Source: Phoenix dactylifera
Lineage: Eukaryota; Streptophyta; Magnoliopsida; Arecales; Arecaceae
Assembly (NCBI RefSeq): GCF_009389715.1
Contig: NC_052405.1
Coordinates: 15,754,194-15,818,193 of the forward strand
Length of the DNA stretch: 64,000 nucleotides
Direction: 5' to 3'
Positions 1 through 64,000 of the stretch are shown piece by piece. Within the stretch, counting starts at the first letter, position 1; every line of letters begins with the position of its first letter. Below the pieces are notes generated by a model, which was not told the origin of the DNA, did no database searches, and saw nothing but the letters and a program-made list of their open reading frames with translations. The position numbers were made by a program, and so were the translations under genes.

Positions 1-3000
1 CACCACCAACCACCCCCCCCCCCCGGGGGGGCCCCCGAAATTTAAAAAAAACAATTCGTTCCAAATATCAAGAAATAAAAGATGATAGAATGTCTGTCAC
101 AAGACATGGATAAGGTGGGCCTCTTGTTCATGGCTCACAAATTTTAGATATCTTTACATACCAAAAAGCCAAATCAAAACCCATCATAAACAAAAGGAAA
201 ATAATATCTCTGCCACCGAAAGGTACTTTATCAAACTCTATCAAATCATCATCTAAAACTACAAATAAAACTGTAAAGGCACTGGAAACAAATTCAGACC
301 CTTCCCAAAAACTAAGATTCAGATACCCTTGTTCATCATTTCATCAACCTTAGTATGTCATCTGCCTTTAGTCTTCAACAACCAGTCTTAAACTAAAACT
401 CTTAAACTAAAAGGAGATATGCCAATAAATTAGCTTGAACAGCAGATGACAACCATCTAATATAATTTTCTTCTTACCTACAATATGATTTGTCAACAGT
501 GAACACTGCCGAAATGGTGCAAAGCATCCACCATCTAAAACACCATTCTTGTCAAAGATCAAAGATGGGACCAAGATGACATCAATTGCAAATATAGGAA
601 CAAGCTTGCACCAAACTTGCCATCGAAGAAAATCACTAATGAAGAATATTTAAAGACATTTCATCCACACCATATCTTTGATCTGCTGATCACTAATCAA
701 AAGTAATCTCTAATTGGTTTGATTTCTTTGTACTTTGAAACAAAATGGCTGTAACAAGATTTACTGTGCTCCTCGTAATCACGAACATGTTTCAGTGTCT
801 CCTTCCAGAGGCCACCAAAGTACAAAAGATCATTTCACACCTCCGGTCTTCAATTGTTTGCGAATCAGTTTTGGCATAAATTAAGAATAAATTCCGCATC
901 ATCTGTTTCATTCACACATCCAACCACTTATACCCGGATCTAAGAAGTCTTTTGTCTCCCATTGTTATAGTTAAACCTTTGTAGGACAAGCAAATTCTAG
1001 TGCCCAACTTCCCTACACAAATACTTTGCCAAACATGACAGAGAACTTGCAAATTAAGAGGGAATTCACATACGAGATCAACTCCATAACATGAGATATT
1101 TACAAGCTCTGTAACCAATTTGCAGCATTACAGCAGCTGCTTTTTTTTGAACTGCCTGGCAAAAACCTTTTCTCTCCATTTTCTTGATAAGTATCTTCTA
1201 CAATTTTTCAAGGAAAAAACATCACATTAATAATCTACCAATACAACTGTATTTAGACATACCAGGAAAATTTCCACTTATGTTGGCTATATAATATGAT
1301 GCCACTCTTAGCAACAAAAAAAAAACAAAAAGAAAAATAGAAAGCCCCATGCCTCCTCTTTCACTTTCACTAGCATCAAACACCCCTTTATAGATTTTAA
1401 GTGAAGGCCCCCTGTAACCCAGACTTGCTGCATGTTTGTTCTGCCAATAACTAAAACTACATATGGAGATAGTTAGCATGATCCAGTTTTTAAGGGGGAA
1501 AAAATCAGCATATTAACAATTAAAGCTGATAACAAGCCACTAAACAACTAAAATAAAGTTTAAAATAAACCCATCAACTAAAATTCTAGCATTGTTTGTC
1601 ACTCTTTCACCTTCATGCAACTACATCTTCTTACAATAGCCCACACCATGCAATCTTCAACTTCGTTTCATTAATTTTATGCAAACTACTTTCTTTCCAG
1701 CAATTGCTACTGAAATTCATGGTCCTCTAATAAACCATTCAATGAGTCAATACATCTAATTGCCCTCACAGATTTGGGAATGTTCGTTGCACAACCTACA
1801 AATTGTGCAAAATCATTACTTCACGTGCTTCACATCTCAATGTCCACTGTCTATGTTGGCACGATTGCAGACTAATGAGCTACCAAACATTAAAAAGCTA
1901 GCTTTCATTGTCTAGGGCATTTATCACCATGACTGATGATGTCAAACTAGCCTTTCTGGAAAGCCAGGCCATCAAGAAGAGCAGCATGTTTCAAGAATAA
2001 ATGTTGCTTCTGAAAGTGGCTATAAGTGTCACGCAAGTTCCATTGTTAAAGCATTCCTAATCAGATGTTTAAATGCAGAAATCACATCCTTATGACATGC
2101 AAACCAAAATATGGTAGTGACAGTGTCCTATCCATGCCAATCATAATCCTTTTACAACTTTTATAAGGATCTTTTGTGTATACAAGTAGGCTTGGTCTAT
2201 AAACTAAAAGTACCAGATAGTATCAAACAGTTTCAAATAGTTATGCTTTAGATTCCATGACTCTATTCCATACAAAAAATAGAGTCTGATCAAAATCATA
2301 AAATTAATCAAGATGTATGAAGATAAAGGGTGGTCAGGCTGCTAGTTTGATTAAAAACATAAATGTAGCACATATCCACACGTAACTACACTAAACCTAG
2401 CTAACAACCACTAATATGGATGAAATCCTTATGTCACTGTGATGTCATAATAATATAAGCATATGAAGCAAAGTCAATGACCTGAAAGCCAACTAAAAAT
2501 CATTTGTAGAACACAACATATTGAGCATGAACAAAAGTTGAACTTTTACATACCAAGTCTTAGTAAAAACTAAAAAAATAATGTGCGCATACGCAACCCT
2601 TTACACACAATACAAAGTTAAATCACAGAATGTAACTTCTTTTGATCTAAAGCGGCTATGAGATACAAAAGAGCTCCTCCATTTACAGAAGATGAAGGAA
2701 TAACATGACCGAGACCTAATCAAATGAAAAGTGTTACCCTGCCAATTTCTAACAACAAATTCCAGATTAACAAATCTTGAACATCTGACCACAAAAAACC
2801 AACTTTCGAGGATGTAATGTAAGAGTGCCCGAAACTTTGTCTCTTGTACTTGAACGTAAAGCATGTCAAAATGATATTTTCCCTAATACATTATTAATAA
2901 AGAAGACAAACCGTTTTCCGAAATATTAAGACAATTTATATCATCCAAAAACCTAACAAGAAAACCAGCGAGATTGCACTTTCCTTGAACCAAAGACAAT

Positions 3001-3209
3001 GCCCATACAAATTTAACGTTCTCTCACACAAGAAACAAAGCCCTGACGATTAGTAACCCTAATTTTACCTAATTGCAAACACTATTCAGAAAATTAAGAA
3101 ACAGAAGCCAGTCTCCAATCGCTCCTAAAGCAAAATGAAATCAAGAACGAAAATTCTAATGGCAACATCAATAAGGAAAAAAAAACCGGGGAGGGGGGTG
3201 TTTGGAGAC
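1..3209. other. Non-coding stretch, probably intron of the minus-strand gene starting at 3316
   Basis: AT-rich sequence with only short ORFs that resemble no family I know. It lies downstream of the donor site that ends the first coding exon at 3210, so it is probably intron 1 of that gene, with later exons beyond the left edge. I found no second exon. The first 50 bases are an odd C-run/G-run stretch followed by an A-run, which could be a low-quality assembly edge. Confidence 0.4.
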
Positions 3210-3316
3210 CTTTTCCCGCTGTCCGGCCTGGCCCGGCCGAGATCCTCCACGAGATTGCCGTTGAGGCGATCTCTGATGGATCTCTTGCGCCCCGCCTCAA
3301 TCCGGTCCGCGTACAT
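3210..3316 (-). CDS. First coding exon of an unidentified conserved plant gene (partial)
   Basis: On the minus strand an ATG at 3316-3314 opens a 107-base exon (35 codons plus 2 bases) beginning MYADRIEAGRKRSIRDRLNG and ending GKR, followed by a splice donor (AAAAG|GTCTCC) at 3210/3209. Upstream to 3501 is a typical plant leader: CT-rich, with an AAACCCTA motif and a 16-C run. The basic, charged start (MYADR...KRS) resembles, from memory, the start of a conserved plant protein of unknown function that also ends its first exon near GKR. I cannot name it. The frame is open further upstream with no other ATG, so this start is preferred. No later exon is visible; the gene probably runs off the left edge. 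The MULE at 3502 separates this exon and leader from their TATA box near 10472. Confidence 0.5.
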
Positions 3317-3434
3317 CTCGGCTTCGTCCCCTGCGACGTCGAGAAGTCCGTGTGGCAACGCCGGGGCCCAGAGAATAGCAGACCTAGGGTTTAGAGAGAG
3401 CGGAAGAGAAGCGGAATTCGATAGGGTTCAGAGA

Positions 3435-3450
3435 GGGGGGGGGGGGGGGG
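3435..3450. repeat. 16-base G run in the leader of the gene at 3316
   Basis: A mononucleotide tract (poly-C on the transcribed strand) inside the inferred 5'UTR. It is likely to vary in length and to be error-prone in sequencing. Confidence 0.7.
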
Positions 3451-3492
3451 TTGTGTGGGTTAGAACTTAGAAGGGGCGACGACGAGAGATAC

Positions 3493-3501
3493 TGGAGATG
3501 G
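3493..3501. repeat. Left 9-bp target site duplication of the MULE (TGGAGATGG)
   Basis: TGGAGATGG directly precedes the left inverted repeat and is repeated exactly at 10422-10430, directly after the right one. A 9-bp duplication is characteristic of Mutator-superfamily insertion. Confidence 0.9.
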
Positions 3502-3550
3502 GGGTGGTTCTATATACACCCCGCCTATTGCTCAGGACACCCCCCAAAAA
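3502..3550 (+). repeat. Left terminal inverted repeat of the MULE
   Basis: Forty-nine bases pairing with 10373-10421 in reverse complement, with mismatches only at a G/C and a C/A position. A related motif (ACACCCCCCATTTGCTAAGG) recurs just inside at about 3575, so the terminal motif is partly repeated in tandem on this side. Confidence 0.9.
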
Positions 3551-4007
3551 TTAAAAAAAAATTAAATACTCTCTACACCCCCCATTTGCTAAGGACACCC
3601 CTAAAAAATTAAAAATTCCTAAATTACCCCCCACCCTCCCCACCCCCTCACCTAAATTGCTCTCTACACCCCCCAAACCCCCCCCCCCCCCACCCCGCTC
3701 TTCCCCTCCAAAACACCCGCCGGCTTCTCCCTTCCGCCCAAAAAACCTCGCCTCAAGCACCTCGCCGGCGGCCAAACCCCCTCCGTCTCCCTTTGAACTG
3801 TTCCGCCCAAAGCACCTCGGCAACGCCCAAAACCCCCCCGTTCCCCCTTCTCCCTCTCGTCGCCGGCATTCTCCCGATCTCCGACCACCTCGCCGGCTTC
3901 TCCCGGAACCACCTCCCCAGCCATCTCCCGAGCAACGAGCACCTCGCCGGCGCCTCCACGACCACCTCGAGGTAGCTCCCCCCCCCCCCGCCGGCATTTT
4001 TTTTTTT

Positions 4008-4300
4008 CACGGTTCGTGCTCCGTTCGGCACTGGATCGCCGAACAAAAGGCTTCTGTTCGGCTGAACAGTGCCGAACAGAAGCCTTCTGTTCGGCAACCC
4101 TCAACCGAACAGAAGCCTTCTGTTCGGCTGCACAGTGCCGAACAGAAGGCTTCTGTCCGGCACTGTGCAGCCGAACAGAAGGGTTCTGTCCGGCTCTGTG
4201 CAGCCGAACAGAAGCCTTTTGTTCGGCACTGTGCAGCCGAACAGAAGGCTTCTGGTGCCAAATCGCGTGCCGTGCTGAATTTTGTGCCGAACAGATCCTC
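4008..4300 (+). repeat. Left subterminal hairpin array of the MULE
   Basis: About seven tandem palindromes of the form GCCGAACAGAAG-CC/GG-CTTCTGTTCGGC, each able to fold into a hairpin with arms of about 12 bp, separated by spacers such as TGCACAGT or ACTGTGCA that partly pair with each other. The repeat period is roughly 33 bp. The whole array is present in inverted orientation at 9831-10090, where one unit (about 33 bp) is missing. The array is open in several frames on both strands; I read these ORFs as a by-product of the repeat, not as genes. Subterminal repeats are known transposase-binding regions in several DNA transposons; that role here is inference. Confidence 0.85.
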
Positions 4301-4368
4301 TCATTTATGTATGCAATTGAATTATTTTCTTTGATATAGCCTAACATTGAATTTCTATATTTTCAGAC

Positions 4369-6283
4369 ATGGATCCCGGTCCCTTCAGAGTTAGACCTAC
4401 GGCGTCAGCTAGGAGACGTCGTGCTAGGATTGCTTCTCCCGAGCCTGCTCATATGCCATCGCCCTCTCCTGAGTCAGAGCATGATGATATGCCCGCTAGG
4501 GGCGAAGACGATGAGTCTGTTGGACCATGTCCAGGAGGTCCAGAGGATGAGTCCGTCCTGATCAGTTTTAGGACGCATATAGCAGCTTCCATCTGGAGGC
4601 AACAGGTATTGTTTATTTGTTATAGCATTATATTTTGTTTATTGATGTTTTATAAAGTAGTAGTAATTATACATTTATATTACAGGAACGGGCTCCACTA
4701 AAGTGCATGAACCATACTGCCAAGGTTGGTGAATGGAAGTGGTGGTCTTCAAACCAACCAAATACCAGGTTCAAAGCACTATTGAGGCAGTCGGGCCTCA
4801 TAGAGTTAGTACAGTGCTCTTATCGATTCACCGATAAGATTCTGATTTCGGGCTTCGTAGAGAGATGGCAGCCCGAGACGAACACCTTCCATATACCATT
4901 TGGCGAGATCACTATCACGTTGGATAATGTATCCGCCATTTTAGGAATTCCTGTCGCAGGTGCCTCAGTAGCAGTTTCTCCTGAGAGGATGAGTGATCGG
5001 GATGCTGAGGAGCTACTTGTGGAGTTGTTGGGGGTGTCAGCTGGAGACGCGCGTCAGGAGGTACTGTCATCGCGCGGTCAGTCTGTGAGGATGGAGTGGC
5101 TGAGGACTCAGTTTCACTCTGTATCTGATAGAGACGGCCAGCAGAGGATAGAGTGTGCAGCACGAGCCTGTTTGTTATTTTTGTTAGGCTGCACACTCTT
5201 TGCTGATAAGAGTGGGACCAGGGTGCCTATAGCGTATCTGTGTTTACTGCGGGATCTGGATAGGGTGAGCACATATGCCTGGGGTACAGCTGCCTTAGCA
5301 TATTTGTATCGGCAGTTGGGGATTGCGTCGAGGTCATCAGTGAGACAGATCAGTGGTTATATGACGCTTCTGCAGGCATGGATTTATGAGCATTTTCCAG
5401 CACTCAGTCCTCACCCGTCGCTTGAGTATACTGATGCCAGTCTCCGCGTGCACCGCTGGATGCCCGGTACTCCATCCCGTACCACGATGGACCATTTAGT
5501 GGTTCTACGTGAGTCATTGGACCTTTTGAGCATCGATGAGGTACGTATCATATTACCATTTGCTTGTGTTTGTCAGTACTTTTAATATGCGATATAGTAT
5601 AAAACTGAAATGGACCTTTTGTTTTGCAGGTTATTTGGGATCCCCATCATCGGCTTCGGGGAGATCGCCCATATGTTGATATCGCATTTTTTAGTGGCTC
5701 CATCAAGTGCCTTGATATCGTAGAACCCTATCATCCAGAAAGGGTTCTTAGACAGTTTGGTCGTATTCAGACCATCCCTCGAGCGCCACTAGCCCCTACG
5801 CGAGCCAACAGAGGTTCCACAGCAGGCTCGTACCGGATACATTACTCCTATATGGATCAGCTTTGGGAGCGGTGGGAGGACCACGTGCTGAGCCAGGCGA
5901 GCAGGAGCCACCCAGTTACCCGGCCATCAGACAGCGTACCGGGATACATGGAGTGGTATCTCCGTATCACGCACGTTGCAGTTCAGCCTCCTCATCTGCG
6001 CTCGAGTACTCATTCTGGAGATAGGGGAGGTCATGATGATGCTGACATGCACCAGCGGCGTATTGCAGATGCACTCGGTATCAGTACCGACATTGTACGG
6101 ATGGGTCCCTCAGAGGCTACGTCACTAGGTGCCGGGCACCTATTTCATGCTATTTGTCAGATGCATCAGTTACTTCTGGGTGATGAGCCTGGCCCGAGTA
6201 CAGCACCCTCTCATTCGGATCCAGCACCCTCTCATTCGGACGTACAGCAGTACACGCGTCGACGACGGCGTCATAGGGATTGA
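4369..6283 (+). CDS. Plant mobile domain (PMD, MAIN-like) protein of the MULE
   Basis: Three exons with phase-0 GT-AG junctions: 4369-4605, 4686-5540 and 5630-6283, giving 581 aa with no internal stop. Residues 1-79 are acidic and Arg/Pro/Ser-rich. The core from about residue 95 is a plant mobile domain (aminotransferase-like PMD), seen in blocks such as VERWQPETNTFHIPFGEITI and the following ILGIPVAG. The C-terminus is a Ser/Pro-rich tail ending in a basic RRRRRHRD. PMD proteins such as Arabidopsis MAIN and MAIL1 act in the nucleus in gene expression and transposon silencing, and PMD genes also occur inside transposons. An acceptor (TTTTCAG) at 4366, three bases before the ATG, suggests a 5'UTR intron, possibly from about 3972, that would contain the hairpin array. 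The gene converges on the transposase gene. Its role in transposition or in escape from silencing is inference. Confidence 0.85.
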
Positions 6284-6521
6284 TGATGGAGCCTTTATTT
6301 TGATATTAATGAAAAATATATATTTTTGGTACATTTACGTGTAATTTTTGTAAAGCCTGGCCCGTTCTATTTTACACAAATATAACAGTGCACATAACAA
6401 TCAATCTAACAATGCGAAGACAGATATTTTTTTATTTATATTGATGATGGAGTTTCACAGTACATGACTCTAAGAGCCCAAAAAAATTTACAACTTTCAA
6501 AAATTGTACATATATAAACAA

Positions 6522-9500
6522 TCAATCTAACTCTACTGTCTCGCTAATTATAACATTAGGTGAGATGCTCTCTTTGAACTGTTGAATCCGGGCTTCATAT
6601 GAATTTTCCCATCCGGTAGCACAAGGAAGATGATATTTTCGCCAGTTGGTCGCTACTGGCGGAACGGGATGTCCCGGCAACAAGAACACCTTCAAAATTA
6701 GAAATAAGAAAATATTAATAGCTACAAAATTATAAATAAGCAAAATTAAATAAGCAAAATTAAATATTCGCAAGTGTTGTGAACATAGTACCTCAACAAA
6801 ATGATTTCCATTTACGAATCCGATAGCGATATCTTTGCGGGATAGAATAGGTACTGGTACAGAACGGAGAGGTAGGAAGGTCAGACATTGTTGCAACGAG
6901 AGATGGTATAGGACAACATTATAGCAGGATGCTATAAGATGACCCATGTCCGGCATAGTCATCCATCTGTCATATGGTGGACAATCATCATAATATGATA
7001 ATGCATGAGTGATCTCAGCAATCGTCCCTTCCACACCATATAATGTGCGATAGTGGTCCGAATGACATTGCAACTCTTGCAATAAATCCTTCCTAACACG
7101 CACCCAGTCATCTTCTCCAAATCCCAGTAAGTCAGCTATTGCCCTAAATCCGCAATTCCCATCAGCTTTTACATCCTTGATATGCTGGATGTATGGTCTC
7201 AAGGCAGAACGAATAGCATCAATATAGATAATGGGCGTATGTGACTGGGCTCTAGTACGAAAAACCTGTAAATAATATCAAATGATAGAAAATATGTAAC
7301 AATGGCAGAAATATCCAAATAGTTATCCGTCTCAGCACATCCCGTACCGGCACGGCACGGCACGTCCCGACATGTCCCGTATCGGCACATCTCGGCACGG
7401 CACGTACCGATATGTCCCGTATCGGCACATCTCGGTACGGCACATCCCGTATCGGCACATCTCGGCACGGTACGTCCCGACATGTCCCGTATCGGCACAT
7501 CTCGGCACGGCACGTCCCGACATGTCCCGTATCGGCACATCTCGGCACGGCACGTCCCGACATGTCCCGTATCGGCACATCACATACCGGCACGGCACGG
7601 ACCGTCCCATAGACGTTGTGATACCTATTGTAAGGAAATAAATATTTGGTACTTACCTTTTGCTTGGGCCGCCTCTTTTGAATCTGAGTAGATGGATTGC
7701 GGATGGTAACTTTCTCAACACCAGGTGAATAACTATCCTGTCCAGATAGAACCAACTCAAACGCAGACGGGTCACGTCGAGTAGACGTATCAACCTTCAT
7801 TGAAGCGCGCCCACGTGAACCGGTCTTCCGTTTTGCAGGCTCCAAAAGAGGTATACTATCTGGACTTGCAATCTCTCGTAACTTCTTGATCATCTGCAAT
7901 TGAGAAGCCCCATCTAACTTCTTGAATCGTAGCGCAATCAAATCTAACTCTGCATCACAACTCAACTGAATTGGCTGCATGGGGGGGGTAGGCAGAATAT
8001 CAAGTTTCCTCCAATGAGGATCTATGCAGTCGAGAGGAATGGGCCGACCTTCCACCCTGTACCGCGCAATCTGGTGAGCACATGGTATACCATGTGTGCG
8101 TCGAATAGCGCACCCACAATTTGAATCATCAAACCCAACTGAATTGGCTCGTTTCGATTGGGCGAGGACATGATTTAACGCACTTATAGATATGAAACCT
8201 CGCAACTCTTTGAATTCAGCTGGCTTGAAGTTGTGCTGCACTACCAATAAACTCTTCTCCAATGAGGCTTTAACGGAGCTGTGCTGCAACTCAATCAATC
8301 CATGTATTCTAGTCCAAGATGACTCGAAACTTCCTTGGCTTGATCCAAGCTGCTTTTTGAGCTTTGCATGTGCACTCTCGACCCTAGTAAACAAATGAAA
8401 GTTAGATATAACAATTGAGGCAAATTAAAATTAAATGAGTCTTTATTTGTGATACCTATTTGTCGTCACATTTCCGTAGTGCCTGCATGTATCCGTCCAC
8501 GCCGCAACAAATCTTTCCTTGTATTTGCTCAGCCAAGTATCTGACACATACTGTAGTGCATCTGGATAGGTACCGAACTCTCTCTGCAGTGCACTCCAGC
8601 GATCATTATACTCGTCTTCCGTGGAGGACAGCACTAGTACATTCCAACTCATAATAAATTTATCCCATTTCTCCTTCAATTCGAAATTTTTTTTGCACTT
8701 GGCCAAAACATTCCTACTAATATGCCATCTACATAATAAATGTCTAGCAGTAGGAAATACTCTATGAATTGCATTCATCAAAGCCAAGTCTCTATCTGTA
8801 ACAATCAACTCAGGCAAAACATCATCAGCTATGACACTGCGCAATCTCTCTAATGCCCAAGTATAGCTTTCTTCCCGCTCAGAATTTAAGTATACAAAAG
8901 CAATTGAAAATGTCATGTCAGTAGATGTCACCCCCACAATCTCTAAGAGCGGAAGACGATACCTATTCGTCTTGTACGTGCAATCCATTATCAACACACG
9001 AGGAAATGCACGGAACAAATCAATGCTGCCAGGGTGTGCCCAAAATAAGTCATGCACAATATCCGTATTAGTACAATTCCTATGCCACTCAATATATTTA
9101 GCCTCTGATAATTTACCTAATAGATGTTGCATTTCAGACCTCCCGGCTTTCTCTACAACCTTAAACCGTTGACGTACATTGTAGATAGTCTTGATAGTCG
9201 TAACATTGAGGGCATCTCTTTCCTTCAATGTGGATAATATGTCCTTTGGACGAACCAAACTCTTCGACATATCCACTAACAATTCCGTCTCCTGCTCAGA
9301 TAATCTCCCTGCATATGAGTGCCCCTCCAGATTCTCTGCAGCGGGATGATTGTGCACTCCACATACGACCAGTAATATCCAATCATCCGCAGTATCCAAT
9401 TTCTTTCCTCTTAATGCAAAAGGGCATCCACACTTCTTTGTCCCACAGGCAGTCTTTATTCGCTTTTCTTTTTTGGTTCGGTACGTCCCACCCCTCTCAC

Positions 9501-10172
9501 AACCTAACGTAATTCTGGGTTTCTTAGAAATGGTACCTGCATCGGATGATTTGATTACAACAACAAAACCATTTCGCCTCCCAGCTTCACGACACCAATT
9601 ACACAAGTCCTCTCTACTCTTGAAGATCTATACATTAAACAATTTATGTAAGTACACAGTTGTAAAAATAGCTCGCTAAACTAATACAAAATTGCACAAT
9701 ACATTATAATACCTCGTAAGTTGTAAATTCGCTTGTGTAATCCAGTACAAATTCTGATCCAATTATACTCGATTCGGTTGTAGCATAGCCCTACATATAA
9801 AATAATTTATCACCAAGAATTAATGAATCAGAGGATCTGTTCGGCACAAAATTCAGCACGGCACGCGATTTGGCACCAGAAGCCTTCTGTTCGGCTGCAC
9901 AGTGCCGAACAAAAGGCTTCTGTTCGGCTGCACAGAGCCGGACAGAACCCTTCTGTTCGGCACTGTGCAGCCGAACAGAAGGCTTCTGTTCGATTGAGGG
10001 TTGCCGAACAGAAGGCTTTTGTTCGGCACTGTTCAGCCGAACAGAAGCCTTTTGTTCGGCGATCCAGTGCCGAACGGAGCACGAACCGTGAAAAAAAAAA
10101 AATTTCGAAACAAGGTGGAACACGTACCTTTGCGGCCGATTCTTCGTCCCAAATCACTAGTTGCTTGTCCAT
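6522..10172 (-). CDS. MULE transposase with C-terminal OTU protease domain
   Basis: Six exons on the minus strand: 10172-10128, 9790-9713, 9627-8456, 8383-7657, 7265-6792 and 6689-6522. All introns are GT-AG and the frame stays open, giving about 887 aa. Exon 1 (15 codons from ATG) is the least certain. In order: FAR1/WRKY-GCM1-type zinc finger (about residues 42-140, with CGTKKCGCPF and HNH); DDE transposase core with D256 (LIMDCTYK), D319 (IVTDRD), the CRWH motif, and E434 (NRVESAH, codon run formed across the exon 3/4 splice); SWIM zinc finger (CGCAIRRTHGIPCAH, about 521-535); then an OTU cysteine protease domain with DGNC (Cys about 712) and NGNHFVEV (His about 829). Such OTU tails are known in some plant MULEs, where they could act as deubiquitinases; that activity is inferred. 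Intron 1 contains the right hairpin array and intron 4 a 40-bp minisatellite. The last intron (102 nt) has no stop, so retention would add 34 aa. Confidence 0.88.
7330..7606. repeat. 40-bp minisatellite in intron 4 of the transposase gene
   Basis: About six tandem copies of a 40-bp unit built from four related 10-mers (CACGTCCCGA, CATGTCCCGT, ATCGGCACAT, CTCGGCACGG), with one copy shortened to 30 bp at 7441-7470. It fills most of the 391-nt intron 7266-7656. Read on the minus strand from the preceding exon it stays open to a stop at 7252-7254, so intron retention would replace the OTU domain by a Cys/Arg/Asp-rich repeat tail. Confidence 0.85.
9831..10090 (-). repeat. Right subterminal hairpin array of the MULE
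   Basis: Inverted, near-identical counterpart of 4008-4300 with about six hairpin units and one unit fewer. It lies wholly inside the first intron (9791-10127) of the transposase gene. The high identity between the two arrays shows they are maintained as part of one element or were copied recently. Confidence 0.85.
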
Positions 10173-10372
10173 GCTTCGAATGGGGCTTAAATCTCCTTCA
10201 AAGATCGCCTAAACGATGTAAATGGATCGAGGGGTTTAAGGGGGGGTTTGAGGGGTGTTTTTTTTTTTTCTTTTCAAAACGAAACGGAGGAGGAGGAAGG
10301 GGGGTGTACTAAGAAAATTTCAAGGGCAATATGGTAATTACACTAAAGGTTAGTTTGGGTATTTTTTTTTGG

Positions 10373-10421
10373 TTTTTGGGGGGTGTCCTTAGCAATAGGG
10401 GGGGTGTATATAGAACCACCC
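10373..10421 (-). repeat. Right terminal inverted repeat of the MULE
   Basis: Reverse complement of 3502-3550 with two mismatches, followed immediately by the right copy of the 9-bp duplication. Confidence 0.9.
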
Positions 10422-10430
10422 TGGAGATGG
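10422..10430. repeat. Right 9-bp target site duplication of the MULE (TGGAGATGG)
   Basis: Exact repeat of 3493-3501. Removing the MULE and one copy restores a continuous minus-strand promoter, leader and first exon. Confidence 0.9.
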
Positions 10431-10468
10431 CTGAGATCCGGTGGTGATCCGGTTCCTCGAGAGGAAAC

Positions 10469-10500
10469 TTTTATACTGCTTTTAGCACGTGTGACACGTG
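10469..10500 (-). promoter_or_regulatory. TATA box and two CACGTG G-boxes cut off by the MULE
   Basis: On the minus strand TATAAAAG lies at 10476-10469. Two G-box cores CACGTG lie just upstream at 10486-10491 and 10495-10500. The MULE insertion point is about 40-47 bp downstream of the TATA box, close to where transcription would start. These elements probably belonged to the gene whose first coding exon is now at 3316. The TATA and G-boxes are seen; their function is inferred. Confidence 0.55.
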
Positions 10501-13202
10501 AGTGAAAACCTTGTGCTGCGTGAAATCGTCCATGTTTGCATTTCAATATCCTTTTGTTGTGTATAGTAGTTAAAATGCATGTCTAGATACACATAACTAC
10601 TGCTAAATATTTCATATTAAAAACAATTTAACCAAAATACTGGTTATAAAAAAAATATAACAATAATTAACTAATTATTATTTTTTAAATAGATTATGAA
10701 TAACTTTTCTCTTTCATGGTTTACAAAATGGCTTATTTTCACCTCTAATATTTTCTTCCTCATTCCTTCGTAGTTTGTAGAGCTAGGGCATATTGATATA
10801 TTTTATTTAATTATTTTCAACCTTTCTTATCTACTAACTTAGATTTTCTCTGAAAGTTCATCAATTTTGGAGTTCTTTTTTTCTCTAAATATTTAGCATA
10901 TTTTAAACTTTTGGGAGAGGAAGATAAAGTTAGTATCGAGATGTCTGAAATTTTTAACAAAATAATCTGAGTAGAGCTATTTTTAAATGAAATTGAAAAA
11001 AACACGATACCTTAATATAGTGAAAAATTTAAGGACATAAAAATTCTTGTAAAGTTCTTTACTTGTAAGGAGAAAAATAAGGGATCTCCGGCATTAACTC
11101 AATAGCATTTATGCAAATTCGAGAGAGAAAAAATATGGCCCTAATACTCTGATGGAAATCATGGTAGACAATGGTTCGAGGACTATTCCGGTGAAGAAGA
11201 GACCTACTATAAAACCCGATAATCTAGAAGAAACGGTCCACTCTATTCAAGGGGCAGCAAAACCACAAGACAAGTAGAGGAGAGAAGCAAGAGGAAAATC
11301 GAGGGAGAACACGAGCAAAAGTTCTACAAGGTAGAAGATGCTACATATGGAAAACTTAATGGTTACAGAGAACGAAACAAGCTCATCGAATCTATTGTCT
11401 TTACTGATGAAGAGATTAGTAGAGCTAGCAAAAAATGGACCAACTCCCTCATTGGCGAACTGCTAGGTAAGGGTCTCCCTCTCGAAGTTATATCCAAAGA
11501 GCTTAGGTTGAGGTGGTCGACCACAAGAGATTTCAAACTCCTTTGCCTATTTGCTAGGCATTTTTTATTCCATTTTGATAAGCAAGAAGATAAGGATCGG
11601 AATATGACCAATGGGCGGGCAGGTTCTATGCTTAAACCTTGATGCCCTAATTTTAGTGCTACGGTGGATTCCATCTGTAGTGTCATCCTATGGGGTAAGG
11701 TTCTTGGACCTCCCAATCATACATCCAAGTGATCGATGGCTGCTTATTGTCAGTTCCTACAAAATGGAGGCAGTGTTCAATAAGAGGATGACAGAGTTAT
11801 GTCTTCCAAAACTTCTCAAAATGACTCTAGAATGCTTTATAATGCTGATTTAGACAGTTGGAGATAGATTGTAACCAGCTAGTCAGCTACAGGTCACCTA
11901 CAGTTCTGGATTGTTTACCATACTGAATATTTATATCCGTTTTCACATGCCTAAACATTTAGTGCTAAACTACCATTATGACTTTTTTTACTGTTATGAC
12001 CTATCAACTGAGTGTTGAATAAGATACATGGACAGCATTGAGGCACCAGAAAATTCGATCTTCTTTGTGTTCCTCGAGGATTTTTCCTGGTGATTCAAGT
12101 AGTCCATGATGGAATCAAACTTTCAGACCTAAAATTCATTATTAGTTGGAAAGCATTTAGTCAAGGAGGGCCAATCCAGATAAATCTTACATGGAGGGTT
12201 TCACTCCGCTCAGATCCATTTCATGGTGTCCTAGCCTGCTGCCTAACCTCTAGAAATGAAACATGAGTTGAAATGCCAAAGCACTGCAGAATACTTTTAG
12301 ATGCTTCCAAAGCCTAGCTGGTGTTTTATATTATTCTATCAAAGGTTCTGTAAGAGATAGTCTTTGTAACTAATACATACCACTTGACGTGAATGCAAAT
12401 GGAAACAGAACTCAGGATGATACATGTATACTACTTGAGAACCTCTGAAGTGCAACATCAATATCGGCTCTGTTAAGCCTGGTTATATTAGGTTAGTATA
12501 TCCAGCTTCGCCTTGGTTGTTTGCTGGTTCAACCAAGTCAAGTTTGACCAATCAAATCTAATTTGTTTCAGTTTGGGGCATACTGTACTAACATACATCT
12601 GTGACAACCCAAATCATACAAGGCTCCAGTAGTGGTAATTAAAAACCAGTCTGTAAAACCAACCATTACATTCAAACAACAAAATTAAAAAACCATGTGC
12701 CCCAAGCTTCAAATACAAAGAAGCACTAATATCAATCCACTTGTAGTTTCTCAGTGGAGGATTATCAAGGATAGTGTAAGCATCTACGTATAATTCAATT
12801 TTAAAGTTTAGAAACACAATCCCCATCGACAATGTGCCAAAACTGCATTACTTTCCAGAAACATTATGGGAGGCACACAAATTCCTCTAATCAAATGGTA
12901 GGGGAAAAAGTGTGGGTACAAAGTTCAGTCTATGTTGCAGATTGCTATAATATGAGCTTTACAACTGCTCTTCGATAACTCCAAAGCCTAATTCCAACTT
13001 TTTGTTATTGTCAGGTAAAACAGTCCCCAGCTGCAACCTGAGAATCGATCATCTCTCTCTGTTTGAGCCAAAAAACAACAAAATTACCTTTGCAGATCAA
13101 ATGAAATAACCTGAAGCCTCGAATGTCAAGCTCTTCTGTCAAGCCTGTGGCATACATCCTGTTGGATGTTTCTGCACGTTCCAAAACATCAGTTTCATCA
13201 CT
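10501..13202. other. Intergenic stretch with one LINE relic
   Basis: AT-rich DNA between the displaced promoter and the O-fucosyltransferase stop codon. Apart from the LINE ORF1 relic near 11.4-11.85 kb I see no gene. About 12.6-13.2 kb may include the 3'UTR of the minus-strand O-fucosyltransferase. Confidence 0.5.
11370..11853 (+). pseudogene. LINE ORF1 relic (DUF4283-type domain), frameshifted
   Basis: From 11370 a frame reads through a segment containing WTNSLIGELLGKGLPLEVIS, then a stretch matching the usual RDFKLLCLF...FLFHFDKQEDKDR pattern, and stops near 11642. The match continues in another frame from 11611 (GGQVLCLNLDALILVLRW and then VVSSYGVRFLDLPI). This order (W..SLIGKLLG, F.L..F....L.RF..E.D, GGQ.L.L..W, VWVRLPGLP) is that of the DUF4283 domain in ORF1 of plant LINE retrotransposons. 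At least one frameshift and stops make it non-functional. No reverse transcriptase follows, so it is a truncated fragment. Confidence 0.6.
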
Positions 13203-16200
13203 TCACAGCTGGCTATCAAGGACTTCCAAGACATTATCAGGGGGGCATTTGTCAGCAGATTTTTTTGGAGACATTTGGCAGAAACATTCAGGCCATGAAT
13301 TTGTATAGAAAGACTCGGGTGGGACCCGCTGATGGGGCCCACCAAATTTGGTCCGGAACATAACTTGCCTGATCCGCTCTTTGGAGCCAGCTGTGCGCCC
13401 TTCCTCTATATCCATGAATATTGGAGCTAGGGCTTTTCGGTCAGGCTGGATGATGGTGCGGAAGCCATAGTACAGCCGATGGCCCATGAGATTATTTGCA
13501 AAGTTACTTGGACCATCATATGTTGGCAAGAAAATATCTGAGAGGAGGCAGACCATGTAATCCACAGCAGCACCAGCCAGCCCTCGTGCATTCTCTTCAA
13601 GCTTTTCAGGTCCCACGGTGCTGTGGTTTTCAAGGTGAGGGAACATTGTCCCGAATGGTTTCATGAAGCGATCTCCACCAAAAAGTTCACCAGCAGCAAG
13701 ATAGATGCGTGTGTTGTTGTCAAATCCCATGGATTGCAAGATAAGGCCCACCTGCACGGTGACACGAACCAAGTTATCCTATTTGTCCCCCTTGATTCAG
13801 GAAAAGCTTCATATGTCCACCATGTCTCGTAAGGAGGTAGTTCAAGATGGAATATATGTAACTTAGGATCAACTCATTCTCATAAGGAGGTGATATACAA
13901 AGGAGAACACTTCGTTCTACTTTTAAGGAAAGCCATACATCAGAATTTAATCAGCTATACTGGCCCAGATATTAATTTTCTACTTTACAAGAAACATCAG
14001 TATTTGCTTGAAAAAATGCAATAGCACTACAGCCTCACAGAACTCTTGGTGCAATAATACATTTGAAGCATTCATGTATAGCTTCTGATGTCATGTAATG
14101 ACATAATGTCAAAGAAAGTATGCATGGTTTTCTTAAAATCCATGTTGTGGATCTTGAAGCTCAACATATGTGGAGAAAACTTCATCCTTAGGATCAAGAC
14201 TCCTAAAACAACAAATTGCCTTGCATTTTCAATTGATAGCATTTCCAAGCCATTCTTTCAAGGGTGTGCATGCTTCTTTTAAGTTAATGGAGAACTCAGG
14301 AGTTAAAAATTGTCATGTGCTCCATCATTTGCGCACCTTTATTAAGTGCTATTTGGTTCTCTATATAAGTACACAGTCAGCAGGGTATTCTTGAACCTGG
14401 GAATAGATTGATAAAGCTGTTTAAATCAGAAGTTAAAAATGACTCTAGGTTCCCTTTCATATCAGTTACATGAGAAGAGAGGAATTCAGATTCAAAATAA
14501 AGGGTCAAAATAGAATAATGGGAGAAGAAAGATGATTTTAGTAGTGACAGAATTTAAAGAGACTTGAATAGGAAACAATGATGAAGCATGATCCATGAAT
14601 GGATTCGATAAGCTCGAGGTAAAGCTTGTTATTGTATGTGGTATTTATAAAAAAAACCTTGATTCTGTAGAGGATTAGATAATATTGATTTCTCGTCGCA
14701 TCAATTTGGTATTAAATTATTAAAGCCTTTCAGCATTATGAAGGGCCACATGTGAAATCACCACAGCAATAAGACAAAGCAACCTTTTCCAAGGTTCAAA
14801 AACTCATTTGCTGTTTCTGCCTCAGTCAGGCCTGCTAAGTTTTGTTTTCAGCATTACTAATTTCAATTTGAGTTTTGTAATCTTTAAAAAAAAAGAAAAT
14901 ATGAAAAAAACAGAAAAATAGAGACAAATTAAGAGAAGCCAGAGAAGCACATATCAAGCATATGGTAGTGTATGCAATATTCGAACTTATATCTTTTCCT
15001 TTCAGGCATTTTCAGGTTGAAAGCCTAAAAGGTGTGTAAAATCATAAAATTACTACAAAGCAATGAAGATGTAAACAATTGTGCTACATTCAGCTGCTGT
15101 GAAATGACATTTTATGGACATCTACATGGAATTTTATCACCCAAAACCTTTAAAAAATATGCTTTTGTACTAAAGAAGATCCATGCAGGCAAGGTCCGCT
15201 GTAACAACTGTACCGACGTACCGGTAGGTGCCGGTACCGGTACGGTACCGGTACCAAACCGGTTTAGCTAGTTCGGGCCAAAACCCAAAAAAATTTGGAG
15301 CCGGTATGGGCCGGTCGGTACGCCGGTACCGACCGGTACGGGTTGCGAATGGTCGGAACCGAAAAATGTAGTTGTACTGTACTGGTTCTGTCCGGGCTGG
15401 TATGTACCGGCCCGTACCGACTGGTACAGCAGACCATGCATGCAACTTGCAACAATGAACTTGCAACAATGAACTTGCAAGCTATCTAAAGAATTTTGGC
15501 AGCATAGCTAGATATACGTACACAGGATATGCAGAGATAAGGGAACCTATGGCTAATGCTGAGGCTATCTCCACTAGGAAGGACTCAAGATGAAAAAATT
15601 GGAAATTTCATGAATACATTGCAAAGCTTGCATATAGTACAAGACAGATCACCTGAAACAATCATGAGATAAAAGACAGGACTGTATGTACTGAGGGAGA
15701 CCATGCTGCTTGTGTTATAATACATAACAATAACCGACGAGCCTTATCCTAGATATTTGAGCGATGTTCTAGAAATCTGATTGGGAATACTGGCAAGTCT
15801 AACCTACTTGCTAGGCAACTGCAGGATGAAAAGATGGAAAAAATTTACCTGTTCTGGAGTTAATGGGCACTTCCCAATAAGCATCCTGTCCCTATAGATG
15901 AGTACCTTCTCTGCAAAGTTTTTTTCTCGGTATTCTTTCAAAATTTTCTGTTCTTCAGGCGCAAATATATCCAAACACCTGAAAAATTTGACATTCAAAT
16001 CTGAAACAGATTAAGTCAGCTGGACTACAATTTGATGATATTCAAAATTGTTTAATAGAATATAGAAAACTGCTTGCATGTTGAGTTGGAATATGAACTT
16101 AGAGACGAAGACGATAATGAATTTCAAAATGATGAAGGCATAAAACAAAGGGAATGCAATACTATCTGATTAGCCTAATAAAAGCAGCATCACAGTTTCC

Positions 16201-19200
16201 ATCAGTGAGAATACTTTATGCATTTAATAGTATGTATTGAATTCCATGGATTAAAATATCATGTACTGTGCCCATCACTGACAAGGGGCTGAATGGCATG
16301 AGAACTGTGCGAACACATGGCTTGCACCGGCATGCAAAGATAATACCCATTTTTACATCCACTTGATGCATAATGAGGATGGCTTCCTTGTTTCCAGAGG
16401 TATAGTAAGTTAGTAACATATTTTTACCCTTCTTAATCTCAATTTATGGGTTCATTTTGGTCATTTATGTTTGTCTCATTAGATTTTCCAATTTCTTATG
16501 AGATTTTAATAATAGAAAGGGCAAATTTGACCATAACTCATGCTCCAGCCTGAACTATCTTCTTCATTCTTCACTCTCCTTCCTCTGATCTGTCACTTTT
16601 GCCTCTTTCCAGCTGCTAGTATCCAAATCTTCCTTACATTCTCCCTTCTTCCTTCCAACTAACAATAACCTCTTCCCCTCGAATTAAAAATGACACTCAG
16701 AAGCAACCCTAGCCAGAGTTCCATCATCTACCTTGAAGTTGCAACTATACTGAGACCATTAACGTTCTCAAGGATGGTGCCTGAAAAGTGACTCCATCAT
16801 ATGCATATCCAAAATGAGGCCAATGTCAACCATCATTATCTTAAAGCCTTTGCCTCTCCTTCAGTGGTAGTAATCTAGATCAAGTCAATATCCACAGGCA
16901 AATGCTACTCCATTGGACCACCCAATGGGTTCTTGAAAGTCCCAAGTTCTCAATCAATTGCTTTGTAAATGTAATTCTATATATGGGGTACGAACATTTT
17001 AGTGACCTTGTTTGACTTGGCCATGGACCCGATTGCAACCAGTGAATATGTAGAGCTCGTCCACCTTCCCACAAGGATGTGATCATAGCAACACCCTTGA
17101 CCAATGCCAGCCCCCCCCTCCCTGTGCGCACCCGCCCTTCCCCCCTTCCATTTCCAAATATGCCCCATCACTTTGAGGACTGTGTTGATTAACTCGGCCT
17201 TCCCTAATGAGACTATAACCAAGGAGGCCAAATCCTACTTTGCAGACCATTGAAACAATCTCCACCATTTGTGTACATTTCATCCACCTTCACACAAGGA
17301 TGCGATCATAGTGAGGCACTTGGTGACTTGCCCAGTACCACGGCTCCACCCCTCCATTTCCAAATATGCCCCACCGCTTTAGGGAAAATGTCAAAATTAA
17401 TAAGCCTTCCCTAAGGATGCTACAAGAAGGGAGACAAAATCTTACTTTGTAGTCCGGTGGAACAATCTACATCATTGCTAGTAGCAGCAGCAATGCCCAT
17501 AGCGAAATCTCATCATCTTGATGATGTCCCTTCTCATTGAGCATTGTTTAAGGTTGCCGTGTGAGGGTAGATGGTGCAATAGCTCTCTTTACTGAAAGAA
17601 GAAAGAAGTGGTGTCAATGGACAATGGGAGTAAGAAGAGAGTCACGAGAAGGAAGAAATAAAGAGAGCTAGTGTCATGAGAGGAAGAAGAAGAGCTTTGG
17701 TGGACAATGAACAATAGGAGAGATTGTGAACGGATGGTAAAAGGAGGGAGTCAGAGAAGGAGACAAGAAAGGAAGGTCGGAGAGGGAGAGTTAGGGGCTG
17801 ACTATACTAAAATCTAAAGCTAACTTGATGGTATCATACAATAGTACGCTTACATGAAATGACACAAAAAACGCTTAACATATTTAATCTTCTATGACAA
17901 ATATGGACATTTCCACCTACAGAACTAGGCTATATGTTCCCTGGGACATTAAACCATTCCATATGCACATGCACAAAAGCACACAATGCTCACACCCACC
18001 CATGCCCACAAATGTGCAAGCGCACAAGAATGCACAGACACAATATGAGAGGCAAAAAATAAACATACAGCAAACTAAGGTCAAAAAGGTGTTAAGATGA
18101 CAAGTCCAAGACCTAATCATGTCAACAGAGCTTTAATTGAACCAAATGCATTCTACTAACCAAAATAACCATGCACTGCTGATCTATCATAAAAATGATG
18201 ATATTATAAGCTTGGCTTTAGATTGTGGTATGACTTTGTATCATCAAAAGTTAAACCACCAAAAAAAAAAAATATAAAGAAACTCAGATTAGCAAAGAAA
18301 CTTTTTCCTGTTGCTTTCTAATACAAGAATAAGAGACCCCACAATGCGTTACTATTAATTGGTTCTAATATCAGCAGTGACACAATTGTTATATCAGCAC
18401 TATATGTGCATATGAATATGTACATATGTATGTACGATATACATAAAGTGCAGATAAAATATATATAATACCCAGCAAAGGCAAGCATATCCATCTCAAA
18501 CCGAAGGTGTATTGACATGAAATGGCCATTTGCACGAAGCTTATTAACTATCTCACTGCTTGTCTTCATTATGTGTGGCTTGAATCGAAGTGCATGATAA
18601 TTCACTCGACACCTCAACCTCTGAAGTTCTGGGTCATCAATCTCCTCTGCCAAACGATGTGAAAAGGGGGTGAGGTAAATAACACCTTGCTTCCTCATCT
18701 TTTCCAAAGCAGTTGTCGTATACCAGCTCAGAGGAGCATCCCTTGGTGGACGAATCTGAAATAGAACAGGGGATATAACAATTTTTCTTAGCTTCATATA
18801 TATGTATTATTTCAGAATAATATCATACTAAGCTTTAGCATTCTACCTGATAAGATTTCATCTTCTTGGCCTTTCCATTTGAAGAGATTTCAGGAAGCTT
18901 TTCCACTATACGGATGTCATACCTCAAAACCTTGATGAAATGCTCAACATCATAGATACCTGGAAAACCACTGGGTGTAGGTATGAATGTCCAAATTAGT
19001 ACCATAAAAAATGCAATTTTTTATACAATTAAGAAGAGAAACATCTTTTAACATTAAAATAAAAAAGCAAATGCAGAGGCTTCTGCAATTTATATGGTAG
19101 CAACTAGCAACAGTTTGACCATGAAATAAACAACTTTGTCTTACGGCAATGCCAGTCATAGCAGAGTTGTCTAACACAGACATGAGATCTCAGACCAACT

Positions 19201-22200
19201 GAACAAATGAAATTGCAAATCCACTGACAATAGATTTGATTTAAAATGCAGATAAATCTTCGTGTGCATCACTGCAAAAACATGACTAACACAAGCAGTT
19301 TATGTACAATTATAGAACCACAAAATAAAGGAGCTTATTGCCCAATGATGGCACGGAATTGAATGGAATTACTAAATTCTAACTTGACATATAAATCCAG
19401 ATTAAAAAGGAATTTCCAGTTGATATATACAGCTGTGGTCAGAGAAAATTCAAACAAACAGTTTGATTATTTTTTTTATTGCTATGCTAATAACCCAGGA
19501 TAATCATAATCTGAAAATACTTAAGGCAGGAAGAGTTTCAGCATCAACTTATTAATTCTTGCCGTCAAGGTCTGAAAACTAACTAGACATGATTCAACAA
19601 AATATGTATCTGAATCAGATGCCTAACTCAGATTGACCAAATCCTAGCCTTCACCAAGCAAGGATTGCCATTCTGGATCTCTTCTTCCATTCGGTTTACC
19701 CAAAGATTTGAATTTTATTATTTTGTTATTTTTTTTAAGATTGATCCCTTTTCATCCCTTGGTGAGCAGCAATAGTGGACAATGACTTGCAGTTGGAGGA
19801 TGGCATTAATAGGACAGAGAGAGATAGTAAGACCTGATTCTTATTTGCGTCCCCTCTTCTATTCCTCCCTCCCTAATGATTTTTCCTCCCACGTGCTTCT
19901 TCCCAAATAATTTTATACCCATACTTTCTATATTAAAAGGAGTAGAAGAAGATGTAGTATATACAATAGTAAACAATTTGTAACAAGGCAAAATTCGCAT
20001 TGACTTCGTGGTTGCAAGAGATGGACACAGATATAGATATCATAAAATATCATTAAGTTACTAGGGGATTCTAATCAGTTATTAGCTCATAAAATTAAAG
20101 CTACTCCAGAGGTTCAATCTGGGTAAAAGCAAGGTCATTAAAGCAGCAGCCTGGTCACTTAGCCTGCCCTGCCAAGTCCCCTGGTCTCTCCTGGATTTCA
20201 GGCAGGGCTGTTGCTCAAGCTTAGGCCAGCAATTGGTGCTAAGAGCCATTTTCTTTAGTAAATTTGATAATGTCTAGACACACAATCCAAATTAAGAAAA
20301 TGGTTTTCTGGTATATAAAAAGAGCATGCTGCAGATACACAGAAGCAGATACCTCTCATCGTGCCAGAAAGAATTTGCATCCAACTCTGGTAGCACAAGG
20401 GTTGCATTCATGATTCTTGCGGCAACAACTGCATTACATATCTAAAAGTTTTCATGTAGAGAAATCAGTATTTCATAACACGCCCTTCGGAATAAAAAAA
20501 GAACCTGGCACTGATGCAATTAATGTGTATCGAAATAACATCAAAAAACATTAAGGAAATAATGTATCACACCAATTCAAAAAAAGGATTCTTGAAACAA
20601 CTAAAATATTTTACAACCAAATTTCAACTTGGCAACAACTTGCATGAGTTCTTTCTTTTTTTTTTGTGAGTTTCATATTATTCATATTTCCCAAATAAAT
20701 GACAATGTCCCAAACATGTTTATTAACCTTTTTATAGGAGTCCCACTACATGATTTCCAGAATAAGTTTGAACAACATATGGAGTTTCCATACAGTTATA
20801 GCTATCTCGTACTCTGCAAAGATGATACCATGTTCTATGCATCTTCTGGGTAAAGCTGATCATAAGCCGGGCTTGGGCATACAAAATGTGAAATTTTACA
20901 TAGGCCCGGCCCGAAGTCCAATTAAAAATAAATATAGTTTAGGCTCGAGGCCCAGCCCATGATCGGCTCTACTTCTAGGTTAAGATCGTAAGTGAAAGAA
21001 TTCAAGGGCTTCATGTCAATGTTGTGGTGGAGATAGCCAATGCATATCTAACCTTACAAATATTGTCTCAGAAGTGTTTTCTCAAAAACTAGTTAAATAA
21101 GAAAATCAAAGAGTTGCTGAAAACAGTACATACTAGTTTTTATTTTCTTGAAGAGATTATGAGAACAAGTGAGGTGGGTTGTTACTTTGGGGGAGCAAGT
21201 AATGTGGTTTGTTTCCATATTCTTAATGGGTTGTTCTAAAACAAGTCGAAACTAGCCATTCTATGACTTCTTTCAGGTATTCTCTTATTGTCAATTGGTC
21301 TGTGCTTCTTTTTGAGATGAAGGGATCTGAAGGTCTAGCTGCATGGATTAAAGTAATGGTGCATGGCGGTGCTTGCCGTTCACCAGGTACTATGCCAGCA
21401 AAAGATGAGAAACATAAAGTGGTGTTAACTGTTATACTGATTGTATGAGTTTATATCATGTCATATAGGCTTGTGCAAGGCCATGCCTGTTCGAAATACA
21501 CAGAAGAAACCAACAGAAACTGATATGAAGGATTTCTATTATCAACAGAAACCAACAGAATAAACCTTTAGGGGGCTTTCTACTATGTTATGTTGGGTTT
21601 TGAAAGATGGGAGAGCTGCTATACCAGTGAACACCATCATGGAGCCTAACAAGGTCATCAATGACAAATCTAGCTCGAATCATCATAAAAATTTAAGCTA
21701 CTCCGTCAGGGTAACAACATTTGCTTTCCTCTTTGAAATTTCTTTATAAATGACCAATTTTAACTTTCTTTTAAATTTAAATGGTTTAAAATATGACACA
21801 AACTAGTTGTAGTATATTACTTGTCTATAACATTTTGTGAATATGTGACCTTTTAAGCATATTAGATCTTTCTTTAGAGTAGCGCATTACTGCAATAGTT
21901 TTGTATGTGTGTTAGTTGAAATAATATGCTGCATTGTGATCACCACATGTACATGTTATGATTATTGACAATATGGTATTATATATTGCTTTTTTGGGAT
22001 AACAACAAACACTTAGAAATTTAATTAGATTAAACCAAAAAAAGAAAAAAAATTAACATAGTATATATCTGGCCGTAGCGGTAAACAGGGCACCATGCCA
22101 TTGCATGCCAGTCCATGCCATGCACCAGAACAGTACATGTATCATGTCAGCAAACAGCCAGCATTGGCATGGCAGCACCTGAAACCATGGTTTTTAAAAA

Positions 22201-25200
22201 GAAATAAATGGAAAAAAATAAATGAACCCAGATATTTAAGTATTATGGATTGTGCTTTATAATGTAGTGGAGAGAGATAGAATAGTACCAGTACAGGTAG
22301 TATTAAGGTGCTGAAATAGATTGCTGTGGTTTTGATTTTGATTGCTACACTTGTGCTTTGGCTTTATGATTTTGTAGTTCATTTCCTCTTCAGTAAGACA
22401 TATTTATTTATTATTTTGGGTACATATATCTTCCTAACCACTATTACTTTTGAAAGGTGTGCATCTAGGAGGTTGTTGGCTATACTTGGATCTGATCTAA
22501 CTTATTATCCACACTCCTTTATTTTTGCCTCACAACACATAATCAAATTTCTTTTTATGGAAAAAATTTCAGTTGCTACAACCATATGGCTGATCCACCC
22601 ATACGGTGACTATTTCTTGAGATCTCGATGATACAAAGTAATAAGCTGGTTATTGATTTATATGGTTGCTAAGTTCATAGTAGGGGTTAGTCTTTTTTTC
22701 TTTTTGAATCTCATGTCCAATGTTTTTGTGAAGCTGATCAGAATAGATCCTGTCAATTAAATCTCAAAAAGGGCTAGATATGACATCTAAGGTCAGATCT
22801 ACGTAGGGGTGTAAGTGGCACCTGAAAACCTGTTAGCTTGACCCGGTTAGTTTATAATAGTTGGGAAGAGATCATTTTTTTAATTTTTTTAATTTAATTT
22901 TCTGATAACCTTAACACCTTGAAATCAAATTCCATATATAGGATCATTTTTTTTTAATCAGGTTAGACTCAGATATAGCTATATTCAAATCCCAAGGACC
23001 AATAACCAGAACATATAAACACATACTGTATATGTAATGTATTGATAAAGGAATATAAAGAGGATTGACTATATAAATTGCATTTATTCCTTTTCTGCAT
23101 GTTTAGATTTGCACTTTTTTCTCACATGCGCTCTCCTTACTCTTGCTCACTACCATTTGAGTTTCCAAATCCCAGCTGACACTAAGATTTTCATTCTGTT
23201 TCAATCAAATCAAACACATATAGAAACTTAAACATGTTCCAAAAAGTGATTGGATCTTTTTTTTTTCAAAACCAATCACTCCCTTCCCATATCATGCTCC
23301 TTTCCCATCACAATCTGCCACAGATTCATTAAAAAAAGAGCGTGAAGAAATGTATGATACTATCATATGCTTAATTGAGCCCAAAAAAACTTGAATCTGA
23401 ACTCAAATCTGACTATTAATTGGGTTCAGATTCGAGTTTGGACATTACTCAGTTCAATGGATCCGATCCCCAAATGCAAACTTGATTGTGTCTTATCGAG
23501 TTCGGATGTAGGTACAGCTTGGATCTGACCTGACTCCAACCTATGCATAGCCCTAGATCGGGGGAATTTAAATTAATGATCTTACATATGAAAATCATTA
23601 GGCCTAGAAAGTTAACTAAACATGAAATGCATCATGCATGAGAAAGAAAGGAAGAAACAATTAAAGTGAACAAATCTTACATTTAAGTTACATATTACTA
23701 AATCATTCTTACAAGCCACCTAATAAGTTTTCGGTAGAGTCATGTCATTAATTCTTTATCATATACTGACTACTCATTCAAGCCACCTAATAAGTTTTCA
23801 GTAGACTGATGTCATTAATTCTTTATTTCTTTATCATATACTGTGAGATTGACATCTTCTAGCACTTCTTCTCTTTTAAGGTTATACCAAAGGACATCTT
23901 GCATGGGAAAGATAGAGGTGCCATTATAGCCACGTTTTTTGGAAATAACAAGGGCCTAGCCCAAAAGGATGAAAGCATATCTCCAGTCTCCACTTAGACA
24001 AAAATGGCATGGAAGGATAAGGGTCATCTTGACTTAAGCCACTGTGAAACAAGTATATAAATTGTCAAATGAAAATTAAAAGAGCATCCTCTATTATCTC
24101 AAAATTCACTATCTGTGCTTACCAACTACAATATGCAATTGTCAAGGCTTATGTGTGCTTTCCTATAAAAAATTGAAAAGCATAAACTATCTTTTTATAA
24201 TCTGATAACTTGGGCAATTCCATTATCCAACTCTCTAATCGTATTATATTCCTTAATGAAAACATGGATTACTTTCATAGAAGAAATAACCCATCATATA
24301 TACTAAATGGTTCTAAAAAACTAACTAGTTTTGAAGCAAGATTTCCATTAGACTGCATATTGATTATGACATCTCTAAGGCACAGGCACCAGAATCTTAA
24401 GTCACATTGCAGCTTGGCAAACTTCACAAATTGTCATAGCATTTGGAAACATGAGGTTGCATCATGCAACTCAAACAAAGTATCAAACTTTCCATGAGTT
24501 TCACCAACATATTCTACACAATTGTTAATTACTATTGTTTTTAATTAATTATTCACTGCAAATGAATATCTAGACTCGTGCAAAACCAGCCCGTCAGGCT
24601 TGATTTTTGTTGAGACTGAGCTAAGGTTTTCAGCCTGATAGGTAGTGCCTCAATTTGTAGGTCCAATTTGAAACCAGGCTAGGCTCAAGCTCTTCATTTT
24701 GTAGCCTGGTCTAGCTCGATGTATATTATATAACCATAAAATTATATATTATGAGTAAAGTTAATATTACATTATATATTTATTACATACTAATTTAAAT
24801 TGAAAAATAAAACTGGAAAAAAGGATGGAAACTTGAGATCATGGAACCCTACAAGCCACTGTGCTCCCTGTTTCTCTCAGTGACACCTCCCCTTCCCCAC
24901 CCAGCATGGGTCCAAGCATTGACAGAGTTAAAATTGCCTTCCATTACCTATGATCAAGCCTGTCTAGCTGTGCGAAATGGGTCCTTCAAAGTACATGAAA
25001 GATCCTAAAAGACCAAGATTTTAAATACTAGCATCGAACATACCATTTATTCTTCAGAATGGGACAGTATCAGTACGTACAGGTACCAACAGTACGCACC
25101 AAAATTAATATTTAAAAAAAATAAAAAGCGATTGGTACTGACTAGTACAGATGGTACTGCATCACCAGTACATAATGGTATGGACAAGTATGGCTGGTAC

Positions 25201-28081
25201 GTACTAGTACAGCTGTTTCAGAATTCCAACACCTACAACGATACCAATTTCACACCAACAAGGTACAACATTGGTTTTTGAAACCATGGCAAAGACGAAG
25301 AACTAGTTATAGCAATGAGGTGGTCATATGAACATTGAAGAAGAATGACTATATCAATTTATCATTTTCAACTTTTTCTAGGTTTTATCTAAAGAAACTA
25401 CTTTCAAGCTATAACCACCACCACCCCCCAAATTTTGCAATTATCTCCAATAATTGTGCTCCACTATATGATTGATTGGCAGTCTGAATATTTTCTTGTA
25501 GTTAGAAATGATAGAACCTTTTTTTCTTCTCCTTGCCACCTTTTAAACGACCAAATATGATACCTCTTCATCAATTAGCAACAATAAAGAGACAACCAAA
25601 CTGGTATCAGTTATAAAGACTGCCAATAAAATAATTTTTTAAAATTATTTCTGATATGCAGGATAAGACATGTATATTTCAACATTTACCCATTGTAATC
25701 TGTATCAAGGCTTATCAGCATCGCAATCCAAGCATAGCTTAAAAATAAGAAAATGTCACAACTAAAGTAATCTTCATACCGCACTTCGTTGTTGATTCAA
25801 GCCACCATTGCAACGCACTCGTAGGTAGCCATTACTCACATTTGGAGGAGCTAGAGCATTTACACCATCAAAGAAACTTGAGATTCATCATCAAAAGATC
25901 AAAAGACTTCAGGACAGAACTACATATAATCACATATCTAGTTACAAGCATTATTTAGGAAGATGGCACAAAATTACATACGAGGCCAATATGATCGTGG
26001 AGCAGATGACGGTCTCCAACCACCAGAATCAGCAGTTCTCCAGAGCTTATTTACATCAACATACTTCAAGGATGTCAATGAAAGATAGACATTAGAACAT
26101 GAACAATGATACAGCTTAAAAATTTCAAGAGAACTGTACAAGTATGTTGCCATAGCAAGGACATTATGTATAATAATTACAAGTTATAGTAATGATAGTA
26201 TACATAAAACAGAGATCAGTAAAGCATCAGGCCAAGGTAATACTATCTTAACTTATAATATACATCAAAGATACCAAAACATATAGATCCATTTAAAGCT
26301 TCTAGGTTCAAAAATAATTTAATCTGTAAAGCATGAAGCCCAAACAGCAATTTAATATATACAAGATGACAGTTTAATATTGAATAAGTTTGTTGCATAA
26401 ATAATTACCAATTTGCAATCAAACAACAAAATAGAAGATATTACAAGCCATGTCTCATAGTTGAGATCACTACTTGGTCCAATTAAAAGCTTGCAGGTGT
26501 ATCAATTTCTGATATATTTTAGATATACTAAGCTTATTCTGGATCCCACCACAGAATAGCTAAGCAAAGTAGCAAGAAATTCCCTGGACTAAGGTACAAG
26601 GAAATAATGTGAGGGGTAATCACTAGATTCTCGGAGATGCTAAAAATATTCATATCAAACACATCCAAATTCATTTACTACTTATGGATAATTAGTATCA
26701 AATTATCAATGGCGTAGACAGTCAATTAAATAACCCCCTTTCCAATGGAAGAAAAAAAAAGAAAAGAATGATTTTTTATCATTTCACTCAGATCCAATCA
26801 AAATCAAGGGTTTAAAAAGTGGCAGCAGTATGCAGGTGGTTGAGGTATTGCATAGTGCATATGAGATACGTGCTTGTGTGGATGATATTCTGAAAATATT
26901 TAGAGATAAAAAGATTCCATAAAGGTGGATGACTCGATAGAGTTGAATAAAAATAAGTCAAAAATCAGGAATAAAAGGGTAAAATCTCATAAATAAGAAA
27001 AAATATATGTATACACTTCCACTTTTATTTAAATGCCTATTTTGGCACAACATGATATGTTGGCATAAGAAGATAATAGTATTTGCCCATGAACCATGCT
27101 CAAATTTCAGATATTGTACCGGACAAAATTATGAATTATCAAATGATGAATGAAAGAAGCAAGAAGGATGTGTGACATATAAATAAGTCTAAAGTACGTG
27201 GCTAATAAACAAATTTAGTATTTAAGCTACTAATCTCCACAAAAGACACTTGAAAGTCATGCTTCTTCCAAAAGTGATCAATCCTGCATTGTCATCAGAG
27301 TCCATATGTCTATACGCCGCATTCGTTATCCACTTTGTCCTATGCATGAATTTGACAGCTCAGTGTGCAGCCTATCCCCAAGTAGGTGTAGTCACCAAGC
27401 TGCATGTGCATATGCGAAGGCATATGTGGCTGCATGAACCATATTTTAAAAGACTCGATCAAATGAAGCTTTTCCCCACTTTCCACAAACTTATGAACTC
27501 CATCGGTTGCTTTGCCAGTTATGGTACATGATCTGCAAGGCCTGGTTTATGAAATACACGTTAGTGAACGGGGTCATTTTAAAGGTGAGAATTGCCCAAC
27601 TCCCATGACATATCTACCTTTGGTACAGAATTGAGCCTCGTCCACCAGAATCACAATACCAGTACACTTGCTCCCTGGATTTCCAATTTCTTGGTACCAA
27701 ATGGGATCTCAATGGAAGTAAATAATCATTCCTTAGTGATCATTCCTTTTTCTTATCCAAGCGAAAACAAATGGTACAATTACATATATGTGGAAGCATG
27801 CAAATGTTCCATTGTCTTACCAGCAAGCAAGAAACAGATAAAGTAATGAAATCAAAACCCTAGACTCCATCACAATCCTAGTCCAATCTTTTCACCAATC
27901 ACATCCACAATGTCCAATTCAAAAACCACAACATTTAAAAACTTGGAACAATCAGGAATCGAAGAAATCTAACCTCCACCTGATTCGAAGGACGGGTCAC
28001 CCCTATCATCGAGAACAGAGACAGACAACAGATTACTAGAGCGAGCACGGCGATCGACAGCCGTCCCGCGAACCCCTTCAT
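13203..28081 (-). CDS. GDP-fucose protein O-fucosyltransferase family protein (plant DUF246 type)
   Basis: Eight coding exons: 28081-27980, 26063-25982, 25850-25780, 20441-20353, 18970-18847, 18755-18472, 15978-15849 and 13751-13203. All splices are GT-AG and in frame, giving 476 aa. Exon 1 encodes a short basic N-terminus and one hydrophobic span (about residues 8-28), a type II signal anchor as expected for a Golgi lumenal enzyme. Family blocks follow: GYLRVRCNGGLNQQRSAICN (donor-binding region), VAARIMNATLVLPELDANSF, FHxxLRFE-like IHLRFEMDMLAFAGC, LTPEQVGLILQSMGFDNNTR and IYLAAGELFGG. The family is thought to transfer fucose or related sugars to proteins or cell-wall glycans; substrate and subfamily member are not determinable here. 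Length is normal, with no stops. The gene spans 15 kb because of long introns filled with dispersed repeats. A possible non-coding first exon ends near 28259. Confidence 0.9.
13752..15848 (-). other. Intron 7 of the O-fucosyltransferase gene
   Basis: AT-rich intron between the acceptor at 13752 and the donor at 15848. It contains a GGTAC-rich dispersed repeat at 15194-15443. I see no coding sequence of its own. Confidence 0.7.
15194..15443 (+). repeat. GGTAC-rich dispersed repeat, copy 1
   Basis: A 250-bp stretch dense in GGTACC/CCGGTAC motifs. It starts CAAGGTCCGCTGT and ends near GGTACAGCAGACCATGC. Start and end motifs and internal motifs are shared with copies at 48323-48513 (same orientation) and 62164-62357 (opposite orientation). 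No protein-coding potential is seen; its origin (MITE, SINE or other) is unclear. Confidence 0.6.
15979..18471 (-). other. Intron 6 of the O-fucosyltransferase gene
   Basis: 2.5-kb intron with no ORF of note. It includes the imperfect tandem duplication at 17060-17475 and purine-rich GAAGAAG/GGAGAG-type sequence around 17.6-17.8 kb. Confidence 0.7.
17060..17475. repeat. Diverged tandem duplication, about 210 bp per copy
   Basis: Blocks recur in the same order about 210 bp apart: CACAAGGATG(T/C)GATCATAG, then CCATTTCCAAATATGCCCCA, then CCTTCCCTAA, then an AATC(C/T)TACTTTG block followed by AACAATCT. First copy about 17069-17264, second about 17292-17472. Probably part of an old, unidentified repeat. 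Confidence 0.6.
18971..20352 (-). other. Intron 4 of the O-fucosyltransferase gene
   Basis: 1.4-kb AT-rich intron. I see no repeat or coding sequence I can name. Confidence 0.7.
22804..23555. mobile_element. Possible non-autonomous hAT-like element
   Basis: Starts TAGGGGTGTAAGTGG and ends CCTATGCATAGCCCTA, whose reverse complement (TAGGGCTATG) shares the TAGGG terminus. Flanking 8-mers GATCTACG and GATCGGGG agree at 6 of 8 positions, compatible with an old 8-bp hAT duplication. No transposase inside. The short imperfect inverted repeat keeps this tentative. Confidence 0.35.
25008..25290. repeat. GGTAC-type dispersed repeat, divergent copy
   Basis: Begins GACCAAGATTTTAAATACTA and ends TTTTTGAAACCATGG, with many GGTAC/AGTAC motifs between. 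It resembles the GGTAC-rich copies elsewhere in the window but is more diverged. A CCATGG-rich stretch at 22.07-22.2 kb ends with a similar AAACCATGGTTTTT. Confidence 0.4.
26064..27979 (-). other. Intron 1 of the O-fucosyltransferase gene
   Basis: 1.9-kb intron with two open frames of 84-93 codons on the opposite strand (27250-27846). They match no family I know, and I treat them as chance. Confidence 0.65.
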
Positions 28082-28141
28082 CCCCCCGCCGAGGTGCTTC
28101 AGCTGCCTCGACCCCCCTCTCCGCCCCCAAAACTCTCCACC

Positions 28142-28258
28142 CCTAAATAAAAAAAAAATTCAAAAAATGGAACAAAGTCAGTTTGAAGTGCTTGAATTCA
28201 CAAAAAAAAGGGAGCGGAGAACGATTGTTGAAGGAAATGGAGATCAAGAGTACCTCCT
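28142..28258 (-). other. Possible 5'UTR intron of the O-fucosyltransferase gene
   Basis: On the minus strand GATGAGGAG|GTACTC near 28259 is a good donor and a T-rich ATTTAG|GGGTGG near 28141 a good acceptor, 60 bases before the start codon. This suggests a non-coding first exon around 28260-28380. No ATG occurs in that exon. Confidence 0.4.
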
Positions 28259-28810
28259 CATCGCAATCAGAGATGGGTTCTTCGAAGATTCGGGGATCGA
28301 GGATTAGGGATTCGAGGTCTCTCACTCTTGGCAGCTTAGATGTGGACTTGGACTCTCTTCCTCTCCTTAAGTTTTGAGAGGCACAGAAGGATGGGAGGTG
28401 GCGGTCCAGGATAACACGTTTGTACGCCGCGGGAATACGTGACGTCGGTAGCGCTGCGGGAACACCTCCATGGGGTAATTTTTAAGAAAAGGATATGGAG
28501 CTAAGATACCACCGCAGTGGCTCAGATTCGAAATGTGCGAGCGTCGATTAAATGCAGGATCGAATACCCTCCATCTGATTTGCCTGCTTGAGTCGCTATC
28601 TGGTTTTTCAGTATTTAGACGGTACTGGCATGACGTACTCATACGTGGAAGGGGCTGCCATGTTGATGGGACTCTCCTGTGGATGAAGAGGGTATGAGTA
28701 AAATTTGTCTGCCCGTATCGAATATTTTCCAGTTAGGAGGGAGCCAAGTGGGGGTTGCTATGCGGGTGAGGTTTTTCTCACCCCCTCTTCTCATTTTTTT
28801 AACAAAAAAA

Positions 28811-28830
28811 GGGGGGGGGGGGGGGGGGGG
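28811..28830. repeat. G20 mononucleotide run
   Basis: Seven A followed by twenty G. Likely length-variable and error-prone. It lies about 450 bp upstream of the inferred first exon of the minus-strand gene. Confidence 0.8.
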
Positions 28831-29977
28831 AGAATATATATACCTTAACATTTGGTTGTTTGAAAATTTTACTCAGGTGGGAGGTTTGCATCTAGTTTGA
28901 TTATTGACTGGTATCTTGTAGTTTTTTAATCTATAAAAAAAAATGTGTGGACATTTTGGAGACAACAATAATGATATGGGAGGTGAAGTACTTTATGTAT
29001 AATTTTGTAAATATTAGATCTTGTTCTTTCTTATTAAATTCAGTCTTTTTTTGTTTATAATCAAAGATTTGTAGAGAAGAGTTGTAGATACATGTCAACA
29101 GTAAGTCACTGTCATAATTTGAAAAGGTTGCTATTAACTATAATGTTCTTCGCCTAAAACTATTATGCATATTATTTATAAGAAAACTCAAGGAGCACAA
29201 TAGTTTCTCTGCCAAGGAAGGAGGAACAATGCAGTCATTTTATAATAAATGAAAGAAATACCTTTACAATAATATAAAATTAATCATTTTCCTTCTAGGG
29301 CTAATTAATGTTATCATCTTTCTAGTTTGGTTGAAGATAACTTTCATAATTTGATGAAGTAAGATCACAATCTTTTAGTGTTGAAGAGGAATTCTTGTCC
29401 GATTTGTTGGCATTATTGAGGTCCATATATCTTTGATTTATTTAGAAATCTCATATTTTATGTTACCCCTCTTCAAACTCACTTAAGTTGAACCAATCTA
29501 AAAAGAGACTCTTGATAAGTATGTTGGACGCAATAAGTTGCTGGAATAAATCAAGTTGCATGATCAAAATAAACTAGCTTGCAAAAATAAAATAGTAGCT
29601 TGTCTAGATATGTTTGGTAAGCACGGTAGGGTTAGTTATAAGATTGGATGCATTGATATTGTCACATCATGTTAAAGATGGTTTATAAAAGAAGAATTCC
29701 TAGATGATTGAAAAGAGTAGGTCTGAAATAAATTAACTAATATGGGAGTCAAGGATCAATATTTTGTTTCAATACTTAAGTCAGTGATGGATTGTTTTTA
29801 GAACCCTAAGAAATAAGTTTTTGACTACCAACCAGTTAGAAGTTTAGTTGGCCAGCACCCCTCTCATATGGTTGCACAAGAACTAGCCCAAATCTATAAT
29901 GGAGAAACTTACCCTTTTTTGTTTTTGTAAAAAAAAGTTTCGACCATGAAATAAATGTAATAAGGGATATTTGACTA

Positions 29978-30690
29978 AGGTATTGTTTGGCATCACTTCT
30001 ATTTTTTCTATTTTTAGCAATAGAAAAATAGATATTTTGTGTCTTTTATTTTAATTTATAAAAATATAAATATGTATGGTGATGGATATGGTGGTTATTG
30101 CATCAGAGGCAATAAAGATGAAGATGGTGTTAGTGGCAAGTTTGTTAGTGATATAGTAGAGGTAGTGATGATGATGACAGTAATATGGTAGAGGCAAGAT
30201 AGTGGTGGTGGCACTGGTGATGACAATGGCGTGTGACAAGTGTATCAATAATGTCGTGGAGGCGGTAGCTACGATAATGATAGTGTGATGGAGTTAATAA
30301 TGATAGTGATGGAGTTAATAATGATAGTGATAGTAACAACAACAGTAGTGATAGTAGCTGTGCTAGCAATGTAGCAAAAGTGGCGACAATAATTTAATAA
30401 TGGTATAATGTGGCAGCGAGGATGGTAGTGACAGCGATAATGGTGGTGGTGACAACTATGATGGTTAGGATAGTGACAGTGGTGTTGGGTTTGGGTTGGT
30501 ATTGATAGTGGTAGTATGAATATAATATTTTTTTATTTTTGAAGATACTGAAAGAAGGATTTTCATTTTTCAAAAAATAATGAAAGTGATTTTTAAAAAA
30601 TATAAAATAAAATAATAGCACCAAACATTTTTTTTTTGTTTTGATTTCAAAAATAGAAAATAAGAAATAAAGCGATACTAAATAGGCCCT
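29978..30690. mobile_element. MITE-like element with a degenerate GATGGTG-rich core
   Basis: The ends are imperfect inverted repeats: left AGGTATTGTTTGGCATCACT, right in reverse complement AGGGCCTATTTAGTATCGCT. Both are flanked internally by AATAGAAAA-type sequence. The core (about 30075-30520) is a strongly strand-biased array of GATGGTGATAGTG-like triplets with few C. No clear target duplication seen. Confidence 0.45.
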
Positions 30691-31664
30691 AAATTGTTAG
30701 ATAAATAGGCCTTAATTGGTAATGAATTTGTGATCATACATTTATATAAACAATACAACATGTGTTTAACTTCATGATGGGCCATGGTAGGTGCATGACA
30801 TGGCAAATATTAGGTAGCAAATGCACTTTTTCTACTTGAATTAGTATTCATATCTTAGAATGACTCGCGGGACAATTTGGATAGTTTGGCTCTAAAACTC
30901 ATAGTAGACCATTTGAGATAACATCATTCCACCCAAATCTAAATATCATGGACTTAAATGTAGCATATTCTTTCAATCAAAGTAATAGGAGCAAGATTTG
31001 AATGGCTTAGGAAGATGAAATAGACATCCCATTCAAAATAACATGAAAATTTGCCAAGCTTTATAGAAATTTGCTTTTTTAGTTATAAAATTAGCTTCTC
31101 TCTCTCAAATTACTTCGCATGAATTTTCAAGAATTATATGTCGTATTGATTAAATTCAATTCTCTCAAAAATCATTAAAATCATCCATATCCCTCAAGCA
31201 GCTGACTCCTTTGCTTCTTTCCAAAATCAACCTTTTCAAAATAGACCAAATAAGTATATACATGTCAAGGTCCCAATCAGTTTTAATTTCTCATATGAAA
31301 CCATTCCCTTCTAATTGATGACAGCATTCAACCACAACGTCCATCGATCCAATCAATGAACTTCCAGAAGGAAATTTTGCCTCTCCCAACTATTTATGTT
31401 GAGAAAAAAGTTGCACATTGTAGTGGCTCTTTTGGCTAAACTTTTGCACTTGCAGACTGCAAGTGCAGTATATGATCAAATATGCTTAAATATCATCTTC
31501 TTGAAGTGCTATAGATTTTGAAATAATCAGCCAGTTTTGTTGCTTTCGGACCGTTTAAGTATCGACACAGTTCATGTGCAGTGTTAATTTAATTAGTGGA
31601 AGTGGTAGATTGCCGCATGTAAATAGTCCATACTTATCTATATTTTAAAGAAAAGGGCACGTCC

Positions 31665-31746
31665 GTCGCTTTGGCCGAGTGGTTAAGGCGTGTGCCTGCT
31701 AAGTACATGGGGTTTCCCCGCGAGAGTTCGAATCTCTCAGGCGACG
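31665..31746 (+). tRNA. tRNA-Ser (anticodon GCU)
   Basis: An 82-base cloverleaf. The acceptor stem GTCGCTT pairs with AGGCGAC plus discriminator G; the A box is TGGCCGAGTGG; the anticodon stem TGTGC/GTACA encloses CTGCTAA with anticodon GCT; the long variable arm GGGGTTTCCCC marks a class II serine tRNA; the T arm GAGAG-TTCGAAT-CTCTC is the B box. No intron. T-runs from 31752 on supply a Pol III terminator. It reads AGC/AGU codons in cytosolic translation. All stems are intact, so it is probably functional. Confidence 0.96.
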
Positions 31747-31747
31747 T

Positions 31748-32284
31748 TATTTCTCTTTTTTTTGTTTTTAATATTTTTTCTTTTTTTTTTACATCTTTCT
31801 TGAAGTGGTTTTTTTTACTCCCTTAAGGGAAAGGTTTCCATTGATGGAGAATTCTTTAATTTTTTCCCGAGTGTGGGCATGATAGATTTCAGAATGTTGT
31901 TTGTCGGTAATTTTAAATGTTGGTATTTCTCTTTATTTTGTTTTTATTTTTTTCTTTTTTTAAATCTTTCTTGAAGTGGGTTTTTTTTTTTTTTTACTCC
32001 CTTAAGGGAAAGATTTCCATTGATGGAGAATTTTTTTAATTTTTTTTTCCCCCAAGTGTGAGCATGATAGATTTCAGAATGTTGCTTGTCGGTAATTTTA
32101 AATGTCGATATTTCTCTTTATTTTGTTTTTAATTTTTTTTCTTTTTTTAAATCTTTCTTGAAGTGGGATTTTTTTTTACCCCCTCAAGGGAAAGGTTTCC
32201 ATTGATGGAGAATTTTTTATTTTTTTTTCCCGAGTGTGAGCATGATGGATTTCAGAATGTTGTTTGTCGGTATTTTTAAATGTT
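31748..32284 (+). repeat. Three tandem copies of a roughly 180-bp repeat directly after the tRNA
   Basis: Copies start at about 31748, 31924 and 32109 (periods 176 and 185). Each runs TATTTCTCTTT, a T-rich tract, CATCTTTCTTGAAGTGG or close variant, a T-run, TTTCCATTGATGGAGAAT, GATAGATTTCAGAATGTTG or close variant, then GTCGGTA. Weaker partial copies continue at about 32.29-32.4 kb and 33.0-33.2 kb. The first copy begins at the tRNA 3' end, so its T-runs double as the Pol III terminator. Confidence 0.8.
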
Positions 32285-34225
32285 GAAATTTTTAATATTT
32301 TTCTTTCATGAGGTGAAATGCAACTTTTTTCTTTTGATGGAATTTTTCTTTTTTTAATTTGATTTTCTTTTTCATTTTTTCCACTCTGAAAGTGATAGAT
32401 TCCTTTGTTATTTGACTGTATTTTTTCTGCATTGGAGACGAGGAAATCATTCAGTTTCTCTCATAAATAATAAAAAAAATATTGGCTCTCAAATTATGAG
32501 CATACCAAGATAAGAAGCAATATTATGATAAACTTTGTGAATTAAATCTTAGAAGAAAAAAAAGTTCATTGCAACCATCATTAGGAAGTTCATTTTCATT
32601 AATAGCATTACTAGAATCAAACATGCTATCTCAATGGCTCTAGAACTTCGAACTTTTGGTTCTTAAATAGAAGAACATGAATATTGTTGGATTCTTGAGA
32701 TTAGGATACTCTAATTAGGAGGAGGTGGAGGGCGAGAGCAGGAGATATGGGTGAAGCTTGAAAAATTGTAGAAAAAAATGAAGAGCCAAAGAGAAAAAAA
32801 TGAAGAGCCAAAGAGATCTTTATTTTTTAAATAGCTATGAACATTTGATTGATATGGGCCAAGCAAGACTTGATATGCTTTATATCGAAAAATCCAAATT
32901 TCATAGAGATTATCCAAAATATAAAAGAATAACCAAAATTCGAGCAAAGTTGCGTTACTTTGGCAATAGAAAAGACACCTAATTTATTACTTCTACTTTC
33001 CTAGAGCGAAACGTAACTTTTCTTTTTAATGGAGATTTTTTATTCAAAAAAAAATCCTTTCTTTTTTCCTAACCAAACAGGATAGGCTTTGTACGTTACT
33101 TGTCAGATTTTTTTAACATTAAAAATTTTACTTATTTTTCTTTTTTATCTTTCATGAATTGAAATTTTTTCTTTGATGGAGATGAGCAATGTTACTGCAG
33201 TAAAATTTATGAAATAAATCTTTGTAAAAAAGTTTCATCAAAACCACCAATAAGACATCCATTTTAGGAGAGCTTGAAGGCCTTGGTTTCTATAAGTTTA
33301 TTCATAGCATTGCTAGACTTAAACATACTATCTCAATAGTCTTCTGGCCACTATAGAACTTAAAACTTTGGGTCCCTAAACAGAGGGATATGATTATTTG
33401 GACAAGTCCCAAAGAAGTCCTTAGAAAAAATTCTAATTCTATTGGGATTATCCAAATAGGTCCTCAGGAAAAAAAAAAAGAAAAGCTCAAACAAAGTTGC
33501 ATTACCTTGGAAATAGAAAAAAGATAGTCAATCTAAATTTTTGAGAAAGACATTTAACCAATACATAAAAGCAGAGTCATGCTAAGGGTGGAACCACACC
33601 CTTGAGCATTACATATATAGAAGATATCATCAAGGGTGTAATGGAAGCAAAACATAGAGAATGACATCTTGTCTGCCAATGTAAGTCTTTGCTAAAACTA
33701 CATTTGCCTAGTTGAGTAACTTAAATTGAACTTTGAGTTCAGTTCAAGTATCCCTAAACCATCACTAGCACCAGTAACTGTAAGTTGACCTGTAGTTGTT
33801 TTGGCTGCCAGCTGGGTACAACATCTGGGCTGCCCACTAAAGCTTAAAAAAAAAAAAGCCAACACTACAAAAACACATTTTGTTACATGGAAGAAGCACC
33901 TAAGGGAGAAATTCACAAGATAACCATAATCATAATCATTTAGCCTTTTCCAAATTATTTAAAGTTAGCATAGAGATATTTATAAAATATAAATGTACCG
34001 GTTGTATCTTTCATATGAAAGAAGGATTCACTTTCTCTCACACAAATCTACCACTACTTTTGAGCTCTATACAGGGAGGGATGAATGAGCAAGTTTGGAG
34101 TATTTTGAGATCTATGCAGGACACGATCCCATAACTGATGCTGCTAAAGAAGATCAATCTTCCTTTCATGCGAATGAAATAATCCAAATCCAATAAAAAA
34201 ATGCTAAATTTGGAAACAAATAGTG
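32285..34225. other. Intergenic stretch
   Basis: T-rich and AT-rich DNA with decayed pieces of the preceding tandem repeat. I see no gene; short ORFs here resemble nothing. Confidence 0.5.
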
Positions 34226-34230
34226 ATACA

Positions 34231-35095
34231 TGATGGAAAAATTAATGCACGGGGCTCACTGGGATTTACGCCCGCGTGCGCCTGAGCACTCTCTCGCTGG
34301 CACCAACGGGTGCCAGTGTCGCGGAATTTAATTCCGCTGTCGCATTTGGATTTGGAAACGGCCGGGCGCTAAAGGAAGAATTAAATGCGTACGCGACCGA
34401 ATATCGGGCCGCGTGCGTGTTTGAAAAATAAAACGTTCGTTGGGCGTTTTAGGTATTGAGCCAGCGCCCGCTTGCGCACGTTGCAAACGTTCCACGTGAA
34501 GGACACGGACGCGTCTGCAAAATTACCATATTGCCCCTGTAAAAATCCCTATATAAACCCCTTGATTTCATCTCTTTTCTAACACGAAAAATTTGAAAAA
34601 AATAGTGAAAAAATTCTTCTTCCTCTTAGCCACTTTCGAATTTTATTTTTACATTTTCATTCAGTTTATTTAGTTCTTTTCATTCCGCTCTTTGTTGGAT
34701 CTGCAAGTCCGATCGGGTTCGCTTTGACTTCTTCCGAGACGTGCCGAAGAAGAAGTTGTAGGATCGTCGTATCTCCGAGAAGGATTGCCGGGAGACCTGT
34801 ACATGGGGACAAATACTTCTTTGGGACAGTGTATATGCGCTTCGACCTATCTTCAATCAGGCTACTTTCTTCTACTTTTATTTTTAATTCAATATTAGTA
34901 GGTTTGTAGAATTTGAAATTTTATGATATAAATTTATTAAATGCATAGATTTATTTTGTGCTAGATTAGATTTATTTTGCATTGAAATAAAATTATTTGG
35001 ATGCCGAATAATATGCATGTATATTATTCCCTTTAAGATTTTCCATTAATTGAATTAATAGATTTATTTTTTATTTATATGATATATTGCTAACA
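34231..35095 (+). repeat. 5' LTR of copia-1
   Basis: 865 bp starting TGATGGAAAAATTAATGCAC and ending GATATATTGCTAACA. A TATATAAA box lies at 34550-34557, a likely promoter for the element transcript. Confidence 0.9.
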
Positions 35096-35157
35096 ATTTC
35101 TAGATAAACCTATGGCCTTCAATCAGGTTACTGTCTCTATTCTGTAACCCTGATCCT

Positions 35158-38100
35158 ATGGCCTCAAACACTAGTGACCACCTTAGTGCCAAACCTGAAA
35201 AATTTGATGGTCATAACTTTAGGAGGTGGCAGAACCAAATGCGGTTATGGCTCACCACATTAGGGTTAATCTCAGCCATAGGTGAAAGTACTACCGAAGT
35301 TGATAACAGGTCCAACCCAACTACCTCTACCAACACTGAACATTCTGCCTCCACTAGCACATCCTCTAGGACACCTGATGAGATAGATTATCATTGTATC
35401 CATAGAATCCTAGATGCTCTTTCTGAGAGGCTGTACGATATCTATTACACAGCCAAGAGTGCTAAAGAACTCTGGGACACCTTAAATAGCAAATATGGTC
35501 TTGATAATGCTGGGGTAAAGAGGTTCAAGGCCTCCGACTTCAATAATTTTAGGATGGTGGACTCAAAGCCTATGAATGACCATATCCATGATTTTGAAAC
35601 CCTGATCCACCAGCTTAGGGCTAATGGAACAAATTTGGATGAATCATTTCAGGTAGCCTGTCTGATAAATAAACTACATACTTCCTGGTCTGATTTTGCT
35701 AAGACCCTGAGCCATACCCAGGGAGTTCTCACCCTAACCCAAGTCTTGAACTCCATTAAGATTGAAGAGCAGCACAGGCTCAGGAGTAATACCACTACTA
35801 GACCCAAGAATAATGCATATAATGTAGAGGCCCCTCCTAAGAAAAATCAGAACAGACCCTTCCGTAAGAATTTCAAAAAGAAACCCTACAACCCTAGAAA
35901 CCCTAACCACCACTACAATGGAAAGCTTATTCAATCCCAGTAGCAGAAGAAGAAGAAAGAGGAAGGTGGTGCTCGTTTCTGTTATGTGTGTGGTCGGACC
36001 AACCATTTGTCTCCCCAGTGCTTCTATAAGAAGACTGCACCTCTTCAATCTAAGAAGAAGGGTCCACACACATCTAGTGCTCAAGTCAACATAGTGACTT
36101 CTGGCGGTGGCTCCTTTGAAACAGCTTTCAGGTTTGTTTCCTTCACTCCTGAAGTTAACATGACTTTACAAGCACTTGATTGGTGGATTGATACCAGAGC
36201 TGGTATTCATATTTGTTCGGATCGCTCTTGGTTTTCTTCTTACCAGATCTCAAGTGGAGGAGCTGTGATAATGGCAAACAACTCGGAGGCGCATGTTCTA
36301 GGAGTAGGACGTGTGGACTTAAAGCTTACCTCTGGCAAAGTCCTGTCCCTGCACGGCGTCCAACATGTTTCAGTTGTTAGGAGAAATCTCATTAGTGGTT
36401 CCTTGCTTGTCCAGCAAGGCTTTTGTCTAGTTTTTGAGTCCAATAAGGTTGTGATTTCTCATGGTGTAATATTTATTGAAAAAGGATTCCTTAGTGAAGG
36501 ATTGTTTAAGTTGAATGAAATAGCTCCTTCAATAAATGAAAATATTTTGATTATGAATATAGAACCCCCTTCTATTTGGCATGGTAGATTAGGTCATGTA
36601 AATTATAATTCAATTAAGCAACTTATGAACCTAAATCTAATACCAAAAAGTGATCTTAAGAACCATGAAAAATGTCAAATTTGTGTAGAAGCCAAACTCC
36701 CTAGGAAGCATTTTAAATCCGTTAATAGGGATTCAGATCTATTAGAGTTGATCCATAGTGATGTTTGTGACTCTGGTAGAACTTCTAGGGGAGGTAACAG
36801 ATACTTTGTGACATTCATAGATGATCTATCCAAGTTCTGTTACATCTACCTAATTAAAACCCAGGATGAGGTCCTCAGCAAATTTAAAATTTTTAAGATC
36901 GAAGCTGAGAACCAACAGGAAAAGAAAATTAAAATCCTTAGATCAGATCGGGGAGGTGAATATACATCTAATGAGATAACTCAATTTTGTGAAGATTATG
37001 GAATCATTCATGAAGTGACTGCTCTATATTCTCCCCAATCAAATGGAGTAGCAGAAAGGAAGAATAGGACTCTAATGGATATGGTGAACTCCATGCTTAT
37101 AAGCTCAGGAGTGCTAGAGAATTTGTGGGGGGAAGCTCTAGTTTCAGCATGTTATATCCTTAATAGGATTCTCTCTAAAAATAATAATTTGACCCCATAT
37201 GAAGTTTGAAAACATAGAAAACCTAATCTTAGCTATTTGAAAGTGTGGGGGTGCTTGGCAAAAGTGAAAATACCTGGTTTTAAAAGAAAGAAAATAGGAC
37301 CTAAAATAGTGGATGCTATATTCATAGGTTATGCAACCAATAGTAATGCCAATAGATTTCTGGTGATTAATTCAGAAGAAAGTGATATTAGTAACAACAC
37401 CATCATAGAAGCCAGAGATGCAATATATTTTGAAGACACCTTTCCACTTAAGACTAGAGTAGATAGTGGTATAGCTAGTAGCTTTAGTAGAATAAAGACA
37501 AGTGAAGTAGAAGTAGAAGCAGAACCTAGAAGGAGTAAGAGATCTAGGGTAGAGAAAACATTTGGAGATGACTTTTATACTTTTCTTATAGAGGACTCTC
37601 CAACTACCTTTGAGGACGCAATGAAATCCTTGGATTTTCCTTTTTGGAGAGAAGCTGTGGATAATGAGATGCAATCAATTATCCAAAATCATACTTGGGA
37701 ATTGACTGATCTTACTCCTGGTTGTAAAACTATAGGGTGCAAATGGATCTTTAAGAAGAAACTTAGGCCTGATGGCTCTGTAGATAAATTTAAGGCTAGA
37801 TTAGTTGCCAAGGATTTTACTAAAAGACCCGGGGTAGATTTCTTTGATGTTTATGTACCTGTAGCTAGGATTACTACTATTAGGGTCCTTATAGCATTAG
37901 CCTCTATTCATAGATTAGTGATTCATCAGATGGATGTTAAGACAGCTTTTCTAAATGGAGACTTAAATGAAGAAATTTATATGGACCAGCCAGAGGGATT
38001 TAAAACCCCAGGCTAAGAAAATAAAGTTTGCAGACTAGTCAGATCTCTTTATGGTCTTAAACAAGCACCCAAGCAATGGCACTTGAAATTTGATGAAACC

Positions 38101-39135
38101 ATACTGGCATTTGGATTTGAAATCAATAGTACAGACGAATGTGTATACCACAAGAGAGTTGGACACAAATTTGTGATCTTGTGCCTCTATGTAGATGATA
38201 TACTGATCTTTGGGACAGATCTTCAGATAATTGATGAAGTAAAACAATTTTTAAGTCATAAGTTTGATATGAAAGACTTGGGACAAGCTGACTTAATTTT
38301 AAATACCAAAATAATTAGAAGTGCAAATAGTATTGAGTTATCCCAAAGTCATTATGTTGACAAGATACTCAATAAATTTAATTATTCTGATTGTCAGCCT
38401 GTCTCTACTCCATTTGATCCCTCTACTCATCTTAAGAAGAACTTAGGAACTCCTGTCCTTCAAAACCTATATGCTCAAATCATAGGCTCACTAGGATTCC
38501 TAATAAACTACACCAGGCCAGACATAGCATATGTTGTAAATAGACTTAGTAGATATATTATTAATCCAAATAGAGATCACTGGACAACATTAGAGAGGAT
38601 CCTCAGGTATCTTAAGGGTACCAAGTCCTATAGTTTGCACTTTAGTGGGTTTCCTGCTGTTCTAGCAGGCTATAGTGATGCCAACTGGATCAGCGATACC
38701 CTAGATGTTAAATCTACCACAGGATACGTCTTTCTCCTAGGAGGTGCTGCTGTGTCTTGGAAATCCATCAAACAAACCTTAATATCTAGGAGTACCATGG
38801 AGTCTGAACTGATAGCTTTAGACACCACTAGCACTGAGGCTGAGTGGCTCCGAGATCTACTAATAGACCTTTCTGTAGATGAGTCACCTTTACCACCTGT
38901 CTCCTTATATTGTGATTGTAAATCTGCAATAGATAAATGCAACCAAGAAAATGCTAATGTAAAAATGAACAGGCACTTAAAAGTACGTTATAAATCATTA
39001 AGATATAAATTGAAAAATGATGTTATTGCCTTAAATTTTGTAAAATCAGAAAACAATTTGGCTGATCAGCTTACAAAAAGTTTATCCAGAACAGTGGTTC
39101 TAGAGTCGTCGAGGGGGATGGGGCTTCGCCCATAA
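35158..39135 (+). pseudogene. copia-1 gag-pol, inactivated by three stop codons
   Basis: One continuous reading frame of 1,326 codons from ATG 35158 to TAA 39133, interrupted by TAG at 35941, TGA at 37207 and TAA at 38014, with no frameshift. Order: UBN2-type gag (about 35158-35900); CCHC zinc knuckle CYVCGRTNHLSPQC (35980-36021); protease WWIDTRAGIHIC, where the expected active-site D(T/S)GA reads DTRA; GAG-pre-integrase zinc region (HGRLGHVNY...CQIC); integrase with HSDVCD, RSDRGGEY and GVAERKNR; reverse transcriptase with YVDDIL; and RNase H (GYSDANW) ending in [10 protein letters not shown]. It could not make Gag-Pol for its own transposition. Confidence 0.92.
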
Positions 39136-39667
39136 AGATAGATCACCATGGTGGGAACCCAACCTTAAGAGGTTCAATGGGTAGAAACAAACCGGAGTGT
39201 GACTAAGAGGAGCACTATTTCATGTTTTCCTCATTCCTATGGCGCTAGTGCTCATAAAAGCAAGCGGTAGGATGAGTTTGTTTGTATAACTCTTAATGAG
39301 TCCGAGACCCAAGAGGCAGAAGCTTCCTTGCTAGCTTCCTTATTAGGACTCACCTATATGTGTAGTCGTGAGGCCGCGATTATGGAAAATGGACGATTTT
39401 CTAAAAAGCACATTAAAGATATCTGCGCATGGCCATAATAGCGCAACCCGCTTAGAACCCAGATCGGGCTATATTATGTGTGCTGTTGATTTAATCTGAG
39501 CCATGGACCGAGGTTCAAGGTTAAGACCACCTTGGCTCCACAGATGTAACAATTGTCACTAAGTGAAGGTTCAAACCGAAAGGTACCTACACCTATTACA
39601 TAATATAAGATATCCAGCATTTTGTTTTGATTTTAAAATTATTTAAAAATTAATTTTTGTGGGGGAT
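39136..39667 (+). other. copia-1 3' untranslated region and polypurine tract
   Basis: 530 bp between the pol stop and the 3' LTR. A purine-rich GTGGGGGAT at about 39659-39667 directly precedes the LTR and is the likely plus-strand primer. Confidence 0.6.
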
Positions 39668-40553
39668 TGATGGAAAAATTAATGCATGGGGCCCACTGGG
39701 ATTTACGCCCGCGTGTGCCTGAGCACTCCCTCGCTGGCACCAACGGGTGCCAGCGTCGCGGAATTTAATTCCGCTGTCGCATTTGGATTTGGAAACGGCC
39801 GGGCGCTAAAGGAAGAATTAAATGCGTACGCGGCCGAATCTCGGGCTGCGTGCGTGTTTGAAAAATAAAACGTTCGTTGAGCATTTTAGGTATTGAGCCA
39901 GCGCCCGCGTGTGCATGTTGCAAACGTTCCGCGTGAAGGACGCAGACGCGTCCGCGGAATGCGTGGACGCATCCACAAAATTACCATATTGCCCCTATAT
40001 AAACCCCTTGATTTCATCTCTTTTCTAACACGAAAAATTTGAAAAAAATAGTGGAAAAATTCTGGAAAAATTCTTCTTCCTCTTAGCCACTTCCGAATTT
40101 TGTTTTTACATTTTCATTCAGTTTATTTAGTTCTTTTCATTCCGCTCTTTACTGGATCTACAAGTCCGATCGGGTTCACTTTGACTTCTTCCGAGACGTG
40201 CCGAAGAAGAAGTTGTAGGGTCGTCGTATCTCCGAGAAGGATTGCCGGGAGATCCGTACGTGGGGGCAAATACTTTTTTGGGACAGCGTCTACGCGCTTC
40301 GACCTGTCTACAATCAGGCTACTTTCTTCTACTTTTATTTTTAATTTAATATTAGTAGATTTGTAGGATTTGAAATTTTATGATATAAATTTATTAAATG
40401 CATAGATTTATTTTGTGCTAGATTAGATTTATTTTGCATTGAAATAAAATTATTTGGATGCCGAATAATATGCATGTATATTATTCCCTTTAAAAATTTT
40501 CTATTAATTAAATTAATAGATTTATTTTTTATTTATATGATATATTGCTAACA
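39668..40553 (+). repeat. 3' LTR of copia-1
   Basis: 886 bp, same ends as the 5' LTR, TATATAAA at 39996-40003. It carries small indels relative to the 5' LTR, including an extra GCGTGGACGCATCC-type segment near 39960. Confidence 0.9.
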
Positions 40554-40558
40554 ATACA

Positions 40559-43500
40559 TCCATGGACTTATTCGGATTGGAGTCAGCAAAGGACTGCAAG
40601 TATGTGCAATTGCCTCAGTTCATACTCATCTTCTTTTTTAAAAAAAAATTTAAACAGTGGAAAATCTTCAAAAACATAAGAGCAGGAGTATGCGATCATC
40701 CCTAAAATGTAACTCAAATGAGTCACAATACGTTTCTTCTCGACTACACAGTGTCTAACAAGTCATAAATAGCTTTAAGAATTCCTAATTCAAATGCTTC
40801 AGGAGCTCCATGGGGATTCTTTTCACAAACTGTGAATACTAATATGTGTAGCAAGCTAATAACAATATTATCAAAGAGGTTGAGAATCACAAGCCAATGC
40901 TCACAACTCAATGCTTGTCAATCAGTGTATCCCACCAATGAAGGTCCTAGGGTCAGGTCATGTTCCTGTGAACTGCACCTGAGAGAAGTCAAATCCTGGG
41001 TTCTGGAATCATTTTTTTTCCAAACAAAAGAACAGAATTAATTAAACAAAGGAGTATAAGAAAGAGAGATTGATAAAATAGAAAACATGTATTATAGTGA
41101 AGAAACTATGCACTCGTAATAGGGCTACGAGCAAGGGTATGCAAAAAAAAAAGAAGTGAGGCTGTACTGCGCATCTAATCTGAACTGGCCTTTTCGGTTT
41201 GATTTATATTATTTTTTTAAAAAAATTAGTTTGGTTTTAGTTTGAAAAAGTCTGGTACTGCAAACTTCGAATCAGTTTCCATTTGAGGTTTTGGAAAACT
41301 GATTCAAACTAACCCAACCCAACCCAACCGAACCTGACATACCTGTATATATTCAAATCACCCCAACCCGACCCAACCCATTTATGTTGACGAGCTAGTT
41401 TAAGTTAGGTTTGCTTGGTTGAAAAATTAGTCGAGCTAAACCTAGATTTAGCTCACTTGAGCTCATTGAATTAGCTCGAGGTATGGATACATCAATAATT
41501 TATATATTTACATTATTTTTAATTAATATTATTTATATAAATATTTTTATTACTATAAATAAAAATATATTATGGAATAAAATGGCGTAACTACAAAATT
41601 AAAACATAATCTGGAGGATTCTTTCAAATTGTGCAACCGGAAGTCTCAAAAAAATTTTAGATTCTAAGTAGATCTCTTAAACAAACTATTGCTAAGCAGT
41701 TTGAGCTCGATCTAGAATTAGATGAGTTAGCTTGAACTTGGATTGACAATAAAACATGCTGAGGTTGAACTACTTAAAAGTGCACTGCCACCTAAGTTTT
41801 AATTGACATCTCCTTTCTTAGTCAAGAGCTGATCTGGTTCCCTGTTCGGTAGTTCACCATCCACAACGAGATACGCTGAGGACTCCTAGAAAAATAAAAA
41901 GGCAGCACGGCCACGTGATACATGAGATTAAAGACCGCCGATGAACATATTTTATTATGGGCCGGGTTGGGTTATGCTTAGCGAGTGCTGTGGGCCAGAG
42001 CAATCATGCTTGAGGATGACTCGGCCACAATTATTAGCTGGATCCAAGGAGGCATTGGCGGTGAGTGTGGGTGTCACCCTTTGCTTTGAAATATCCGGAC
42101 TATGGTTGGTGGAGTGGTGTTCCAGGCCAAGTATATATATAGAGAGGTCAACGGTGCCGCGAACTGGATAGCTTCATATGCGGCCAATCACTCTAGAGGT
42201 GCATTATGATAGAAATTGTATAAATCATCCGCCATAGCACAAAAAAAAAAAGAGATTGTATTATGATAGAAAGAAAATTTCCTAGCGTCAAGTCAAATGC
42301 GTGGTGGATTAGACTTATGTAAGATTTTCGCATCTCTTTTGACTCTAGATCAGTTTATAGTAAGGCATTTGAGTGGGTTTGAAGCTTGTATCAGAAATTG
42401 CCTGATAAATACAATCATAGAGAATAATTGGAATTTAACAAACCGGTTGAGTGACCTTTTCGAGTTACTAGTTGGATGCATGTATTACATGTGCCGACTA
42501 AAAGAATCAAATTAATAAAAAAAAATTATATTTCAAAATTTATAATTTCTCATTTATTATCATATTTAGTCTGATATATACTTTAAATGCTATTCAACCT
42601 ATTACTTTACCAACAGATAATTCAAATTTTATGGTAAGGTATAAATATAATTTTAAAAAGTATGATTTTCAAGCTCTTAAAATCACTCACTGATAAAAGG
42701 GTCAGAATATTTTAATTAATCATTGATTCATATAAGGTTAGTTCACTAGAACATAATAGTTCTGGAAATGCCAATTTATATCAGTCATGAGTTGAAATTG
42801 TTAATCCTATTTTTCCGAGCCACAAAAAAAAAGACCAATCTCTTTAAATTAAATCGTCATAGAATCACATGAAAGGAGCAAATATTTGCATTCTGGTTCT
42901 AAAAATAAAGAGATTTCTATGCAAACGGCTGCCATCCATGAATTGATTTGTTGTATTATCTAATTTTTCCCTTGTAATGGTTAATGAAGGCCATTATACT
43001 CCTTCTTAAGGTTTAATATGGCATCGCAATATGTTTTCTTGAATATGGATGGAGGTACCATTTTTTATATATAAGTTATAGGCATTTTTAAGTCACTAGA
43101 GCATTTTCTTGTCACCGCATCGCCATTAAACAAGAAAAATTCATGAATTAGTTTGGGTCGCAACATCTAGCGATTGCAATGTCTTCATCGTTGTCAAAAC
43201 ATGTGGATGTAAAGGAAATTCAATATCGATAAGAAATAAAACTCTAGTAGGATCTAAATTTATAAAGGAGGAATTAGCTCTAGATAGGTAGTTATGATTG
43301 AGAGAGTTTTAGGATTTTAATCCATGTCTTCATCTCACTATTCTCTATATTCTGTTTCCAGTATAGGGCAAGCTAAATAGTTTCCCAATATTTATAAACA
43401 TCATCCATCTTTTATAGAGAACCATAAATAATATAGATTTTTTTCGATATTCTTACAAAAATATTTTTTTGCTAACCTACTCAATTTCTAGCCCACAATC

Positions 43501-43675
43501 AACAATCCAACATGAATTAAACTCCCAATCGCACACTGTTAGGTCTATATCCCTTGCTAGCAGAAAGAAAAAAACCAATGAGATTTTTTTATCACTCTCT
43601 CAAGAAATTATATCCTATACCAGATGCACCATATCAATGATGCACAAGAGGATCAAGTCGAGATAAGGTGAGGGG
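40559..43675. other. Intergenic region with repeat relics
   Basis: No gene seen. Contains a CCCAACCCAACC/GAGCTCG-type repeat block (about 41.28-41.75 kb) of the kind common in non-autonomous plant repeats, and a LINE RNase H relic near 42.1 kb. Confidence 0.5.
42050..42207 (+). pseudogene. LINE RNase H domain relic
   Basis: A frame reading EALAVSVGVTLCFEISGLWL is followed, in another frame from about 42142, by REVNGAANWIASYAANHSRG. Together these match the end of the RVT_3-type RNase H of plant LINEs (acidic helix, then EVN.AAD.iA..a). The frame change shows it is a dead fragment. No reverse transcriptase precedes it. Confidence 0.5.
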
Positions 43676-43680
43676 GCTAC

Positions 43681-44094
43681 TGTAAGGATCGTGTGGGCGT
43701 GTATTTAGTTCTATCGATTATTCGTTGAGAAGATTTTGGATATTTAATTACTTATACAAGACTAAGGAACCAAAAAATACCTTCCGGTTAGTTTTTTTTG
43801 ATGAGGTTCTAGATTGTTACAAATGGTATTTGAGCGAATTCGGCCCATAGCCTATGCAGACTAGGGGGCACTACGATACGAGTTCATGGAGGCTGACCAC
43901 ATGCCAATCATGATGCTTATGATTAGATTTCAATGGATGTAAACTCTTAACTTGACGAAGATATTATGGCTTGAATATGGGGTGTATGTGAGGATCCGTA
44001 TGGGCGTGTGTTTAGTCCCATATCGATTATTTGTCGAGAAAATTTTAAATACTTATATAGTTAGCTTTTTTGAGTAAAGTCCTAAATTGTTATA
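43681..44094 (+). mobile_element. TRIM (terminal-repeat retrotransposon in miniature), 414 bp
   Basis: Two diverged direct repeats, 43681-43821 (TGTAAGGATC...TTGTTACA) and 43987-44094 (TGTGAGGATC...TTGTTATA), act as short LTRs. They contain the TTTAGT(C)C.ATCGATTATT motif typical of plant TRIM LTRs. TGGTATTTGAGC at 43824-43835 resembles the tRNA-iMet primer site, and a purine-rich ATGGGGTGTA precedes the 3' repeat. The 5-bp flanks are identical (GCTAC at 43676-43680 and 44095-44099). The internal region is only about 165 bp with no coding capacity, so it would depend on other elements. Confidence 0.8.
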
Positions 44095-44311
44095 GCTACT
44101 ATGGGAGATAAGCGGTGTGATGAATGAGATCTTAAAAATTGAAAAATTTGATGGGCAGGGTCCATCGCTGATGTGGTTCACCTGACATCAAGGGCATAAT
44201 GTCCCCGTTCACCGGCCAGCGTCAGCCCTATAAATTTCGTTTCATTTGAAGCGTACATATGCCGTTAGAAAGCCGGCAAGCTTTTTGTCATTTGAAAAGT
44301 GAGAGCAACGG

Positions 44312-46354
44312 ATGCTCTCAGGTGCGCTCTCTCGGCCATCCCTGAAGCACCTCATCTCGACATGCGGAGACCCGCACACTCTCGCCCAAATCCACGCCCT
44401 CATGATCCTCACCGGATCCCTCTCCCACCCCCAATCCCCTGGTCGCTTGATAGCAGCCTACGCCAGACTCGGAGACATCGCCGCCGCCCAGTCCGTGTTC
44501 AAAACCACCTCCTTTCCCAACGTCTCCACCTGGAACGCTCTTATCATCGCCCAATCCCGGCACAACTCCCCGGCCGAAGTCCTCCGCCTCTACCACCTCA
44601 TGCTCTCTGATGGCCGCGTCCGGCCGGATAGCTCCACCTTCACTGTGGCCCTCAAAGCCTGTGCCCAGTTATTGAACCTCGAAACCGCCGAGGAGATTAA
44701 AAGCCATGCTTTTGTTTCAGGATATGAGCATGATGTGTTTGTTTGCTCCTCATTGTTGAATTTGTATGTGAAATGTGGGAAGATGGATGAGGCAATGAAG
44801 CTTTTTGATGAAATGCCGAAGAGGGACATCGTCTCGTGGACTACAATGATTACAGGTTTTGTGAACGTTGGAAGGCCATTAAAGGCAATTGGGGTCTATA
44901 GAAAGATGCAGGCAGAGAGTATGGAAGGGGATGAGATTGTGATGGTCGGCCTGATTCAAGCGTGTGTGGCGGTGGGAGATGTGCGGATGGGTCGTTCCAT
45001 TCATGGTCACATGGTCAGATGTTGCATGAAGATGGATGTCGTTATGGAGACTAGCCTTGTCAACATGTACGCCAAGAATGGGTCCTTGGAGCTTGCACAT
45101 CTCATCTTCGAGCAGATGCCCTGTAAGAATGTTGTGTCTTGGAGTGCTTTGATTTCAGGATATGCTCAAAATGGGCTTGCAAGTGATGCACTACAGATGC
45201 TGGTTAAGATGCAAGAATGTGGTCTGCAGCCCGACTCGGTTGCACTCGTGAGTGCTCTTCTGGCATGTTCACAGATTGGGTTTTTGAAATTGGGCAAGAC
45301 AATACATGGGTACATTGAGAAGAGGCTTGAATTTGACAGGATTTTGGGCACCGCAGTGATTGACATGTACTCAAAGTGTGGGTGCCTCTCAAGTGCTCAT
45401 TCCTTGTTTTCCAGGGTTAGGTTGAGAGACTCAATATCTTGGAATGCGATGATAGCTAGCTATGGTGCCCATGGTCGTGGTAAGGAAGCCCTTTCAATTT
45501 TTCTTCAAATGAGTGAAACTGGATTGGAGCCTGACCATGCCACTTTTGCTTCACTTTTATCGGCTTTTAGTCATTCGGGTCTTGTGGAAGAAGGACGCTA
45601 TTGGTTTGATCTCATGCTACAGAAGTTTGGAATTGAGCCTGCTGAGAAGCATTATGCTTGTATGGTGGATCTTTTGGCTCGTGCAGGTCATGTTGAAGAA
45701 GCCCATGAACTCATCAAGTCAATGGTTATCAAGCCAGGGATTGCAGTCTGGGTTGCTCTCCTCTCCGGCTGTCACAAACATAAAAAGTTGGAGCTTGGAG
45801 AATATGTGGCAGGAAAGGTTCTTGAGTTAAATCCAGATGATTTAGGGATACATGCCTTGGTTTCTAATGTTTATGCTGCAGGAAAGAAGTGGGATAAAGT
45901 AGTTGAGGAAAGAAAGGCAATGAAGAAGATGGGGATGAGGAAGGTTCCAGGCTATAGCTTGGTGGAAGTGAATGGGAAACTTCATGCATTCTTAGTGGAG
46001 GATAAGACTCATCCACAATATGAGAAGATCATGGAGATGTTGGAGAGATTGGATTATGAGATGAGGAAACTGGGTTACATTCCAAAGACAGAGTTTGTGT
46101 TCCATGACCTTGAGGAGGATGTGAAGGAGAGAATACTCTGTAACCATAGTGAGAGGCTGGCCATAGCCTTTGGGCTGTTGAACACAAGCCCGGGAACAAG
46201 GATTGTGATCATAAAGAACCTAAGGGTTTGTCTGGACTGCCATGATGCGACCAAGTACTTTTCAAAAATTGTAAACCGGGAGATTGTAGTAAGGGATGTG
46301 AAACGATTCCATCATTTTAAAGATGGAGTGTGCTCTTGTGGGGATTACTGGTAA
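44312..46354 (+). CDS. Pentatricopeptide repeat protein, PLS-DYW class
   Basis: Single-exon gene of 680 codons. After a short N-terminus, PLS-type PPR repeats run to about residue 520, seen as recurring [20 protein letters not shown] and [18 protein letters not shown] units. E and E+ regions follow ([10 protein letters not shown]...), then a complete DYW domain from about residue 586 with HSE (about 612-614), CLDC (about 640-643) and terminal CSCGDYW. DYW is a zinc-dependent cytidine deaminase domain; proteins of this class edit specific C to U sites in mitochondrial or plastid transcripts. The HxE and CxxC residues are present, so deaminase activity is plausible. The target site and organelle cannot be read from sequence. 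The chosen ATG gives a short basic-hydrophobic start that could be a transit peptide. The TRIM ends 217 bp upstream. Confidence 0.94.
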
Positions 46355-47509
46355 ATTTCATTCTTACGAAAGGTGATTGAGCAAAGAACAAAATACCTTC
46401 AAGCTTTCAATTATATGAGCAGCTGGAAGCTGGTTCAAGTGCAACAGATGCTGATCCTCAGGTAAATGTTTATACTTAATTGTTAATCTTTTTTGAGTGA
46501 CCAGATAATCACAAGTAATGAGAGGTGATATGGTCTCATATTGCCTTGATGCTTATATGTCCACTTAAATTAAAAAAGTATTCATCACCCTAGTCATGTA
46601 GTAATAAAAGTAATTTTTTATTGATAATTTACTATTTTAGACCAGTTTGGTGGTCTCCAAACTTTCAACAATTTCAGTTTATGTTTAATTGCCTACAGGT
46701 ATCTTGTCTCTTTTTTCATGCCATGCTTTCTATTTTCTCACCATTATTTATTTGACTTGGGGATCACTAGGGGAAATCAATTCAAAACTGGTCTCATCAT
46801 CTACTGGCCATAGGGTCCTAGTTACACTAATTAGAATTACCTAGATTTCTATTTGATGGTCTTATGTTGCATTATCAAGTTAAGATTGAATCCTACTCTG
46901 TCATCAGGTGTATCTTTAGAGTTGAAGCTTTTCTCTTGAAGAGAGTATATTCCCTATTTCTGCCATGGGTGGCTTTCTTCATTGCTCTAGTTCTCTGCTT
47001 TTTGTTTTGAATTTTGTTTTGTTGTTCTACTGATTTTGAGACTTTGATAGCTTCTTTTTGTCTTGGAATTATATTGTAGAATGCTGTGGTGCTTTGTGCA
47101 ACACTGCATATATCAAGCATGAAGAACTACAGCTTCTGGAGTGTCCATAAATGCATTTTTGACTAACTAGTAGAATGACGGCTTGCTGAATTTTCCTTCT
47201 TCCACCTTCAGTGTTTTCCATAAATATATTTTTTCTTCTTAGGGATTTTGTTGGGAATGAATGCTACCTAGATATCCACTTTCCAGTTTAGCAAAGAAGT
47301 TGTTAGGGACATAATGCAAATTGTCATATTGTAGCTTTCCTTTCAATTAATTTCCCAGGTCCAAAGTAAAATTAGGTTATTTCCATTCTGCACTAAAATT
47401 TCAGATATTGAGGATAAAAAGCAAATAGCGTGGATATGGGGATTTTTCTCATTTTCATATTTTATTCTACACAGATATTGGTAAGCTAACAATTAAAATG
47501 CAATGAAGT

Positions 47510-47965
47510 TAGGGGTGTCAATGAGCCTGCTTGGGCGCATGTCCCAATTAACCCGACGGTTTAAAACTCAAGTTTGAGCCAAGCCTGGCCTTAAGCAGGC
47601 CCAAAGTACCAAGCCCCAGCCCAATCTCACTCTTTCTAAATCTGGTGACTATTGGTATGTCTAGTCGGGCGGCGGCCGTTAGGTCACCTATTTTGGCTAA
47701 AGAGAGTACGACTTTGGTTCCAGAGATAGCGATTCGGCTTAGTTCAAATAGAACTAAAGTTATGGACACACAAGCAAGGCAAGTAAATTTTAATGTTGGG
47801 CCAAGCCTAAACTGTATTACATTCTATTTTCTATAGTTTTCAAGCTTGGACAAAAAACTTTGGGTGCTTTCTGTTTTAGGCCTAATCAGGCTTTAGGGCC
47901 AAAAACTGAGCCCAAGCCCAGGTTTTTGAAATGGGGTTGCTCAGGTCAGTTGGGCCAGCCTAGTT
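47510..47965. repeat. Dispersed repeat starting TAGGGGTGTCAATG
   Basis: Begins with the same TAGGGGTGT terminus as 22804 and contains GAGCC/GGCCC-rich tracts (AAGCAGGCCCAAAG, GGGCCAAGCCTAAAC, TTGGGCCAGCC) typical of non-autonomous hAT-like repeats in plants. I found no clear right terminus. Confidence 0.35.
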
Positions 47966-48322
47966 CATGAATGGCCTTAATGAAATCATTTTATCATTCA
48001 TTCTATACTAATACTTATTACTTATGAATGGCCTTAATGAAATCATTTTTCCATTTTATTTATTTCTCTAATACCAATGAAGTATACATTCTAAGTTTCC
48101 AAAGATAGATGCCAGTTCTTTTCCACTTATCGTTAACTGACTATTTTTGAGGGATCTGCTATTAGGGGATATTGGTGTTATTGAAACCTTGAATGTCTCT
48201 CCGTCTTTTGACCTATTGATTGTAAATTGCAGGTTTTATATTCTTTAGAGTGATATTTGCTAACACTTTCGGTCCCTTTTTCTTTGTTCACAATTCCTCC
48301 GACATTTATAAGCTCATATCCA

Positions 48323-48513
48323 AGGTTCGCCGTCGTGGTACCAGACTTTGTACCGGTGCCACACTAGTATAGTGTTGGTACAGTATGGTATGAATTTTTT
48401 TTGGTGTACCGAATGTTGGTACGCCACCTATACCGGATATCGATACCAAACCTGTACAGTATGGTACTCCCTATACTGCCTGGTTCGGGCTGGTACGGCA
48501 TACCATGCTCATA
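48323..48513 (+). repeat. GGTAC-rich dispersed repeat, copy 2
   Basis: Starts CAAGGTTCGCCGTC and ends GCTGGTACGGCATACCATGC. It aligns over its full length with the reverse complement of 62164-62357, sharing for example GTGCCACACTAG, GTACCGA and GGTTCGGGCT, and shares its end motifs with 15194-15443. Confidence 0.7.
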
Positions 48514-49502
48514 TCCTTTTATCCCCTTTTAAATAGCTCGATGTACACCCTGCTTTGTTAAGAAGTTCTCTAATTGTTAATGGGAATTTCATTGCTTGAA
48601 TAATTTTCCAAATAATTCTCAGGAAATTGAATTAACACTAGTTTATTTAGTATTTCAAGGATTCTATATGGTATTCATGATTTTTTGTCTAAGTGGGGAA
48701 AACTCATGTACTATAAATTAATGATGTTATCAGTTGTCTGTGAAGGTTTTGTTGCTGCTATTCATTATTGCCTCTTCATTGTTTTTTATTATCTAAACCT
48801 TCAAAATCTTAAGCAAATTCTCTGCATTAGAATTCTGAATCTTTGCCTTAGATGAATTGTATCTGAATGCAAATTTGTAACCATAGTATCTTTTTCTTAA
48901 CACAGGTAACCTGTTAGGATGAAGGATAGGGACAGTTGCAATACAGTGCAGGTATTATTTGGAAAGTAAAGAGATCTCATAACGTTGTTGGGTGATTGTG
49001 GCAAGGAGGAAGCTATGTTTCTAAGCTTTGCAGACAAGTCATTTAAATTGTTGAGCTTCTGCTTCAAGCAGTCTGCTGACAGCCTGCCATCGATCCTGAC
49101 TTGTAGCTCTTGTGAATCTTCATGGCATACTTTTGTTGAAAACCTTGACCAAGGGCCTCTACTGAGTTGGTACAGAGAGCAGCATTCTAGCTGCTAGGTG
49201 CTGTCCATTACTTGAAAGACATATGGCTTCTTTTCAGGCTGGAAAAATGGTCATGGTAGTTGCTCCTTTTACCAGCAAAAATGATTTGTCATTGCTGTTC
49301 TATGCCTACTGGGCTAGAATTAAGTTCGCAGTTTTTCTGCCTTTTTCCACTTCCCAGTTTTCAGTATGTGGTCCATGTCAACTGCAGCCATAAGACATTG
49401 TTGCAGTGTTTCATGTGGTTCGCTTTCGTGATGAAGTTTATGACTGCCCTTTCTTGTGAATGCAAACAGGCACTTGGAATTATTAGGATTGATTGGCATG
49501 TC

Positions 49503-52111
49503 TGTTGGGATTTGTATCCTAAATGTCAATCGTCAACATATTGATGATTGAATTTTGTAAATGAATTGACAAATTAATAAAGTGTTATTTAGCATTATTC
49601 ATCATTTCATCTTCAAATGAACTGTTATATGATGAAGTTCTTAGGACTTATGTTATGATAAAGGAGAATTTATCTTTGAGTTCTTAAACTTGTTCGCGAC
49701 CAAATGATATGTTGTTACTAGGACGACAGCATTATCGAGATTAGGTCGTTGTGTGACATATACGTTGGTTTGTCCTCTTAACTAAGGAGTGTGGAGACAC
49801 TGGTATGCCACACAAGTGAAGTGTAGGAGTACATTTTACTGAACGTGACCAATTCCGGAACGCTCTACTGTCGAGAGATGTTCCGAGTGGATATGGGTAT
49901 AAGTTTGGCCCTCTGACCTGAGACCACAACCTGTGACTAGCAAGCAACTCACTGTACTTTGGTAACGGACTACCTGAATTTCTAATTCAGTGACGGAAGG
50001 TCACTGGGTGCAGTCAAGTACTTGCGTAGTCAGTTGTGAGTCAAGATGGAATTGACCCCTCCTGAAAATAGGAGATAATGTCTTGTGATTAATTTAGCAA
50101 AACCTTGGCCAGGGTAATCCCAGTGAGGAGTCACGGGATATCTAAAGTTAATCACATAATGGATGTACTAATTATAGGGTTGATAGTGAGCTCTAAGTCA
50201 TCCTGGCATTAGGAGTCAAAGGGATTGAATTATACAGTAACCATTGTACAGGATTCCAGAATATTTGCTTCGCATATATTCGGCCTATCCGGACGTCGGG
50301 TACCATTGCTAGATGGTCACATCGATTAGTGTAGAAAATTGTTCCTATACTACCGGCCTAGGTTCGAACCTACGAGGTCACACGCATAGAAGATTCCTGA
50401 TTGATCAAGAAAGCTGATCAATGATTAAGAATCATTAAGGGATAATTTGGTCAATTTAATTGGCAAATTATCTTATAAAATAATTAAAGTAATTATTGGA
50501 GGATTAATTAGTAATTAAATTACTAATAAACTTAATTTGATTGAGTAATTGTGCTAAGGATGAGCCAAATTGAATTGGATTCAAATTTGGGCTCAATCAG
50601 GGTTTTGACCTGATTGGATTAGGTCAGAACCAAAAGAACTTAAGCTGATCAAATTAATTTTAAATTAATTTGTTCTTAATTGGGGATTGACCTAATTAGA
50701 TTAGGTCCAACACAAAGTAATTAATTCAATTTGGTTGAGTTTGGATGAGCCAAAAATTGAATTGGATTCAATTTGAGCTCAATCAGGGTCTGACCTGATT
50801 AGATTGGGTTCAACCAAATTGCTTTGTTTTAATCCGGGTTTGACCAAATTTGATTAGGTGCAACCAAAGAGGATTAGGCTCAGATGATGTGGCAATTAGT
50901 GGTGACATGGAATTGGATTTCATGAATTTTAAATAAACCAAAATTATTGCATGGCGCATGGACCCATTGCTTGACACATGGCGACATTGTTTGTTGTTTG
51001 AATTTGAATTCAAACATTAAGCAATATATTAAATGATTTCATACATCAAATAACTTTCCTAACTGGCATGTGAACCTCTGAATCATTTAAATTCGAATTT
51101 CAAATGAAATATATGCGACAAGAGGAAGGAAAATTCTGCTGCATGGATTTCAAATTCCTCCCCTCTTGCACGTGTTTAAAATTTGAATTTAAATCAGATT
51201 TGGTTGAGATCTGATTTGGGTTGTTCCTATTCTTTTGCATGGGCCAACTAAAGGAGGTTTTCTGAAGATAAATTTCGAATTTTGAATGAAAATTCGGAGG
51301 CCATTAAAAGGGGTCAAACATGGGCACCAAAAATACATCCATTGCAGCCTTCTTCCTCACACGCCTCCTCCTCCTCTTCTTCTCCATTTTAGATAGGGTT
51401 TTCAGGGTGAATATCTAGAAGATTCAAGATCAGATATAAGTCCTCTACTTTCCTTACAAACCTCATCTCCATCTGCTTCAAGACGATTGATCAAGAGTTG
51501 ATTGAATTCCGGCGAGCAGATTTCAACTTTCAAGTGTTCTGCAGCTGCTAGCACTGTTGCGGAAGAAGATCCTTCAGGGCTTCGCGTGTACTTCTCGTAG
51601 AGGCCATTCGTGTGCGTGGCTGCGAAGTCAAGGATCACATCCACAACTTTCATCCATCATAAAAGATATTAATTTAGCATTAATCATTTATTATGGTGTC
51701 AAGGTCTAGGTCCGATTCCCCGAGGTTTTACCCTCTTTTAGGGCTCCTCACGGAGATATCTCCAGAATCCATTCGATTGATATTCGGAGATTAATTGGAA
51801 TAGAGTTCTTAAGTTTCAGATCTGATAGTTAATCATGCATAAAAGTTTTAGCATAATTGTTTAAACGATTCCGGCATAATCCTATGTGTTCTTAATGTGC
51901 TGATTTCTAGATTTGATCTTGTAAGCATGCATGAATTAAATTGTTTGATTCATTTTTTCGCTGCGTTTTTGAAACTTAAAAAGAACTACGTGTGGCTTGA
52001 TCCCCCTTGTGAAGGGGTACGTAGGCAACCCGATCAGGTTCAGCCATGGTTTTCAAAAAAAAAAAAAAAATTCAGCATGCTAAACACCGAAGAATCTAGG
52101 ATTCACTTTCA
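49503..52111 (+). repeat. 5' LTR of copia-2
   Basis: 2,609 bp, ends TG...CA. Includes repeated GACCTGATT(G/A)GATTAGGT and GACCTAATT-type motifs around 50.6-50.9 kb. A pyrimidine-rich CTTCTTCCTCACACGCCTCC block lies near 51.35 kb, probably close to the transcript start after ATTAAAAGGGG. Confidence 0.92.
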
Positions 52112-52112
52112 G

Positions 52113-52124
52113 TGGTATCAGAGC
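52113..52124 (+). promoter_or_regulatory. Primer binding site of copia-2 (tRNA-iMet)
   Basis: TGGTATCAGAGC, complementary to the 3' end of plant initiator tRNA-Met, begins one base after the LTR end. The junction TTTCAGTGGTATCAGAGC is repeated at 52295-52312. Confidence 0.85.
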
Positions 52125-54015
52125 AAAGGTCCAAGAGTTGTGACCAATCTCCGGAAACTCTCACGCGTGATCGTGTGACGAAGCGTGGCTCTCCGTTCGG
52201 AGGCGTATAGAGATGCGTGCTCTGATAGATATACATGGGTGTCACCCTATTTTTAATAGGACCGAACCCATGTAGGAGTGGAGACTCCCCCATTTTCAGT
52301 GGTATCAGAGCCAGGTTTATGTTTAAACTTTTATGTTTTAAGTCTTGCAATTAAATCTGAAAACATTAACATATTTAGATTAGATCTAAAGTGCTTTTTA
52401 TGATTGATTTAATTGCTGATTATGCATGATTAAGTAGATCTGAAATTTTGGATGTATATGATGCATGTTTGTGTTAGGATTAGTAACATGAATAAATCTA
52501 AAATCATATTTAGATTAGATCTAAATAAAGTTCATGATTCATATGATCTCTGATTTTAATGAACAAATCAGATATGAAATAAAAGTGAAAAAATAAATAC
52601 ATAAGATGTATGTTGTTTGTATTAATTCATGTTGTTATGTATATGTGATGCATGAACATAAAACATAATGACTTAAACATGAATTAAATCTGATTACATG
52701 TGATTAATTACAAAAACTCAGATCTGAAAATGTGTTTTAAGAACTGAAAGATTGAAATTAATATGTAATTAAAAAGAAATATGCAATGATCAAAATTTTC
52801 ATAAGTCTAAACTTAATTAAGAATTAAGTGTTATGAAATAGAATTGTAACTCAATTAATTGACATTGCATAATTCTTTGGGCATATGGGTTAGCTTGAAT
52901 CAAGTTCTTAGGATTGGGTTAGACCTAAGGATAGAATCATCCATTGACTAATAGAATTAATTGATCAAATTTAAATAAGTAGTAACTAGATTAGGTCAAG
53001 AAAATTCTAGGTCAATTTACAATAGTTGTAGATAGATCAAGTCCATGTCTTTGATTAGACCAAGATGGAACTTGATTTAAGCTCAGTGGTGTAGCCCGAG
53101 TCATTTGAGTAATCAAATCGAAATTGATTAACTAGTCGGTGTCTAAGGTAAGTTTGGCAGACTCGACCAATGGTTTTTAATTGGGAGCTACTCGTACTGA
53201 TTCGTCTTTGTCGAGTTAATGGCATATCCCTTCCACCGATCTCACTTACCTGGCCGACATGGTCAATCACATTTTGATTGGATCACTTAATGATTCGAGT
53301 AAGCCCATGCCTTAAGAAAAATCAGTATGACTGATTTAGGTGTCTCCTTAACCGGTTTCAGTCTAATCTGATTTGGTGAAATCAGTGGAAGAAATTAGAC
53401 TAACCGGATCTTCTCATCTATCCTAATTATGAAATCCTCTAAAATTATTAGGTCCTTAAAATGAAATGGTTATGGGGATAACTAGGTCATAGCCTCCCAT
53501 TAAGTTGGGTGATAATGGGTCCAATGTTTTGATAATTATTGGAAGCGCCACACGCCTGGTACTTATCAAGCATTGGAATTGTCATTCAATATATGATGAG
53601 TTAAGTGTACCTTCAATAGGCGGTCAGGTGAGCTGAGCCACACTCGGGCTTGGTCGTCCATTAGTTGATTAGACTTAACCCTATCATTTAATAGTTGGAC
53701 CTGACTAGGGTATTCGGTGGAGGCGCCACACGTCTGCCGAAAAACCTAGGGCAAAATTATCACTAGAAGTTGCTTGGTGAAGCAATTGGTTTAGAACCTA
53801 CCAATAGGTGCATATGGGTTGGCCGAGCCACACTCGGGCCTATATGCGATCTATTGGGTTCTAGTGGCCACTAAAGAATTAGGAGTAATTTTTCGAATTA
53901 GAGGTAGAGACTACCAATTTGTATAAAATAGTGGGAGTACCTTTAGACTAAAGTCCAAGTCTATTGAGTTTAATCAATTCATATACTAATAGCCAAATTT
54001 TCTTTTTATGCAGAA
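52125..54015 (+). other. copia-2 untranslated leader
   Basis: 1.9-kb leader with no long ORF. It includes a second copy of the LTR-end/primer-site junction (52295-52312) and an imperfect tandem duplication (about 53541-53880) with the marker blocks GCGCCACACG and GAGCCACACTCGGGC. Confidence 0.7.
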
Positions 54016-57000
54016 ATGGCCACTAATTTGTCACTTCGCTCATTGTTGGACAATGACAAGTTGACTGGTCCAAATTTCAATAATTGGCATAGAAAACTGA
54101 AAATAGTGCTAGAGCATGAGAGGATCCTTTATGTGATAACGGATCAAGCACCTGAGCAGCCTGCTGCTAATGCATCAAGATCGGCTAGAGACACTTATCA
54201 GAAGTGGCTTAGTGACCGGATCACTGTTCGATGCATCATGTTGGCAGCAATGAGTGATGAGTTTAGTAGGCGTTTTGAGAATACGCAGCCGGAAGATATT
54301 ATTCAAGTGTTGAATGAATCATTCAGCGTTCCTGACGATGTTGAGAGGCACAAAACTAGTTGTGCCATCTTCAGCGCCCGAATGAAAGATGGAACCTCGG
54401 TAACTGATCATGTACTGTACATGATTGAGTTGATCGAGCGTCTAAGCTCTCTTGGCTTTTCCCTTCATGATCAATTGGGGAAGGATGCCATACTAAACTC
54501 ATTGTCTGGATCATACTGTCCTTTTCTCACACATTTTCGTATGACGAAACCTGTAGTGAATTATCACCAATTGTTGGGGTTACTACAGACGTTTGAGAAT
54601 GATCACCAGCTTCTTAAGAAGATGGTGAACTTAGTGGGAGGTTCATCTAAGGGTCGCCCCTTTAAGAAAGGAAAAAAGAAAAATAAAATCCAAAAGAAAC
54701 AGGTGCACCATGCTCAGCCTAGTCAGAAAAAGAATAAAAAGGCTGATCAGAGAAAGGCGGAGTGCTTCTTCTGCAAGAAGGAAGGACATTGGAAGAGGAA
54801 CTGTCCTCTTTACATTGCATCCCTCGATCCGAACCGGCCTAAGAAAAGTGGGCAATCAGTTGCCAATCAAGGTACTTATATGATAACACCTTGCAATTTT
54901 TCTATTTGTGATAATTCGACCTGGATATTGGATACCGGTAGTCCTTTTAATATTTGCAATTCGTTGCAGGGGCTACAAGTCAGTAAGAGGTTTGAAGAAG
55001 GAGAAAGGTTTCTGAATGTTGGAGATGGAAGACCAGTTCCAGTTCTAGTTTTAGAAATTCTTAAACTTGAATTCAGCTCTCATGTAAATATCCTTAGTGA
55101 TTGTCACTATTGTCCAAGTTTTCTATTGAATATCATTTCTGTAGGCCTTTTGGCCAAAAATGGTTATGAAATATCAATAAAAAAGGATTATTGCAATGTC
55201 ATTTAGAATGGTGTTGTTGTAATGAATGGAATTCTGAGTAATGGCATTTACATTTTGTCACAGCCTGTTCATGTAATATATAAATCCAATAAGCGCCCTA
55301 GAATAGATAATGTCACAGATGTCTACCTTTGGCATCATAGGCTAGGTCATATTAACAAGAACAGGATGAACAGGTTAAGTAAAGAGGGAATCCTCGATGT
55401 TAATGATTGTGAATCATGGACAACCTATGAATCATGCCTTCTTGGAAAAATGACCAAATCACCTTTTACCGGAAAAGGTGAACGAGCCAGTGATTTATCG
55501 ACCCTTGTACATTCTGATATATGTGGGCCAATGAGTACAAATGCTAGAGATGGATATTCATATTTCATTACGTTTACAGACGACTTTTCCAGGTATGGTT
55601 ATGTCTATTTAATGAGACATAAATCTGAATCATTTGAAATGTTCAAATTATGTCGTAATGAAGTAGAAAAACAAACTGGAAAGAGTATTAAAACTTTTCG
55701 ATCAGATCGAGGAGGTGAATACCTCTCCAGTGAGTTTTTGACATATCTAGGAGAGAATGGAATTCTCTCCCAATGGACTCCTCTTGGTACACCACAGTAT
55801 AATGGTGTGTCAGAAAGGAGAAATCGAACTCTGTTATACATGGTTCGATCCATGATGGGGTTTGCTAATCTGCCTATATCCTTTTGGGGATATGCTCTTA
55901 AGTCAGCCTGCTATATTCTAAATAAGGTTCCAAGTAAGTCTGTAAATAAAACACCACATGAGATGTGGACTTGACGTAAGCCGATGCTCTCTCACCTCAG
56001 GGTTTGGGGGTGTCCGACGTATGTCAAACGTTTGAAGAGAGACAAACTTGAACCCAAGTCCGACAAATGTTTCTTTGTTGGTTACCCTAAAGAAACTAGA
56101 GGATATTACTTCTACTTTGCTGAAGAACAAAAGTTGTTCGTAAGCAATAGAGCAATTTTCTTAGAGAAAGAATTCCTTGGTGAAGGAACAAATAGCTCTA
56201 ATGTTGAGTTTAGAGAAGTTCAACATGTAGAAGATCCGACACCATCTACTGAACCAGTTGAGTCGGATTTGATTAGATCAGATCCAGAACCCATATTAGA
56301 TGCACCATTAAGGCGATCGGGTAGAGTACCACGTCAGCCGGACAGATACTACGATTTTTTGGTCCGAGACGAGGATCCTATCGAACTTGATGAAAACGAT
56401 GAGGATCCGATCACATATATGGATGCAATGCAGAGGTAGGACTCTGATAAATGGCTTGGAGCCATGCAATCCGAAATGGAATCCATGAAGGTCAATGATG
56501 TTTGGACATTAGTTGACACACCCGAAGGAATTAAACCCATAGGGTGTAAGTGGATATTCAAAAGAAAACGGGGCGCAGACGGAAAGGTAGAGACCTATAA
56601 AGCCCGTCTGGTTACCAAGAGTTATCGTCAACGTTATGGTATTGACTATGACGAGACGTTTTCTCCTGTGGCAATGCTCAAGTTCATACGGATTGTGCTT
56701 GCGATAGCAGCACATTTAGACTATGAAATCTGGCAAATGGATGTAAAGACCGCATTTCTAAATGGAGATTTAGAAGAGGAAGTATATATGATACAACCTG
56801 AAGGTTTTACATCTATAGATGAGTCTAAAGTGTGCAAGCTTCAAAAATCCATTTATGGATTAAAGCAAGCTTCACGGAGTTGGGATATACGTTTTGATAA
56901 GGTAATCAAAACATATGGCTTCATTAAGAATGAAGAGGAACCATGCATTTATAAATGGGTAAATGGTGCAGTTATTATATTTCTTATTTTGTATATGGAT

Positions 57001-57980
57001 GACATTCTTTTAATCGGGAATGACATTCCTGCATTACAAGGAATAAAGGTTTGGCTATCATCTCAATTTGCCATGAAGGATTTGGGAGAAGCATCTTACA
57101 TCGTAGGGATGAAGATCTATAGAGATAGATCTAGAAGATTGCTTGGATTATCCCAATCCACATACATTGATACTATACTGAAGAGGTTCAGTATGATTAA
57201 TTCCAAAAAAAGGCTATCTTCCGATGGGCCATGGAATTAACCTCTCTAAAAGAGATTGTCCGACAACTCCTCAAGAAAAGAGAGAGTATGGATAGAATTC
57301 CATATGCTTCGGCAATGGGATCTATAATGTATGCCATGACATGTACTAGACCAGACGTGGCATACTCGCTAGGAGTAGTGAGCAGATACCAGTCTGATCC
57401 AGGTATCAACCACTGGAAGGTTGTAAAAACCATCCTTAAGTATTTGAGAAATACTAAAGACCAGTGGCTTGTCTACGGTGATTCTGACTTAAAACTTGAA
57501 GGATATACCGATTCAAGTTTTCAGTCAGATCAAGATGATAGCAAGAGCATGTCGGGATATATCTTCACTCTTAAGGGTGGGGCCATCTGCTGGAAGAGTT
57601 CCAAGCAGCATATAGTGGCAGATTCTACATGTGAAGCAGAATATATCGCAGCATCTGATGCCGCCAAAGAAGCTGTATGGTTGCGGAAGTTCATCATCGA
57701 GCTTGGAGTGACACCCTCCATTGATGGTCCAGTGCCTGTATTTTGTGACAATACTGGGGCCATAACTCAAGCAAGAGAACCCAAAGCACATCAGCGGACC
57801 AAGCATATTCTACGTCGCTACCACCTGGTTCGAGAGATCGTCGATCGAGGTGATATTGATCTTCAGAAGATTGACACAAAAGAAAATCTGGCCGACCCAT
57901 TTACCAAAGTCCTCGGCATCAAAGAGTTCGACGAACACAAGTCGAAGATGGGTATTAGATACTGTGACGATTGGCATTAG
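54016..57980 (+). pseudogene. copia-2 gag-pol, inactivated by three stops and one frameshift
   Basis: The frame opens at ATG 54016. Gag is followed by a CCHC knuckle CFFCKKEGHWKRNC (about 54769-54810) and protease WILDTGSPFNIC, active-site DTGS intact. TAG at 55204, TGA at 55972 and TAG at 56437 interrupt the frame. Between them lie the HHCC zinc region (WHHRLGHIN...C...C), integrase (HSDICG, RSDRGGEY, GVSERRNR), and reverse transcriptase with LYMDDIL near 56990-57010. A run of seven A at 57205-57211 shifts the frame; the frame resumes one phase over and runs through RNase H (GYTDSSF, CEAEYIA, VFCDNTGAI) to the stop at 57978-57980. It cannot make a complete polyprotein; the young LTRs suggest it was mobilised in trans or decayed quickly. 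Confidence 0.92.
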
Positions 57981-57983
57981 GCT

Positions 57984-57993
57984 AAGTGGGAGT
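57984..57993 (+). promoter_or_regulatory. Polypurine tract of copia-2
   Basis: AAGTGGGAGT lies immediately before the 3' LTR start (TGTTGGG at 57994), the usual place of the plus-strand primer. Confidence 0.7.
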
Positions 57994-60606
57994 TGTTGGG
58001 ATTTGTATCCTAAATGTCAATCGTCAACATATTGATGATTGAATTTTGTAAATGAATTGACAAATTAATAAAGTGTTATTTGGCATTATTCATCATTTCA
58101 TCTTCAAATGAACTCTTATATGATGAAGTTCTTAGGACTTATGTTATGATAAAGGAGAATTTATCTTTGAGTCTTTAAACTTGTTCGCGACCAAATGATA
58201 TGTTGTTACTAGGACGACAGCATTATCGAGATTAGGTCGTTGTGTGACATATACGTTGGTTGTCCTCTTAACTAAGGAGTGTGGAGACACTGGTATGCCA
58301 CACAAGTGGTGTAGGAGTACATTTCACTGAACGTGACCAATTCCGGAACGCTCTACTGTCGAGAGATGTTTCGAGTGGAAATGGGTATAAGTTTGGCCCT
58401 CTGACCTGAGACCGCAACCTGTGACTAGCAAACAACTCACTGTACTTTGGTACCGGACTACCTGAATTTCTAATTCAGTGACGGAAGGTCACTGGGTGCA
58501 GTCAAGTACTTGCGTAGTTAGTTGTGAGAAGATGGAATTGGCCCCTCCTGAAAATAGGAGATAATGTCTTGTGATTAATTTAGCAAAACCTTGGCCAGGA
58601 TAATCCCAGTGAGGAGTCACGGGATATCTAAAGTTAATCACATAATGGATGTACTAATTATAGGGTTGATAGTGAGCTCTAAGTCATCCTGGCATTAGGA
58701 GTCAAAGGGATTGAATTATACAGTAACCATTGTCTAGGATTTCAGAATATTTGTTTCGCATATATTCGGCCTATCCGGACGTCAGGTACCATTGCTAGAT
58801 GGTCACATCGATTAGTGTAGAAAATTGTTCCTATACTACCGGCTTAGGTTCGAACCTACGAGGTCACACGCATAGAAGATTCCTGATTGATCAAGAAAGC
58901 TGATCAATGATTAAGAATCATTAAGGGATAATTTGGTCAATTTAATTGGCAAATTATCTTATAAAATAATTAAAGTAATTATTGGAGGATTAATTAGTAA
59001 TTAAATTACTAATAAACTTAATTTGATTGAGTAATTGTGTTAAGGATGAGCCAAATTGAATTGGATTCAAATTTGGGCTCAATCAGGATTTTGACCTGAT
59101 TGGATTAGGTCAGAACCAAAAGAACTTAAGCTGATCAAATTAATTTTAAATTAATTTGTTCTTAATTGGGGATTGACCTAATTGGATTAGGTCCAACACA
59201 AAGTAATTAATTCAATTTGATTGAGTTTGGATAAGCCAAAAATTGAATTGGATTCAATTTGAGCTCAATCAGGGTCTGACCTGATTAGATTGGGTTCGAC
59301 CAAATTGCTTTGTTTTAATCCGGGTTTGACCAAATTTGATTAGGTGCAACCAAAGAGGATTAGGCTCAGATGATGTGGCAATTCGTGGTGACATGGAATT
59401 GGATTTCATGAATTTTAAATAAACCAAAATTATTGCATGGCGCATGGACCCATTGCTTGACACATGGCGACATTGTTTGTTGTTTGAATTTGAATTCAAA
59501 CATTAAGCAATATATTAAATGATTTCATACATCAAATAACTTTCCTAACTAGCATGTGAACCTCTGAATCATTTAAATTCGAATTTCAAATGAAATATAT
59601 GCGACAAGAGGAAGGAAAATTCTGCTGCATGGATTTCAAATTCCTTCCCTCTTGCACATGTGTTTAAAATTTGAATTTAAATCAGATTTGGTTGAGATCT
59701 GATTTGGGTTGTTCCTATTCTTTTGCATGGGCCAACTAAAGGAGGTTTTCTGAAGATAAATTTCGAATTTTGAATGAAAATTCGGAGGCCATTAAAAGGG
59801 GTCAAACATGGGCACCAAAAATACATCCATTGCAGCCTTCTTCCTCACACGCCTCCTCCTCCTCTTCTTCTCCATTTTAGATAGGGTTTTCAGGGTGAAT
59901 ATCTAGAAGACTCAAGATCAGATATAAGTCCTCTACTTCCCTTACAAACCTCATCTCCATCTGCTTCAAGACGATTGATCAAGAGTTGATTGAATCCCGG
60001 TGAGCAGATTTCAGCTTTCAAGTGTTCTGCAGCTGCTAGCACTGTTGCGGAAGAAGATCCTTCAGGGCTTCGGGTGTACTTCTCGTAGAGGCCATTCGTG
60101 TGCGTGGCTGCGAAGTCAAGGATCACATCCACAACTTTCATCCATCATAAAAGGTATTAATCTAGCATTAATCATTTATTATGGTGTCAAGGTCTAGGTC
60201 CGATTCCCCGAGGTTTTACCCTCTTTTGGGGCTCCTCACGGAGATATCTTTCCAGAATCCATTCGATGGATATTCGGAGATTAATTGGAATAGAGTTCTT
60301 AAGTTTCAGATCTGATAGTTAATCATGCATAAAAGTTTTAGCATAATTGTTTAAACGATTTCGGCATAATCCTATGTGTTCTTAATGTGCTGATTTCTGA
60401 TTTCTAGATTTGATCTTGTAAGCATGCATGAATTAAATTGTTTGATTCATTTTTTCACTGCGTTTTTGAAACTTAAAAAGAACTACGTGTGGCTTGATCC
60501 CCCTTGTGAAGGGGTACGTAGGTAACCCGATCAGGTTCAGCCATGGTTTTCAAAAAAAAAAAAAATTCAGCATGCTAAACACCGAAGAACCTAGGATTCA
60601 CTTTCA
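57994..60606 (+). repeat. 3' LTR of copia-2
   Basis: 2,613 bp, nearly collinear with the 5' LTR, with scattered substitutions and a few short indels (for example a 7-base TGATTTC duplication near 60395). Confidence 0.92.
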
Positions 60607-62163
60607 ATGTCATCATTAGAGAAGACAGGGGGGGCTGGTCTATTTATTGTGTTTGACTATCAGTCTTTTCTGGGTGATGTGCTATCTGCTTGTGTCTGTT
60701 CATAATGTGACTCATGGATCACACTCTTTATAATCCAATTCTTCTGATAGCTGAATATATTTTTAGTTAGTTTCTATTTAGTCTGAATTCAGAAATCTTT
60801 GCATATTAGGCTCTTATTTTTTTTTTGTTCTTTGATTAGTTGTGATATTTTTTATTTGCTTGCTGATAAATAACCAGCTATTTATGACATTCATATTATG
60901 AGTCTTTGCTACAGTTGTTGTCATTTTAACTTTCACCAGCATCATGATCTGAGGTTGGACTGTTGTTTATCCACATTGTATCAATGCTAAAATAGTTGAA
61001 AATGCTAGTACATAATAACAATGCTGCATCAGCTACATTTTTGAGCTTTCTTATTTTCATAAATGTTTTCCTTATTATCTATATTTTAAATTTCTTACCG
61101 ATCTTGGCCAATTTAGAATGCTTTCAGCTCGTTGATTGGTTCCTCCTTATGATTATATATAGTGACTTATTTTCTGTTGATCTCAACTTCTAATCTGCTT
61201 TCTTATAAAATCGTATGCATGATGTTGCTACAATGCCACTTTATCTAAGATTACCTACATTGATCTGGTTATTTCAACTCTTAGATTTACAATGAAGTAG
61301 ATCTTTAATCACCATTGCCGTTCTCCTCCTCTTCTCGTACTCCTCCCTCTCCCTCCCTCCCCTCTTCTTATTGTTTTCTCAATATACCTATTAGAGGCCT
61401 TAACTCCATGCGTACCCCATTAGGCCATTAACCATCTTGTCTTATCTCCATAAGCCTGGAGTTTAGGCCTCTTGGAGATATGAACCAGCTGGTCTCAACC
61501 TTTATTTTATAGGGCTTTTTTGGTGAATCATCTGGTAAAGCTTGAGCATAATCTATCATCAGATCTATCTGTATAGTTATACTTTGTTCTTGTTACAGGA
61601 CTATCTGCTGGGCCATGGATCTAGGTGGCCTTATTCATGGTTCTAATTCCTTTTATATTTTTGCTTAAGTTCTGTTCTTTGAAGGTGAGCTTTGGTGCAA
61701 TGCTAAGATTGCTCCATTGTGAACTGGGCATCATGGATTTGAAACATGGAAATAACTTCTTGGTGTATGATAAGGCTACGTACATCTGAGCCTCCCTAAA
61801 CTTTGCAATGGTAGGAGCCTTGTGCACTAGGCTGCCTTTTTTAGTTCTGTTCTTTCACGATTTCAGATTGTGATATTTTCTTTTTAATCGGCATTTATAT
61901 TATAGAGTTGTTGTGTGTTTTTTCCTGCAATGTTGTTTTAATCTTTATATTCTCTATAGTTCTGAAGTGTGCATGGCAGGAACTTCTAAAAATCAAGGAT
62001 GAATTCCAATCTTCAATTGGCTTTGATCTTAGCCTTTCTAGGATTATAGTGGAAAGTGATTGCCTAATCCTGCATTCAATACTTAAGCAAGGTGAGTTTA
62101 TCCCTTTCAAAATCTATACACCAATCCAAGACTACTGAAGGCTTTCTGATAATTTTGAAGATA

Positions 62164-62357
62164 TACCATTTGTGTGCGTACCGTAATAGCCCGAACCGGA
62201 TAGTACGGGGTGTACCATACTATACCGGTTCGGTACCAGTACTTATTATGGATTGCGTACCGACACTCGGTACGCCAAAAAAATTTCGTACTATACCGTT
62301 CCGACACTGTGCTAGTGTGGCACTGTTATGGCATCCGGTACCGAGACAGCGAACCTT
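62164..62357 (-). repeat. GGTAC-rich dispersed repeat, copy 3 (inverted)
   Basis: Reverse complement of this stretch aligns with 48323-48513 throughout: CAAGGTTCGCTGTC start, GTGCCACACTAG, AATTTTTTTGG(C/T)GTACCGA, GGTTCGGGCT. Confidence 0.7.
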
Positions 62358-62481
62358 GTATATATATATATATATACACGTATGTACATATATACACACA
62401 GACTATATATATATAATAGAGAGAGAGGCTAATGGAGCTACTGACTGACTATATGTATGTATGTATGTGTGTTTGTATATT

Positions 62482-62530
<49 letters not shown>
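62358..62530. repeat. TA/TG-type microsatellites
   Basis: (TA)n tracts at about 62358-62376 and 62494-62530 with TATG/TGTG variants between. A further TGTG tract lies near 62.6 kb. ORFs called here are products of the repeats. Confidence 0.85.
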
Positions 62531-62534
<4 letters not shown>

Positions 62535-63350
62535 ATATGTAATATGTTGCATGTGCTGTACATAGTATGGAGATGGACTACCCGTCAGTGGAGCCTTACA
62601 CACGGTGCATGTGTGTGTGTATGCATGATTATAGCATTTATGTACATATACACATCCATAATGTGGAGATGGACAACCCCATAGTGGACCTCACTCAGTG
62701 CATGTGTGTATTTATGCATAATTATGGCATGTCTTTTTTCTCATGAATTGGTTAATCTGTATATCTATGGCATGTAGGATTTTTAGTGTTTATATATAAT
62801 TCACTAGTCCTTTTATACTAGTGTAGATATAGTAACTTATTGTTCCACATTTAGATTTGCTTGTGTTGTTTTGCCTTGAAGATTTCATGATGATTTGATT
62901 GTTTGTGACTTTTTGCTACTACTGAACTGATTCCAATGGTTAATGATAGGTTTAACTCATGAAAGATGATTGTAGGAGACCTTAGAGGCTTGCCTTCAAA
63001 GAGAAGTGAATTACATTTTAATTTAGATTATATCATGAACAACATTCAGATAATACCAACTCCCAACTCTCTCAAAACTTTGGAAAAAATGCTTATAAAG
63101 ATTAAAATAAAAATAAGATTTAGGTCTGGGTAGACCTTAAATGCTTGTGAGCACTTTCCATTCTAGCGGCTATGAAGATGTCAGAGTAGAAAATGAGACT
63201 GTATTACATTGCATTTCATAAAGATAATAAGATCTGGTTATGTCTTAAGGCTACCGACATTATCTCTAATTTGCAATCGAGTACTAAAAAGATATTGGAG
63301 AATGAAGAAAACAAAACATATACTTAATATAATAATCATGTCCCAGTCAA

Positions 63351-63639
63351 TCACATTCCAGAAGCAGCTTTGGATGCTTCTTTGAGTGCCTTCATGATCT
63401 CCTCTGACTTTAGCCCATTGCTGGTATAGACGATGAGGGGGCTCTCCCTCGGCACGGTGTCTTCTCTCTGGTAACTCCCTGCTTTTCTGAGAAGTTCCTC
63501 TGAACCTTTTGCCACAATGCCTTTCATGATCACAGTCTTGTGGGAACCTGATAAGAGCTCTTCATGATCTGTATCTCCTTTTTCTCCAGCAATGATATAC
63601 ATATTTGCAATATTCAGACCCCAGCGGACGAAAAGATAC
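63351..63639 (-). CDS. Sucrose-phosphate synthase, last exon (3' end of gene)
   Basis: The terminal exon on the minus strand begins after an AATTGAG acceptor at 63640 and ends at a TGA at 63353-63351, giving about 96 residues. YLFVRWGLNIANMYIIAGEK, GDTDHEELLSGSHKTVIMKG, GSYQRED and the ending KALKEASKAASGM match the conserved C-terminus of plant sucrose-phosphate synthases (the S6PP-like domain). The enzyme makes sucrose-6-phosphate from UDP-glucose and fructose-6-phosphate in the cytosol. The glucosyltransferase part lies beyond the right edge. The exon has no breaks. The gene is tail-to-tail with the PPR gene, with copia-2 between them. Confidence 0.87.
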
Positions 63640-64000
63640 CTCAATTAAATAAAAAGAGACCATCCGTCATATGCCATATACATCCTCAAGTCAAAGCAGT
63701 TCATAAACCAGCTTGTCTAGGAAGAACGAACAATATTGATAATTTCTGATTATGTAAGTTAAGTTCGGGACTGTTTGGATGCTTATATGTTTTGCATAAT
63801 TGTAAAAAACGATTTTTGTAAAACAGATTTTATGAAAAACACCTATTTTTTGCTAAAAATCAAGTTTTATGACATCAATTTTGGCAAAACAGGTTTTAAG
63901 GAAAACAGCAAAACAACCATTTTTGTAAAATCGTTTCATTTTAGATTTTCTATAAGGTTGTTTTACTAAAACTTGTAAACCAAACAGCCCAATGTTGATG
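63640..64000 (-). other. Intron of the sucrose-phosphate synthase gene, to the window edge
   Basis: No preceding exon is visible before the edge. The intron carries a small MITE-like element at 63767-63990. Confidence 0.6.
63767..63990. mobile_element. Small MITE-like element
   Basis: 224 bp with inverted ends GGGACTGTTTGG and CCAAACAGCCC and an interior of alternating GTAAAA/TTTTGC tracts. The GGGC.TGTTTGG terminus is common among plant MITEs. No clear target duplication. Confidence 0.5.

Follow-up and report, generated by a model that had tools for sequence, protein, structure and literature searches.

Mutator-like elements (MULEs) of several kinds bear on the element described here. VANDALs are TIR-poor MULEs. 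MuDR of maize has two convergent genes, terminal inverted repeats (TIRs) and 9-bp duplications, with its long TIR as the shared 5' element. VANDAL21 and VANDAL6 of Arabidopsis, TEs that counter silencing in a sequence-specific way, encode VANC besides the transposase and carry tandem arrays in introns or other noncoding DNA (PMC5735166). Capture of the plant mobile domain (PMD) by MULEs has been described as transposase fusions in grasses and Amborella (PMC5418596), and an anti-silencing use of TE-encoded PMD was proposed in the same 2017 paper; the idea of counter-silencing returns in PMC8616336, where VANC21 and PMD are named next to one another, and according to PMC7156037 the PMD-C of eudicots is mainly genic. 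In Arabidopsis, the cellular PMD-domain proteins MAIN and MAIL1 promote silencing (PMC5418596); they act in TE silencing and interact with each other and with PP7L (PMC5418596, PMC8616336). PMD capture by MULEs and its proposed anti-silencing use (2017) are already known; what is new here is the two-gene form, the VANC-like fold and the candidate target arrays.

The element lies in a 64-kb stretch of date palm (Phoenix dactylifera) contig NC_052405.1 (64,000 nucleotides, hereafter the window), in which positions 3502-10421 form a complete MULE with inverted ends, a target duplication and two convergent intact genes. The left TIR (3502..3562, plus strand) is complementary to the 61-bp right TIR (10361..10421, minus strand) at 93% over 61 nt, and the target site duplication (TGGAGATGG, 3493..3501) recurs as an exact 9-bp copy at 10422..10430. 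The preliminary description of this DNA had claimed an intact pairing of a PMD gene with an OTU-tailed transposase, matching TIRs and an exact 9-bp duplication, and all of these were confirmed. Both the transposase domain (PF10551, E 3.7e-27, full profile) and the TIRs with their 9-bp duplication place the element among MULEs. As in MuDR, the genes are convergent between TIRs and 9-bp duplications, but a PMD gene stands here where MuDR has mudrB, and the 5' element common to both genes is an intronic array instead of a long TIR. In the PMD-C MULEs of grasses and Amborella (Ikeda 2017, PMC5418596), PMD is likewise carried by a MULE, but fused there and encoded here by a separate convergent gene; MAIN and MAIL1 have the same domain (PF10536), which here is element-borne. 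Unlike VANDALs, this element has clear TIRs and a FAR1-type transposase with an OTU tail. A minus-strand frame with the start MYADRIEAGRKRSIRDRLNG begins at 3316 in the window, and the element probably sits about 180 bp upstream of a host gene's start codon. Mu-like elements typically insert into 5' regions. A bacterial-type promoter scan of 3400-3600, of a kind that says little for a plant, found none, and a comparison of transposase exon 3 with viral contigs found no relative.

The transposase gene was modeled on the minus strand from open frames and splice sites as six exons: exon 1 with the ATG (10128..10172), exon 2 (9713..9790), exon 3 (8456..9627), which by profile holds a FAR1-like DNA-binding region and the MULE catalytic domain, exon 4 (7657..8383), with a CGC..C.H signature that we take to be a SWIM-like motif, exon 5 (6792..7265) and exon 6 with the stop (6522..6689). 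Alignment and fold assigned exon 5 to the OTU proteases, with the catalytic residues at Cys 38 and His 155 of the exon, in the motifs DGNCGFR and NHFVE, respectively. The idea that the tail is special to this element was not borne out by the relatives: it was present in 51 of 53 aligned rows (the window and 52 of the best 120 transposase relatives). Of the rows that have a letter at the site in question, 47 of 51 keep the catalytic Cys and 49 of 50 the His. The OTU domain was therefore rejected as a novelty, since it is general among the aligned transposase relatives, and as judged from these alignments the tail is ordinary in this transposase lineage.

The PMD gene, on the plus strand, comprises three coding exons modeled from open frames (4369..4605, with the ATG at 4369 and splice consensus; 4686..5540, with a domain match; and 5630..6283, with the stop and PF10536) and encodes 581 amino acids in an intact frame. 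Its membership in the PMD family is clear (PF10536, E 1.3e-69, 235.4 bits against a curated cutoff of 34.9); among the matches listed, the nearest named proteins were from Camellia for PMD and from Actinidia for the transposase. DUF1985 scored 18.9 bits in the window protein against a cutoff of 35.1, so this PMD is not filed as a VANC protein, and the second gene differs in that respect from the DUF1985 gene of VANDALs. A modeled PMD relative (P0001, 55% identical to the window PMD over 79% of its length) matched VANC21, a DNA-bound anti-silencer, in the PDB, so that it is on the P0001 model that the accessory protein has a VANC fold and, like the VANDALs, the element would pair a transposase with a second protein of VANC21 fold. 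Sequence methods did not recover this relationship: a PDB sequence search with the window PMD gave no match, and a search with the PMD profile gave just chance-level bromodomain matches and missed VANC21. A viral structure library gave no match to the PMD model at E 0.001. PMC8756742 mentions an unpublished VANC21 structure; the PMD-VANC fold link was not found among the papers listed from the open-access literature, to which the search was confined, so it may be in print in subscription papers or preprints. The preliminary description had suggested that the PMD could interfere with silencing, and the predicted fold of P0001 adds weight to that suggestion as regards fold; a common fold alone does not establish that PMD and VANC21 have a common function.

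Interference could also take a form that needs no sequence-specific binding to the element, in which the element's PMD dimerizes or competes with MAIN/MAIL1-PP7L and so poisons host silencing. The part that MAIN and MAIL1 play in TE silencing and their interactions with each other and PP7L fit such a decoy, as do the counter-silencing proposals (PMC5418596, PMC8616336), but the structural match is to a DNA-bound anti-silencer, and the decoy has no need of the VANC-like arrays found in both first introns. The DOWN motif of MAIN/MAIL1 targets was also not enriched in the window (10 against 6.7 expected), a result that bears on that one motif only. We consider the decoy unlikely.

Those arrays form a second, inner pair of inverted repeats, which had been missed in the preliminary description. 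The left inner array (3997..4308, plus strand) consists of a 33-bp palindromic tandem unit and probably lies in a 5' untranslated region (5'UTR) intron of the PMD gene, with its acceptor at 4366, just before the start codon, and a putative donor near 3971. The right inner array (9823..10101, minus strand) lies in transposase intron 1 and is nearly identical to the left one (5 mismatches and one 33-nt gap over 312 columns), while the DNA between the inner arrays and the element ends is mostly unrelated left versus right. Both genes thus probably carry the same array module, in the same orientation, in the first intron. Allowing at most 1 mismatch, CCGAACAGAAG occurred 22 times in the 64-kb window, always inside the inner arrays, against 0.58 expected, and both arrays folded far better as RNA than their shuffles (z -17.9 for the left and -17.0 for the right). 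In having tandem motif arrays in noncoding DNA the element agrees with those that carry VANC, but it differs from the VANDAL arrays in that its array is not built of the YAGTATTAY motif. A GC-rich minisatellite in transposase intron 4 (7340..7608, TCGGCAC x10) has a different unit. Each of the three intronic arrays contains the 7-mer TCGGCAC, which occurs 20 times in the element, never in an exon, and 4 times elsewhere in the window; this is suggestive only, since shuffling the unit still yields a shared word of this kind 5-6% of the time. By its position and repeat form, the inner array is a candidate PMD target.

Further copies were sought in the date palm assembly (773 Mb, 2,391 contigs) with the first 101 bases of the element, which had at least 43 matches, 40 of them (window included) at 99-100%; 40 of 1,315 candidates were scored, which makes the copy count a lower bound. 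The at least 39 further end copies comprised 1 full-length but decayed copy, 19 short copies without genes, and 19 that were probed. Both ends were present in all 20 copies fetched whole, and the 9-bp duplication was exact in 16. The full-length copy, L015 (6,952 bp, with an exact duplication), is about 99% identical to the window element in coding sequence and has the same convergent gene pair; a premature stop interrupts its PMD gene, and a stop and a frame break interrupt its transposase. The third copy with genes has an internal deletion, sits within L014 and retains the 5' parts of both genes; all three gene-bearing copies found have sequence of both. The 19 short copies (793-1,079 bp) contain neither gene. 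The remaining 19 gave no PMD coding match to a 251-base probe at the expected position of PMD exon 1, a probe that can miss a gene displaced by indels and that in two cases met element ends. One probe had a 24-base match, in noncoding DNA beside the array.

The short copies bear on an account in which the arrays, as subterminal sites of transposase binding or as enhancers within introns, have no relation to PMD, and PMD does something else. The arrays are palindromic, inverted and near both ends, and one array was kept in 16 of the 19 short copies, which need only cis signals. It was absent from the other 3, which carry another internal tandem repeat; these copies spread all the same, two of them flanked by exact duplications, so transposition can do without the array. 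Placement just after the 5' splice site in both genes (with the putative PMD donor) also fits transcription control equally well or better, and we regard this account of the arrays as rather unlikely. When the 16 array-bearing short copies were aligned, four 50-column blocks over most of the array had pairwise identities of 0.956-0.986 and the block with its first part 0.854, against 0.95-1.0 for the outermost blocks and 0.65-0.88 for internal blocks beside the array; a recent common founder may explain part of this array identity. Between the window element and the L014 copy, 28 of 283 array positions differed, against 12 of 437 in the PMD part and 0 of 58 and 1 of 80 in the neighboring introns; the GC-rich leader (3563-3996), with 35 of 409, differed almost as much as the array. 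Turnover is thus faster in the array than in the genes, a pattern reported for VANC targets, but the leader shows nearly the same.

The same copies raise the question of whether PMD is a passenger, captured but functionless for the element. MULEs do capture host genes (PMC5418596), and 38 other left-end copies yielded no PMD coding sequence (19 read whole and 19 probed over 251 bases), from which it follows that PMD is not needed in cis. The preliminary description had held that regular absence of the gene from copies with the same TIRs would mark it as a passenger; on paper, 19 of the 20 fetched copies show that pattern, but these are the short copies, from which the transposase is gone too. 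Comparisons among gene-bearing copies, which are young or decaying, gave no dN/dS significantly below 1, whether against L015 (PMD, 11 nonsynonymous and 7 synonymous changes, dN/dS 0.49, P 0.11; transposase before the frame break, 7 and 2, dN/dS 0.96, P 0.61) or against the L014 copy (PMD part, 9 and 3, dN/dS 0.89, P 0.54; transposase part, 9 and 1, dN/dS >1, P 0.91). Against a passenger stand the intact 581-codon frame, the occurrence of the convergent pair in both full-length copies, and the association of the two genes in Camellia.

For that association, we used a scaffold-level assembly of Camellia sinensis and the best 120 matches of each protein search, identifying scaffolds by equal length within one species and leaving out 10 C. 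sinensis rows on chromosome-sized contigs. Among the matches listed, 35 PMD proteins lay on 34 scaffolds and 61 transposases on 59, with 8 scaffolds shared against 1.1-2.3 expected (P 2e-5 to 3e-3) for assumed genome sizes of 1.5-3.1 Gb. By itself, the first search gave weak evidence (3 of 30 scaffolds, P 0.02-0.12), and the new rows of a third protein search, run to enlarge the sample, gave 5 of 30 on their own (P 0.0003-0.0075). Pairs on the same scaffold were more frequent between PMD and transposase (9 of 2,135) than like with like (3 of 2,425; Fisher P 0.047, among the matches listed). Across the eight pairs so linked, PMD identity was correlated with transposase identity (Mantel r 0.60, P 0.0044; leave-one-out P ≤0.025), with one discordant pair, P0042/P0267, without which r rose to 0.83; P0161 was partnered with P0060, and the result stood with P0049 instead (r 0.557, P 0.0058). 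These sequence data support a paired PMD and transposase family in Camellia, as sharing of a scaffold and not as proven adjacency. The claim that the two genes make up a defined two-gene element is supported by this co-occurrence and the matched subfamilies, and we consider a functionless passenger highly improbable.

The reading that we put forward, at about an even chance, is that of a MULE that is young, potentially autonomous and equipped with a VANC-like anti-silencing PMD gene of its own and intronic target arrays. The FAR1/MULE transposase would bind the element ends and move the element, and the PMD protein, acting like VANC, would bind the palindromic first-intron arrays and strip silencing marks; a single protein could open the two genes together, since each has its array in the corresponding position. 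Both genes and the array-keeping short copies would stay mobilizable through PMD action, and the OTU tail may take ubiquitin off the transposase or chromatin. Against this anti-silencer model, 3 of the 19 short copies multiplied without an array, and MAIN and MAIL1 promote silencing with the same domain. A broader proposal, which we hold tentatively and at somewhat less than an even chance, is that PMD and VANC are one superfamily of DNA-binding chromatin switches, and that the PMD here is a sequence-specific anti-silencer acting on first-intron arrays, of the VANC kind outside VANDALs and common at least to date palm and Camellia. If so, MAIN and MAIL1 would be relatives of a transposon anti-silencer and probably DNA binding themselves. 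From the fold in common with a DNA-bound anti-silencer follows a concrete hypothesis of biochemical function, for cellular and transposon PMD proteins alike, and the element offers reagents for testing it in the form of an intact gene and defined candidate target arrays. Should PMD prove to bind and demethylate, sequence-specific anti-silencing would have arisen or persisted in a second MULE lineage.

Among further copies of the element's end in the same assembly, three loci (L010, L012 and L017) held short copies that lacked the 33-bp palindromic array and instead carried a GA-rich internal tandem repeat unlike it. At another locus, an internally deleted copy that retained genes (L014:1250-4507) adjoined a short copy; between this gene-bearing copy and that in the window, the arrays had diverged far more than the introns. 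Within the window's element, a 7-mer, TCGGCAC, was common to all three intronic arrays: the GC-rich minisatellite of transposase intron 4 (7340-7608) and the left (3997-4308) and right (9823-10101) palindromic arrays. It occurred in 20 copies, none of them in exons, and the probability of such sharing arising by chance was about 5-6%.

Elsewhere in the window, open-frame pieces at 35104-39132 and 53974-57977 were each classed, by eye from their translations, as a copia-type retroelement. A plus-strand open frame of 683 codons (44303-46351) was judged by eye to be PPR-protein-like, and a tRNA gene identified with Rfam (31665-31746) was directly followed by a tandem array of 185-nt units (31748-32291).

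Protein searches with the transposase listed two Actinidia relatives (P0121 and P0122) with an FHA domain (PF00498) within the same protein. Among the matches listed, five Rosaceae relatives (P0125, P0126, P0127, P0130 and P0173) carried SET and PF17907 domains alongside the MULE domain in proteins of about 1150 aa (882 aa in P0173), and look like a single conserved host gene. In Rosa rugosa, the listed matches included a PMD relative (P0006) and one of these transposase relatives (P0126) on contigs of equal size, possibly representing a domesticated pair.
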